DNA of 64,000 nt from contig JBBELK010000305.1 in assembly GCA_037783545.1 (NCBI GenBank), positions 1,364,001-1,428,000 of the forward strand. Reading direction: 5' to 3'. Positions 1 through 64,000 of the stretch are shown in pieces. The notes beneath the pieces are model-generated. The model searched no databases and had not been told where the DNA came from. It saw only the letters and a list, made by a program, of their open reading frames with translations. Within the stretch, counting starts at the first letter, position 1. Each line of letters begins with the position of its first letter. Made by a program: the position numbers and the translations under genes. Source of the DNA: Henricia sp. BOLD:AAB3569 (Eukaryota > Echinodermata > Asteroidea > Spinulosida > Echinasteridae).

Positions 1-2
1 CC

Positions 3-239
3 CCTGCTGTACTGTCGGGTATTCTGCGTGCTGTACATGTAGGCACTGCCACTTTCGACTTGGCATCTGCCAATGTCAAGCAAACTGTTAGATGTCTGAG
101 TCCCTTTGCACCTCTTGATGAATTGTGCGAAATGATCGAGATGGTTTGCGTAACATTTGGAGTGATCCTGCCTTTCTTCAGAAGCTTTCGGCTCAGCACA
201 CACATTCCAACACCGTATCCAGCGACGTACATGTATTGA
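3..239 (+). CDS. Possible 3' part of a coding exon cut by the window edge
   Basis: A reading frame is open from base 3 to a TGA at 237-239 (78 codons) without needing a start codon, so it could be the end of a gene beginning upstream of the window. The translation is mixed hydrophobic and polar and I do not recognise a family. No convincing acceptor, poly(A) signal or homology supports it, and one TACATGTA motif lies inside (about 33-40). A chance open frame is a real alternative. Confidence 0.18.
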   Translation, partial: PAVLSGILRAVHVGTATFDLASANVKQTVRCLSPFAPLDELCEMIEMVCVTFGVILPFFRSFRLSTHIPTPYPATYMY

Positions 240-668
240 CATTGAAGGAGGCCAAGTCGAAAAGTGGCGAATTTTTAAATTGACTTTTTTCGTATGGCGT
301 TTAAATTTCAACCTCAAAAAGTAATGAAAGTCACTCAATACTGTTCTGTGTACTAATATTTCCTGTAGCTATGCAGATATTGCATCATGCACTTTTTCAG
401 TTGAACCCAATTACAGGTGCACACACATTTGTACCAGTAGAAAAATCAATAAGTACAGGTACATGTAGGTATGTACAGTATGTAGACCTGTACATGTACA
501 TACGGTACATGTATGTAGCTTGCGCCCACTCTTTTAAACCAATTTGGTATTTATTAACTTCAGTCATTTCCGGTATGGATTTCTTCAAATTATTTCTTTG
601 TGCTTTGTTAGTGTTTAGCCTATCAGCAACTAGTGAAATTGTTTAATGCTAAGAATACATGTATTGTT
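240..668. other. No gene seen; palindromic TA motifs
   Basis: No supportable coding region. The stretch 455-520 is a cluster of TACATGTA-like and TACAGTA/TACGGTA-like motifs (GTACATGTAGGTATGTACAG and relatives), the pervasive dispersed motif of this window. Confidence 0.5.
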
Positions 669-1276
669 GATGTCCCCCAACGTGGCGCGGCCCCTAACGT
701 GGCGGGCTTTACTTTCCGTTCTCTCTTGGCGCAATAAACAATCTGTTGCACTTGGCATTAAATGGAAATAAAGTTCTCAAGTACATGTACCTTCATAAAT
801 TCCAAAACTAAAATACGGAGAAGAATCATTCAGTTACTAGAAATTCACCGGAATGTGAAGGCATCGCCGGTCGCTTCAGGTTGTCATGACACCATACACG
901 GAAGCCTGTAATAGGCATTTCACGTGAATAAAACCAGGCATACTGGTGTTGTGTACAGTGTCACAGTGTGTGCGTGCAAGTGGTCTTTGTGGGCCATCGT
1001 AGTAAGGCATCAAACCGTTTCAGCCAATCAGCGACGCGCTCCACGTTAGGCCACAGTCCGGGCGATTTCGGGAAAAAAGTGTTCATCGTTTTGTCCTGAT
1101 TGTTTGTGTTACTTTGTACTTGTTGATGAGTCAAAATATTAAAGTATTACTTTTTCTTGGAGCCTATGAATTATACTACAAGGTGTGTAAGTTTCAACTA
1201 ATTCTGCTAGGGGGTTTTGCTATAAGGTGAGCGGATTTCCAGTGAGTTGTCGAAGTGCGCCAAGTTAGGGGACATC
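669..1276. mobile_element. MITE-like element with terminal inverted repeats
   Basis: The left end GATGTCCCCCAACGTGGCGC (669-688) is matched in inverted orientation by GCGCCAAGTTAGGGGACATC (1257-1276), with two differences over 20 bp. The interior has no ORF. An internal phrase around 1021-1056 (GCCAATCAG...CACGTTAGG) recurs near 50052-50085, so related copies exist. No clear target duplication was identified, so the superfamily is not assigned. Confidence 0.55.
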
Positions 1277-1568
1277 ACTATACATGTATGCTGCAGCTAC
1301 ATGTATACCGTATACATGTATGTACTACATTCCGGTAAGGCGGTATTGCAGTGTACTATGTGAATCGTCTTAACTGCACAACATATTTGAATTTTAGGGC
1401 AGAAGTTTGATGAACTAGACATTCTATTATAAGTGACTGGAAGTATTTTTTGGCAAGACGTTACCCCGTGAATGAAGAACAAGTGTGTCGTACATTGTAC
1501 ATACCGGTACAATGTACAATGTATAGAACGATTCTCGCTCATGGCAGAAGCAATCCCGAGTACTTAAC

Positions 1569-1655
1569 CTGCAGCCGATTTCACGAAACCTGCATGCTTG
1601 TACAACTTGCCATTTTCAAAATGTAGGCTCCCCATTTTTTCATGAAATCGGCTGC
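1569..1655. mobile_element. Short MITE, same ends as 61849-62015
   Basis: The ends CTGCAGCCGATTTCACGAA (1569-1587) and TTCATGAAATCGGCTGC (1639-1655) form a terminal inverted repeat. The same termini bound a 165-bp element at 61849-62015, and a single end (TATGAAATCGGCTG) is seen at 9471-9484. It is non-coding and presumably non-autonomous. Confidence 0.6.
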
Positions 1656-1889
1656 CGTACGGTACTGTTCGTACATGTACATGTAGTAGTGGATTGGGAA
1701 CAAAGATGATGATAAACTACCGGTACATACTGTAGACGTTTTATTACATGTATCTAGAGAGAGTGAACAATCAATTGTTGGAGTTTAATTCCATAAACAA
1801 TTCTGTGCCAAAGAATCCTGGAATCTCTGCCTGTTTGGGAAATTCTGGACCCCTCTCTAAATTAATTTGTCTTTCCTAAATTACATGTA

Positions 1890-1990
1890 CAGTTGTAGTC
1901 AGAAGTTTACATACATTTGTGTTAAAACTGGTGTGCTTAAACTTGCGTTGTCACCATTTTTGTAACAGTCTTTACTAAAGTCGTGATTTT
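1890..1990 (+). mobile_element. Tc1-like transposon terminal fragment
   Basis: The sequence starting CAGTTGTAGTCAGAAGTTTA at 1890 and continuing to CATACATTTG closely resembles the terminal inverted repeat of Tc1-like elements of the Sleeping Beauty type, whose repeat likewise begins CAGTTGAAGTC and continues GAAGTTTACATACA (established knowledge). It is preceded by TA, the expected target, and that TA is the end of a TACATGTA motif. No opposite terminus was found, so this is a truncated relic; its inner limit is arbitrary. Confidence 0.55.
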
Positions 1991-2541
1991 GTGGAATTCC
2001 TCACGTGCTTGCAGTACTTAAAACATACTGTAGCTTGCACACCTTGCAATGGTTCGGGTAGTCCTGTTTACCATTTTGGGTGATGATGGTAGTGGTGTAC
2101 ATGTAGCAGTTACCTTTCTTGATTTTCCCACTTTGAGAAAGATGCACAACTCCCCTCCCCCCGCCCCCTTTCCTCCCTCCACCCGACAGCCTGCCTTTAA
2201 GAGGAACATCCTCTGATTGATTGGGCTGTATTCCCTGTCCATGTAATCTCGAGCGCAGGACGGTGCCAAATTAATTCCCCTATCTTAGCTGTCAGCAAAG
2301 CTTTGAGGCCCCAAGAATTTCATTTGCAAATGAGAAAAAATTGGAGTCTTTAGTGTCATTTGGGAAGCGGAGGAAATGCCCTGCAGTGGCAATGTGCACA
2401 GAGTGACTGCCTCTGATGCAAATTGAGTGTGTGTAGACAGACTTCACGTGAATTACAAAATACCGGTAGGGATATCTTCATCATTATGTACATGTAAATG
2501 TGTACTTTATGGTTTTCATACAAGGAAATACACAAGGAAAT

Positions 2542-2990
2542 GGGTCTTTCCACAGTAAAGGGGGTATTTTGGCAACACAGACCATATTTTCAAAAACATA
2601 CATGTACCTTTGTTTGGTCTCAAAATAAAAGAAATAAGTTTCAGTTGTTCTGAAGAGATACATGTACCGGTAACTTAGGCCCAAAAAGGGTTACAAATAG
2701 TGTGACAACTATGCCTATAAAGTTCTAAAATCCCTGTGTACAAACGCTCGTAACCGGGACGGTCTAAAATGTAACACAAGTGTCCGTCCCTGTTATGAGC
2801 AAATATTGGAAATTTGTACATGGGTTTTTTACAAAGGCATGTTGTCACACTATTTGTAACCCTTTTTGGGCCTAAGTTATCTCTTCAGAACAACTTAAAC
2901 TTATTTCTTTTATTTTGAGACCAGACAAATGTATTTCTTCAAAAATATGGTCTGTGTTGCCAAGTTGCCCCCTTTACTGTGGAAAGACCC
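2542..2990. mobile_element. Foldback element, GGGTC family, copy A
   Basis: This 449-bp element is almost entirely an imperfect inverted repeat. It starts GGGTCTTTCCACAG and ends CTGTGGAAAGACCC, flanked by the 4-bp duplication AAAT (2538-2541 and 2991-2994). It has no coding capacity. Three relatives lie at 14877, 26316 and 34835. The left arm carries extra TACATGTA (2599-2606) and TACATGTACCGGTA (2659-2672) where the right arm has only TA. The transposase source is unknown. Confidence 0.8.
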
Positions 2991-3040
2991 AAATCGTCAC
3001 ATACATACATGTATGTATGTACATGTACACCCTACATTTG

Positions 3041-3105
3041 TAGCTGACGAAGTGACGTATATATGCGGCTTTAAAGCCGCTGCACAGTCGTCACTTCGTC
3101 AGCTA
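3041..3105. repeat. Hairpin within a hairpin (micro-MITE?)
   Basis: Perfect 17-bp arms TAGCTGACGAAGTGACG (3041-3057) and CGTCACTTCGTCAGCTA (3089-3105) enclose a second perfect palindrome, GCGGCTTTAAAGCCGC (3065-3080). Both ends carry TA, which would suit a TA-targeting mini-element, although no target duplication outside the arms is required by the sequence. Confidence 0.5.
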
Positions 3106-3873
3106 TGCGACGAAATGTACTCTAAGCCATGACATGATCCTAAGGTTATTAGCAAATTTGTTTCTGATAATTAAAGTATTAAGTCTTGGTTTTCTATTGG
3201 ATTGAAAATAATAATGCCCCTTTTTAGGATTTTTGCAGCTCACATTTCACATGTTCATTTTTTGTGCACATGTGAAAGATGACAGATGGTGTGCATACTC
3301 AAACAAAATTGCACATTTGAAAATCACTTTCAAATTCAAAGTGTATTTTAATGGCAACTGACGGATTGGAATTTGGATCCTCAAACAAAAATGCACAAAT
3401 GTCAAATTTACTTCACAACTGTGGAACATGTTCCAACTGGTTCACAATGCAGCTATCGTGCGCGTGTTACCGGTAGTGTTGTAAAAACCACCGTACAGTA
3501 TTAAAGGCTGCACGAAATGGAGTTTTTATTTCAGAAAAATCATGTTAATAGACTACTTTCACATGTTTCTGTAAATTTAATCGAATTTATTGGCTGTATA
3601 CATTTGTAAGTTTTGTATGTTTATGCTAATGTCAATTTCCATATTCATAAGCAAAACTGTGATGTCATCTAACAATCAACAATTATGTAATCTTTGTAGA
3701 CTTGTGTACTGTATGTATGTAGCAGAGGTTTCTTGATACGTTTTTAACATGCATTCAGTTTACTGTTTTATTTACGTGTAATTTGTGCCAAGCAATCCTC
3801 CTCACTCCCCTAAAAGAATGTTTGAGTCAAAGAAAATCATGGATTTCCGAGAGACCACTGTGTCTGTAGGTAT
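3106..3873. other. No gene seen
   Basis: AT-rich non-coding DNA with scattered CACATTTG-like phrases (3240-3430). I see no supportable coding, RNA or bounded repeat feature. Confidence 0.4.
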
Positions 3874-4221
3874 TTTCCCACTAAACCTCGGGGGTGGCCC
3901 TGGGGCAACGTGGGGGTGAAAATAAGCCCCGATTCCCACTTGAATTTCTCACTTCCGCACCACCCCCAAGGTTGGGGAGCAAGTTCAACCACACTTGAGA
4001 CCAGGGTTAAAAATGTTGGCCTCAGGGCGAGATGCTTTCCCAAAGACGAGAACGGTAGTGTGGAAAGAGGCAGGGGGCGAGTTCTCACTTCTTCAAGTTC
4101 ACCACAGGGGGAGTTTGAGAACAACAAGTGTGAATCGATGTGGGGTTGAACTCGGGGGTGTGCCATGACCCCGGGTGGCCCCGGGGCGAGTTTGCCCCGG
4201 GATGGTTTTTCTAGTGGGAAA
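3874..4221. mobile_element. GC-rich MITE-like element
   Basis: Termini TTTCCCACTA (3874-3883) and TAGTGGGAAA (4212-4221) are a perfect 10-bp inverted repeat around a GC-rich core full of runs such as CCCCGGG and GGGGCGAG. This composition is unlike the AT-rich flanks. The two overlapping ORFs on opposite strands here are by-products of the GC-rich core. No target duplication was recognised. Confidence 0.4.
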
Positions 4222-7200
4222 GGCCTCTTGTAGGCTAGTCTGCTAACATTTCACTTCAGACCTGCAATGCGGTTGTTCCAAAAATTAGCTTTAAAAATAA
4301 AAAAATAAAAAAAAATAAAATTCTGCAAATAACCTACCAGTAATGGGACTTTAAAAAAAGCAATTAAATTAGTCCAGTGGAAAATCCTCCAATCTAAATT
4401 ACCAAGCCCAAAATCCACTTTTCCCAAAACAGAATAACATTCATGGTGATGATTCATTTGGGAAAAGCAAGACAATCCTTAGGATAACAATCCCCAACTG
4501 GACGATCGTCACGGTTATAAAAAATGCATGAGGCATGGGTGAATGTGCACCAGTGTGGAACAGCACCCAGGTTCCCAAGTGGGTTTTTTTTAAGATGGAT
4601 GAGTGACTGGCAGTGTTGGGTCTACCATTCGGGATCAATTAAACTGGACCCATGGGAGCGGATGAAATGAATTTTACTATCTTTCAAATATGGAGTGTTG
4701 GGCAGGGCCAGAAGGAAGACGACTTCATATTCCTTCAATTTAAAAAAATATACATGTACAGTACATGTATGATACTAAAATCAGTAAAGGAGGCCACTAA
4801 AGTCGTCCACTGTACTAGTACATACATGTACATGTATCAGTAGTTTTTCCTCGGTATGAAAAAAAAAAAAAAATGAATAAAACAAATATATATATTTATA
4901 AGAGGGGAAGTGTAAAAAACAAAAATACACGTACGGTACTTCACAAATATCATGATAAAGAATACAAAAAATATCAATCTGAAAATACTAATGCGTATAT
5001 TTCCATTCCTGATCCAGTGTACATGTGTATCGACCAAAAAGCACACATGCGACTACTTTGCTCATTGCTACAAGTGGATTCACAGTTTCACATCTATCCT
5101 TTTTTCACTCACATAAATTTGACTAGCGTCACCTCAAGAAAATGTGGCGTGGCATAAACCTACCGGGTATGTACTGAAAACATCAAATTCAACTTGGACG
5201 GCAAGTGTTTTTGTGATGTTTTTTTTAATTTTCAGTGCGTTGGTTTATAAAATACCAGTTCCCTTTAGCTGCAATTTCGTGAGGTGGAAGGCGATGAAGA
5301 CTTGCAAATAGTGGTTAAAATGTTGTGGTCCCATTGCTGACCACATTACGACATATGAGATGGCAGGTATTTTGTTCATTACCATGCTAAATAACCCTTT
5401 TTAATTTTTATTTTTAAATTGCATTTTTAGCAGTGGAGCGATTTCCTTTGAATGAAGGACGACGAAATTAAACTGAAGAGTTTGTACTTACAGGTCGACG
5501 TACCACTGTGTGTTTTTGCTTAGTTTATGTGACATGGTGGTTGGAGTTTCAGGAGATCTGTCAATGAAAAAAAGAAAAAGAAAAGAAAACTAGATGAATG
5601 ATACTGGTACAGACTTTCAAGCTTTCAGACAAATTTGAGGAATAAGAGCGCGCGCACAGTAGAAACGGGTGGAAACGACCCGTGCGCTCAGATGCGGACT
5701 AACCGCGCACTGTTGAACTTGTTTGACCCTACTCGCCGCAACTGAGGCGGGCAAAATTTCCGTTCCGTATGTAGGTCGCCGAGCGAGTATGAATTGGGCT
5801 TAAGACTGGTCAGAACATGTTCTAACTGGAATTATTTTTCTGGAAATTGTACCAAGGTGATGATAAATACATGTAGTTTTGTACATGTAGTTAAATGTTA
5901 TTGTGTTTTACACTTGAATGCTTTAGGCGCAAAAACCGCTAAAAGCCACTTCCATGAAAAATTTGATAATGATGTCAAGTGAAAGCTGTCAGTGCCTAGT
6001 ATACAATGATCAAATACATGTAGTTTCTGCTTCAAAACCCGCTAAATCCCACATTTAAGCTATATATATCCGAAAACTCAGGATTTTTTTTGGCAGAAAC
6101 CGCTAAACACCAACTGCATTTTTCGGCAAAAGCCGCTATGTCCACACAGCGCCAATCAGAATGTGTGCATCAGATCACGGGTCACATTCAAGATGGCAGC
6201 CCCCACCATGGCCGATTGTTCACGCTGAGATGCGGGATTTTTGCCAATTTCCTGCCGAATTAACTCTAATAAAAAAAGAAACTTTGATGAAACGGACAAA
6301 CCTGTGATGGTTATACATGTACCATCAGGCAAACGAAAACTCCATCAGCAACGTATTTCTGCCCGTTTTATACAGCCAAAGTAGATCGTTACAGTGGCAA
6401 CGATAAGATGGACTTAGCAGGTTTTGCAGCAAAAAGCAACAACATTTCATAGAAATTATTTAATAGGAAAAACTTAGATTTTTAAAAATGTGATATTTTA
6501 TTCAGTGATGAATAACCTTTTCATTACACTAAAGTTAAACTCAGCAAATTTGAACATAGAAACGTACATGTACTTCACAAATATCATGCTGTTTTTAAAG
6601 AAAAGTCCCCAGGTGATTTTAGCGGCTTTGGCGTCTAAACTCTTCACTTGCTTTTTAGACACAAGAATATCACAGCTGAAAGCACACCATATGCTCAGTT
6701 AGTTTTTTTGAGACTTTTTGTTTCGTTAACATTTTGTATAGGAAGCATGTACGTGTACATGTACGTCTCTATTTAACCAATGTACTGTACCAGTATACAT
6801 TACTATACACATACAGTTTTACAACCCTTATCAATCCATTACAAACAAACAGAGGAGCAATAAACAGACTTCAACAAAAACAGAAAACAAACTTCCGGGA
6901 CACTTGACCGATTTTTAATTACATGTAATACATACATATGTACATGTAAGGGCAGATAAATGTTCAGTTTCAGTGCACAATCGGTCCTCAGACACAGGCC
7001 TACATGTACATGTTTAAATACATTTGACATCTCTCAAACTAGGTTGAAACCAATCTTGGGCTGTCCCGGTTGAGTTTTGAATTTTTAACCTGATGTTCAA
7101 ACCCGTGTTGTTTCACACTTGGCACTCAAACCTTCTTTTTTTTGCCCTTGGGCGATTTCAATCCCGCTTGTTTCACACTAACTTTTTCAACCCAGGACAG

Positions 7201-8755
7201 CCTAAATTTACCCTAGGTCAAACTTTTTTTTCAACCCTGGTTGTCCTAAAAATTAGAAGTGCTGAAGTAAAAAATTGAATGTTGCACAGCTAAGTTGAGT
7301 TTTGCGGTGTTTCCAAAGAAAATGAAATTTCAATTTCATGCCTTTAAACAGCTAGAATCCCCCCTTCCACATTTTTTTAGTTTTTCTGTTTATCATGGCG
7401 GTGTATGTGTCTACAACACCATCACAACTTGTTTTTCACAAAAAATCGACAGACTTTTGCTTAAAACGTTCCGACCCTCTTCACCCAAATTCTGAAACGC
7501 TCGAGGTCACTCGGCTTGTTTATCAACAGGGTGTTGACGTCATCCTGAGAAACATACAAAACGGTCTGTGCAGTATTGAATGGAAAATACACGAAGTGAA
7601 TCTTTATCATGCCTATTTTGTCCTTGTAATTCAAAATACAAACGTGAAAAACACTTCATGTAATATGACAGCAATCTACTATTACCTGTTTTGTGAAAAA
7701 AACGATGAAATTGTGGCTCACAGTGACTCTCTTTTGAAGTAAATACTGGTGCATTGCGACGGGTGATTTTGTCACGGAACGAACGGCATTCACAGCGGTC
7801 TGTGTACGGTCCACTGCGGCGTAGTTTCCACGTGTTTGGACATCGGCCGTACAAGTTATAGAATGAGCGACTCATTTTTCTCTCTCTTGGTAATAGAAAA
7901 GAAAATCTTTCTGCTCTTTTTTTTCCATAGTGTCTGGTAAAACATGCAACCACGCAGCTACTGGGCATATCTCTGGCTTTTTGGAACAACAAAATTCTTC
8001 AAAAAACACCATCTAAAAGAGACGGTTTTCTAAGTTGTTTGCGTGTAAACGTATGGAGCTAACTATCGTGTTGACTTCTCTTTCTCAGGATTGCGTCACG
8101 GGGTCACGCGCATATCATGAATACCTAATGAGCGTTTCAGAAATCGCGAAAATCTTATTTTCGAAAAGCGCACTTTTGCGTGCAATTTATCCACTTAAAA
8201 CCGACAATTAAAAAATAATAAAAATCCACGTCGGCAAGAGGGATGTTTGGACTATCGAAAAAAGCCTAAATGCTGGATTTTCGTCAAGGGGCATTCTTCC
8301 TCTTTAACAATATAGTAGTTAATGAAGAAATGTCTTGTGAGTTGGGCACTGCCAAGACCAAGTGCACCCACAAATTTCTTTCTGAAATGTTTTAGAAATA
8401 TATGTACATATGTGTCCTGTGCTTAAAGGTTTAGTAAATTGAAAATTATCAACCATTTGTTTTTATACACGAATCAGAAGATCAAAATGTTGCAGACAAA
8501 GGGGCAAACTGAAATTTGTTTTCATTTCAGAAAGAAGTGACCTTTTCTCTACTTCGAAAATTTCTTGACAGACGAGGGCGCTGTTTATTGTTAGTCATGG
8601 AGGGAACCCACAGTTGAAAAACAAAGAAAGAACATTACATTTCAAACAGTAGCGTAGCCCACTGATCCATTTCTGACCTAAACAAACTTGTTGGGCTTGT
8701 TGCAAATGACATACATGTACTAAACAAATTCAGTAAACTGTTACAGATCATAACA
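4222..8755. other. Long stretch without supported genes
   Basis: AT-rich DNA with many short ORFs on both strands and no recognisable domain. Notable parts are an A-run (about 4858-4872), a GC-richer patch at 5645-5790, a region rich in phrases such as GTTTCACACT and CAACCC (about 7040-7270) that is probably degraded inverted-repeat DNA, and overlapping ORFs of 115 and 150 codons on opposite strands (7395-7992) that I could not support as genes. Confidence 0.4.
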
Positions 8756-9005
8756 CCTGGGGCCAATTTCATAGAGGTGTTTAAGCACGAAAATTTGCTT
8801 AAGTACAAAAAACTCTTTCTCAGTAGAGAATGTTACCAGTGAAATCTTCATGTGATAGAAATAGTGTATGACCAGTGTTGGAGAACTGTTTAATTACCAT
8901 GACAATCTCATGAAATTTTTGCTGGTAACCTCATTTTATCAAGCAAGGTTTTTCATGCTTAAGCAATTTTCAATGCTTAAGCAGCTCTATGAAATTGGCC
9001 CCAGG
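8756..9005. mobile_element. MITE with CCTGGGGCCAATTTCATAGA ends
   Basis: The left terminus CCTGGGGCCAATTTCATAGA (8756-8775) pairs with TCTATGAAATTGGCCCCAGG (8986-9005), a perfect 20-bp terminal inverted repeat in a 250-bp non-coding element. Internal TTAAGCA phrases (around 8780 and 8955) also form part of the inverted arms. The superfamily is not assigned because no clean target duplication is seen. Confidence 0.7.
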
Positions 9006-9257
9006 AAATCACTGAAAATGACAACAACCTTTGTACACAAGTCAATGGAGATTTTCTCTGCTGTCCTGAGGTGACATCACGGATTTGCTCATGAATATGG
9101 AAATTACATTAGCATAAAAATAGAAAACTTGCAATTACACCAAAATGGAACAATCAAATTTTCTGAAATTGACCAAAATGTGTACTATTATTATGTTTAA
9201 TAAAAATCCTATTTCACATGTCCTTTAATGGTTTATGTGTCAACCAAAGAATGTCCT

Positions 9258-9408
9258 ATGGGTACAACTACATGTAGTTGCCAGAAAGTAGAACATGACC
9301 AACTTGCGGCAACCAAGATTTTTTCCAGTTGCCTTTTGCTCCCAGTTGCCGCAAGTTGCTTCCATTTGCCGGAAACACCAGTTGCCACTATGTACGCTAT
9401 AAGGCTTT
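9258..9408. mobile_element. Fragment of the CAACTGG-rich element family
   Basis: This fragment matches, in inverted orientation, parts of the 16339-16860 element: CAGTTGCC/GGCAACTGG phrases, the stretch around AAAGTAGAACATGA, and an end-like GTACGCTATAAGGCTTTATG. It contains TACATGTA (9269-9276) at a position where the 16339 element has plain TA (16532-16533). Confidence 0.5.
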
Positions 9409-9518
9409 ATGATGCAAGTCTTGTGTCATAACCTTTCACGATGCAAGTTATGTACATGTAAGCACCTTTTTATGAAATCGGCTGATGGCTGTCAAAATGT
9501 ACAACGTACAGTAGTGCC

Positions 9519-9546
9519 AACAAATTACTGTGATCGTTACACGGTT
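9519..9546. repeat. Dispersed terminal-like sequence shared with 14838-14868
   Basis: The phrase GCCAACAAATTACTGTGATC followed by GTTACACG recurs in inverted orientation at about 14838-14868 (CGTGTAAAGATCACAGTAAT followed by TTCTTGGC). Both flank DNA rich in GTGTAA/TTACAC, so they are probably ends of one degraded DNA-transposon family. The opposite ends were not delimited. Confidence 0.3.
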
Positions 9547-9765
9547 GGACCGTGTAAGGAAACGTGTATATTTCGTCCAATATACGGTAGAAAATCGATA
9601 GCGTATAAACTGCAACACTTTACACGCTCCTGCGGTTTGAGGCTGCCACATCGTTCCGTGTAACACGATGTGCGTCCTTGGCCTAATTGAACATGATAAA
9701 CGTTGTGGTTTTATAATCCTATAATCCGATAGCGTGCCAACCTTGCACTATACACGGTCTGGAAC

Positions 9766-11925
9766 AAACAGCAAGTCCTGTTGCTCCGAGACCAATAAAA
9801 CCGAGCGCGCATTTACAACATACATTCATGGAATATTTTTGTGTTTTAAGCAGTGGGTTCTCCCGATATGCTGAAATTCCGGCCCGACGTGCAGGAAAAA
9901 TTGCCGATCAAAAAATTCAGCTCCCAATACGCACAACAAAAAATCAAATCTATGACACATGCTGCTGCTAAAGAATACAATAAAATTACCACACGTAACT
10001 TTTCTTTCGTGAAAAAAGAACCACGTAGATAATCACGGCCGCTTCGCTATCGCTACAGCGCGGCACCGTGCCTGCATGATGAGGTAAGGTAACAATAGTT
10101 TGAGATGCCTGCCCCAACAATTCACTTTTATTGATTTTTCAGTGAATGAATACATTGTATCAAAATGTAACAGTTGCTAATAGGTTAATAAACTTGTTGT
10201 GGTAGACTCAACTTTTTCTGCTTTGCAAGAATTGTCTTTTAACGATATTTTCTTTTTCTTTTCGGCAGTTGCTCTACTGAGGGAAGTGATCCCGCGATAC
10301 CACGCGGGAATTGGCGAACAATCGGATGTTTCTAAAAAAAAAAAAAAAAAAATTTATCCTAGCCAACTTCGCGATAAATGTTCCACAATTTATATCATCT
10401 GCAAATAACATTGGTTATGATTGCATGGGAATGTTTTAAAGGTTTTTGAAAGGCAGGAAAGGGGAAAGAGAATAGTTACTCAGTGTTTTAAATGGAGTGA
10501 AAATCGTCAGATAATGTCAATCAGTTGGGATATAGATTGACCATCACAATGAAGGCCTTAGGGAGCTATAAGTGAAATGTTAAATAACTTATTGGAACTT
10601 ATTATTAGGAACACATTTTTCATCCCAAATATCCAACGTTGTCATTCAACTTTCAAACTCCACTCCAAATATAGGCTATCCAACGTTTTCGTTCAACTTT
10701 CAAACTCCACTCCAGCGGCCACATCATCGTCTTGCGTGCATTATCGGCGCCCACACAGAGTGCGTACGTGTGTGCGCCCCATCCCGCATGCATGCGTGCG
10801 GGGAGCTCGCAACACGTGGTCCGATCCCATGGATATTCCAGACGACTGTTCGTTGGGTGTAATGCAGACCTATGTGCATTTTGTGGATTATTTTGTACCA
10901 GCCCCAGGCTCGTTTTCATATACTGATACATGAAACAGTAACAAGTGACAGCGATATGAATATTAATCGAAGTCACGATTGGCCACCATAATATCCAGGG
11001 TATACACCAACTTATTCTGCCAAACGTTGATTGGAGGCCCTTGTTGAATGGGGATTTTCTGCACCTTATATGGAAGTAAACAAAGTTACTGCACTTTGCG
11101 AAGGAACGGTTACGTGGGCCTAAAAGTACATGTATAAATTATTGACCATGACTCGCGTAGGATCTGCTCCATTCCCGGTATAAATTCGCCAGAATGTAGG
11201 TTTGTCCTATGCGTAGCTGTTTTTTTTTTTAAAGAGTAAAACTTAGCTTGTCCGACAGGCCTTAAGCAAATCAAGAAATGATCGTGCTTAGTTTCTGGAA
11301 TTAATTTATTTTTTGTTATTGCGACTAAATAATTTATTGTGCATGTACTTATCTTACAACTAATCCTCATATCTTAAGCAAAATGGACATTTTCAATCGG
11401 TTTCATTTATTATTTGGGCACTTATAAAATTCCCCTATCTAGCTTGCAACTTAACCCAAAGTACCAAGATTCTTTAGAAAACATATACATGTATGTGCCG
11501 AAGAAATCTTACCTCACTTGTCTGACAACGATTATCGTCCGGGCCTGCCAATCATACTTTCTCCAGGGTCCAGTCGGCTAGGTGCCTTTGAAGTCATCTC
11601 TGGCCCAGCAGACTTTCTATTTATTGCTGCCTTTATTTCCCACTGGGGTTTCATGTGGCTGGGCACTTGGGCAGTGATATTTTTTTTCAGGATGGCGTGG
11701 TTTTATTTCTCTATAAACCTAAATCTAAGGGTATTTTTTTTCTCGATTACATAAAGTTAGTACAATACTATAGTTTCATATAATGCTGCACAACCACTTC
11801 ATAAAGGTGAATTTATGACTTCAATAACAAAGTGTCACCCACGATTTAAGTACGTCATTAAGAATTACTTCTTGACTAGTGTGTAACAACAATAGATTAC
11901 GCTTTCTCCCTATGTGTTCGGCTGT
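9766..11925. other. No supported gene; tandem duplication at 10631-10724
   Basis: A 47-bp unit beginning ATCCAACGTT is duplicated in tandem (10631-10677 and 10678-10724, a few substitutions). An A-run of about 18 lies near 10334-10351. ORFs on both strands around 10577-10976 overlap each other and show no domain; I do not call a gene. Confidence 0.4.
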
Positions 11926-12202
11926 GGCAAAAGCCTACACAAGTCGCGCTGGCTAGTATTCTTTTTGCGACCATAAGAAAAATTCCGCGGCAAATCCACG
12001 CTCATTAAAATACCAAAACACAATGGAAATTCCTGGCGGTGCCCAGATACGGCCTGGAATGTCTGTGTTCTCCCTGGAATTTCTGTGTTACGCCTGGAAT
12101 TTCCATTGTGTTTTGGTATTTTAATGAGCGTGGATTTGCCGCGGAATTCTTCTTATGGTCGCAAAAGAATACTAGCCAGCGCGACTTATGTAGGCTTTTG
12201 CC
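11926..12202. mobile_element. Near-perfect long hairpin element
   Basis: The arms 11926-12033 and 12096-12202 are about 107 bp each and differ at only about three positions. They start GGCAAAAGCCTACA and end TAGGCTTTTGCC. The 62-bp loop contains repeated CCTGGAAT phrases. It would extrude as a very stable cruciform or hairpin. A decayed relative lies at 38000-38185. Arm identity this high implies recent insertion or arm homogenisation by gene conversion. Confidence 0.8.
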
Positions 12203-12222
12203 AGAGCGGGTCACATATTTTC

Positions 12223-12252
12223 GCAATAAGCGATAGGATCGGGAACCAATCT
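12223..12252. repeat. 30-bp segment identical to 19323-19352
   Basis: GCAATAAGCGATAGGATCGG followed by GAACCAATCT is identical in the two places. In one it lies just outside a hairpin element, in the other it is the core of a nested MITE (19271-19406). This suggests a shared older repeat or a related MITE core. Confidence 0.6.
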
Positions 12253-12411
12253 AGTTCGCAAACATGTTTCTAGTTGTCAACGTGACGTCATAAAAATGTT
12301 TCTTGTTAGGAGTCGCGAAAACGGCCCCAGGTTTCTGACTAAAAATGGCTTCCAGTAACGGTCCTCATTTGTGTTAGTATGTGGACCGGGGACCAGTCTC
12401 ATTATTTTTCC

Positions 12412-12438
12412 GTGCGCGTGTGCATGCGCGCACGCGCT
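12412..12438. other. Alternating purine-pyrimidine tract (Z-DNA-prone)
   Basis: The stretch CGTGCGCGTGTGCATGCGCG followed by CACGCGC is an almost uninterrupted alternating tract with a near-palindromic centre. Such tracts can adopt Z-DNA under negative supercoiling (established property). No function is implied. Confidence 0.45.
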
Positions 12439-12824
12439 CAGTGTCTGCAAAATTAACCGTCCACATATGCATGTTGTTCTGCTGTAGATCCTGTCGATAT
12501 CGCGACTCGCGATCTTTAAACTCACGGCAAGCTCGTCACAGTTTGTGCGCGTGCGCGTAGTGGTGTTTGAAAAACTCTTTATTATCTGAATAAACATTAC
12601 GTGACGATGGGTTCACGTTACTTTTCAATCCAATGGCATCGGCTTTATTTGGGAGTACATTGATGAATATTTATAATATTTTTATTCAATAAGACATAGA
12701 CTCTGCCATCATTCGTTTTTTGTTTCAGAATTAATTCATATGTTGGAATTTTCGGCACTATAAAGTAAGGAGAGTTTTTGCCGTAAAATGCCACTTTTTC
12801 GATAACATATGACACACACAACGC

Positions 12825-13268
12825 GATTGCGTTTCGACGGACACGTACACAAAATCGTGACCACATTGCCATTGGAACGCATTGCAAAACACGCACACCT
12901 TGTGATGCGACTGCACAACATGCGCTATCGTGAATGGATCACAGACGAAACGCAAGGTGTACGGTCGGCTTTAGCAATACGCGTAGGAAGTCCGTTTTAT
13001 TCGCGTCTAATCTCTAGACGCGCACAGAGATAAATACCTGTTAAGCCAGCCGTACACCTTGCGTTTCGTCCGTGATCCGATCACGATAGCGCATGTTGTG
13101 CAGTCGCATCACAAGGTGTACGGTTTTGCGATGCGTTCCGATGGCGATGTGGTCATAATTTTGTGTTACGTGTCCGTCGAAACGCAATCGCAGAATTTCG
13201 AGCATGCTGGAAATTTGGCGAGTCTGTGCAATCGCAACGGAGTCGGAACGCAATGTGTACGGCCGGCT
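12825..13268. mobile_element. TTA-flanked MITE plus inverted partner
   Basis: The 225-bp element at 13044-13268 starts AGCCAGCCGTACAC, ends GTGTACGGCCGGCT and is flanked by TTA on both sides (13041-13043, 13269-13271). TWA target duplications are typical of PIF/Harbinger elements, so this assignment is an inference. Its first 150 bp are closely matched in inverted orientation by 12825-12970, which ends GTACGGTCGGCT before another TTA. That makes a compound inverted repeat with a 73-bp spacer. ORFs here are by-products. Confidence 0.65.
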
Positions 13269-13805
13269 TTAGACACCTTTCGTAGTTTAAAAACGACCAT
13301 CAGCAAGTTCAATTCATGACCATTAACTATTTGTTCCATCAGTTTGTTCACTAGTAATACATGGATTGGTGTTCACAAATTGAAAACAAAAAACTCACCA
13401 TTTGTTTTGGGACCCTTTAAGAAAAACGTTGCCCAAAATATATATTTAAAAAAGCTAAGGCGTACGGTACATTCACCAAAAATACCGTCCTTCTGTATAT
13501 CCGATACATGTAGAAAGTAACTTAAAAGCGTCAACGAACTTTTACGGCCGGCCAGAAAGCCACATGCCGTGAATTTGGCAAATTGCCACACCCGGGCACT
13601 CCGGGCCTCAAGTTGATACATTTGTCACTTGCGGTTTGCAACCGACTCAAGCGCACATGGATATTAATAATTTCGCGAGACGTCGAAAATGTACATGAAG
13701 CACCCAACACTAATTCAAATTCATAGATCATTTGAGCGATCTAAATCCATTCTTCATTCTCGGGTTATATTATTACGCCCGTCCGTTTCCTTGGCTGCTT
13801 TTCAC

Positions 13806-13925
13806 GTTTGCTAACGTTGGCAACATCGGCTAACAACTGGTACCCGGTTTTCATAGACAAGTGTACAAAAGCACTGTAACCAGTGGCGAACGTTGGCAAC
13901 GTTTGCGTAAGTGGAACGCAGCTCA
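13806..13925 (+). repeat. Dispersed repeat, inverted relative at 49889-50005
   Basis: It contains GTTGGCAACATCGG, AACTGGTACCCGG, ACCAGTGGCGAACG and a GTGGAACGCAGC end. The same string of phrases occurs on the opposite strand at 49889-50005. The GGAACGCAGC end and GTTGGCAACG blocks are shared with the larger inverted-repeat element 61408-61849, so all three probably belong to one MITE family. Confidence 0.5.
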
Positions 13926-14876
13926 GGTTAAACATTATTTGAAGCGCAAATCCTCCAAAGGGGAAAAATAGTGAATTTTAACATTGCGCGGGGAAATTTG
14001 TTTGAGCCAGTGCTATTCTGTCATTTTTTTCACGTTCGACGAATGAGATGACGAAATCAGACAGACTGTTAATGCCGGTTAACAGAAAGCTTCAATTCCA
14101 CAAAAACTAATATTGTGCGCCCTTTTAACTACTGCTACACAGTTTCAAAGAAAAAATTGCTGACGACTCCCACTGCAAACTTCGATAGAAAAAACAAATT
14201 GTGAAAAGATGTGAAAGCGACCTAAATAATTTCGAGCCGTTTGAGCAAAAGAAAATTTCCTTTATGTTTAAGTTTAAAAAAAAACTTTCATTGACGTCGA
14301 GACATATATTCCAAACATTATATTCGACATCTAAAAAGACATAAAACGATGGGAATCACACCGCCAAGCCAAGGGCGTCTTCGTCTACTATTTTAAAAGG
14401 TTTCCCAAAGTTACCGAAAAGACACACTCGCCATTTATATACGTTCGGGGACACAAAAAAAACCACCCTTCCAAACAAACAAACAAAGGCAACAAAAACA
14501 AAATAAGCACATGTTCTTCACAAAATAATTTTGCAACTAGAAAGCAATCGGAAAAAGGCCAACAAACTTTTACTACCCCAAAAAGCAGGCATGTATTATT
14601 GGCAAATTGCCAATGCACTCCCAGCGAATTAACCTGGTGCTTGTGGTTTAATTGCTACATGTAGTTTATTGGGGGATTAGTTTGTGGTCAGGCCAAGATC
14701 GTGTAAAGTGTAACCTTGCATGTTACACGTACACGAAGCTAATCCGGTTTTATGACCCAATTTAAGTGTATCGTGTAAACATCTACACTCATAAAATACA
14801 GTGTATCGGTCTGCGTTTACCCGCATACGCTACTTGCGTGTAAAGATCACAGTAATTTCTTGGCAATACTGTACAT

Positions 14877-15318
14877 GGGTCTGTCCACAGTAATGGGGTA
14901 CATTTCTGTAACATTCAAGATCTTAGGTCCCAGTTCACTTCAAATGTCTTAATTGTATCTTTAAATTATCAAGCTAAACTGAGGAAATAACTTTTTCACC
15001 AATGAGTAAGAAAAATAGTCCTACAACATACATTTGTGAAAACCTCGTGCACAAATTTTCCTATTACGCATGTAACAAAGACAGAAAAAAATTTCACAAA
15101 ATTGTCTGTCCACGTTACCTACATGTACGTAATAGGAAAATTTGTACACTTGCTTTTCAAAAGTGTATGTTGTGGCAGCAATTTCTTACCTTTTTGGGCA
15201 AAAGTTATCTCCTGAGAACAAAACAAGGACATTTCTTTAATTCTGAGATAAACTAAAGACATCTGAAAGGAATTATTGACTTATTTTTCAAATGTACCCC
15301 ATTACTGTGGACAGACCC
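14877..15318. mobile_element. Foldback element, GGGTC family, copy B
   Basis: This 442-bp element starts GGGTCTGTCCACAGTAATGG, ends with its inverse (CCATTACTGTGGACAGACCC), and is flanked by ACAT on both sides (14873-14876 and 15319-15322). The arms are imperfect but pair along most of their length, with a centre around 15065-15120. Small ORFs inside are incidental. Relatives are at 2542, 26316 and 34835. Confidence 0.8.
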
Positions 15319-16335
15319 ACATACATTATTCACTGTGGAAATACACAGATCTGCAAGTCCAATTGATCATTCAATGTTACATGTAGTAGCAACTGATTAT
15401 GAACATGTACTTACCAAGACCCACAGGCTGATATCAGAAATACCTCTTGTCTCTAATCAATCAAACTTGGCGTCTTACAAGGGTCTGGTACAGACTCCAA
15501 TTTCACCACACTATCCTTCATGTAAAAACTGGCTGCACACTATTCCAAGATGCACACAAGTTGCAAGTGAAAATGTGGGAATTTGACAAGTGAAACAAAA
15601 TTTTCCCAGGAACAAACCCCGATTGCACATGTAATGTGATCTGATGATGAAACAACCTGTGCAACTTCCCACATATTGCAGTCTGTCACATGTAGTACAC
15701 TTTTATTTTCTGTGAGGTGCTTCCTTGTTAGAATTCCCTATGCAAACCTGAAACTGTTGTTCAAAGGTGAAAGTTATCATTTATAATGTGTGATGGTAAT
15801 GGTACCATTTCTATGTCCATCAGCATTTGCTTCGATTTGTCTAAATAAAAAGGATTAACTGCTTGAATTTTGTAGCACTTGCTATAGTTTTTATAAATTT
15901 ATACGACCTGGTGTCTCAACCAGCCTGTTTACACCTGATCCCGAGCTCCGAGTCAAATACCGAGCTCGGAATCAGCTCCGGATCACAAACTGATTGTAAA
16001 CGCTCTCAAAACCAATCATAAGACCCCGAGTGTTCATCTTCAAGGAGCATCAGGGCCAACTCAGCAAGCCATTGGCCTGGATGGCCTCAGTTAATGTCAA
16101 GGCAAGATAGAGAGGTCTGTTGGGGAGACCACAGATCACCTCTCCTACACACCCCCTCCCAAATCCTCAGCACTTGTCTCCCTTCCCCTCACATTTTTGC
16201 CTAGAACCACACATTTAAGTATTAAAGTTGTTCAGTCGACCAAGAAATTCCTTACAGCCATTTTCCATTGGGCACTCTTTTCCACTGCCTCACAGAAATC
16301 TACCATGACCTGCGATAACATTTCTCCACATAATC
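15319..16335. other. No gene seen
   Basis: Mixed-composition DNA without a supportable ORF or bounded repeat. A short inverted motif GAGCTCCGAG/CCGAGCTCGG occurs near 15943-15970. Confidence 0.35.
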
Positions 16336-16338
16336 TTA

Positions 16339-16860
16339 AGCCTAGCGTACATCGACCTTGCAACTGGAAGCAACTAGTGGCAACTGGTGTTTCCGGCAAC
16401 TGGGAGCAACTGGGAGCAACTGGGAGCAACTGATCAGTTGCTCAAAAAGGTCGATGTACGCGCACTTGCAACTACCGGCAACTGAAAAATCCCAGTTGCC
16501 GCGAGTTGCTCATGTTCTACTTTTTGGCAACTAGTTGTACCCAGTTGCGGTCAGTTGCGTTGATGTACGCGTACTTGCAACTACATGTGTAGTTGCTGCC
16601 AGTTGCTCGCGGAATCTGATCACGTGCGCGCACATCGACAGCAACTGAAAGCAACAGTTGCGGGGTCAATGTACTCTAGGCTTTACCGAGTTGCCGTGTC
16701 GATGTGCGTGCTCTTGAAATGTGCACTGACTAGTTACTCCAAGTTGCCGCTAGTTGCGCAACTAATAAGTTTCTGTCGATGTGCGCGCTACACACATCGA
16801 CAGCAACTGATCAGTTGAGTAGCTTCCAGTTGCAATGTCGATGTACGCTACATGTAGGCT
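16339..16860. mobile_element. TTA-flanked element rich in CAACTGG repeats
   Basis: Ends AGCCTAGCGTACATCGAC and GTCGATGTACGCTACATGTA followed by GGCT are inverted copies, except that the right end carries an extra CATGTA. TTA flanks both sides (16336-16338, 16861-16863), which suggests a PIF/Harbinger-type non-autonomous element. The interior is built of CAACTGG/CAGTTGC repeats on both strands plus ATCGACA blocks, so it folds extensively. A related fragment is at 9258-9408. Confidence 0.7.
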
Positions 16861-17034
16861 TTACCATGCATTCCCAACTGGAATTTATCTTTTGTGCACA
16901 TTCATGTACAATGTATGTGGAAAGGTACATGTGGTATGTACCGGCCGCGACTCTGAACTTTCCCTGTGTTGTAAAGACCATTGCTACATGTACATGTACA
17001 TAACTGCAGGCCGGCCATGTACAATGTACATAAC

Positions 17035-17095
17035 TTTACAGGTGATACGTTTCCCACTGTATTTAGCACAGTGGGGAAAAGTATCACCCTGTAAA
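17035..17095. repeat. Short hairpin
   Basis: TTTACAGGTGATACGTTTCC with CACTGT pairs across a 7-base loop with ACAGTGGGGAAAAGTATCAC and CCTGTAAA, with only a few mismatches over about 27 bp. It could be a mini-element or part of a larger lost one. No target duplication was recognised. Confidence 0.5.
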
Positions 17096-17099
17096 ACAA

Positions 17100-18407
17100 C
17101 AGTGGCTGAGCAAAACATGTACATGTACCTCCCGACCACCGTACGCATAGTTTAATGTGTAGGGAAAATGCCAACAATTCCTCTGTGCATACCGGTAATT
17201 ACCAATAAAACTTCTTAAAATTAGAGCAAGATTGGACGGGCGACTATACATGTACATGTATACAGACTAACCATAGTCGATCTACATGCATGTCACCCGA
17301 ACGCTGCATGGTTTGACTAGCTAGTCTGACTATAGAGGAACAAAGCCCCGTGGGTATAAGTTCATCTCTAGTTAGTTGTAGTCACGTGACTTTTCAAGAT
17401 GGCGGAAAGGTAAACACGATTGGAAAAAAACCTTTCGCTAACTTAATTTATATCAGAATTAAAGATGAATTAATAACCAATTCTATGCCAGTAGCTTTTG
17501 GTGAACGAGTTGAAATGTCTTAGACTAGAACATACAAGGGCAAACATGGGGAAAAAGGTTGCCAACAATTGCTTGTATTTTTTTGTAAACAGTTGGCGGC
17601 GGCCAGTGCAGACAATTTTGGCCATGTTTGACTATATTTGCCCGACGATGAGTTCGGGTGAAAAACAAACTACGCATGTGCGAAGACAAAAAAAATCGCA
17701 AATTGACAAATGGTCAGCATTGCTCCCACATGTACCGGTACATGTACATGTAAGTTACAATCTTTCCGTTTACATCAGTTACTGTATGCCTACATTACAT
17801 ACCGCTTCCACATGGGTGTGACAGAACTGTGACTCTGGCAACTTGCAGCAAACCATGGGTAGAATTAAGGTAGAATTTACAAACTGGCAAAAGGTACATG
17901 CCTAGTACTGTAACAGTGTTCTTACAGCTCAGCTGGTTAATAGCAGTGCATTTATTACATTACTTTGGTACGCAAAGTACAAAGGTGATTTAAAACCAAA
18001 CACTGAAATTAGAGATTATCACTTAGGAGATTTGTGGCACATGACGTTAAATCACTAATCATGGTACATGTACATGTATAAAGTAGCAGTGGGCATGCAC
18101 ATGTACCTGTAGGCGTGCAGTGTTTAATGGCTTGAACAGGTTGATATTTTTAGGTTCAGTGCAAAGTTCACTGCCACCACAGTGTTAGTGAAACACAGAG
18201 CTTTATCTTCGGCTTTGGCTGAGTCAATTTCAGATATTTAATTTGTTTTTTAGAGAGTAAAAAAAACTGTCATAAGGGTACTTTCATGTGATGATGCCAT
18301 TCCATTGTTCAACACATCTTTGCTATAGGCCATACATGTACAGTGGAAAGTTGCTAAAACGAACATGGCTGTTTACATGTACCGGTACATGCAGGGTACA
18401 TGTAAGT
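17100..18407. other. No gene supported; motif-rich
   Basis: Contains several TACATGTA and TACCGGTA arrays (for example 17247-17264, 17733-17755, 18063-18078, 18373-18390). A 107-codon ORF (17498-17821) has no recognisable domain and runs into such motifs. Confidence 0.35.
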
Positions 18408-19004
18408 CATCCTCTTGCAACAGTGCCCCTTTAACGCACCCCCTCACTCCTGCGTACAGTGGCCCTGTTGAAAAAGGCCCCATTTCGCGGTGGGACTAGC
18501 GACAGAAATCTTGTCGCCTCGGCTGGACCAATCAGGATGCTTAGCAGTGCCTTGCATCATGATTGCAGGCATTCAAATGTAATGCGCGCAAATTGTAAAC
18601 ACCGTGCATGCATGGGATACATGTACTCGGTAATGCTGGCCGTTGTCCGCGTCGACGATTGGCTGCTATTTAAAGCATACTGGGGAATACGTTCCATTAC
18701 ATTCGTCAGCATGCATCCCTGTTATTAATTTGAAAAACTGCGCAGTAAATTAAGATCGTCGTTTGAAAGTTTGGTAGGAATGGGACAGTCATAAGGAACG
18801 GAACCCAATACAATTTCTGGAAAGTATAGAAATCTTTCTTTTCGGCATAACATGACCGAATTGATTATATTACATCAAAATGACACGGGCGTGAGTTAAT
18901 TGGCTCAAGACAACAGCCGGCTCACTCCACAGATTTGCGTGTGTTTCCTCAGGGTATTGTTACGTCGCTTTGCAGAGTGGAAATTCCCTGATATCTCAGG
19001 ATGA
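18408..19004 (+). repeat. 600-bp duplicated block, copy 1 (promoter-like)
   Basis: About 600 bp beginning CATCCTCTTGCAACAGTGCC and ending CAGGATGA match 23017-23618 at high identity. Inside are CCAATCAGGA (18528-18537) and a TATA-like CTATTTAAAG (18666-18675). Just past the end is ATGAGG|GTAAGT, a good splice-donor consensus present only in this copy. Its first 60 bp contain an inverted pair (CAACAGTGCCC and CAGTGGCCCTGTTG). It could be a duplicated promoter with first exon, or a transposable element with core-promoter-like sequences. It encodes no recognisable protein. Confidence 0.6.
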
Positions 19005-19085
19005 GGGTAAGTAGGCATACAGATTACATGATTGGAAAACTGTTACAAATGGTAAACCCATTTACCGATACGCAGAGTTTCTATT

Positions 19086-19584
19086 GAATTGCTCTTTCCA
19101 GAAAATAGCCGAGCTTGCCAGCCTTCTATCAAATTTCATGAATTTGCCGGATAAAGGTCATATCTAGATGTCAAGCACAGGCAGTGGATTAATCATTGTG
19201 TGGTCACATGTTACAATTTTCTCCCCTTTACACACATGTTTGTGCACTCGGGGAAAACGGTGCGTTTCTAAGCCTTTTGGGGTTTTCCGCGCACAATGTA
19301 TACTTTCGCCAGATGATATTTTGCAATAAGCGATAGGATCGGGAACCAATCTACTGGTACACCTGACCTTTGACATGCATTTTACGTGGAAAACCCCGAA
19401 AAGGTTTATTGGCATTTACCGGATAAATTCCCCGGCATTTTCCTTCCTTGAGAAGTAAAATTGCCGGGAAAATTCTCCCCGCCATTTACTGGAAGATAGC
19501 GGATAAGACCTGTTTCTACCAAGCAATTTTTGTATTTTGTCTTTTCCAATATTATCCGGTAAATGGGTCTCAATTAAAACACGC
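19086..19584 (+). repeat. Dispersed repeat R, copy 1, with nested MITE
   Basis: Homologous to 45686-45930 and to the split copy 39060-39197 plus 41561-41789. Shared blocks in order are GAAAATAGCC, TTTGCCGG..AAAGGTCA, CAGTCATTGTG..GGTCACATG, TTTTCTCCCCT, GTTTCT, TTACCGGATAAATTCC, GCCGGGAAAAT and TTATCCGGTAAATGGGTCTC with a terminal AAACACGC. The last part (about 180 bp) is itself an inverted repeat ending in GTTTCTATTG/CAATAGAAAC in the other copies. A 136-bp MITE is inserted at 19271. Confidence 0.65.
19271..19406. mobile_element. Nested MITE inside repeat R
   Basis: Comparison with the other R copies (GTTTCTATTGGCGCTTACC) shows an extra 136 bp with ends AGCCTTTTGGGGTTTTCC and GGAAAACCCCGAAAAGGTT. 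TA flanks both sides (19269-19270, 19407-19408), which suggests a TA-targeting (Tc1/mariner-type) element. It carries the 30-bp segment also found at 12223. Confidence 0.65.
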
Positions 19585-19667
19585 CTTTTGATGGGTCTGA
19601 TACTGGCAAAGGTTACAAAAGTTCTATGATAACCTATGGGAATCTTGATGAGACAGCCAAATTAAAG

Positions 19668-20557
19668 CAGGGTGTCCGCGGGTTTCAGCAAGTCAAATTT
19701 AAGACTTTTTAAGACCTTTTTTAATGCCTTTTTAAGACCAATTAAACCCCCAAAACAGGAAAGAATTCCATACTCGGCCACCATAGGACCAGTAAAATTT
19801 AAGACTTTTTAAGACCTTTTTTAATGCCTTTTTAAGACCAATTAAACCCCAAAACAGGAAAGAATACTCGGCCACCATAGGACCAAAATCTAGCTAAACA
19901 TTTTATACTTTTTAATGCTTTCCAATGCTTTTTAAGGCCTTAAAAGGCCCCTGAAATAGTGTTTTTATCAATGAAATCTGTGCTATGGAACTAGTCCATT
20001 AATTTACAATCATAAAAACCCTACTTGGAAGTTGTTTGGGGGGTTAAAATCAAGGTTTTTGATTTTTATTCAATGCAATTTACATATGCATGAGCAAAGT
20101 GGTGATGTCACATTAGGAAAACACAGGAAAATCTCATTCAACTGTGCACAAAAGTTTCCACAATTTTCTCCAACTTGCTGAAACTTTTGTAACCCATGAC
20201 GGTTTAGGTTTGTTTTACATGTTGCCTGTTGCAAACCATGAAAAAACTAAGGAACTGCAGCATTTTTCCACAATTCCAGTTTGAAGTCTTATGTTTTTTC
20301 TTTGCTTTTCTGCTGTGTGTTCCTAAAGTGACATGCCCCAAACAGCGCCCTCTTTCTGTGAGTTTATGTGAAGAAATTTTCAAAGTTTAAAAATGCCACT
20401 TTTTATTCATGGGGCATTAAAATGAACAGTAGTAAGTCTTTCTACACAAGTAATCCTTCATATGCAGCAACAATTGTGCATAAAGTTATTGAGCATTTCA
20501 GGGCCCTTTAAATTTAGAACATTTATTTAAGACTTTTTAAGACCCATGGACACCCTG
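19668..20557. mobile_element. CAGGG-ended DNA transposon derivative
   Basis: Ends CAGGGTGTCCGCGGGT and ACCCATGGACACCCTG bound 890 bp. The subterminal regions are rich in TTAAGACTTTTTAAGACC phrases on the left, with similar ones near the right end. A CAGGG terminus suggests the hAT superfamily (inference). The expected 8-bp target duplication is not visible, perhaps eroded. A 100-bp unit inside is duplicated in tandem (19691-19790 and 19791-19884). There is no transposase ORF. Confidence 0.6.
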
Positions 20558-21764
20558 CAAAGGTAGGAAAACCAAAAATCTTTCCACCAGATGACAGTAT
20601 ACATGTACTACATAAAGCAAGACCTGCCCTGGGTCAATCACATGACTTGGTACTGGTGCACAGGTGGTGTGTGGACGAGATGTGTTTCACATGTGTTAAG
20701 AGCTGGTTCTTTATGTATGCAGTGCCAAGATGAAGTACTGTATTATCAAATATAATTGAAGTTCAAGGTAATTGGAATTTGGTGTGGCGTTCAGTGGATT
20801 ATGCTGACGAACAAACTACTTGTCTGCAAAAATGTGTCTGCTAGCTATTTCTGTATGAATCAGTGGCAACCATCAAAATTACGTGCACAGAAAAAATCTT
20901 ACTGTGAAGTTGTTCCACAGATTTAAACACACGGCCGTGTTCATATTGGGCTATTTCTTGACAGATTTTATTGATGAGATTATGGTAAACATTCCTGTGG
21001 TTTTTTGTTTGTTTGTTTTTTGTTTGTTTGTTTTTAAAACTATGTTCACACTTTATTTGTCGCAATCACTTTTAGAGCCTGATCCAAAACTGGTAAACAC
21101 TGGATGAAGATTTCAAAATTTCTTACATTAATCAAAAATAATCTGTAAAGAAATATCCATATTTTACAATCATATTACAAAAAATAACAGAATAAATTTG
21201 ACTGGGCACACTGTGCCATCACATTTTCAGGAAATAGTTAAAAATTTAATTTTATTGATTATCTGTCCCTCACGCATAAAAACAACCTCCGCATAAAACT
21301 GTAAAGTCAATTGCAACATGTGATAAACTGGGTGTGTGTATTAACATCAGTAGAAGGTAAACAAACAGGTTCACTTTAGTTATAATTTGTTGTTGACTAA
21401 GGAAAGGCATTTTCTCTTGATTTCCGTCCCTCACGCTAAGGAATTGGATCACGCTCTTTACTGTGCTTGCTGGGGCCAGTATGCACAGTGGACTTTGTCT
21501 TGGCTGAAACATGGTCATGTTGAACAGCCCCCTCTGTTGACCAAAAATGGTCAGTGTGATTTGTCAAACATGTACATTGTGGCTTCTGTTCTTGGTACGT
21601 GTACTATATGTAGTACAGTACTTGACTGAAATGGGGAGCCGTATTCTGGCATGATTTGCCTTGGTAACTGGCACTAAAAATTGAACTGTCAGACACGGTT
21701 CAGCTAGTAAAGCCATTGGATAACAAAAGGTGACATGTTCACTTTGGCAGTATATACAGTACTA
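20558..21764. other. No gene seen
   Basis: AT-rich DNA with a TTTG run (21001-21035). Short ORFs on both strands are unsupported. Confidence 0.35.
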
Positions 21765-21945
21765 TGGGCACCATGGCCGAGTGGTGTAGCATACAGGTCG
21801 TCGGTTCGAATCCCGTCCATGGTGCGTGTGCTCTTGGGCATGGTGCGTGTTCCCTTTGGCAAGGCACTTTGCCATGAATTGCCTCTCAACCCAGGTGTGT
21901 AAATGGGTACCAGCATCATGCTGGAAAGTTTAACAGACACGCTGT
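21765..21945 (+). mobile_element. tRNA-headed SINE fragment
   Basis: An A-box-like CATGGCCGAGTGGTGTAGCA (21772-21791) is followed by the B-box-like GGTTCGAATCC, and the acceptor-like ends GGGCACCATGG and CCATGGTGCG can pair. Downstream comes a body shared with other SINEs here: CCCTTTGGCAAGGCACTTTGCC and GTAAATGGGTACCAGCA. The tRNA-like part is short and misses an anticodon arm, so it is not a functional tRNA gene. Confidence 0.65.
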
Positions 21946-22188
21946 GTGGGAGGAGTGGCGAACCCCCAACAGCAAACTCGAAAGAGGAGTCTGACCCGGC
22001 CCCTTGCTAATGAAAGAGAGACGGGCACACCTTGTAATTACAAGCACGACTGTTACCTTACAGTACTACTTTTGTGTGCTACCATGGTTATTGGGTCTAC
22101 ACTAAAACCAGTGAACTGTTTCCCTGCGCTTTAGCAATAGACGTTTGAGATTACCAGCGAATGTTTAGACCCAATTACCATGGCAACT

Positions 22189-22480
22189 GGAGATGTGGTA
22201 GTCTAGTGGATAACGTGTCGGACTTTCGTTCGAGAGGTCCATGGTTCAAAACCTGGCCATTGCACCGCGTTGTGTCGTTGGACAAGACACTTCACTCCAC
22301 GTAGTCTCTCTCTCCACCATGGTGTATAAATGGGTACCAGCAAATACGGTTGGGGAAACCTAACTCGTTGCTGGGGGTAGACCTGCGATGAACTGGCATC
22401 CCATTCAGGAGGAGTACATGTAGCATTGCTCCTAGTCACTCCAAGCCACGGAAACCGGGGATAAGTACCGGCCGTATGAG
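22189..22480 (+). mobile_element. tRNA-headed SINE
   Basis: A tRNA-like head has an A-box-like TGGTAGTCTAGTGGATAACG and a B-box-like GGTTCAAAACC. The body follows with GTTGGACAAGACACTTCACTCC, TATAAATGGGTACCAGCA and GATGAACTGGCATCCCATTC. Near the end, GGAGTACATGTAGCATTGCT appears to be a related SINE sequence interrupted by TACATGTA, but no second local copy proves that. Confidence 0.65.
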
Positions 22481-23016
22481 CCAATATTGGCGCGTGTACC
22501 GGTACTATGGCAACTGATGTAACACTTTAGTAGTCTATTGCTGTGTGTCTTTATGAACCCAAATGTACAGCAGCCGAATTTATGCCAAAACTAACCTTAT
22601 TTCAGCATTGCATTTTTGCTCAATTACAACATTTTATGAAACACGATAAATTTACTACAAGACGTTCTATAATCCATCCTGTTTCATATTTTTGGACAAT
22701 TTCTTCGATATTTTGCACCAGTTTTATCGTGCAAAATTGCCTAATCTCAGGCAGACTTAGTTTAAAATTTCTTGATGTTAATATTTTGACTTTTATTTAC
22801 ATGTGCCGTTTCCTCAATAGAGATTAAAATTGAAGGCAATCTTCTTTTGTGGCCCAACTATCATTCAAAGGAAACCTTGACCTTCAGCTATGGTAGGCCT
22901 AAACCCAATGTACCTTCAACAAGAAAGTACTGGGGCTACAATGTACATGTAGGTATTTGTAAGGATTTGTATTGTCACAAGGATTGTTTTGTATTCTGGG
23001 TTTTCCTAATGCCTCA

Positions 23017-23618
23017 CATCCTCTTGCAACAGTGCCCCTTTAACGCACTCCCTAACTCCTGCGTACAGTGGCCCTGTTGGAAAAGGCCCCATTTTATGGC
23101 GGTGGGACTAGCGACAGAAATCTTGTCGCCTCTGCTGGACCAATCAGGACGCTAACAGTGCATTGCAGCACGATTGCAGGCATTCAAATGTAACGCGCGC
23201 AGATTGTAAACACCGTGCATGCATGTGATACATGTACATGTACTCGGTAATGCTGGCCGTTGTCCGCGTCGGCGATTGGCTGCTATTTAAAGCATACTTG
23301 GGAATCCGTTCCATTACATTCGTCAGCATGCATCCCTGTTATTAATGTGAAAAACTGCGGAGTAAATAAGGTTCGTCGTTTGAAAGTTTGGTAGAAATGG
23401 GACAGTCATAAGGAACGGAACCCAATAAAATTTTTGAAAAGTATAGAAATTGTTTCTTTTAGGCATAACATGACCGAATTGATTAAATTACATCAAAATG
23501 ACTCGGGCTTGAGTTGGCTCAAGACAACAGCCGGCTCACTCCACAGATTTGCGTGTATTTCCTCAGGGTATTGTCACGTCGCTTTGCAGATTGGAAATTC
23601 CCTGATATCTCAGGATGA
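23017..23618 (+). repeat. 600-bp duplicated block, copy 2
   Basis: Matches 18408-19004 end to end with scattered substitutions, a few small indels and one informative difference: TACATGTACATGTA (23229-23242) against TACATGTA (18618-18625). The CCAATCAGGA and CTATTTAAAG motifs are conserved. The copies diverge right after CAGGATGA, so the splice-donor sequence next to copy 1 is missing here. Confidence 0.65.
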
Positions 23619-23869
23619 ATGCCTCACCAATCAAAGGAGAACCAGTCAAAAGATTTGTTTTTGTTGGGCAGAGGATGATTGCTTACTATTTTAATCTTAA
23701 TTTCTTTATGTCTCTGGAGATTGCAGCTGGTACAAAAGTCTATGGGTGATGCTCAACACAGGCAATACAGTAAACTGCATATTTACACTGCACATGTAGA
23801 AAATGGATTATTTCTTAAAATATTTTTGGCAGGGTTGTCAGCAAGTTTCTTGTGTCAAGTCTTGACGAG

Positions 23870-25490
23870 CAAGTCTCAATTTATTAAGGTCCAAAGTCAT
23901 AAAGAGCAAGTCTCGATTCAAGTCCCAAGTCTTGGAGAGCAAGTCCCAAGTCTTGGAGAGCAAGTCCCAAGTCTTGGAGAGCAAGTCCCAAGTCTTGGAG
24001 AGCAATTCCCAAGTCTTGGAGAGCAAGTCCCAAGTCTTGGAGAGCAAGTCCCAAGTCTTGGAGAGCAAGTCCCAAGTCTTGGAGAGCAAGTCCCAAGTCT
24101 TGGAGAGCAAGTCCCAACTCTTGGAGAGCAAGTCCCAAGTCTTGGAGAGCAAGTCCCAAGTCTTGGAGAGCAAGTCCCAAGTCTTGGAGAGCAAGTCCCA
24201 AGTCTTGGAGAGCAAGTCTCGAGTCTTGGAGAGCAAGTCTCGATTCAAGTCCCAAATCTTAGAGAGCAAGCCAATTCAAGTCCCAAATCTTAGATAGCAA
24301 GTCTCAATTCAAGTCCCAAATCTTAGACGGCAAGTCTCAATTCAATCTCAAGTCTTGGAGAGCAAGTCTCAATTCAATCTCAAGTCTTGGAGAGCAAGTC
24401 TCAATTCAATCCCAAGTCTTGGAGAGCAAGTCTCAATTCAATCCCAAGTCTTGGAGAGCAAGTCTTGATTCACATCCCAAATCTTAGAGAGCTTGTCTCA
24501 ATTCAAGTCCGAAATCTTTGAGAGCAAGTACTAAATTCAAATCCCAAGTCTTGGAGAGCAAGTCTCGATTCAAATCACATTAGACAGCAATTACATGTAA
24601 GTCTCAATTCAGTCCCATGTCTTGGACAGCAAGTCTCAATTCAGTCCCAAATATTAAAGAGCAAGTCTTGATTCACATCCCAAATCTTGGAGAGCAAGTC
24701 TCGATTCAAGTATCAAGTTTTGAAGAGCAAGTCTAAATTCAAGTCCCAAGTTTTTTAAAGAGCAAGTCTACCTGTAAATTCAAATCCCAAGTCTTGGAGA
24801 GTAAGTCTAAATTCAAATCCCAAGTCTTGGAGAGTAAGTCTCAATTCAGTCCCAAGTCTTGGAGAGCAAGTCTTATTTCAAGTCCCAAGTTTTGGAGAGC
24901 AAGTCTCAATCCAAGTCTCAAGTTTTGGAGAGCAAGTCTCAATTCAAGTCCCAAGTCTTAGACAGCAAGTCTAAATTCAAATCCCAAGTTTTGGACAGCA
25001 AGTCTAAATTCAAATCCCAAGTCTTGGAGAGCAATCCTCGGTTCAAGTCCCAAATCTTAGACAGCAAGTCTCAATTCAAGTCCCAAACCTTGGAGAGCAA
25101 GTTTCGATTCAAGTTCCACGTCTTGAATAGCAAGTGTCAATTCAAGTCTCACGTCTTGGAGAGCAAGTCTTATTTCTTGGAGAGCAAGTCTCATTTCAAG
25201 TACCAAGTCTTTGAGAGCAAGTTTGGATTCAAGTCCTAAGTCTTGGAGAGCAAGTCTTGATTCAAGTCTCAAGTCTTGTAAAGCAAGTCTTGAAGAGCAG
25301 ATCTCAAGACTTGGGACCTACATGTAATTCAAGTCTCAATTCAAGTCTCAATTCAAGCCCCAAGTCTTGGAGAGCATGTCTCGATTCAAGTCCCAAGTCT
25401 TGGAGAGCAAGTCTTGGAGAGCAAGTCTCGATTCAATTAAATGCCAAGTCCGACAGCAAGTTTTAAGTCAAGTCCCAAGTCATTACATTA
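23870..25490. repeat. Minisatellite built of CAAGTC..TTGGAGAG units
   Basis: About 1.6 kb of tandem repeats. From about 23920 to 24240 the 21-bp unit CCAAGTCTTGGAGAGCAAGT(C) recurs about fifteen times almost unchanged. Further on, longer units add TCTCGATTCAA or TCAATTCAAGT and diverge. Because 21 is a multiple of three and the unit lacks stops in several frames, repetitive ORFs exist on both strands (for example 23679-24293 plus, 23838-24269 minus). These are probably not genes. CCAAGTCTTGG inside the unit is a perfect-arm palindrome. Confidence 0.9.
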
Positions 25491-26315
25491 CAACCAATAA
25501 AATAGCAAAATTTTTGCTCTTATTTGAGCTTACATGTACATGTACAGTATACCCACAAAATGTTGCATTAATTATGTGTATCTACATGTACATGTACATG
25601 TAGGTGTAATGTGTAAACAATGTATGTACGTGTACCAGTACATAAGTATACATATGTACAAATTACTAGTATTTAGCCAACTTGGCATGCCCAAGAATAC
25701 ATGCACATGTACATGTATCATACAACTACAGGTAACGTATTGTTGGTCATTACAGAATTTAGACAAAAATGTCAAGAATTTCACACTTTGGCAAAAAAAA
25801 ATTCAGATTTGAATAGCACTGAAAAGGAAAAAAAAATCACGAAAAAAGCTGTAAACATACCTGAAGAATGTTCGATGCACAACAAACGGAACAGGAATTA
25901 CAGGATCAATGTTTTCTTTTGGTCGGCTCAAAGCTTCAAACAACCTTGGTCAAGGTTTCGGTTCTACGTATGTAATCACGTAATCGGCAAAGGCTGGGAA
26001 AAGTCTGCATAATTCACAATTATGCTCAATCTGTGGTCAGACCGAGCCATTTAACAATCAGATTGCCGACAAATAAAATTAAATCAGGCAGAAGATAGGT
26101 AGTGGTTCTGGAAACTGCTCTCACAACAACAGAATTTAAGCAAACAAATGTGCGATTCTTTCTGGCACGCACTTTTAGAACTGTGACTAAATAGCAAACA
26201 AGGAAGGAAGGAAAAATTACATGTACATTGTACCTCCCCATTGGCATAAAGAAATTGCTAGAAATTTTTGGAATTTTTGAATTTAATTTGTAAAGGAGAC
26301 TTTCATTTGACAATT

Positions 26316-27106
26316 GGGTCTTTCCACGCTAATGGGCCTATTTGAAAAATAAGTCAATAATTCCTTTCAGCATGTTCAGATGCCTTCAGTTTATCTCAAA
26401 CTTAAAGAAATTCCCTTGTGCTGTTCTCAGGAGATAACTTTTGCCCAAAAAAGTTAAGAAAATGCTGCCACAACATACATTTCTGAAAAGCTTGTGTACA
26501 AATTTCCCCTCATACCGGTACGTCTACATGTACACGTAACTGGACAGACAAAATTGTGACATTTTTGTCTGTCCAGTTACATAAGGGGAAATTTGTACAC
26601 AAGCTTTTTAGAAATGTATGTTGTCGCAGCATTTTCTTAACATTTTGGGCAAAAGTTATCTCCCAAGAACAGTACAAGGGGATTTCTTTAAGTTTGAGAT
26701 AAACTGAAGACATATAAAAGGCAGTGAACGATTTCCCCTGTATCGCATCGCAAAATGCGACGCGTTTTTGAAAATCTGCAATGCCACTTTTCAAAGTGCA
26801 TCGCAGTTTTTGACTTGATTTAGCGATGCACTTCCAGATTAGTTTTGTTAATGTTAGTTTAAAAAAGAAAAAATGAAAATGGAAAAATTACCAGAATAAC
26901 AAACCGCAACGGCTTACCACGCAAAAGAAGCCCTTATATTCAGCGTTTAATCATCCATTTTGAATTTGCTAAACAAAATTTTAAAATTGCTACGCAAAAA
27001 CAAATTTGCATAGAAAATCTGCTATCCAATATTTCAGAATGAAATCGTTCACTGAAAGGAATTATTCACTTATTATTCAAATAGGCCCATTAGCGTGGAA
27101 AGACCC
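26316..27106. mobile_element. Foldback element, GGGTC family, copy C, interrupted
   Basis: Starts GGGTCTTTCCACGCTAATGG and ends CCATTAGCGTGGAAAGACCC, flanked by AATT on both sides (26312-26315, 27107-27110). Removing a 338-bp insertion leaves 453 bp, the same size as copies A and B. Its arms match copy D closely (CCACAACATACATTTCTGAA, GGGCAAAAGTTATCTCC). The centre contains TACCGGTA and TACATGTA on the left arm only. Confidence 0.85.
26722..27054. mobile_element. 333-bp element nested in copy C
   Basis: Perfect 14-bp terminal inverted repeats CAGTGAACGATTTC (26722-26735) and GAAATCGTTCACTG (27041-27054) are flanked by the 5-bp repeat AAAGG (26717-26721, 27055-27059). Copy D shows the empty site (CTGAAAGGATTTATTGAC). 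The first 100 bp contain GCATCGCAAAATGCG-type palindromes. The superfamily is uncertain: Transib elements use 5-bp duplications, while CAG ends are more hAT-like. Confidence 0.75.
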
Positions 27107-27282
27107 AATTAAATGTAGGCAGATTGCAGTTTTGGAGGTACATGTAAATGTAATTGTTTTACACTTTATTATTATTCTAGGGAGGACTCCACAAAATCCA
27201 TTTCATAATTGCAGATTTCTATTTTGAAAGCCTTTTTCCATGATTTTATCATTTGTTTTTAAATGATTGCTACTATTTTTTG

Positions 27283-27550
27283 GGTGGTATCTTGGCCGAG
27301 AGGTGAAAACTTGGTGTTGTGGGTTCGATTCCTGGTTGTGGTATCTGAGCCCTTAAGCAAGGCACTTAAACACAATTGCTCCATCCTTTGGTAGGGATGT
27401 AAAGGCGTTGGTCAAGTGTATTGTGTAACGCACTTAAATATCCCAGAACAAGGGGATTCCCCAGCATCTCTGGTCGTCGACAGCCAATGGCGCCACCCAC
27501 TTACTATGTAGCTCGATATTGAGGTGGTAGACACTTCTAATGTACCATGA
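27283..27550 (+). mobile_element. tRNA-headed SINE, copy related to 47672-48030
   Basis: The head CTTGGCCGAGAGGTG...GTGGGTTCGATTCCTGG resembles A and B boxes. The body has CCCTTAAGCAAGGCACTTAA, AGGGATGTAAAGGCGTTGG, ATCCCAGAACA and CAGCCAATGGCGCCACCCAC. The second copy at 47672 shares this order. At the 3' end TTACTATGTAGCTCGAT corresponds to CTACGGTATGTACATGTACA plus TGTATCTCGAT in that copy. Confidence 0.7.
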
Positions 27551-27884
27551 AAGTGAACAAATTTGCATCAGAGTTGACAACTACATGTATACATGTACAT
27601 GTAGTTTCCTGCAAGTACAAAATTATGTACACTGATCATATTGTAGTTTCACTTTAATAAAGGAGCGTGTCCAGATTTTCTGGAAATTTGATCTACCGGG
27701 GTAGCTCTACAATCATATAAAATACATCCCAAAAATAATATTTATGACAAGAAAACCAAACAAGTACGAAATATTAAGGTGGAAATTTGAGAGTAAGTTA
27801 ACGTCTTGGTCGTCAGTAGTGAAACGAATCGATGTTGAGCTGTTTGGCTTCCATTACCAGAATTCAAAATCGACTGACATGACT

Positions 27885-30636
27885 AAAGTTGGCTTTTCCT
27901 GTTTTTGACAACACCGTCAAATCTTGTGATATTGGGTGACTTTAATATCCACATGGATCGGCCACAAGCGAGAGATACCATCAGATTTATGAACTTCCTT
28001 GAGTCCTGCAATTTGACCCAACACGTCTCATCTCCGACTCACGTCAATGGTCATGTGCTTGATCTTGTCATAACGCGTTCGTCGTTGAACATTATTAGGT
28101 CTGTAGACGTGTTTGACCCGGTCTTGTCTGATCATTCGCTAGTAACCTGTTCCCTAGATGTCGGCAAACCCCCAAGGGAACAGAAATCAATTGTCTTCAG
28201 AAAGCTCAAGAAGATTGACTATGACAGTTTTCGTCTGGACATTAGAAATTCCCCACTTACCGTTTTGGATTTACTTGTGGGGTCCTATGATACAGAACTG
28301 TCTGTGCTTCTTAACAAGCATGCCCCACTGCATTTAAAGACTTTCACTCTTCGACCGAGTACACCTTGGTTTACGGAAACACTGAGAGCTGAGAAACTCA
28401 AACGCAAAAACTTGGAGCGAAGCTGGCGACGTACACAACTCACCGTTGACAGAGAACTTTATAAGACACAAAGAAATAAGGTAGTGAAGTTGATAAATGA
28501 AGCCAAAGCCAACTACTATCAGAATCTCATCTCTGAGAGCAGGGGTGATTGTCACCAGATTTTTCGCGTGATTGATAAACTCCTTTGTCGCAAGACAGCT
28601 ACTGTACTACCCGCACATAACTCGCTGGTGGAGCTAGCTAATCGCTTTGCCTGCTTCTTTCATGACAAGATTCACAACTTAAGAGGAATATGTGATGCTG
28701 GCAGAGTAACCTGTGCCGGCGACTCGGATCCCATTCTTCCTGGCGGATGTGAACTTCGACTGGAAGGGGTCACGTGTTCTCATTTTCAACAGGTCATACG
28801 CAAATGCCCACTTAAGTTCTCCGATCTGGATCCGATACCAACCAAGCTTTTAAAGGGTTGCTTGCCGGAGATCGCACCGGTTATTACATCGATCGTCAAC
28901 TCTTCTATCACACAAGGTGTTTTCCCAGAGGCGTTTAAGTTGTCTACCATCACACCGATACCGAAACTACGTAATCTGAAATCTGATCAGGCAGATAATC
29001 TCAAGCATTACAGGCCTATCACCAACTTACCGTTTTGCTCCAAGATTCTCGAAAAGATAGTAGCGCAGCAACTTATCAATCACATGACGAGACTCGATCT
29101 GCATGAAAACGTTTATATGCTGACTGGAAACGTTTTCATGGAACAGAGACGGCCCTTGTCCGTATTCAGAATGACATCCTGCACAACATGGACCAGGGTA
29201 AGGTTTCAATCTTGGTGTTTCTTGATCTCAGTGCCGCATTTGATACGCTGGATCAAGACACATTGCTTCGCCGGTTAATGACACATGTAGGTGTGTCACC
29301 GAACTCGCTTAACTGGTTTACATCGTACCTGAAGGGGCGCCACCAGAAAGTTAAGATCTCCAGCTCCTCTGTAAATCACAGAGGTTCACCGTCCTCAGCA
29401 GAGAGTGCCTCTTATCCGTTACAGTTTGGTATTCCCCAGGGCTCTGTGCTTGGCCCACTCATGTTCAATGTGTATGCTACCACTGGGTGACATCATCCGC
29501 CGCCACGGTCTCGGTTACCATTTCTATGCTGATGACACTCAATTGTACATCTCTGCAAGACCAACGCCCAATGATGTGCATGATCGAGTGTTAGCGATGG
29601 AGGCATGCTGTGACGATATCAGGCGTTGGATGGCGGTGAATTTCTTGAAACTTAACGATGATAAAACGGACGTTCTCGTCGTAGGATCATCCACATCGTT
29701 GACCAAGATTCCTAGAACTGTGGTTTCTATAGGAAACCTTGATATCACCGCAGTATCCGAGGTCAGGAGTCTTGGAGTGACATTTGACATGAATATGAAT
29801 ATGCAATCCCACATTAGGAATGTGTCTCGTTCTGCTATGTATCACTTGTACAACATAAGTAAAATCAAACGGTATCTTGGTCAATCAGCCACAGAGCAGA
29901 TAATTCATATGCTGGTTACTTCTCGTATTGATTATTGTAATGCTGTTCTAGTAGGTCTCCCTACCTCATCCCTAGCCCCTTTGCAGAGGGTACAGAATGC
30001 TGCAGCCAGGCTGCTCACTGGTACAAAAAAGTATGATCACATCACCCCAGCTCTCAAGCAATTGCACTGGTTACCAGTCAAGTATAGGGTGATCTTTAAA
30101 GTTTGTCTTTTGGTATTTAAGTGTCTCCATGGTTGTGCTCCTAATTATTTGTGTGATCTGCTAAGTACTAGAGTTCCAACTATATTTACTCGTTCTGCGC
30201 TAGACACGTCTCGATTATATTGCCCTAATGCCAGGCTGGTTTCCGCAGGTGAGAGAATGTTTTCTGTGGCTGGTCCCCACCTGTGGAACCAGCTTGAAAT
30301 TAACCTTAGGGAGTCTTCCAGTGTACAGAGTTTTAAGTCGGGTTTGAAAACTCATCTTTTTAAGCAAGCCTTTCTTAATTTATAGGTTAGTGGTTTTTTT
30401 TTTTTGGTATTTGGCTGGGTTTATATCGTATGAATTTGATGTAAATTATTTAATGTATTGATCTATACCTTTTTAAGCAGGCTTTAATGTAATGTAATTG
30501 TAATGTAATTGTAAGTATTGATCTACATGTACACCTTTTAAAACATATTTATGCTGTAATTTAATGTGTACAGCGCCTAAGAGCATATTATGGATCCGGG
30601 CGCTATATAAGTGTTATTATTATTATTATTATTATA
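27885..30636 (+). mobile_element. LINE (L2/CR1-like), 5'-truncated, frame broken
   Basis: A non-LTR retrotransposon with an APE-type endonuclease tail (GDFNIH at 27935-27952, SDHSLV from 28127), a linker, a reverse transcriptase (KHYRPITNL, FLDLSAAFDT, GIPQGSVLGPL, YADD at 29525-29536) and a C-terminal region with RVQNAAARLL and LHWLPVKYR, typical of L2/CR1-group elements. The endonuclease N-terminus is missing. The 3' UTR ends ACAGCGCCTAAGAGCATATT...GCGCTATATAAG plus an ATT repeat (about 30616-30636). Broken frames mean no active protein. No TACATGTA occurs until the 3' UTR. Confidence 0.93.
27905..30385 (+). pseudogene. LINE ORF2 pseudogene with two frameshifts
   Basis: Coding similarity runs in frame 2 from 27905, shifts to frame 1 between about 29114 and 29125 (just before RFHGTETAL-type coding), and returns to frame 2 near 29472. 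The second shift looks like loss of one AT pair in GTGTATGCTACC, since the same region in frame is expected to read through TAT and ATG codons. Both lesions lie in the reverse-transcriptase region. Otherwise the body has no stops, which suggests a fairly young copy. The ORF runs to a TAG at 30383-30385 followed by a T-run. Confidence 0.85.
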
Positions 30637-30807
30637 TACATGTATAGTGCTAATACATATATAGCTACATACATGTAGCATAATTTTTACTCGCATTGGA
30701 ACCTCCGTGTTAACTATCCAAAGGCACAGGATCAGTATTTCGACTGGAAAAAGACTTTTAATGACCCAATTTTGAACGACAGAAACGTACCCGTACCCAA
30801 TCGTGAG

Positions 30808-30900
30808 TAGACTGGTTTCCAATCCACAAATTCCACATACAACGAATGAATATCATATTCATTCGTTCCATGTGGAATATGTGGAGCGGAAACCAGTCTA
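30808..30900. mobile_element. 93-bp palindromic mini-element
   Basis: TAGACTGGTTTCC (30808-30820) pairs with GGAAACCAGTCTA (30888-30900). The arms continue inward to ACGAATGAATA/TATTCATTCGT around a few-base centre, with about five mismatches in 45 pairs. TA at both ends would fit insertion at TA. It is one of the smallest complete-looking inverted-repeat elements in the window. Confidence 0.65.
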
Positions 30901-31993
30901 AATGGCCACAACAAGACAGCGCCACCAATGGCAGAAATTATAGCCGGGTGCACATCAGCCCTGTGTAGCGGATGCGCGTAAATAAAGCCATGGTACTGGC
31001 CCTACCAGGCTGCTTTGCGCCAAACAAATTAAAAAATCGAAACCGTCCCTAATTTGTACGCATATGCAGGTGTGGCGGTGTGTTCATAACTGTTCAACAC
31101 CCTGCTGTCCGCTCCCGATAAATAAATATGACGGATGTTATGATGTAAAAATCTAGGGACCTACAGTATGAGGTGAGCCCCGGGGAACTACATGTATGGG
31201 TAAACAAATGTGATCTGGTCACACTCCTTTAAATATGAGTCTCCTCATACACATACAGTGCATTCCTTCACTACCGGTACAAATCACTTGCCGACTATAA
31301 AATTATACTGGTACGCACACACCATGCAGTACACAAGTATTGTACATATATACATTGTGTACAGTACACAAGTACCGGGTACTGAACCGTATTAGAATTT
31401 AATCAGGCATCACATTTGGCGTTAAAAGTGGATTCTCCGGAAATCGGTGCCAGCCGGAGCAGAGACTAACAGACTGTTTTAGCAATTAGGAACACGTTCA
31501 GGTGCAGACTGGCCGCAATTAATATTCACCGATCCCTTCGTCCGTGATGGTACCGTGATAACTCAATTATCTAGTATGGAATCTCACACAGGGATGGCGT
31601 TACATGAAAATGTATTAGGCCAAGAAAAAAAATAGAGCCCGTTTCCGGTTATCCGTTAACCTAGAAAAATCATGCAGAACGTTGAATAAATCAATACAAA
31701 ATCAAAACTTATTGTGCCTACCTGAAACCTACATGTACACAGTACCCCCGGTATAACGTTCCACATAATTATCGTCTTTGTTTTGTTTTTTTACCCCATG
31801 AAATCTTTAAAAAGTGGCTTACTTTTGTGTGTTTGTATCCACAATCATCTTTTTAAATACTGTATGAACATTTTAAACACTTACCCGGTAGTACATTTGT
31901 ACAGTACATTTGTACAGCATCTTTTGGAACTGCTTGCCTAGTGCATGTTTTCCTCCATCTTTAAAGGCAGTATACATGATTGGTACCGGTATA
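30901..31993. other. No gene seen
   Basis: Non-coding DNA with several TACCGGTA/TACATGTA/TACAGTA motifs (31270-31385, 31730-31745, 31985-31992). No ORF with recognisable content. Confidence 0.35.
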
Positions 31994-32434
31994 TCGAAAA
32001 TCAAAAATGTTCACAGATTTACACCTAACTTACACAATATACCATGACCGAAGAAAACTTCCTCTAAAAAGGTTTTGTCTGAAGTGCTATAGTCTTTGAG
32101 AAATGAGTAAAACAATTAGTTTTCGTCTCATGAGACGAAATTTCAATTCACCCCAAAACCATTTCGCCCGAATGGCATTCCGCCCCAAATTACTTCGTCC
32201 AAACACTACATCGCCCAAATGCTACTTCGCCCAAAAAACACGTAGTTTAGGGCGAAATGGTTCAGGGAGAAGTGGTTTTGTGGCGAAATGACTGCAAACC
32301 CTTTTTTGACTGTTTTCTCAAAAGTTAGACGAAGTACGGAGCTGGTTTTTGCTCAGGTTGGTTTTAATAATGCATATCACACAGGGGGATAAAACTATTT
32401 GTAACAGTTTACCAATCATGTATACTATCTTTAA
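31994..32434 (+). repeat. Dispersed repeat with TTTCGCCC phrases, copy 1
   Basis: Shares its whole layout with 63284-63834: TCGAAAATCA, ACACCTAACTTACACAATAT, GTCTGAAGTGCTATAGTCTT, the palindrome TTTCGTCTCATGAGACGAAA (32121-32140), a centre of degenerate TTTCGCCC/GGGCGAAA phrases, AAAAGTTAGACGAAG, ACACAGGGGGATAAAACTAT and a CTATCTTTAA end. The GGGCGAAATGG..CCATTTCGCCC phrases are inverted relative to each other, so the core can fold. No coding potential. Confidence 0.75.
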
Positions 32435-32894
32435 TCTAGATTGTTTTAAGAGGAATATTAATATCTATCTACCTTCAGTCTTCTTGAGTTATTTTCATCT
32501 TTTGATTTCTTGTTGTATTGTGTAGCCCCTTACCCAGAGTGGCTTTAGCCTCGTTTAGGGTGAACTTGCACAAAAAAAAGGCTGTTCCAGGAAATTATAT
32601 TTAAAGGGACACATTGCTTTGGATTGGGCTACAAAAATTAAATGGACATGATTGGAAAGATTATAAAAAAGTAGAATATAAAGATTCACAAAAACATACA
32701 TTGTGTTTAATTCCGTGTCAAAAGGATTTCTGCCATTTTGTAGAACCAAATTTTTGGCGGAATGTGACCTGTAGTCGTATTCCAGTCGCATCTTGTTAAA
32801 GCCAAGCCCCCTTGCACACGGTCCGCGGCGCGCCGCTCTCATGAGTAGGCTAGGGGCGAGAAAGTCAGGAGGCGACATGGCAAGGGGGAAAGTC

Positions 32895-33015
32895 GGTCAG
32901 GGGGGGTGAGTTGGCCAGGGGGGGTGAGTTGGCCAGGGGGGGTGAGTTGGCCAGGGGTGCGAGTTGGCGAAGGTGCGAGTTGGTAAGGGGCAAATCGGCC
33001 AGGGGACGAGTTGAC
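32895..33015. repeat. Short GC-rich tandem repeat
   Basis: About five to six units of roughly 20 bp of the type GGTGAGTTGGCCAGGGGG, degenerating downstream into GTGCGAGTTGGCGAAGG and GGACGAGTTGACC. Repetitive ORFs on both strands are by-products. Confidence 0.75.
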
Positions 33016-33109
33016 CTGATTCCCATGTGGTCATGTGTGTGTGCGGGCATTGTTGCTGTAGGTGTACATTGTACGTACATTGTACATGTACATTTGTACC
33101 CTACAACGT

Positions 33110-33240
33110 ATGTCACGTGGTAGAGAATGGTACCCGATGTTCATCTGGTATAGGTCCATAGGTTTGAATCCCGATAAGGCCCTTACGATTTTTCTCTCAT
33201 CCTAAGTCTGTTTGTTTCATTTCAATGGTGATTAGGCACC
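33110..33240 (+). mobile_element. Degenerate tRNA-headed SINE
   Basis: A head-like CACGTGGTAGAGAATGGTAC and a B-box-like AGGTTTGAATCCCGATAAGG are followed by a pyrimidine-rich body. It lacks the CCCTTGGGCAAG block of the other SINEs, so this is a weak call. Confidence 0.35.
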
Positions 33241-33363
33241 ATACTACATGTACATGTACAGTGGAGATGTTGCGTTTGTCTATACAAAACTACATGTGTA
33301 GATGTGAATTGTAAAAGGTTATGTAATTTATGCGTGTACATGTACATACAGTAAGCCAATGTA

Positions 33364-33539
33364 CAGTCGAACCTCGATTTATTAGAGCATTGTTAATATA
33401 CGGCATTCTGCTAAAAAACGGACAATTTTAGGTCATAATTCCTTGTTCTTCATTCTCTTCATTCCTGATTATACAAGGTTTCTGTTATAACAAGGTAATC
33501 TGCAAAGTCCCACGGACCTCTTATTAAGGGGTTTGACTG
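33364..33539. mobile_element. Pogo/Tigger-like MITE
   Basis: Starts CAGTCGAACCTCGATTTATT and ends GGGGTTTGACTG, flanked by TA on both sides (33362-33363, 33540-33541). CAGT..AACCTCG termini with TA duplication are characteristic of pogo/Tigger members of the Tc1/mariner superfamily (established knowledge). At 176 bp it is non-autonomous. It shows that TA-targeting elements with 5'-CA ends were active in this genome. Confidence 0.7.
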
Positions 33540-33541
33540 TA

Positions 33542-34834
33542 CAGTATTTGTACATGTACCTTTAAGAAGAGACAGATTTGTTGAAAAATCCAGTCACAAC
33601 TGTGTGTTTAATTCACACGGACAGCGCCACAGGCATCTTTGAGGTTTTATTTTACGTACAGCAATTTGTAAGTCATTTTAAAAATGTCTTTAGTAATTCA
33701 TACCGCATTCCATTCGAATAAAACTTCAAGGTCCATTTCTTGCAGTATCAAGTTCATATACACTGTACACACTGAATTGCACTACACGTTTCATCTCCGA
33801 TTATACGGCCCTGTAATTAACTCGATTGACAGAGTGGCCACAATTTCTCATTGCGAGACGAAGCAAAAACCTGCATGTACTTTGCTATCAACTGATGGAG
33901 CACTGTAACATCAACCACCGCAAAGAATAGCAGAGGCCCCGCCGGCAAATTGCTGGAGCGTTTCAAAGGATTAGTGCGGATGAAACACGATGAGGCATTT
34001 TTGAGTGCCTTGTGGGGAGCATTTGTAATATCTTGAAGAATCATAAGGCATCTTTAGCGTAAGGAACGCATCTTGGGGGAGACGGTTTATGGTTGCTTTG
34101 CGGGATGGCGCCAGGAGTCATCAATATCCGCACTGATGACTTCATGAAGTTAAATCATTGTTTACGGCTTGTTTATGTTTAGAGCAGTAACAAAAGGAAC
34201 TCATACCGTACAGTACAATGTACATGTATACGTACATGTACGTAGTGTATAAATTATCTGAGTGTGCCACTGCTTTGCCTAGCACTTAATATTTACATTT
34301 TTTTTTTTCAATTTTTTTATTAAAGTATTCACCAACTTGATTTCTCACAATGTATAAACCACTGTTCTCCACATCAACTTTTAGCGGTCCTGTTAGATTT
34401 TTTGACACATTGTGAAACTGTTATGCCGCCCTGATAATTTTCAAGCCGCGCTTGCTTTACTAATTAAATTTGCGATGTACAAATCCCAGTCACACTGGGG
34501 ATTAAAGACAACTTACAACACTAACAACAGCCTATGACCAGTTGTGATTGAAAATCGCAAGGAATCTTAAAAAGGTCCTGCAACAAGTCTTGGGTGGTCT
34601 AGGGTAGCCGCAAGACCGAAATCGGTTGCGGGGAGGTTAGCAACCATGTTCAAAAACCTGGCTGTGACCAAATTGTTGTACTGTATGTGTGACAAGTCTT
34701 GGATGGTCTTACGTGGACATGGCTAATCGTGCTCAGGACTCTCCCGTTGTCCCATAGTCGCATGACGTCCTACATGTACATACTACATGTAAGTGCATGA
34801 CTAGTTGCACGACCAGTCACGATCAGTTGTAAGT
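33542..34834. other. No gene seen
   Basis: Short ORFs on both strands (33684-34044) have no recognisable content. A dense TACATGTA cluster lies at 34209-34245. Confidence 0.35.
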
Positions 34835-35247
34835 GGGTCTTTCCACGCTAATGGGCCTATTTGAAAAATAAGTCAATAATTCCCTTCAGATATCTTCAGT
34901 TTATCTCAAACACAAAGAAATTCTCTTGTACTGTTCCCAGGAGATAACTTTTGCCCAAAAAGGTAAGAAAATGCTGCCACAACATACATTTCTGAAAAGC
35001 TTGTGTACACATTTTCCATTTACGTATGTAACGGTGGACAGACAAAAATGTCACAATTTCGTCTGCAAAATTTTTACACAAGCTTTACAGAAATGTATGT
35101 TGTGGCAGCATTTTCTTATATTTTTGGGCAAAAGTTATCTCCTGGGAACAGTACAAGGAAATTTTTTTAAGTTTGAGATAAACTGAAGACATCTGAAAGG
35201 ATTTATTGACTTATTTTTCAAATAGGCCCATTAGCGTGGAAAGACCC
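34835..35247. mobile_element. Foldback element, GGGTC family, copy D
   Basis: 413 bp starting GGGTCTTTCCACGCTAATGG and ending with its inverse. The arms pair over nearly the whole length (CCACAACATACATTTCTGAA against TACAGAAATGTATGTTGTGG). This copy gives the uninterrupted version of the site into which the 333-bp element in copy C inserted. The 4-bp duplication is not clean: AAGT precedes it, and AAGT follows only after two extra bases. Confidence 0.8.
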
Positions 35248-35479
35248 ACAAGTTGTGGGACTGGTCCTTGGCACTCGTACAGTGTACATGTACCGGTACA
35301 TGTACATGTCGTCTTGCAATCAGTTGTGCTATCATTCTGCTATGAGTCTGCTACCAGTCAGGGACAGGTTTTACAGTACTAACTGCTGGGCTGAGATCAC
35401 AGAAAATACCCATGACCGATATAGTCACAGGTACAGTAACACCTCGAATGTGACTGGGGACTGTATTTAGTCCCATAGG

Positions 35480-35647
35480 AGCAGTTTGGCCCTGCAAAAG
35501 TTATGCAGCTAGGAAAGTTTACAGCACAGAAGATAAATCCAAATGGGAATGCAGAACAGATTACTGTGAAGAAATATGTACTGCAGGTTGCAATAACTTT
35601 CCCCGAAGTAGGAAAAGAGTTAGTCCAATGGGAACACGCCTTTAATC
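35480..35647. mobile_element. End fragment related to the 46975-47666 element
   Basis: Ends AGTCCAATGGGAACACGCCT (35628-35647) followed by TTA. This is the same terminus, in the same orientation, as the right end of the 46975-47666 element (AGTCCAATAGGAACACGCCT followed by TAA). A matching left end was not found. A 72-codon ORF here is probably incidental. Confidence 0.45.
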
Positions 35648-35984
35648 CAAACACCGTGTTTACACTCGAACCGGCAAAGGTGGATACAGACCCAACATTT
35701 CTATTGCGACCACAAATCTAAACATTTGCGGCGTTTATACTACACCTCGATTCGGCTTCAGAAACCACAAAAGTCACCACTACCGGTACGGTAGTTGTAA
35801 CTGCAGCGCATGCAGGAGTTGTTATGTGTTGCAGGACTGGTGCCAGATTGGTCAATAAAATATAACACATGGCGGGCACTGCCCAAAGGACAATCAAATT
35901 GCCAAATCTGTATTTGGGGAGTGTTAACACTACAAGCGACCTTGACAATTGCGGGGTTGTAATTGCGGGGTTCAACCCTACCCC

Positions 35985-36046
35985 AAAGGTGACTTGAAAA
36001 AGGCGAATCAGACCCGGGTCTGATCCGCCTTTTTCAAGTCACCTTT
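35985..36046. repeat. Loopless 62-bp palindrome
   Basis: Two 31-bp arms meet without a loop at GACCCGGGTC (36011-36020), with one mismatch (GGCGAATCAG against CTGATCCGCC) and outer parts AAAGGTGACTTGAAAAA and TTTTTCAAGTCACCTTT. It could be the fused ends of two inverted elements or the centre of a larger degraded one, since GTTTACACT and GGCAAAGG phrases recur on both sides. Confidence 0.7.
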
Positions 36047-37008
36047 TGCGTTTACACTTAGTGCCTACCCGGTTTAAACTCCCCTTTTTGGAAATTGCGG
36101 AGTTTGATTCGGCAAAGGCGAATCGAATGTAAAAAAGTCCATCCAAATCAAGTGAAACAGGTGCTGATTTTACAGTGCAGGGGGTGATTAGAGCACAGGG
36201 TACCGGTACCTGTAATTTGCCAATTACATACATGTACATGTAACATCAACTATTATGTTTCAGCGTTCAGTTGTAAATGAAATTCATAACACGTGTACAA
36301 TATCAAATTTATGTCTGTGCTCGAGCAAAAAATCTTACTTTTAATACAGGCTTTGAACTTTTCTTATGAAAGAAGAAAGAGGTACCAACAAAAGTTCTCT
36401 TTGTGCAACTGAAAAATGCAATTCAAGCCCTGCTGGGTTGTGTTAACCACATCACCTTAAATTAATAAAAAGCTTGCCGCAAACTTTTGCCAAACAACAG
36501 GATTTCTCAGTAATTCTAGGACACCGGTTTTCTTGTAACAATAGCTGGTCAAACAGACAAAAAATATCACTTCCCTGTTGAATGAAACACCACACAATGG
36601 CAGAGTTTGAAAATGCAATTTTAGTAAGTAGCATTTGGAGGCATTTTGACCTCAAAATTATTTCACTCACTGGTGTGACAAAAAATGTACAATAAAAATA
36701 TGATTCATGCAAATTTTGAATAAAAATGATTTATTGAAACATTGTACATACCCCGGTACATGTATGTACACGTATGTACATGTGGTGGAAATTTCCTAAA
36801 ATCTACATGTTCATGTACATTGTAACTCCCCACAGTGCTGATTTCAGTACCAGTACCTTTCATAATACATGTATTAAACTGTCTTGTTTGTTCAGTCATT
36901 CATGGTAATTACATAACGATCTTACATTGTAATACCATTGGACAGAGGACATTCCAACCTATCCACAGATATTTGTGTTTTTCTGAAATACATGTATTGC
37001 AATAATTA

Positions 37009-37178
37009 GGGATTAAAAGTGGGTTTGAATGGTCTTAAACATACGTTTAAAACCGGATAGGGGCCTGGACGCTGATATAGTAATAATGGCCCAAGCCGAA
37101 GGAGCCATTATCAGCGTCCAGTCCCCTATCCGGTTTTTAACAGATTGTTTAAAACCGGCCAAACCCACTTTTAATCCC
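37009..37178. mobile_element. 170-bp inverted-repeat element
   Basis: Outer ends GGGATTAAAAGTGGGTTTG and CAAACCCACTTTTAATCCC are perfect 19-bp inverted repeats. Inside, AAAACCGGATAGGGGCCTGG and ACGCTGATA pair with TATCAGCGT and CCAGTCCCCTATCCGGTTTT around a short loop containing TAATAATGGC. The element is therefore a nearly complete hairpin. Confidence 0.75.
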
Positions 37179-37999
37179 ATTCATACCCTTTTGTGTAAAT
37201 CGGTAAAACTCACCAAAATTAGCTTGTCATTGCATTCACTTTTTCTCTTCACTGGTTATTATCATTCGTTTAAAACCAGCCACGTGATGTGTTCTCAGCC
37301 AATGAGGATGCGTAAACTGTCTAAGGTATTTATGAATATGAATTTTAAAATGGGCATATACTTTAAAGGACACCCTGTACTTGGTGTTCACTATACATGT
37401 AGCATGATTATAGTAACTTTCCCCTGTATGGTACGGTATGTGAATTGTAACCTTTTAAAGTGCATTTTTTTTTACCAGCAGTCCACAGACACAGTGACTG
37501 TAAATAAACAAAATGCCTGTAAGAAATAAACAACATGTCAGAAAAATCCAATTTCCTACTATTTTTTCTGCTGCTTCATATCCTACAGCACACGTAAGGG
37601 CCATTAACAAAACAACGAAATCCCTTGCAATAATAACATGACTCATCCCTTGTATAAACGTGTAGCTTCGTGTGGGTAATCTAATTTTTTTCCCCCTTTT
37701 TTGCCTTCAATAAGAAAGGTGGTTTGGGACTCGACAATGGGAGAACCTTTTTTGTTGTCAGAGTCTACACATGTATTAAGCGATCAAGTAAAATGAGATT
37801 TATATTGGATGGCTTTGAGGGCGATACATGTACATATGAGAATACACCGTATGAATCATGAAAATAAATTTGTAAAGTACGGTGAAATCTTGAGGTCCAT
37901 GTACATGTACAGTATGTAATTTTCATACTTCTTAACTCTACAAAAATGAGTCGGATGTCACACAGCCTGGGCTGAGTTTTTGTGAGCATAACCAGAAAT

Positions 38000-38185
38000 C
38001 AGTGGCAGATACGCAATCCAGGCTCAATATGAAAACACAATGGAAATTCTGAGTGGTACCCAGACACTGTCTGGAATTTCTAGATGTACTGCCCAAAATT
38101 TTCATTGTAAACAATGTATTTTTATAATTTAATGAGACTGGATCTGCCGCTGTTTTCTAGTTATGCTTGCAAAAACTTAGCGCAG
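38000..38185. mobile_element. Decayed copy of the 11926-12202 hairpin element
   Basis: Shares AAACACAATGGAAATTC, a CCCAGA..CTGGAAT loop, ATTTAATGAG, CTGGATCTGCCGC and TTATGCTTGCAAAA with the 12 kb element in the same order, but its arms no longer pair well. This contrast shows how intact the 11926 copy is. Confidence 0.6.
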
Positions 38186-38280
38186 TCCTCTGCACAACAT
38201 CCGAATCATTTTCGTACTGTAGGATACAACGTTTGATTATAATTAGGTACCCTACCAAATATTATGTGTTAGATTTACAA

Positions 38281-38400
38281 AATTAAGTCCAATGGGCACA
38301 CATGGAGAACTAACATTCAAAAGTCACCGTGGCTACGATGTAACTGACAGGCCGAGAAGGAACGTGAAAACTGCTTTCCATTCAGTCAGTGCCACAGTAG
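38281..38400 (+). mobile_element. Decayed fragment of the 46975-47666 element
   Basis: AAGTCCAATGGGCACACATGGAGAACTA, GTCACCGTGGCTACGATGTAA and GAAAACTGCTTTCC match the interior of the 47 kb element (47037-47150) in order, with heavy substitution. Confidence 0.5.
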
Positions 38401-39059
38401 ATTTACATGGCTGTAAGCCATGTGGCCCAGTTGAAATTCCACAGCCAGTCCACCTTTAATGTTTGCAATAACCACATGAGTGAATAAACGAGGAGCATTC
38501 CCTAGATTTTCTCTGCAATTTTATAAAAAAAGGAGGCACTAATGCATATCGTTTTAGCAGGGTAAGACAACAATAGCGTGCGAGTTATGGCGTGGGTCTG
38601 TTTTATTTCAACTGGCCAGCCGGACCATTTGGGAAGGCTTTCAAACTGACCAGAGATGATTTCAACTGTCATTTGGCCAACTGACTAGTGCTAATTCGAA
38701 CAATGACAACAACTGCCAGTGCTTGCAAAGATAGGCATAATAGGTAAATCAAGAAAGGAAATTAAATTTCACCCGTCAGACACAGGCCTAATTTGGTTTG
38801 ATTAAAGTGGACTTTCATGTGTCCCTTGATTGAGGATACATGCAGTTTCAGTTAATCTATCTTTTAGTCACAAGTGAACTGAGACTTGTTTTAGTCATCG
38901 ATCCTTCCCCTTGTGGTTGCAAAAGGAAGTATGTTATCAGAGGAAAGGGGCACAACAGTACATTAGAAAGGATGTGGACATCCTGTACTTGAATGTGTGT
39001 AATGTATCCTACCGTACGTACATGTACATGATAATGTATCTTCTCCTGAGCGGCTCTAT

Positions 39060-39197
39060 CCAGAAAATAGCCAAGCTTGCTGGCCTTCCATCACGTGCGC
39101 TTCGTGGATTTGCCGGGTAAAGGTCACATGCATGCAGGGGTCAAGTACGTGCATTGGATCAGTCATTGTGCGGTCACATGTTTACATTTTCTCCCCT
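39060..39197 (+). repeat. Repeat R, copy 2, left part
   Basis: Matches the start of R copy 1 (GAAAATAGCC, GGCCTTCC/AGCCTTCT, GGATTTGCCGGGTAAAGGTC) and of the 45.7 kb copy (GTGCATTGGATCAGTCATTG, TTACATTTTCTCCCCT). It is cut at 39197 by the 2.36-kb element and resumes at 41561. Confidence 0.7.
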
Positions 39198-41560
39198 GGG
39201 TCATTCTGTGTGAAATCACCTAGAGGTTGTCAGGGGTCCGACTCAGATTTGGACGAAACTTTTTCTAAAAATACTTTAACCTATGTCACGAACATGTACA
39301 AACTTTTAGAGGCCAACTCCAACTTGTTGCTGAGATATGACCTCCAGAAAATGTCTACCCTACCCACATTTTCCCAATCATAGCCGTGCCATAGAAATTT
39401 TTTACATTTTTTTTCATGCTTGAAAATTTTTACCTGAAAATTGATATACACATACATGTAGGTTGGCATCCAATCTGCATGATTCTGTTATCAAAATTAC
39501 CTTACCACGTTTCCTTTTCTAGATGTCGCTCCCTGAAAATTCTGATTTTTGATTATCGTGGTAACTTTATTTTATTTTTGGCTCCCAATGGTGCCTACAT
39601 GGATGGTCGGATAGAGTTCATATTTTATATATACACACACTAGGCACATGGGTTTGCTTCATATCAAGGGCAAAGCAATTCCAACCTTTTTGGGGGTGTG
39701 GTCAAGGCTTAAAAGTGGGTTCGCAAAGAAAAATGGCAAAATGGGACTCCTCTTCTGAGGGGTGGCTCCCCCGATAGGTCACTACCCAAGCATTGAAACT
39801 TACACATCGATTAAAATACTGCATTCAATCTATCTTTGGTATAAAATTTGGTTTGGTATCTTTTTTCCTTTATGATTTTTTAAATATTTGTAAAAGGTCA
39901 ATGTATTGCTCAAAAACGCTAGATTTAATTGCATTATACAGTATACAACATGTTACTAAAGGAGAGCAGTATAATGTGTCATCCTACAGGTTGTCAGTTC
40001 GAATCCAGATGATGGCAATGTGAGTGTGCCCTTGGGCAAGACACTTTGCTATGGACTACCGGTACCTGGCTTCACCGGGAGCAAATGGATAGCTGCATGT
40101 ACATGTACATGTACATGAGAGTGAAAGTGTTGTGTGTTATTGTTGGGCTCTCATCATGAGAGTCAAACAGGCAACCAGGGCTGTTTGCTCTCCAGTGAGC
40201 CCAGTGACCAGGGGTAATAATGTGGGCACCTTGCTTATAGTATAGTAGATTTGTGTGCATACTATAACATGTATAATATGTTAATGGAGCATGACAACTG
40301 ACTGGTGTACTGTAACAGACTGATGAATCCAAGATTTTGGTGAAATCCACAGGTTGGTGGCTATAGAATCCCGGTCTCTGTGGTACATGTACCTGGAAGG
40401 GTACATGTACATTTAGTGAAAAGTGATGTTTCATTACCTTAAGTTTCACCTTGGAAAGATGCATTTTTCATAAGGATCATCAAGATCCTAGGAGAGTGTT
40501 TTTGATTAAAAGCTTTGATTATGTCATGAGCTTTGTATGCATATTGTTCATCAGACCGGTCATTATGGGGAGGGTGGTCTCTCTCTGTATGCCACGCTAA
40601 CCCATGTGCATTCTAACTTTAAAAATACAAATAAAATATCCCATTTCGGAGACCTTTCGGGAATTTTTTCTAATTTAATTATAGTATTTATTTTATTGAC
40701 ATTTTAACAAAATTATACAATTTTTTATGTACTTTTTAATGTAATAATGTACTGGAAATTCTGCTTATGGCAGCGAGTAGTACATAAAATAAACCATTAA
40801 TAATAATGATGGGGTTTTAACGTTGTGATGATCTCCTTTGATTTTTCACCTTTGATTTTTCACCGGAAATAGCAAAGACCGTCTCAATCGAGTACTTTTG
40901 AAAACGGCCATATAATGCACTGAATTAGCGGCAACTACGGTACACTGCGGCAAAATGTTTGCACCAGTTGCAGACTACCAGCGAAGCGGTGTCATGTCGG
41001 TGTGGTTTTTCTATTACGTGTAGGGTTACCAGTTTATGTCAGAGACGGAAATATTAAAACATTTATGAATTTTTTGCTCATCAACATTTCACACAGGTGA
41101 TAAATGAGATTTTAAGGATTTTTATAGTGGACCCCGAATCGGTAGGTGAAACTGCTAATTTTGACGTGGTGTCAAAATGGTAACGAAAAAACTGTCCCCA
41201 CGCGTGATATAATTCCTATCTACATGTAAGGTCTCCGGAAGACAACGAGTCTCGCAGAGTCCCGCTCGTTCTCGAGGTCAACTTACACGGTCTATTGTAG
41301 GTGCACGTGCCCACTTTTGTAGGCATACAGAGTTCATCCGGCATACAGAGTGCACCCCACCACTCAGTTGTCGTGCCCCAATAACATATTATAGTATGCA
41401 CACAAAGCAAGGTGCCCACATTATTACCCCTGGTCACTGGGCTCACTTGAGAGCATACAGCCCTGGTTGCCTGTTGGACTCTCAGAAAAAGTTTCGTCCA
41501 AATCCGAATCGGACCCTGACAAATATTCTGAAATTTAGGTGATTTCACACGGAATGACTC
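39198..41560. mobile_element. 2.36-kb GGGTC-ended element inserted in repeat R
   Basis: Starts GGGTCATTCTGTGTGAAATC and ends GATTTCACACGGAATGACTC, flanked by CCCT (39194-39197, 41561-41564). The intact R copy at 45723-45730 shows the empty site. Further arm homology is 39204-39278 against about 41485-41554, and 40147-40275 against 41385-41495 (AGGCAACCAGGGCTGT, AGTGACCAGGGGTAATAATG). The two blocks adjoin on the right but are about 870 bp apart on the left, so a later insertion containing a SINE split the left arm. No transposase ORF seen. GGGTC ends and 4-bp duplications link it to the foldback family. Confidence 0.75.
39955..40100 (+). mobile_element. tRNA-headed SINE fragment
   Basis: The head has CAGTATAATGTGTCATCC and the B-box-like CAGTTCGAATCC. 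The body has GTGCCCTTGGGCAAGACACT and TTGCTATGGA. It lies in the extra 870 bp of the left arm of the 39198-41560 element, so it is part of a third nesting level. Confidence 0.55.
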
Positions 41561-41789
41561 CCCTGTACATGTGTATGTACATGTATGCGCACATGAGCCG
41601 AACGGTGCATGTTTCTATTGGCGCTTACCGGATAAATTCCTCGGCAATTTCCTTCCTCGAGAAGGAAAATTGCCGGGGAAAATTTTCCCCGCCATTTACC
41701 GGAAAATAGCGGATAAGACCTGTTTCTACTGAACACATTTTCCGTCTTTTCCGGCATTATCCGGTAAATGGGTCTCAATAGAAACACGT
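41561..41789 (+). repeat. Repeat R, copy 2, right part
   Basis: Continues repeat R after the insertion: GCGCAC, CCGAACGGTGCATG, then the inverted-repeat module GTTTCTATTGGCGCTTACCG...CCTTCCTCGAGAAGG...TTATCCGGTAAATGGGTCTC with CAATAGAAACACG. At 41566-41585 it carries a 20-bp array that differs from three-fold TACATGTA at two bases, where the 45.7 kb copy has TACCGGTA. Confidence 0.7.
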
Positions 41790-41975
41790 CTATTGTGTAG
41801 AACCCTTATTAAAGTTGAAAAATCAGAGGTGAAGGCTAATGAAATGTCAGTGTGGATGAGGGAAAATATCAAACAATTAACAAAATATTTCAAAATCTGG
41901 TTTACAGATTCCATCTACCGTACATGTACATGTATATATAAAAAAGGTTTCACATCCATGGGCCCGTTTCTGTGA

Positions 41976-42425
41976 ATGCGTTACGCTTCGCCTTTATATT
42001 TTTCATGGCTGGCTGCCTGGTTGCACACATACTGTACAAAGGTAGCAGTGCATGCACTGGTAAATAAACCAAGGTCTAGACTACAAGAAAAGGGAATTTC
42101 CCAAGGACTTTATTCTTTTACACCTCTTTTGTTCACTTTTCCGGCGCAGGCCGGCAAATACGATGAAATGGCAACAGATCGTTTGTGTGCATTTTACACA
42201 ACCATATGGCGAAAGCCTTTGAGGAAAACAAAATGGATTTACTGTCTGACTCGCCTGACAATTCTGGCACCCGTGGGGCTTTTTAAAGCCATCAATATTT
42301 GGCGAGAATCCAAACGCGTTTGTGTACGATGTGCACACAGTGCCGGTGGGGTTGGCGAGCTTGGACTCACAGGACTGACTGCAACTTGGCATGACTACGG
42401 TAGCAACATCAGGTTGGGAATTTAA
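41976..42425 (+). CDS. Unassigned ORF, possible exon
   Basis: A 149-codon ORF on plus overlaps a 127-codon Cys-rich ORF on minus. In its favour, a strong pyrimidine tract ending CGCAG (about 42104-42149) precedes in-frame coding that begins AGKYDEMATDRL. Against it, no domain is recognised, the possible donor (ATCAGGTTGGG) is weak, and two equally long frames overlap. It could also be old transposon-derived DNA. Confidence 0.18.
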   Translation: MRYASPLYFSWLAAWLHTYCTKVAVHALVNKPRSRLQEKGISQGLYSFTPLLFTFPAQAGKYDEMATDRLCAFYTTIWRKPLRKTKWIYCLTRLTILAPVGLFKAINIWRESKRVCVRCAHSAGGVGELGLTGLTATWHDYGSNIRLGI

Positions 42426-44738
42426 AGGGAAAAAATTGCACGTCTTTGGCATGTAAATAAACAAGCAGGGGTGCGAGTGGAGGGGGCATAGAGAGTAGTG
42501 CTTTTAAGCCCGTATTCCTAAACGTGTGAGGGCGCTCGAACTACATGTACATACGTACATGTACATGTACAAGTAGGTGATTTGGGGGGAAATGGCCATA
42601 CTGTAGCCGACAGTGGAAAATGGGGTGAATACGGCCGTACGTGGGAAAAAGTCACAATACGCGGACAGCAGTCCCGTGCTGCTCGCGGGCACAGATTTCC
42701 ATTAAAAGTTAACGTTTGGAAGGCCTGCGAACATAGCGCATATGGTGTTCAAACATAACGCGGGATGGGCACGGGCCACTTGACAGCACCCTCGCGCGTA
42801 AGTGACTGATCTCATATAAATTTTTTTTTACAGTATACGCCAAATGCTCCCATTTTTGTTGGAAATTTTGTTGGGTCAGGCGCCCACCCCCAATTGCACG
42901 CTAAAAAAATAAAAATATTGTACATGTATTACTTGAAAAAAATTATTACTTGATCATGGTACCGGTACAATTTATTGCTATAGGAATTTTCTTTTATTGT
43001 CAAGGTGAAAACAAACAAATTTTAAATTTTAAAAAATTATTTCATCAAAGGAATCTGCTGAAAAGTTTCTTGCAAACAAATGTGTTGAAGCTTGAAATTT
43101 AATTGACGATGCACACAACAGCAAAAATCAGAGAAAAAGTTGGAGTCTGCATGCAATTTCATCAATAACGTACAACAATAATTAGCATGTTTGTCATGCA
43201 CAGGTGCACGTGGACAGCTGGGCTGGCAAAAACAGACAGAATGGTCTTCATGGTTAATTAAACACCATTTCACAATCAAACGCATCATGGACATTTTTCA
43301 CAAAATAATTACACCAGATGCTACATGTACATGTGTATGCACAGATCGTGGAGTCCGGAAAAACAATCAGGGTACATGTATGTAAAATGTACTATACAAT
43401 TTGTTGAAGCATCCCGTCGCATTTTAAATGAAGATTGCATGTACACCGTACAAGTATACATCTGATATCGAGTGATACATTACATGTATAATGGTACATG
43501 TAGATGTAGATGTACATGTACTTCATGGTTTGCCCGTATGTTTGCCCGTATGAAATTGACCCAGGCTCTTACATGTAGCCAGTATTTCACGTACATGTAC
43601 CGGTATGTACTTTTAAAACCGGCCAACTACCATGTACACATGTACATTATAAATTTATTTCCATTTATAAATACATGTACATGTACATTTTGTGTAAATG
43701 TCAGCAAAAATCCCTGAAATTTTGCAAAAATGAACTTCTTTGCTTGCCCATTTTGTGCAGAGTTTTTCAGTCCATACAGGTGTGTCAAATTCTTGGCTCT
43801 GTGTGTCCAATTCAGACCTGCCAAAAGTGGTATTCTTCATAAGAAAACTGTATTTTTCAAAAATATGCATAGATGAGCTTACGAACAAAGATTGAACATT
43901 GCTGCAATGCTCCAACTTTATTAGTTACAGGCCGTGTACATCACGTATTACACAGGGCAGTCGCCTTCTTGCACTTCTGGAGAAGTTCGTTATTTAGTGC
44001 ACGTCGATGGCAAGGAATTCCTGCTGCTTGACAGTAGATCTTGCTACATGTAGTTAAACTGTGCGCGATGCTAAAATCCGAACCACACAATGTACATCGT
44101 ACCGTACAGGATTTTCTCCTTTCTGCGGTGGATGTATGAAGTCCCATTTCTCCGAGTATTCTGCTTTGTACGATTGCTTCCTGTTATCTTTTTTGAAGGT
44201 CGAAGCCATATAAATATTCACTTCATGCTCAAGCAGCATAAATGGCACGGTCTGCGTATAGACCGCCATTCATCTATCCTAATGCCTAGTGCTTTTGTAT
44301 GCAACGCTACGATTGGCTAGTATGCCCGGTCCTACAGCAGTATTGTACACCCCGTGCACCGATTACGGACAAATCACATCCTCGCTTACGAGTGTCAAGC
44401 CTCGTGACATCATGTCCTGCATAGTTTTGACTTGCAGCCGTTTTTACTATCAAGCCTAGTTTACACTCGCTACCGCGCGCCTTAAACCAGGATTGTTAAA
44501 GGCGTGTCAAGACGGTCAAAACGCGTATTTTTGTAGGGAAAAACGTATAGTCGTATTTTCAACAATTTCCCGTACGAAATACGGCCAAATCGTACTACAT
44601 GTACATGTACATGTAGTTGGCAGGTCTGCAAATTGCGTCGAAATGTGTTCTTCTGTCATGTTTGTTGAAGTTTTTATGCGTGGTGTGCAGAAAGCACAGT
44701 GTTCTCCACTGCTAAACATTTTGTCAGGGCGTGCTGAG
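42426..44738. other. No gene seen; dense TA-motif arrays
   Basis: AT-rich DNA with many TACATGTA/TACCGGTA arrays (42542-42575, 43320-43330, 43480-43530, 43590-43605, 43670-43690). Short overlapping ORFs lack recognisable content. Confidence 0.4.
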
Positions 44739-44784
44739 CAGCGCCCTCACGCAGTGAATCAGTGTTTGCCGCGTGAGGGCGCTG
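44739..44784. repeat. Perfect 14-bp hairpin with GAGGGCGCTG arms
   Basis: CAGCGCCCTCACGC (44739-44752) and GCGTGAGGGCGCTG (44771-44784) are perfect inverted copies separated by 18 bases. The GAGGGCGCT core recurs across the window (near 8573, 52766, 54989, 57689, 62110). Confidence 0.65.
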
Positions 44785-45685
44785 TTCAAAATGAATGCAT
44801 GCCACTGTTATGGCCGTTATCGACCACAGATTGGGTCGTCGATGCGATAGATACTGGTATGTTTGGTAAGTGAATGCTACATGTAATAACACCAGTGTCC
44901 AGCGAATCATGTTTGGTGACTTTACACCTAAATGCACATATATGTAATTTTGGAATGACTTGGCTGTACTTTTGAAGTGTTTTAGAGAGGAAAATGGATT
45001 ATTTTTGTCAGGGCGGCCAAGTTTTTTTCTCCGGGCGGCAAAATTTTTGTCCGGGTGCTAAACGCATTAATGCAGATGTTACGTATGGTACATGTACACG
45101 CTGTCTCAGTTGCATTTCAAATTGCGTTCGGGTGCTCTCATTTTGTTCCATCCACACAAAAAAATTTGTCAATGTCTTTGAAAAACATGAACCAGACTAA
45201 AAAGTGTTTAGAACCAGCCGGGCCTTTATGCATTTAAAACCACCCATGTGACTGCTTTCCACCAATAACAATGCAGTATAAACTGTCGTACGGTACATGT
45301 ACCGGGTAGGTACAGTACATGTTCAAATTTATAAATGAAGAACATTGTACATACATTGTACATACAAGTGGACTTGGTCATGTTGGTTGACTCTGCAGAG
45401 TACATGTACACATGTACCGGTACATTGTATGTTTATTTGAAGAATGAAATTTATTGCTGCAGCCATAAATTTGCACGATGTTCTTACCGGTATATGTCTA
45501 TTTGAAACACATCAATTTATTTTAATGACAGAAAGTGTTGGTTTTGAAATATTAACATGAGCTGGACAGTCGCCCTACCCGGTATTGTACTCGTAAATTA
45601 TAAGTTTTTGTTTTTCATGTACTGCCGATTCTGATGCTCAAAATCTTAACCAAGGTGAAACAAAAGTGGGTCGTTTTAAAAGTGC
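44785..45685. other. No gene seen
   Basis: Contains a decayed repeat (45225-45290: TTTAAAACCACCCATGTGAC..CCAATAACAATGCA..TAAACTGTC) resembling 37268-37325, and TA-motif arrays at 45284-45430. Confidence 0.35.
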
Positions 45686-45930
45686 ATTGGATCAGTCATT
45701 GTGCAGTCACATGTTTACATTTTCTCCCCTGTACCGGTATGCGCACTCGGGCGGAACGTTGCATGTTTCTATTGCCGCTTACCGTCTAAATTCCCCGGCA
45801 TTTTCCTTCCTCGAGAAGGAAAATTGCCAGGGAAAATTCTCCCGCCATTTACCGGAAAATAGCGGATGTCTGAGCACATTTTCCGTCTTTTCCGGCATTA
45901 TCCGGTAAATGGTTTTCAATAGAAACACGC
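45686..45930 (+). repeat. Repeat R, copy 3, uninterrupted
   Basis: Provides the unbroken version of R around TTTCTCCCCTGTACC, where copy 2 has the 2.36-kb insertion, and of GTTTCTATTGCCGCTTACC, where copy 1 has the nested MITE. The inverted module 45761-45930 has TTACCG..CGGTAA arms. At 45732-45739 it carries TACCGGTA. Confidence 0.7.
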
Positions 45931-46971
45931 ATATAAAGCAACCAGACTGTTGGTTGCGTGGCAATGGCTTGCACCATGAAGCAACAACCAAAAACAGCAA
46001 AGCACGTGACTTTATAAATTGCACATCCATTTGAAAGTGATTAATTCAGGTTGCCGGCCATAATGTACATGTACATGCAAAAGGCCAATTGAAATAAATT
46101 GTGGTCCACATCACAATTGACTTCCACTATTAAAAAGTAGAAATAATTTCATTTAAATTTATCGAGAAATAATTCTTCCTAAAGGAAATTAAGATGATGT
46201 TTACTTTGATTACCAGCCACCTTACATGTACACACATTTGCTCGTTCAAGTTACAACGCACTAATAAACTACACAAATTTGCTGATAAATACCGAATGAC
46301 CACGTCGGTGTGAAAGTGCAGCAGGCGATTAGCGACAAATTGGCCTCTTCAGGGACGATGCAAGAAGACGCAATGCAGACCCGGGCAGAGTCCCGGAGGC
46401 AAATTAGATGGGCAAATATTGGATCGTGATGACATTCCCGAAATGTAAGAGAAGGCAGCTGAAGTAAAACAAAACCGGTTCTGATAAACTCCATAGATAC
46501 TCCAGGTCCTTGCATGACTCATAAATAAGCCAAGGGAATATGCATTGGAAGTACAGAGTACCTTATACGATATACAGTGCACATTAGTTTACACATGTAA
46601 CTACCGTAAGTAGTTTTAGAGCTAAGAAATTTAAAAACCATTGAGTACTCTACAGGCCTAACTGCATCCCCTCCATGGAAGGAAGTATGATGCCCTTGTT
46701 TGGGTTGCGGACAACAGGATAGGAAGTGTGCATGTCATGTGGTACTAAAATGAAAATGAACTTGAAGACATGACAAAGGTCAAGCATTATGGTTGTGCTC
46801 AAAAGCAAATTTTACCTGTAAAAATGTGCACACAAGTAGATAATGTTCAGCATTGCAACAAAGTGAAGATACAATGTATCAAAATCTGAATGTTGTGAAA
46901 ACCGAATATATATACACACGTTGAACAACAACAGAAATGTGGGGTACCGTTCCTGATTGTACTCGCAACAC
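45931..46971. other. No gene supported
   Basis: The segment 46300-46520 has open frames on both strands, with an acceptor-like tract on minus (TTTTGTTTTACTTCAG), but no consistent exon could be built. The remainder is AT-rich. Confidence 0.3.
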
Positions 46972-46974
46972 TAA

Positions 46975-47666
46975 AGTGGTGTTCCCATTGGACTATTTTT
47001 GGTTAAACTCCCGTGGTTGTGCGGGAGAGTAACAAAATTTAGTCCAATGGGGACGCACGGAGAATTAGCGTCCCTGCAAAGTTACCGCAACCACGATGTA
47101 AAACGTACAGGGCGAGAGAGGCCGCGGAAACTTTCCGCTCAACCGCGGGAGTTTTACAGGGCCCTCGAAAAGTCCAATGGGAACAGCGCCGCCCTGTAGA
47201 ACTATACCGCTGCCGCTCTGTAAAATGCCAAATGGATGACGTCACTTCCTGCATCGTGCAATCCCACCACACATTGCGCGAAAAAATTATGGTTATAATG
47301 TACATGTACGGGCCCTGTATGTACGTACCGGTACGCACGTGTTTTTTTTCATGCAATAATAATTTTATAATGGCAAGTTTATTCGAAGTTGTTCGAAATT
47401 TGATTGGGTTTCGTGCAGCATGCACATAATTTCGCGCCAATATGTGTATCGCATGGCATGTCAAACATCCTGTTAGGTCAAAGGTTATGTAAACCACGCC
47501 CTCAATTGACCACATATGGCCAGCCGAGTAGCTAAATTTTCCGCTCACGTCGTGTAAAATATATGGTGTGTGGGAACGCACGGGAGATTCATGAAGGAAT
47601 GTTTACAGGGAGTCGCGGAAAGTTCCCGCGAGGGCCCGGAAAAAGAAGTCCAATAGGAACACGCCT
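46975..47666. mobile_element. TAA-flanked 692-bp inverted-repeat element
   Basis: Ends AGTGGTGTTCCCATTGGACT and AGTCCAATAGGAACACGCCT are inverted copies with few mismatches, and TAA flanks both sides (46972-46974, 47667-47669). PIF/Harbinger affinity is inferred from the TWA duplication. The interior repeats the phrases AGTCCAATGGGAACAG, CCGCGG and TTTCCGCTCA. A 180-codon minus ORF across it has no recognised domain. Related fragments are at 35480-35647 and 38281-38400. Confidence 0.7.
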
Positions 47667-47671
47667 TAAGG

Positions 47672-48030
47672 TGAAAACTTGGGGTTGCTGGTTAGGTACA
47701 TGTACCTGTGCCCTTGGACAAGGCACTTAAACCATCTGACCTGGTCAACCATGGAGGAAGCACTTGCTCTATCCTTCGTAAGGGATGTAAAGCCGTTGGT
47801 CCAGTGTGTTGTGAAATGCACCTAAAAGATCCCAGCACATTCCCGGTGTCTCTGGCTGTCAGCTGCCAATGGCGCCACCCGCCTACGGTATGTACATGTA
47901 CATGTATCTCGATGTTTACGAACATGTAGTGTAAGATACAGTTTGTAAACTTCATACAATTCAGCCTACGGGCTGCAAATTTTAGTTCATTAAACCCATT
48001 AAATAAATAAATAAAATAAGTAAGTGAAAG
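47672..48030 (+). mobile_element. SINE related to 27283-27550
   Basis: Begins in the tRNA-related part (GTGAAAACTTGGGGTTGC) directly after the TAA of the previous element. It shares CCCTTGGACAAGGCACTTAA, AGGGATGTAAAGCCGTTGG, GATCCCAGCACA and CTGCCAATGGCGCCACCC, and ends in an A/T-rich AAATAAATAAATAAAATAAG tail. TACGGTA (47884-47890) and TACATGTACATGTA (47893-47906) stand where the other copy has TA. Confidence 0.65.
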
Positions 48031-49888
48031 TGGAAAATTTTCCCACTTTTTGAATGAAAACAAAACCTCAATCAATCTGAGAGTGGAAAATCTCTACTAC
48101 ATGTAGCTGAGCTATGAGCCACAGTGATTTAGGCCTACTCCCTCAGGGTTTCTTTTTACTTAATTTTAGTAAATTTACACAAAACCATCCAAGCTGAAAC
48201 CACGTTCTATTCACCCTTTTGTCAAGGGCACAAAACCTCTTTCTGTTTAAATAATCACAAATTGTTCCCCAGTAGGGAAGTAGTGGCCTACATGTACATA
48301 TTTTGTGACTGACTGAAGCTGCAATTTGCATCAACCATGTCAACCTTTTCAGGACCAACACATTTTACAATGTACCAAGGTAATACACGTTCAAGTACCA
48401 GTTTTAGGCCTTTTCACAATACCAGCGCGAAATTTGGCACTGTAGTACAGACAGAAAACAAAAACAACGTGGCTCCTCTTTACGACATGATGGCCTACGA
48501 ATCTCTTTTTCACATTTTACGAAGGCAGAGATCCAGATGAAGTGATAGAAGACAACGTCTATTGCTACATGTAGTTGCTACTCCAGTCACAACGGCATCT
48601 ACGGCTTTTCAGAGCTAGACAACACCGAGAAATTATTGCAAGCAGCAAGAATCTTAACCCGGGGCAAACTTAACCCTGCTCGTTTTACACTGCTGTTTGG
48701 AACTCAGGGCAAGAGTTTCAACCTGGGGTGAAATACCTCAACCGAGCAGGGTCTCGAGCAGGGTTGAGTTCAACCCGAGTTGAAACAAATCTCCGGGTTG
48801 ACGCAGAGTTGAAATTGTTAAAGTGTGAAATGTCGTGATATCTGGTATACCGGTACCACAAAGGCTACCTTGGACTGCAAACTGAGGGGGAAAAATTGGG
48901 GGCAAACAACATCTTGGGGGTAAGATTTTTTTTAAACAAAAAACAGGGCAGTAACGGAGGGATTAAATATTTTTTGCAACAGTGAAACACTTCTTCATAG
49001 GGGTTTGTTGCAGCCTTATGATTTAATAATTGAACTAGACTGTGTTTAAGCCACATTGGTCAAACTACTGGTACAGTATGTACGTACATGCAAAGTACTT
49101 GCTCAATTATTAAAAGAGGAAACTGGGTTTGAATGACAATTTACCATTAGCAAGTCTTAATATACTCCTGATTGCTCTTAAATTACATACTATATGTACA
49201 CATACTGTACATGTGTAGCCACCGTGTCTCACTATTTGCACAGACATGCACGTTAAGTGCAGCCTTGCCTAGTATTACCCATGGGCTACTGTGGGTGGAA
49301 CTCAAAGTATATATGAGACTGAATCCATCAAACAGGGATGAACTGATCTGTCTGCCCTTAGGGGGGCAAGACAAATACACTGTATTAGCTGCATTGTGGT
49401 TCAAAGGTGAATTGCATACATGTACTGGTACATGTATGGTACCAGCCTTACCCATCCCTCAGCAAAATGGGTTGAACAAGTATTTTTACAGATGTGGTTT
49501 TGACATTGAACACTGTATTTACAATGTACATGTACTGGTACACATGTACATGTATGTACTGTACAGTACTTTGGAAATAATTTACAAGTCAGACATAAGG
49601 TAGGGACTTGGAAATCTGTGACATCACTCGCGCACTGAGTACACTTACGGTACTGTTCAGTTTCACAACGCATTCTTGCTGTTTCTGGGTTGCACATCGT
49701 AAAAAATAAGCTCTAAAACATTCACAATATTGTTCAATTCAAACTTTTTTAATAGATACTGAAAATAAAGCATACTTTCTACGCATTTGCGGATGTTCTA
49801 TTGCGATAAAATTGATACTTCGTAAACAGCGGAAGCCGAGAAAAAAGTCCGGTTTACGTACAATTTTGCCGATCATCCATATTCGAAG
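48031..49888. other. No gene seen; degraded inverted-repeat DNA near 48650-48830
   Basis: The stretch 48650-48830 is full of GGGTTGA/CAACCC and GAGCAGGG phrases (AACCCTGCTCG opposite CGAGCAGGGTT), probably a degraded MITE. Other parts hold TA-motif arrays (49430-49565) and unsupported short ORFs. Confidence 0.35.
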
Positions 49889-50005
49889 GCTAGGGCTGCG
49901 TTCTACTAAATACGTAAACCGTTGCCAACTTCGCCACTGGTTAGTGTTTTTGTGCACTCGTCTATGGACAGCCGGATACCAGTTGTTGGCGAACGATAGG
50001 GGTGT
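49889..50005 (-). repeat. Dispersed repeat, inverted relative of 13806-13925
   Basis: The reverse complement reads GTTCGCCAACAACTGGTATC, CACTAACCAGTGGCGAAGTT and AGTAGAACGCAGCCC, matching 13806-13925 in order. Immediately after (50052-50085) is a piece related to the 669-1276 element. Confidence 0.5.
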
Positions 50006-50313
50006 TTCAAATAGTCATCACAGGCCACCGTGGCATGGTTCTCAACATTTCAGCCAATCAGTGTTGAGTGCGCCACGTTAGGGAACACTGAGGATTTTTG
50101 CGGCATCGGTTGAAGTTTTCAATTATTTGTGTCATTTGTACAAGGATAAAATAAGTTAATGGCTGTTCTTCTGGAAGGTACAGTGTATATAGGCCTATTT
50201 CTACATTACGCTGTAAAATCCTGAACCTCATGTGCTGATGGATTTTGCTGTGAATGAATATTTTATAACTATCGCCTACTCAATCGTCCAAATGAGCTGC
50301 TCCCACCAACACC

Positions 50314-50349
50314 CAATCGGGCTATCGCCTCCATTCCATAGCCCGATTG
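50314..50349. repeat. Perfect 12-bp hairpin
   Basis: CAATCGGGCTAT (50314-50325) and ATAGCCCGATTG (50338-50349) flank a 12-base loop. Nearby ATCGCTC/GAGCGAT phrases add a second weaker hairpin, so a small inverted-repeat element is possible. Confidence 0.5.
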
Positions 50350-50531
50350 AACCTGGCAGCTTGAACAACCGCGCCGTTCCATTTGGCGAAATCGCTCAAT
50401 GGAGCGATTATGCTCAATCTAGCGAAAATTCACAACTGTTGACATGATCGCGTAAAAGAAGTGCTCAAAATCTTCCTAAATATATCACCAAAGAAGGCAG
50501 GTTTAACTTTTTTCCAACCCGTAACTCGTAA

Positions 50532-51470
50532 TGCACCTATCAATTGTATGACGCACCCTCGGACCCCCGGGAAAGGTGCGTCATGTCCCGGAATGTCCAG
50601 TCACAGATTGACGAAGGTATTGTGTCAAAGTACACATTGGCATGATTGGTCCGTCACGATTACCATGACTAGTGCGTCAAGGTACATGTACCGGTACGTC
50701 AATGGTGCGTCAGTACAGTGACAGTGTCCATCATCGGTTTTCCACAGCGCCCGATCAAACAAAACCACGACGGCACGGCGTTCAAAAAGTCCCCTTTAAA
50801 AAATATTGAAGCCCCCTAATGTACAACACAGAGTGAAATGGAATTTAACAGATTTGAAACATCATTTTAGTTCCCCAATTGCATGTGCATGTACTTTCTA
50901 AAAATGGATGAAAAACAGGAGAAAAAAAAAATACTGCTGTGTGGAGTAATACCATTTTGGAAGGAGGGGTGACCTGACTGTTTCCGAGGTACATGTACAT
51001 CTGTTTAATGTCTTTACCTGTTGTTGGCCACCGTGCATGCCAGAGATGTTTTCGCGCCGGCTGCATGCATTCGTGATCGATCGTATGCGTACATACCGGT
51101 ACGCCCGTCGTCTGGACGGCTAGGCTCCGGTTGGATTTTTAAACGGGAATCACCATCGCCAGCGGCGCCTTTGCCGGGCGTTCGCCTTCGATATTCATTT
51201 TCGCCGTGTACATTTATATTTTTTATACATGAATGTCAGTCATATATGTCCGTCAAGGTGCGTCGTTTTCCAAAGATGGTGCGTCAAAATTTGGTACATG
51301 TAGTTTGAAGCGTCATTTGACAAGAATGGTCCGTCACAAAAAGTGACGGAGGGTGCGTCACGTTACTCAAAAGGATGATGCTCCTGTGGACATTGACGCA
51401 CCTTTCCCGGGGGTCCGAAGGTGCGTCATACCATGGAGGAACCTCCATGGTCATACAATTGAAAGGTGCA
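50532..51470. mobile_element. TAA-flanked 939-bp element with GTGCGTCA repeats
   Basis: Ends TGCACCTATCAATTGTATGA and TCATACAATTGAAAGGTGCA, followed inward by CGCACC..CGGACCCCCGGGAAAGGTGC on both sides, make TIRs of about 50 bp. TAA flanks the element (50529-50531, 51471-51473). Subterminal GTGCGTCA/TGACGCAC repeats recur on both sides, as transposase-binding repeats often do (inference). The right TIR alone carries a 20-bp palindromic insertion (51431-51450). Confidence 0.75.
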
Positions 51471-51576
51471 TAAGTGATTAGTAGGTAGGTATTTTATGTA
51501 TCAATTATGGCAATATACTTTGGGGAAAGTGGCGACTGGCGAGGGTGTACAGTATTTATACCTAAAAGTGACTCAT

Positions 51577-51930
51577 TCCGCGTGTGGTCTAGTGGGTATG
51601 AAGCGGAACTCCCAATCAGAGGTTGTGGGTTCAAGCCCCACTTCGACCAACGTGTCCGTGCAAGGCACTTAATCCCAGTTGCCTCGTCAACCCAAGCGAT
51701 ATTTGGGAAGCTGTTAAGGGAATGCCTAATCTACATGTAACTGCTGATACTGATACTGATACTGTGATAGGGTTGAGCGCCTGGCCAGCAGCCACCTACC
51801 GTAGTTTAAGCGAAATGATTCTGGTGATTTCCTGATGGCAGCGATAATAATAATGGCAACAGCGCCAAGAGCACCCCGCAGGGTGGACATGTGCGCTATA
51901 CAAGAATCAACCATTATTATTATTAAATGT
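51577..51930 (+). mobile_element. Full-looking tRNA-headed SINE with LINE-like tail
   Basis: The tRNA-like head has the A-box-like TGTGGTCTAGTGGGTATGAA and the B-box-like GGGTTCAAGCC. The body has CAAGGCACTTAATCCCAGTT and a short TGATAC microsatellite (about 51744-51762). The tail ACAGCGCCAAGAGCA...GCGCTATACAAG plus an ATT repeat mirrors the 3' end of the LINE at 27885-30636. SINEs commonly borrow the 3' end of their partner LINE (established), so a dependent pair is inferred. Confidence 0.75.
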
Positions 51931-52162
51931 AAACGTCAAAAAGTAAAAAGTAAACAACCTAATTGAACTTAGAGATAAGCTAAACAAACCAGTGCACTGC
52001 CACTGGTACAATCAAATACTTAACAATGGGAATAAACAAACAACTACAAAATAGAAGTAGGACTACAGTACAAACAAATTATAGGCCTAGCTATACGTAA
52101 ACTTAAATCTCTTTGAGTTTGACAGAAATCATGTACAAATTTGAAATTGTAGGCCTACTCAC

Positions 52163-52380
52163 TTTGCTGGCTCGATTTCTGGGTTCAATGTTTCATTTTT
52201 CACAATTGAAGTAATCTCCTCCGAAGTTTGACTTCCCTGCTGTGTCTGTCCAAGACTTTCCCGGGCCACATCATCCATTTTATCGTCACATGTTGTTTTC
52301 TCACTAAATTTTCCCGACTCCGAGTCAGCTGATGAAGGCGACCTCATCAGCTGATCGCCTGCCTGGGATGCGGCCTGCAT
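52163..52380 (-). CDS. Candidate first coding exon of a minus-strand gene
   Basis: From an ATG at 52380 the minus strand encodes about 72 residues rich in S, E, D, Q and T, beginning MQAASQAGDQLMRSPSSADS and running to ..NPEIEPA. It stops at a good donor, CAAA|GTGAGTAGG (GT at 52162-52161, phase 2). The polar, non-repetitive composition and lack of TA motifs are unlike surrounding ORFs. No family is recognised and the next exon was not identified at lower coordinates, so this is only a candidate. Confidence 0.35.
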
Positions 52381-52389
52381 GACGGTCAC

Positions 52390-53483
52390 ACTACCCGGCT
52401 TCGCACGGTAAAATTTACAAATTTGTCGTATCCTCTAACCCCTCGTTATTTACAGTAAACCAACACAAAGAATCTCCAGACGGCACTTTGCAAACAATAG
52501 ATATTTGCTCCAAAATGTTTTCATAATTCAGGCTGTGACGGAGCGAAGACCTGCAGGAATTTTAAGAAATTAGTTGATAATTTTCGCTCCAAACACAGCA
52601 ACTTTTCATATTCCCCGTGTACGTACGTACGTACATGGTGCACATTTAGAACTTCACTGGTACACCGGTATACGATGAAACAACGTAAAACCAACCGGAA
52701 ATTCACTTTGGTAACCAGTGAAATTATTGCCGCACCTGTCGTTTCGTTAAAATTGCATTCAAGAGAGGGCGCTATTTAACTTCCAAGCCAACTTAGGGGC
52801 GTCGTTTACTATTCGCAGATGAAACTTTTCTTTTACGAATTCCAGGAACAACAGCATTAAACAAATAAAACATCTGAATTACATAACTAAAGAATAATGT
52901 TGATAAACTACTTGTTTAAATTTTAGCCACGTGGATGTGGCTAAAATTTACCATTTTATTTTGTTTATGAATGAATGGTAACAAAAAGTTATCTGCAGAC
53001 AACTTTTTATAAAAAAATACTTTCAGTTGACATTTTCTCCGACCAAGGTACCATTTTACACGAAAAACAATCATGAGGTGTTTGTTACCACTGTGCTATC
53101 AACACTCTTATGTTTTTTGTTGTCAACTCGTAAAATGTTGGTTAACTGCAACATGTACATGTACATGTTGTGTGACCGGACCTAATAGTCGGTCACTTTG
53201 AATCTAAATTGTTTAAATAGTGTTCTCGTAGTTTTCCCAGGTGCATTCCAGCCTGCCACATGTCACTGTTGTCCCTTGATATAATTCCTTAGGAGCAACT
53301 GTTTCCTTGTGGTGGCTGGGCTGCATCTGGTCATTTCTTGAATACTTTGGACATTGTTATTTTTACTTTATTGTGTACTTGCTGAGAGCTGGCCCAGTTC
53401 CTACATAAGGCGCATATATGTGGGGATTGTGGTCAGTTCTTCTGTCCTGATTATTGGCGTATTGTACGTTTTAGCTGTAACCT
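52390..53483. other. No further gene seen; possible upstream region of the exon
   Basis: If the exon is real, this is its 5' flank. It contains GAGAGGGCGCT (about 52764-52774), a GTACGTACGTACGTAC run (52620-52635) and a hairpin-like GCCACGTGGATGTGGC (52926-52941). No other coding content was recognised. Confidence 0.3.
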
Positions 53484-53617
53484 GGGCTGCTTTCGAGCGC
53501 TCGTCCCTGGTGCTCCCAGGTGGTGGAAACGTTACGTCACACACATGCTTACACACGCTTTCGGGCGAGCACCATGGAGCACCATGGAGCACCTGGTGCC
53601 GCGCTCGAAAGCAGCCC
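53484..53617. mobile_element. MITE with GGGCTGCTTTCGAGCGC ends
   Basis: GGGCTGCTTTCGAGCGC (53484-53500) and GCGCTCGAAAGCAGCCC (53601-53617) are perfect 17-bp inverted repeats. The interior has GGTGCTCC/GGAGCACC phrases. Relatives are 57202-57655 and the half-element at 54872-54963. No clear target duplication. Confidence 0.7.
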
Positions 53618-54544
53618 TGCATGGGCCGTGGTGTTGCCTCCAACTATTATTCTCAGAATGTTTTACTTTGTCTTAATTTATTGGTTGCTGGTTTTAAACC
53701 ATGGCTAGTATAGCCGTTTTCAACTTTGTGGTACTATAATGCAGGTACATAATACCTGGAAAATGTATTTATATAATCTGAAATTGATTCAAAAGCCTGT
53801 GTTTGTGCTAGTCGAACCCCCTGAACCCGGGACAACTCGAACCCCCAAAAAGACACCCTAACTCCAGTACCCGGGACAACTCGAACCCTTTCTATCGTGA
53901 CCCAAAACGTCATGTCGTATTTTATAAAAATTATTATATGACACGATGTCACCCGAGGATATTGCAATCATTATAGGATGGTATAAAGGGTTAATTTACA
54001 CGTTATTGTTAGTTTGATGTGTGTGTTCATACACTACGGTCGTGATCCGGGCGCTACTGATCCAGTGTTTTATTAGGCTTGGTTCCAACACTGTGATCGT
54101 GCTTCGTTTTCCGTTCGATCGTACCCACCGCCCTTACAGAGCGCTGGGATGGGCTAATCTCTTTGCGTCCTCATTGGCCAACGGACGTAAAAACAAATTT
54201 TCCAGCAGGTAAGGCATATTTTGCACACAATACACTAATTTCATTCGTAAATTTGATTTTTGCACTGGATATACACCAGTAAGACATTTATAGAAATTTA
54301 TTATTAAATTGGATTTAATGTAGGAAAACAATATATCAAATCATATCCCTCAAAGGAATAGAGCTCAAGAGAGATCATAATGGCAAGCTTCACTAAACAG
54401 GAATGCAACAAAGGAGTGTCGGGTCAGAATGAAAAACACCAAAGAACAAAAAGTGCAACTTGTGATTTGGGCAATTTGTGTGTAGACAATTAGGAAATTT
54501 TAAAGTGAGTTTGGATTTATCAATGTCTTTTTATTTTTATTTTA

Positions 54545-54725
54545 TTTTATTTATATACCACATCCAACAGCGGAGGTACCGCCAATTACAGGAATGGGAG
54601 CAAGTGTGGTTGAGTGCCTTGCTCAAGGGCACAGGTGCCACAACCCGTCACGGCCAGGAATCGAACCTACATTCTAGTACTAGCACAGGAACTTAAGTTC
54701 GACGCACTATAGACCGCTCGGCCAT
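54545..54725 (-). mobile_element. tRNA-headed SINE, reverse orientation
   Basis: On minus the head reads CATGGCCGAGCGGTCTATAG (A-box-like) with the B-box-like GTAGGTTCGATTCCTGGCC, then TGTGCCCTTGAGCAAGGCAC, an unrelated body with GGCGGTACCTCCGCTG and an AAATAAAATAAAAT tail at about 54536-54552. The head with a long variable part resembles a Leu/Ser-type tRNA, but the internal copy is not a clean tRNA. Confidence 0.65.
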
Positions 54726-54871
54726 GCAAAAACATCCACATCAAAATGGTTAAACTGTCCAATCTGAATCGTGCCATTGCATTAGGTATGGTGGAAGCAA
54801 AATACTGAACTGTAACTCCCCTTGCTTGAGTGTAATAAAGTTGACATCGTTGTTTTTTGGTGTTTTTCATT

Positions 54872-55525
54872 CACTTTCGAGCGCGATTGTGTGTACGCAT
54901 GTGTGTGACGTAACGTTCCCAACGCCAAGGTGCACCAGGGACGAGCGCTCGAAAGCAGCCTATATTGTAACGATTGTGCCAATCGGCCGGTAGAGGGCGC
55001 CAGTACGGTTCTACGGTGGATCGAGCGGCCTTCTGCCGGCCGAGGATCGATTCTATCTGGGACGTCTGCTGGGAAATAGACTTAAGGTCAAGTCTCTAGA
55101 CAGTCGTATTTGGTCCGCCTGACGCCTATAAACCCCACACGCATCAGTCTTGGTTATGAATAGTACCTTGCTAGAGACTTGAGAAACCTGTTTTCGCGCC
55201 AATATTATTGCTTCATGGCGCGTAATATATAATCACGCTGTTGCCATAGAACCAGCCAATAACATTTCGTCCATCGTGCCGTGGTAACGTCCACTTCTAC
55301 CAGAGGGGATGTAATGTTATCTGATTCGGTTAATGCGTGTTTTAAAACTTCAATATTGTTATTTAGAGAAACTGTTTAAGCGTTTAGTGAAAAATAGTAT
55401 GTAAAGTTACAGTCAAGTGCATTTATGATGTACAAATAAATGTACAACAATATTCATACAAAAGATCTCCCCTAAAATGATTATGGGAGATCTTGTATCA
55501 GCTTCTTTTGATGAATGTGTTCTAA
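54872..55525. repeat. 654-bp block, copy 1
   Basis: Nearly identical to 57567-58221: I count about seven differences. It opens with half of a GGGCTGCTTTCGAGCGC MITE (CTTTCGAGCGCG ... GAGCGCTCGAAAGCAGCC), then TGTAACGATTGTGCC, CCGGTAGAGGGCGCC (close to the CTCF consensus), CCTATAAACCCCAC (TATA-like), AATAAATGTACAAC and a hairpin AAGATCTCCCC..GGGAGATCTT. No ORF. It resembles a solo LTR in having TATA and AATAAA signals, but shared 5' flanking DNA argues for a segmental copy. Confidence 0.8.
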
Positions 55526-56469
55526 ACTGTCCAATCTGAATCGTGCCATTGCATTAGGTATGGTGGAAGCAAAATACTGAACTGTAACTCCCCTTGCTTG
55601 AGTGTAATAAAGTTGACATCGTTGTTTTTTGGTGTTTTTCATTCTGACCCCACACTCCTTTGTTGCATTCCTGTTCCGTGAAGCTTGCCATCGTAGACTC
55701 CGTTGAGCTCTATTTCTTTGAGTGATATGTTCAGCTAAAATTTGATGTATTATTTTCCTACATTAAATCCAATTTCATAATAAATATCTATAAATGTCTT
55801 ACTGGTGACAGAACTTTTTCAGTTGGTCGAGTGTACATTTGGGGGTCAAAGGGTTCACGAATGACCGGGATGGGAGGGGAATTGAGCCACCCCTCCCCTG
55901 GAAAATGTCCCAAAATGGTCTGCGTTTTGAATAGCCTCTCCTAACCAAACCCCTGGCCTCTCGCCCCGACGATAGAGGTGTGCAAGGCGATTTTCTGGCG
56001 CCTTAAAACCAGATTGCTTCGAGTAGTAGGTGGGGCTCGTCAGCCATTGGAGGCAGCCCACCTAGGAGATCGAAGGACAACCGTTCTGATCACAAACCCG
56101 GGGAGGGGGCGCTCGTTAACCATGGTATGCAGCCCATCTAGGAGAAGGGAAAACTCTGATTTCAAACCCCCAGATTACGATCTGGGACTGCAGCCAGTGT
56201 TTCCCCAACTGTCATGCTTTTTTTCGCATTTCGCGGTATGGGTATGATTGTCAGTGTGTTGTCTGAAGATCAGCAAATGCAAGGTCCTGCCTATACGACC
56301 AGGCAGCCCTCTGGGCTGTTCAGGGATGCACTGCCTGCCACAGTCCCTGGACGCGCCGATAAAAGGAGGGGTAAACAGAGCCTGATCACAAATAACCTGA
56401 CTGGCTTGCCATGTACAGTGGGCTTGCCTTGGTCAGTGGGCTAGCTAGCTTCCATTTTGTGGCCGAAAA

Positions 56470-57160
56470 TCAACATTTTTTTCTTGCTTCATGGAATATC
56501 CGTACCGGCACCTTATTGGATCGATCGAAATGACTCTGTAAGACCAGAAAGAAGGAGCTATACATACATGTAGATACCTAATTTCAATTGAAATTGCAGC
56601 ACTCTCAGAGACGCAACTTAAAGGACGGGGAAATCTCCGAGAGAAGGAAATTTATCTTTTACTGGTCAGGGAGATCCTCGAAAGAGCGTCACGAGGCAGG
56701 AGTCGGTTTTGCCATTGCAAACCACATTGCCAGCAAACTTATACTGACCTCCCAACAGGTGTATCGGACAGGATTGTGACTTTACGTCTATCTTTGAATC
56801 GATCAAGTTTTACCACCTTTGTCAGCATCTATATCTATGCCTCAACATGCATGAAAAACTCGGATGACGTCATAGAACAGTTCTACGAATCTCTTGATAA
56901 TGTCATCTCTAAAGTCCTAACCTCTGACAAGCTCGTAGTTTTTGGGGATTTTAATGCACGCATTGGTCTCGACCGACAAGCTTAGTCTCGAGTGATGGGC
57001 AATTGGGGCCCTTCTGCCAGAACGAATTCAAATGGGGAATTGCTTTTGTCAACATGCATGGAATATGATCTTGCTGTCACCATTACGTTTTTCAGACTGC
57101 CCTAAAAGTGGTAAATACACTTTGCAACATCCTCGCTCAAAGCGCTGTTTGCTCATTCCC
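56470..57160 (+). pseudogene. LINE endonuclease relic (APE-type)
   Basis: A decayed 5' part of a second LINE. From about 56488 a frame encodes a HGISVP..TLLDRS-like start, then FYWSGRSSKERHEAGVGFAI (about 56660-56718), ADKLVV-like coding, and VVFGDFNARIGLDRQA (about 56937-56984), ending with SGKYTLQHPRSKR near 57106-57145. FWSG, GVGFAI and GDFNARIG are hallmarks of exonuclease-endonuclease-phosphatase domains of non-LTR elements. Several stops and frameshifts interrupt it and the reverse transcriptase is missing. It is a family different from the LINE at 27885. Confidence 0.75.
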
Positions 57161-57201
57161 AGCGCATCTTATGAATGAGCGAAAAAGCGATGGCACTACT
57201 A

Positions 57202-57655
57202 GGGCTGCTTTCGAGCGCGGCACCAGGAATCCCTGGTGCTCCATGGTGCTCGCCCGAAAGCGTGTTGGTGCACCAGATGGTGGCACTAACTGCTCCCGAC
57301 CTCCGAGTCGTCGGGACAACTAGGAGACATGCGCAGATGCGCGTACTCATGCATGAATCGGCAAAAATGACTGACGCGTCGTAATATGATTCTGGAAATT
57401 TGGGTTGATATTTTGAATGTTCAAGCTTCCACATCGAATGTAAATGTTGTAAAAATGTTCATGATTTATTTTCATCAGATACCTGTGATCAATTTTGTGG
57501 AAAACTAAGCTTTTATTAGCGGGGATGTAATTTTTAATGACTGTGGTGCACCAGGGATCCCGATAACACTTTCGAGCGCGATTGTGTGTACGCATGTGTG
57601 TGACGTAACGTTCCCAACGCCAAGGTGCACCAGGGACGAGCGCTCGAAAGCAGCC
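57202..57655. mobile_element. Larger element with GGGCTGCTTTCGAGCGC ends
   Basis: GGGCTGCTTTCGAGCGCG (57202-57219) and GAGCGCTCGAAAGCAGCC (57638-57655) are its ends. It includes GGTGCACCAG phrases on both sides. It begins just where the LINE relic stops and overlaps the start of the 57567-58221 block. Confidence 0.6.
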
Positions 57656-58221
57656 TATATTGTAACGATTGTGCCAATCGGCCGGTAGAGGGCGCCAGCA
57701 CGGTTCTACGGTGGATCGAGCGGCCTTCTGCCGGCCGAGGATCGATTCTATCTGGGACGTCTGCTGGGAAATAGACTTAAGGTCAAGTCTCTAGACAGTC
57801 GTATTTGGTCCGCCTGACGCCTATAAACCCCACACGCAACAGTCGTTGTTATGAATAGTACCTTGCTAGAGACTTGAGAAACCTGTTTTCGCGCCAATAT
57901 TATTGCTTCATGGCGCGTAATATATAATCACGCTGTTGCCATAGAACCAGCCAATAACATTTCGTCCATCGTGCCGTGGTAACGTCCACTTCTACCAGAG
58001 GGGATGTAATGTTATCTGATTCGGTTAATGCGTGTTTTAAAACTTCAATATTGTTATTTAGAGAAACTGTTTTAAGCGTTTAGTGAAAAATAGTATGTAA
58101 AGTTACAGTCAAGAGCATTTATGATGTACAAATAAATGTACAACAATATTCATACAAAAGATCTCCCCTTAAATGATTATGGGAGATCTTGTATCAGCTT
58201 CTTTTGATGAATGTGTTCTAA
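57567..58221. repeat. 654-bp block, copy 2
   Basis: Same content as 54872-55525, including CCGGTAGAGGGCGCC (57683-57697), CCTATAAACCCCAC and the AGATCTCCC hairpin. Unlike copy 1 it is not followed by the 121-bp repeat but by unrelated DNA. With about 1 per cent divergence this is one of the most recent duplications in the window. Confidence 0.8.
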
Positions 58222-59349
58222 CAGTATATTCAAGTATTAAATCGATATCAGTCCCTTTATGTGATTGCGCCAATTTAATACTTGTGTGAAGGGCTAAACA
58301 CATCGATAAATTAAACTGCACAGCCCTTTATCACGTCGCAGAAAACAAATGAAGCTGAGCAGAATGTATTAAAACTACTTTTACGTTCTTTTGCTTTATC
58401 GTTTTCCAACGTTCGTGGCACTGCAGTCCAGTTAACGCACCACGGACTAAGATGCGCTTTATGTAAAATTGAAACTCGACGAACGCGTAAACGATGTGAG
58501 CTAGCGGGTCAGTAATATTTTGCCTGGTGTTTTTTTTCTTTTTTACTACAAATTGGATTTTTGTTTTTGTTTGTAACATTCTTCTTCGACTAGTTGGTTT
58601 TCAAAACGTGTTGCTGGTGGCTAAAATGGCCAGCATTAATACCCACGGTGGTGTGCGTGCTTAGTTTGTAACACGACTTTACTATAGCCTGCAAGAAATA
58701 TTACAGTCTTGATAAATCAGATCTTCGCTCCAGATTAAAAAAGTCCTGCAAACAAATCTTTCCTCACCATCGAAGATCTGCGGTCCTTGTCATACAAAAC
58801 TGGCAAATGTTGAGAAGGTGACAGATTTGACCGAAAGCTTGAAAAGCACATTAAAACTGCCCCATTTGCTTAGCGACTTGGAAAATAAATTATAAATTTA
58901 TATTTTGAGTTAAAACCATTTTCACACAACAGACGAGTTGCAACAGCTATTAAAAATAGTTTTGTTGCAAAAATTCATCAAGCGGTTCCTATTTTATGCT
59001 TGTTAAAATGTGTCAAATTTCCGTGCGGAATTGTCAATGGAAATGAATATAGACAGCAACTTCAAAAATTGTGATGTGATACAAAGTGCCCTCCTTGGCA
59101 CGAAGCACGTTATCTGGTCTTGGTTAATTAGTTTTAAATTCAAGCGTTATATATTTATCTTGTCCTTCAAGAGCAGACTGTAAACAGGGCGCCATCAACT
59201 GACAATAAACAGCGGTGCCAAGTAGAGCATGATGAGGGCATAATTTTGACCATTACTTAATTTGTGTGTACAAAACTGCCTCAAAAATGTTTTTCTAGTA
59301 TAATCTTCACCTTTTGTCTCCTTTTTAAAACTTGTAAAATTTGCCAAAA
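58222..59349. other. No gene seen
   Basis: AT-rich non-coding DNA. No ORF, RNA or bounded repeat could be supported. Confidence 0.4.
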
Positions 59350-59498
59350 CCGCCCCCTGCTCCGACACCAAAAAATATAATGTAATGCATTTTTTGCGTG
59401 TCCGCCTGTCCGAAACAAGCAGACATAAAAATCTGATGGGCAAAACCCCTCCCTGGTGGCAAAACCTCCTCCTGGAAAAATTCCTGGATCCGCCCCTG
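59350..59498 (-). mobile_element. hAT-like end fragment
   Basis: On minus the sequence starts CAGGGGCGGATCCAGGAATT (59498-59479), a terminus widely seen in hAT-type MITEs (recalled family knowledge). The other end is missing, so only one side of the element remains. ORFs crossing it are incidental. Confidence 0.5.
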
Positions 59499-59881
59499 AA
59501 GACAGATGAAAAACGGACCGAAGAAAGACGCCTTAGTACAACTGCAAGCATGCATTTATCCGTTCTTGGCACAGGAAACTCATTCTTGGCCCCGAACGCG
59601 AGCCCAAAACAGTTGGTGTGAAGTGCGCCACCAAGTTTATCATTTTATGCAAACCAAAATAGGTATCCACGAGGAAGGTATAATGACGCACTTAAGAGTT
59701 TCTCCTGAAAATATTGGAAAACTAATGAATGTAGGCCTATTGATAGGCCTACTTTTAAATTACATTTCTTTTCAGTAAAGTATCATCTTGCAGCACGACG
59801 ATCTTCCATGCTCAAGCTCATCTAGTTTCTGCTGCACAAGCGAAGTTTTGCATCGTGCGCGTTCAGATGTCCACCGAAGTT

Positions 59882-60274
59882 CACTGTTAAAAATTTCTCC
59901 GTTTTTTTAACGGAACGTCCTGCAGCAAAATTACCGGAACATTTTTTTCCCCGTAAATTTACGGAATTATTCCGTTTATTCAGTTGTTTTGTCCGTAAAA
60001 ATACCGATTATTCGACAATGTCCTTCAATAAACAGTGTGAATTCCGTTAACAAATTTTACGGGTTTTGGGGAAGAATTCCGGCAGCAAAATTACACGAAT
60101 TATTTTCTGCTCTGCTTTACGGAATAAATTTGACGGAAATACGTAATTTTACGGAAATAATCCGTTTATCCAATATGTTTGTGCAATTAAAAATACGGAT
60201 TATACGTGTGCAGTCCGTAAAATTACGCAAATGACTCTCACAATTCCGTTAAATTGTTTACATTTTTAACAGTG
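59882..60274. mobile_element. CACTGTTAAAAAT-ended element of TTACGGAA repeats
   Basis: Termini CACTGTTAAAAAT (59882-59894) and ATTTTTAACAGTG (60262-60274) are perfect 13-bp inverted repeats. The interior is composed of degenerate, mutually complementary phrases such as TTCCGTAAAATTACGGAA, TCCGTTTAT and GTAAATTTACGGAATT. Target duplication was not seen. A CACTG start with unknown duplication length leaves hAT, Chapaev and Transib all possible. Confidence 0.65.
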
Positions 60275-61407
60275 TTGGGCATGTATATAATGACGCATTA
60301 AAATTAAAAATTAAGATTAAAAATAGTCTTCTGTCAATAAAACGTGCAATTTATGTGTAGTTTATAGCATTTGTAAAGTTTTATTTGCTGTTATATTTGT
60401 ATATCAGACGACTTGATAATATGTTGCCCGATCTGAAATTAAACAGTTAGGCTATAACTTTAAAACATGCCCATAGCAGTAATAACCTAAACAAATATCG
60501 ATGTGCAACTTTTTCATATTTTCGTAGAAACAAAAGCATTATTTTACAAGTTCCACTGGTTCTAGTATAGAACAAAATTTTAAAATGACAATTTAACTTT
60601 AATAAAACAATAATACAAATTTTACATTATAATTGCAACCTGGCTCTTTTATTGTCCGGTATATTAAGCATGCATGAAAGTCACTTATTTTCCCGTCAGA
60701 CGGTCAGGGGCTCCTCCTGCCTGTTGGTCACAAAATGGCTACACACGGGAGCAATTAATTTTTCGTGTTGAGGTGGAGGCCTGTCTATACTTCATGCGAA
60801 AGCTAAACTTCCACGAGTTGAAACATGCGCGAATGTTCGCCGCGAAATCAGATTTTACGCAAGATTTGCTTTGGGGTTCGCGAAGTATGAAAGGGCTTTT
60901 ATTCTTGTTTTGTGCGGGAAAATACACCAACAATATTTTATTTAATTGTTAGAACTTGCCATCAAAACCAGAAAAACATTTGCACGTGTACCCAATTGCA
61001 CTCATCCACCAAATCCGTCAATTATTATCATAGACCAGAATCTAAGAATTTGCATAACTTTACAATTAGGAGATGCTTTCTGCACCACTTTACATAAGAA
61101 ACAAGTGCCACTTAGGACCTTGTACTAAATTAAAAAGGCCAAAACGGATTGCATTGTCATACAATAACGCTTGGTTGAATACTGGCCGGCAGATGTTCAT
61201 TTAAGTGGGCCTTTCAAGGTCGCGCTGAGTGCACATCATTCCCGTGCGCGCGCGGGCGCCGCGCAATTTAAAGTGAAAGGTGGGTGCGTCATTAATGCAA
61301 GTGAGACATCGCCCGGACGATGTAGGCCTACATATAACATGTACATGTACATGTATACATACGAGTATTCATTTCTGCGGGAAAATATCGCCAGTCCGAA
61401 AACCTCT
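60275..61407. other. No gene supported
   Basis: A 92-codon plus ORF (60674-60952) lacks a recognisable domain. A GC-rich alternating tract CCGTGCGCGCGCGGGCGCCG lies at about 61242-61261, and a TACATGTA array at 61339-61355. Confidence 0.3.
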
Positions 61408-61849
61408 GGGCTGCGTTTCAAACACGCGAACGTTTGCAAACGTTGGCAACGTTGGCGAACTTTTCGAGTGGAACGAATTGTGCGCCGCCAACGTCCGCAT
61501 ACGTTGGCCAACAAACTTTTGGATTGTTCGCGATGTTCGCGAGTGATTTCAAAATGGCGTGCGCGACATGAAAGATGACAGACGATGGTTTGTAGTTTGG
61601 AAAATAACAAGTAAATTGCACCTTTCGTGGTTTTCTCCCTTATCGCTGGCGATACACAATCAATGACAACGTGTCACATTTCCTCAAAAATTTGGTAAGC
61701 ACGCGGAGAGCCACATTACAACGTCGGTACGACTGCTGTGACTGTGGGGCCGCCATCTTGACAATGTATTTTGGCAAACAACCCATTCCACATTGAGCAA
61801 ACGTTGGCGCCAACGTTAACAAACCGTTCGCATGTTTGGAACGCAGCCC
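61408..61849. mobile_element. Inverted-repeat element of AACGTTGGC blocks
   Basis: GGGCTGCGTTTCAAACACGC and GAACGTTTGC at the left are inverted by GCATGTTTGGAACGCAGCCC at the right. Inner AACGTTGGC/GCCAACGTT blocks pair too. It is 442 bp, non-coding, and related by end and core phrases to 13806-13925 and 49889-50005. It abuts the next element directly. Confidence 0.7.
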
Positions 61850-62015
61850 TGCAGCCGATTTCACGAATCCTTACGCACTGCGTAAGTCCCCTTGCGCAAC
61901 ATTTTATTGCGTAGGCTGCGCAACATTCCTGTGAAAATTACACGCAAGCTATGGGGCTTGCGCCATTTTGCAAAAGTTGCGCAAGCTGCGCACTCTTTCG
62001 TGAAATCGGCTGCAG
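61849..62015. mobile_element. MITE with CTGCAGCCGATTTCACGAA ends
   Basis: Perfect 19-bp inverted termini CTGCAGCCGATTTCACGAA and TTCGTGAAATCGGCTGCAG, with inner TTGCGCAA/GCGCAGC phrases. It is a larger relative of 1569-1655. It begins at the last base of the preceding element, so one probably inserted at the edge of the other. Confidence 0.75.
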
Positions 62016-62354
62016 GTCTCTGCCGAAAACCTAGTCTTGGTGCAAGACGATACTGCGTGATATTTGTCACTGACCGCCGCGCGATAACCAACACTCACCG
62101 ACAATCGCCAAGAGAGGGCGCCATACACACCAGTATCCAGTATCGTCTTGGGACATTTGTCGAACGTTGGTATGTGACACTGTGTGACCTCTAACCTAAG
62201 CTTATACATATGCATTATAGAGGTCAACAGAGTTCCACATAATGAGCATGCCAGCCTGGCAACTTTCTGTGCCTGCACAGCTAGGGTTATTTCCTTCCTA
62301 CTAAATCATGGTCCCATATATCCTCCAAAAAAAAAGCCACTTGTATATACGTTA

Positions 62355-62503
62355 AGCGGGCCTCCCACTGTGCGATTTTTGCCGAGAATTAGCTACGATT
62401 GGGTACGATTGGGTACGATTGTGTGGAGTCTATAGGCAGTCTCCGATAATCGTACCCAATCGTAGCTAATTCGTGGCCAAAATCGCATAGTGGGAGGCCC
62501 GCT
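62355..62503. mobile_element. TTA-flanked 149-bp hairpin MITE
   Basis: AGCGGGCCTCCCACTGTGCG opposite CGCATAGTGGGAGGCCCGCT, then ATTAGCTACGATTGGGTACG opposite CGTACCCAATCGTAGCTAAT: the arms pair almost fully. TTA flanks both sides (62352-62354, 62504-62506). GGGTACGATT is tandemly repeated on the left arm only. PIF/Harbinger affinity is inferred. Confidence 0.75.
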
Positions 62504-62506
62504 TTA

Positions 62507-63283
62507 TACCCGAATCAAGTGTGTTACAAATTGGGGAGAATCATAAACGTAAAATTTAAAAGAACGGCTCAGATTGTCCGCTGCCGAGCTATAGACATAC
62601 CTGGCGCGGCCCGCGCCCCGCGGTGGAATTCCCGATCCACACACGCCCTCAAAAAGCAACTGTTGTAACCTCAAAATGGCCACAAATACCGAGGTACAAG
62701 AGTAGCCTATCGAGGTTTTAGCTGGGTACAATAATTTTCCGACCGATTTCGAGACCGTTTCTGTGCGTGCCGCACGGCATTTCACACATTTTGCAGAATT
62801 TTGCGTGTGCCGGACCGGGAATAATGAAAATGCGATGCCTGCTAAATATACTGAAATAAAAGAAGTTCGATCGTGTCCAGGTTCGTGTTTGCGAGACAGA
62901 TTTTTGGAACTGTCCATGGGGATACTATTTGTTTAAAATTGTATTCTAATAAACGTGTGCTACGGGTGCTGTTTGTCGCCCACAAATTAAAGCCTGCCCT
63001 TTGCCAGCGTCATAATTTTTAGTGGTAAATTCACTGTATATTCCACACGGAGATGGACGAACTGTACCAAGCATAACACAGCAACCGCTTGGTCAATTTT
63101 TGCAACCAAAGTATTTCTAAAATCTGTTGTAACTTGTGTGTAGCTAGAGAATCATTTTTCTTCATCATTGTACTTTTGATTTTCCCGAAGTTGCTGCGAG
63201 ACGTCGATCATTTGCGGAAACAAATAGGCATGACCTTTTGTTTAAAAAAAAAAAAATCAGAACATTTTTGTAGACACTAATTC
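62507..63283. other. CpG-richer patch, no gene supported
   Basis: A GC-rich patch with GCGCGGCCCGCGCCCCGCGG (62604-62623) is the most promoter-like base composition near the window end. A 137-codon minus ORF (62917-62504) contains a donor-like CCAG|GTATGT and crosses into the MITE at 62503, so it is not called as a gene. Confidence 0.3.
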
Positions 63284-63834
63284 TCGAAAATCATAAATGT
63301 TCAGATTTACGCCTAACTTACACAATATAAACACGATGACCGTAGAAAACTTCCCCTGAAATGGTTTTGTCTGAAGTGCTATAGTCTTTGAGAAATTAGT
63401 AAAACAATTAGTTTTCGTCTCATGAGACGAAAATTCAATTCGCCCCAAAACCATTTCGCCCAAGTGCCATTTCGCAGCCAAACCACTTTGCCTGAGTGCC
63501 ATTTCGCCCCAAATCACTTCGTCCAAACACTACATCGCCCACATGCTACTTCGCCCCCAAACCACTTTGTGCACAGGCCGAGGTTCAGGGCGAAAAGGTT
63601 CAGGGCGAAATGGTTCAGGGCGAAGTGGTTTTGGGGCGAAATGACTGCAAACCCTTTTTTGACTGTTTTCTCAAAAGTTAGACCATCATGGAGGAAGGAA
63701 AGACTTTCCTTCCTCCATGGTTAGACCATGGTTAGACGAAGTTCGGAGCTGGTTTTTGCTAATCATGCATATCTTCAATCACACAGGGGGATAAAACTAT
63801 TTGCAACAGTTTACCAATCATATACTATCTTTAA
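63284..63834 (+). repeat. Dispersed repeat with TTTCGCCC phrases, copy 2
   Basis: Matches 31994-32434 in order, with a longer core and an extra palindromic insertion at 63684-63730. The TTTCGTCTCATGAGACGAAA palindrome (63413-63432) is conserved. Confidence 0.75.
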
Positions 63835-64000
63835 ATTTGGCGATGAAACGTGATTTTAGCTAGCCAGCGAGTGCCGTACGGTTTTCGCAGTCTGTGAAAT
63901 CATAATAAAGACACGTTTCTGCAGCGTACGGGTTCAGCCAAATAACGGCTTCGGTTGCCGGGCTGACAAACCAAAGCCGAAGTTCGTTGAATCCATTGGG
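63835..64000. other. Nothing recognised at the window end
   Basis: Non-coding. ATAACGGCTTCGGTTGCCGG and CAAAGCCGAAGTTCG near the end may be the start of an inverted repeat that continues outside the window. Confidence 0.25.

Follow-up and report, generated by a model that had tools for sequence, protein, structure and literature searches.

Stacked TA-anchored steps in a Henricia foldback repeat as probable excision scars of Tc1/mariner-type transposons

The target of Tc1 transposons is the dinucleotide TA. Published passages on Tc1 excision describe non-complementary 2-nt 3′ overhangs that, on end joining, leave a few bases behind (PMC13148408, PMC4490562). In somatic cells of C. elegans, the typical scar is given there as +4 (78%) (PMC13148408); if that figure is reckoned from the TA before insertion, the scar differs from the +6 step TACATGTA that recurs throughout this report. 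In germ cells of the same animal, according to these passages, repair is predominantly error-free, and its error-prone part runs mostly through polymerase theta, with deletions (PMC13148408, PMC4490562). For Sleeping Beauty and Frog Prince, the scar at TA is given as C(A/T)GTA, that is, TA-CAG-TA or TA-CTG-TA (PMC3878927), and for Stowaway elements in a β-amylase intron of the Triticeae several distinct scars at one TA and a new element at a TA already scarred are described (PMC1925063). Work on such footprints usually concerns one site at a time.

The site described here lies in a 64,000-nucleotide stretch of Henricia DNA (the window; positions without other label are those of this stretch, and no feature is assigned a strand). 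A sequence-only reading had proposed that one TA in a hairpin arm was expanded by two 6-bp steps, and this holds exactly: TACATGTACCGGTA occupies 2659..2672 of the left arm, with the cores CATG and then CCGG, its partner in the right arm is by arm comparison a single, unexpanded TA at 2878..2879, and the flanks pair, the arms on either side of the scar being 100% complementary over 39 bp and 95% over 56 bp. The arms belong to a foldback repeat at 2542..2990, delimited by search, alignment and folding, which has the ends GGGTCTTTCCAC...GTGGAAAGACCC and at least 40 genomic copies. Folded as single-stranded DNA, this 449-bp near-palindrome gives a hairpin with z = -28.8 in which the extra bases form a one-sided bulge. 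Another step in the left arm, TACATGTA at 2599..2606, is present neither in the family consensus nor in the homologous contig considered below. The flanks of the repeat read as a 4-bp target duplication, AAAT at 2538..2541 and again at 2991..2994, and not as TA. Over the family, the consensus is a near-palindrome of 436 bp with ends GRGTCTTTCCAC, and target duplications in copies read by eye are 4 bp of the form ANNT (AAAT, ATAT, AGTT, ACAT, ATGT). Rfam at its gathering threshold gave zero matches in the window.

The genome searched comprises 740.7 Mb in 2104 contigs, and the hairpin query yielded 40 scored copies from 2623 first-look candidates. The 40 copies aligned are the window copy and 39 others (L009-L047) picked by likeness to it; four pairs share flanks and so are not independent (L041/L043, L013/L038, L027/L037 and L009/window). 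Because a single TA is the majority state among the 40 copies, the 12 bp at 2659..2672 are derived. Footprint-like TA steps occur in 14 of the 40, at six TA positions (57, 113, 116, 218, 245 and 394 of the consensus), with the cores CATG, CCGG, CATG+CCGG, CAG, CGG, CAACATG, CATATG, CAT and TATG; the step at 218 is accompanied by loss of a neighboring A. The remaining 26 copies lack such steps, L014 among them having TA-TT-TA and L020 another 6-bp insert at 113. Thus, as had been anticipated from the window copy, aligned foldback copies have TAs that are expanded in some copies only, with CATG, CCGG, CAG, CGG and a few variants as cores.

One way to account for this pattern is an ancestral foldback master copy that already bore a step, which later copies inherited or exchanged by gene conversion. 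The identical double step CATG+CCGG is common to three copies (window, L009 and L011), and the 14-mer TACATGTACCGGTA recurs both in L009, on the homologous contig, and in L011, which is elsewhere in the genome and unrelated in position; the expansion is thus not private to the window copy. Moreover, steps at 113 and 116 are exclusively in the left arm; none of 38 readable right arms is stepped there, with identical local sequence. That the copies were selected for similarity to the window copy can account for some of this asymmetry but not clearly for all of it, since such selection favors left-arm steps at 113 and not at 116. Against a master copy, one and the same TA bears CATG, CCGG, CATG+CCGG, CAT or TATG in different copies, and the eight copies stepped at 113 do not cluster by substitutions (random sets were as close in a fraction of 0.437; the distance between the window copy and L011 is 0.085, versus a median of 0.089). 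Equal steps also occur outside the foldback family, and a master copy would cover part of the family pattern, not the genome-wide one. We regard this account as unlikely; the substitution pattern among the carriers of the 113 step favors repeated hits on one TA over one inherited event.

Contig C333, which contains L009, is collinear with the window at 1-7964, 8000-9510 and 43000-45500. It is probably the homologous contig of the other haplotype, a large segmental duplication being the alternative. Over 10,870 aligned bases, the two differ by 247 substitutions (2.3%) and 72 gaps, with 37 simple indels of 4-11 bp. In this stretch, which is scar-rich, so that the shares apply to these 10.9 kb, 21 of the 37 are TA-anchored (TA to TA-X-TA), 13 of them non-tandem and 8 tandem copies; the next-best anchor, AT, has 12 indels, 4 of them non-tandem. 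A footprint core (X = CATG, CCGG, CAG, CATTG, CCGGG or CAACATG) is present in 13 of the 21, 10 of these 13 being non-tandem, and the 8 outside this class have X = TG, CA, TAAG, CCAG, ATGG or CCGGTA. When random insertions drawn from window sequence were simulated 2000 times, the mean per 37 was 0.69 TA-anchored (maximum 5) and 0.024 in the footprint class (maximum 2); the simulation has no tandem duplication, so the fair comparison is with the non-tandem counts, 13 and 10.

Single steps can be read directly from this comparison. At 44878..44885, the window has TACATGTA, a clean CATG step (TGC-TACATG-TA-ATAAC), and at 45300..45308 it has TACCGGGTA, a CC-G-GG step (ACATG-TA-CCGGG-TA-GG), the homologous contig having plain TA at both. 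Oppositely, the window has plain TA and the contig TACATGTA at 44308..44309 (CGC-TA-CGATT versus CGC-TACATG-TA-CGATT) and at 7822..7823 (GGCG-TA-GTT versus GGCG-TACATG-TA-GTT). Footprint-type steps at TA with few cores therefore recur beyond the hairpin arm, and family alignment and contig comparison alike contain inserts between two TAs where relatives have one. A palindromic insert of ~240 bp with ends CTGGGGCCAATTTCATAGAG, at ~8756-9005 of the window, is missing from C333. An all-against-all comparison of the window and L009-L060 gave 2157 flank-filtered indel events. With the foldback family excluded and events merged by context, 29 of 140 distinct non-tandem inserts of 4-11 bp are TA-anchored, CATG (6) being the commonest core and TA (5) the next; this merged set includes the L009 comparison and still counts a few events twice, each seen on two different shifts.

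The same indels bear on a second explanation, growth of a hexamer microsatellite by replication slippage of TACATG or TACCGG units. Some units do form chains (two units in 48 runs, three in 12 and four in 2, versus 402 single units), in which the commonest adjacent pair is CATG-CATG (n = 30), and of the 21 TA-anchored indels found in the comparison with C333, 8 are tandem copies. But the units are mostly single, and the 13 non-tandem indels, at sites such as CGC-TA-CGATT, are not expansions of a pre-existing tandem repeat, as a TACATG microsatellite would give. Nor does slippage predict mixed order, several cores or filler bases. Clean single steps at unique TAs thus disfavor slippage, which we consider very unlikely as the origin of the steps and which survives for the lengthening of some chains. 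The sequence-only reading had held that slippage cannot start from a single TA in non-repetitive DNA; some CATG-CATG chains could be later slippage.

If end joining at TA produced the steps, the ends that were joined should be legible in the cores, and word counts in a 254-kb sample (the window and L010-L028) speak to this. Among the 16 inverted end pairs placed between TAs without filler, only CA..TG (46x), CC..GG (31x) and GG..CC (9x) exceed five times expectation; TA..TA reaches 3.6x, and the 3.5x of CG..CG comes from 4 cases. Observed and expected counts for CA..TG are 271/5.8 without filler and 46/6.4, 37/6.5, 22/6.5 and 34/6.5 with one to four filler bases; those for CC..GG are 54/1.7 without filler, 10/2.3 with one base and 6/2.3 with two. 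With one filler base, CA..TG stands at 7.2x, CC..GG at 4.4x and GG..CC at 0.6x, and with two at 5.7x, 2.6x and 2.4x. The 3.4x and 5.2x of CA..TG at three and four fillers are mostly stacked words (CATGTATG, CATACATG, CAGTATG), not filler, and the apparent rise of CG..CG with two filler bases consists of CGAGCG, which is part of the foldback family itself. When the anchor is changed to AT, CA-TG or GC, CATG and CCGG are at ~1x or less; CATG with an AA-TT anchor gives 22/14.7, and CG-CG gives 4/1.3.

Shorter cores follow the same ends. CAG/CTG is found 98 times versus 30.3 expected and CCG/CGG 47 times versus 15.8; of the two-base cores, CG is at 67 versus 35.5 and GC at 34 versus 35.9. In CC-N-GG, N was G or C in 9 of 10 cases. 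The cores are thus few and have the inverted symmetry of an element start joined to an element end, and their length varies at the junction through trimming or filler, more weakly so genome-wide. This spectrum is the prediction for 2-nt 3′ overhangs CA (or CC) that are ligated intact, shortened by one or two bases, or filled. By analogy with Sleeping Beauty, the CAG class could alternatively stem from elements that have CAG termini and overhangs of 3 nt. The GG..CC word TAGGCCTA (the 9x class) stands at 16 places in 16 different contexts (window, L012, L017, L025 and L027) and may be a third scar type.

Over the whole genome, TACATGTA occurs 255,577 times, versus 91,197 for the reversed control and 22,405 for the equal-composition word TATGCATA; TACCGGTA, the CCGG word, occurs 31,038 times versus 10,655 for its reversed control (2.9x), and TACANTGTA, with one filler base, 47,098 times versus 26,685 (1.8x). 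The genome-wide excess is strong for the CATG class and moderate for the TACCGGTA and TACANTGTA classes. The reversed control ATGTACAT is itself enriched, at 116 versus 7.0 expected in the 254 kb. Because 94 of these 116 touch an intact TACATGTA (64 on one side only, 30 on both) and 22 do not, chains and near-chains account for most of the control excess but not all of it. In this sample, a second unit next to TACATGTA, whether before or after it, is incomplete more often than it is complete.

The words are also unevenly spread. Per 10 kb, TACATGTA/TACCGGTA stand at 23.6/3.9 in the window, 45/8 in L009, 22/7 in L012, 22/5 in L013 and 24/8 in L026, and at 0-7/0-2 in the remaining 16 loci, with TATGCATA at 0-2 everywhere. 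The density of TACATGTA in the window is ~7x the genome mean (151 in 64 kb versus 255,577 in 740.7 Mb). On contig C1, TACCGGTA is clustered: the first 100 places listed crowd together at, for instance, 742-775 kb and 1428-1463 kb, and elsewhere leave stretches of >100 kb empty. Palindromic words as common as TACATGTA and TACCGGTA might be functional, for example binding sites under selection, the indels then being gains and losses of sites. Yet, wherever the change could be followed, the words arise as whole insertions, also within a transposable repeat, and the junction variants would break a fixed word; we give this explanation hardly any credence.

The sequence-only reading attributed the two cores to Tc1/mariner elements whose ends begin CA and CC. 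Tc1-like transposases are plentiful, PF13358 and PF01498 each having at least 150 scored matches; the mariner profile PF01359 gave one weak match. L058 represents the matches with a 396-aa open frame (at least 18), which were grouped by frame length only, and L059 and L060 represent those with frames of ~419 aa. L058 ends TA-CACTACAAAA... and L059 ends TA-CACTACTCAAAA..., both with inverted ends CACTAC...GTAGTG adjoining TA; the left end of L060 has no preceding TA. Both Tc1-like proteins contain PF01498 and PF13358, with 34 residues between the second D and the E (DD34E spacing), and the PDB entry that L058 matches best is that of Sleeping Beauty SB100X (E = 1.4e-31). By domains, DD34E spacing, TIRs and TA duplication, the L058 and L059 families are Tc1-like, the TA duplication being confirmed against an empty site in L058 only. 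Read by eye, the first D of the catalytic triad is N (FSNESRF) in L059 and L060, the two copies read of an abundant family whose open frames are long, and D in L058. Homologues of the L058 transposase number 2717, and the best 120 of the 2717 include fish, arachnids and one named as bacterial.

The left flank of L058 is found, nearly full length and at 86-100% identity, at nine more places, so L058 lies inside a repeated block. Among 12 paralogous places read (L061-L072; contigs C708, C159, C585, C293, C69 and others), four keep the exact pre-insertion sequence, L065 is 2 bp shorter and seven are diverged. Such pristine empty sites demonstrate insertion at TA, not excision. At the L058 donor site, TACATGTA is present in 0 of the 12 places, and an element in one copy with its own scar in another was not seen, which, from a single donor site and 12 places, is weak evidence.

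The CC class fared differently. No element with CC..GG ends was found by the profile searches or by an inverted-repeat search of the window and L009-L028. That search, for TA-flanked repeats with CA or CC ends, returned 3 + 3 among 106 outermost candidates. In four of five that were examined, the arms match beyond the TA, so that TA is not the boundary; on detailed reading, no donor was recognizable in the fifth, L024 1456-3929, and the sixth candidate, L017 4895-5209, falls within the foldback repeat. The L054/L056 family was considered as the source of the GGCC class, but the bases outside GG/CC are TATA and a second look gave no match, and the family was set aside. Of the two kinds of element predicted, then, those with CA..TG ends exist (L058, L059), and the assignment of TA-CCGG-TA to an element beginning CC has found no such element behind it in these searches.

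Even for the CA class, donors are few. The donor-end pattern TACACTACWMAAAA occurs at 603 places genome-wide versus 194 for its reversed control, and, with 255,577 copies of TACATGTA, scars outnumber recognized donor ends several hundredfold. Under neutrality, a few elements jumping often over long times would suffice for this excess, which also leaves room for extinct or unrecognized donors. It is, together with the joint presence of both core types in hot regions, what speaks for a third explanation, in which an enzyme of the host, such as a domesticated transposase or a different nuclease acting at TA, cuts TA and short non-templated CA or CC ends are added, no transposon ever having been inserted. 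Oppositely, the inverted symmetry of fixed end dinucleotides is what transposon ends supply, and CA..TG-ended donors are present in the genome. We know of no host enzyme that cuts TA and adds ends in this manner, and we judge this route as improbable as slippage.

Taken together, these comparisons make it likely, in our judgment, that cut-and-paste transposons of the Tc1/mariner type left the 12 bp as two end-joining scars, one stacked on the other, in a serial process that has marked the genome many times. We infer its excision step, which of the two events came first and that a CC...GG element exists. First, an element with CA...TG ends would enter the single TA and duplicate it (TA-CA...TG-TA). 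Second, its excision would leave two bases of each end, and retention of both overhangs at joining would give TA-CATG-TA. Third, an element with CC...GG ends would take one of the new TAs and leave likewise, giving TA-CATG-TA-CCGG-TA. Trimming at the junction (CAG/CTG, CCG/CGG) or added bases (CA-N-TG, longer) would yield the variants, and the cycle would have been repeated many times across the genome, concentrated in hot regions that include the window.

A wider proposal, which we hold tentatively and at somewhat less than even confidence, is that in this genome excision scars are a main source of short indels and the cause of the excess of certain TA-flanked palindromes, with ~2 x 10^5 CATG scars, hundreds of times the recognized donor ends, hot domains and new TAs that are hit again. 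If scars accumulate to such numbers and amount to between about one third and one half of the 4-11 bp indels that separate homologous contigs (13 and 21 of 37, in 10.9 kb of one scar-rich region), models of short indels, ages of repeats and analyses of over-represented words in such genomes would have to include them. Cores and junction variants would then record directly, in animals closed to manipulation, which ends the elements had and how germline breaks were repaired, and an excess of TA palindromes in other animal genomes would be a fossil record of elements that jumped, one that outlasts them. Two other features of the window, noted in translation, are a pair of open frames at 27887-30385 that by eye resemble a LINE-type reverse transcriptase split by a stop or frameshift, and an open frame at 23679-24293 with many QVPSLGE repeats, a minisatellite.

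Among the literature matches listed, in titles, the starts of abstracts and the passages cited here, we met no genome with scars in the hundred thousands or with so large a share of short indels. The chemistry is known; the scale is unusual. As in C. elegans Tc1, in the passages cited at the outset, the target is TA and end joining leaves a few bases. In contrast to that system, +6 steps dominate here, they are inherited, and the word occurs 255,577 times; to call TA-CATG-TA the canonical Tc1 footprint, as the earlier reading did, is therefore too strong, +4 being typical of the C. elegans somatic scar. ISY100 of Synechocystis, of the Tc1/mariner family, is also among the closest systems, although bacterial and studied in vitro (PMC2170065). 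The Sleeping Beauty and Frog Prince scar, as given in its source, equals the 3-bp class here (98 versus 30.3), which in this genome is minor, the 4-bp class being the main one. Finally, the Stowaway scars, so far as their source describes them, belong to one intron in one plant tribe, whereas the scars described here are genome-wide.
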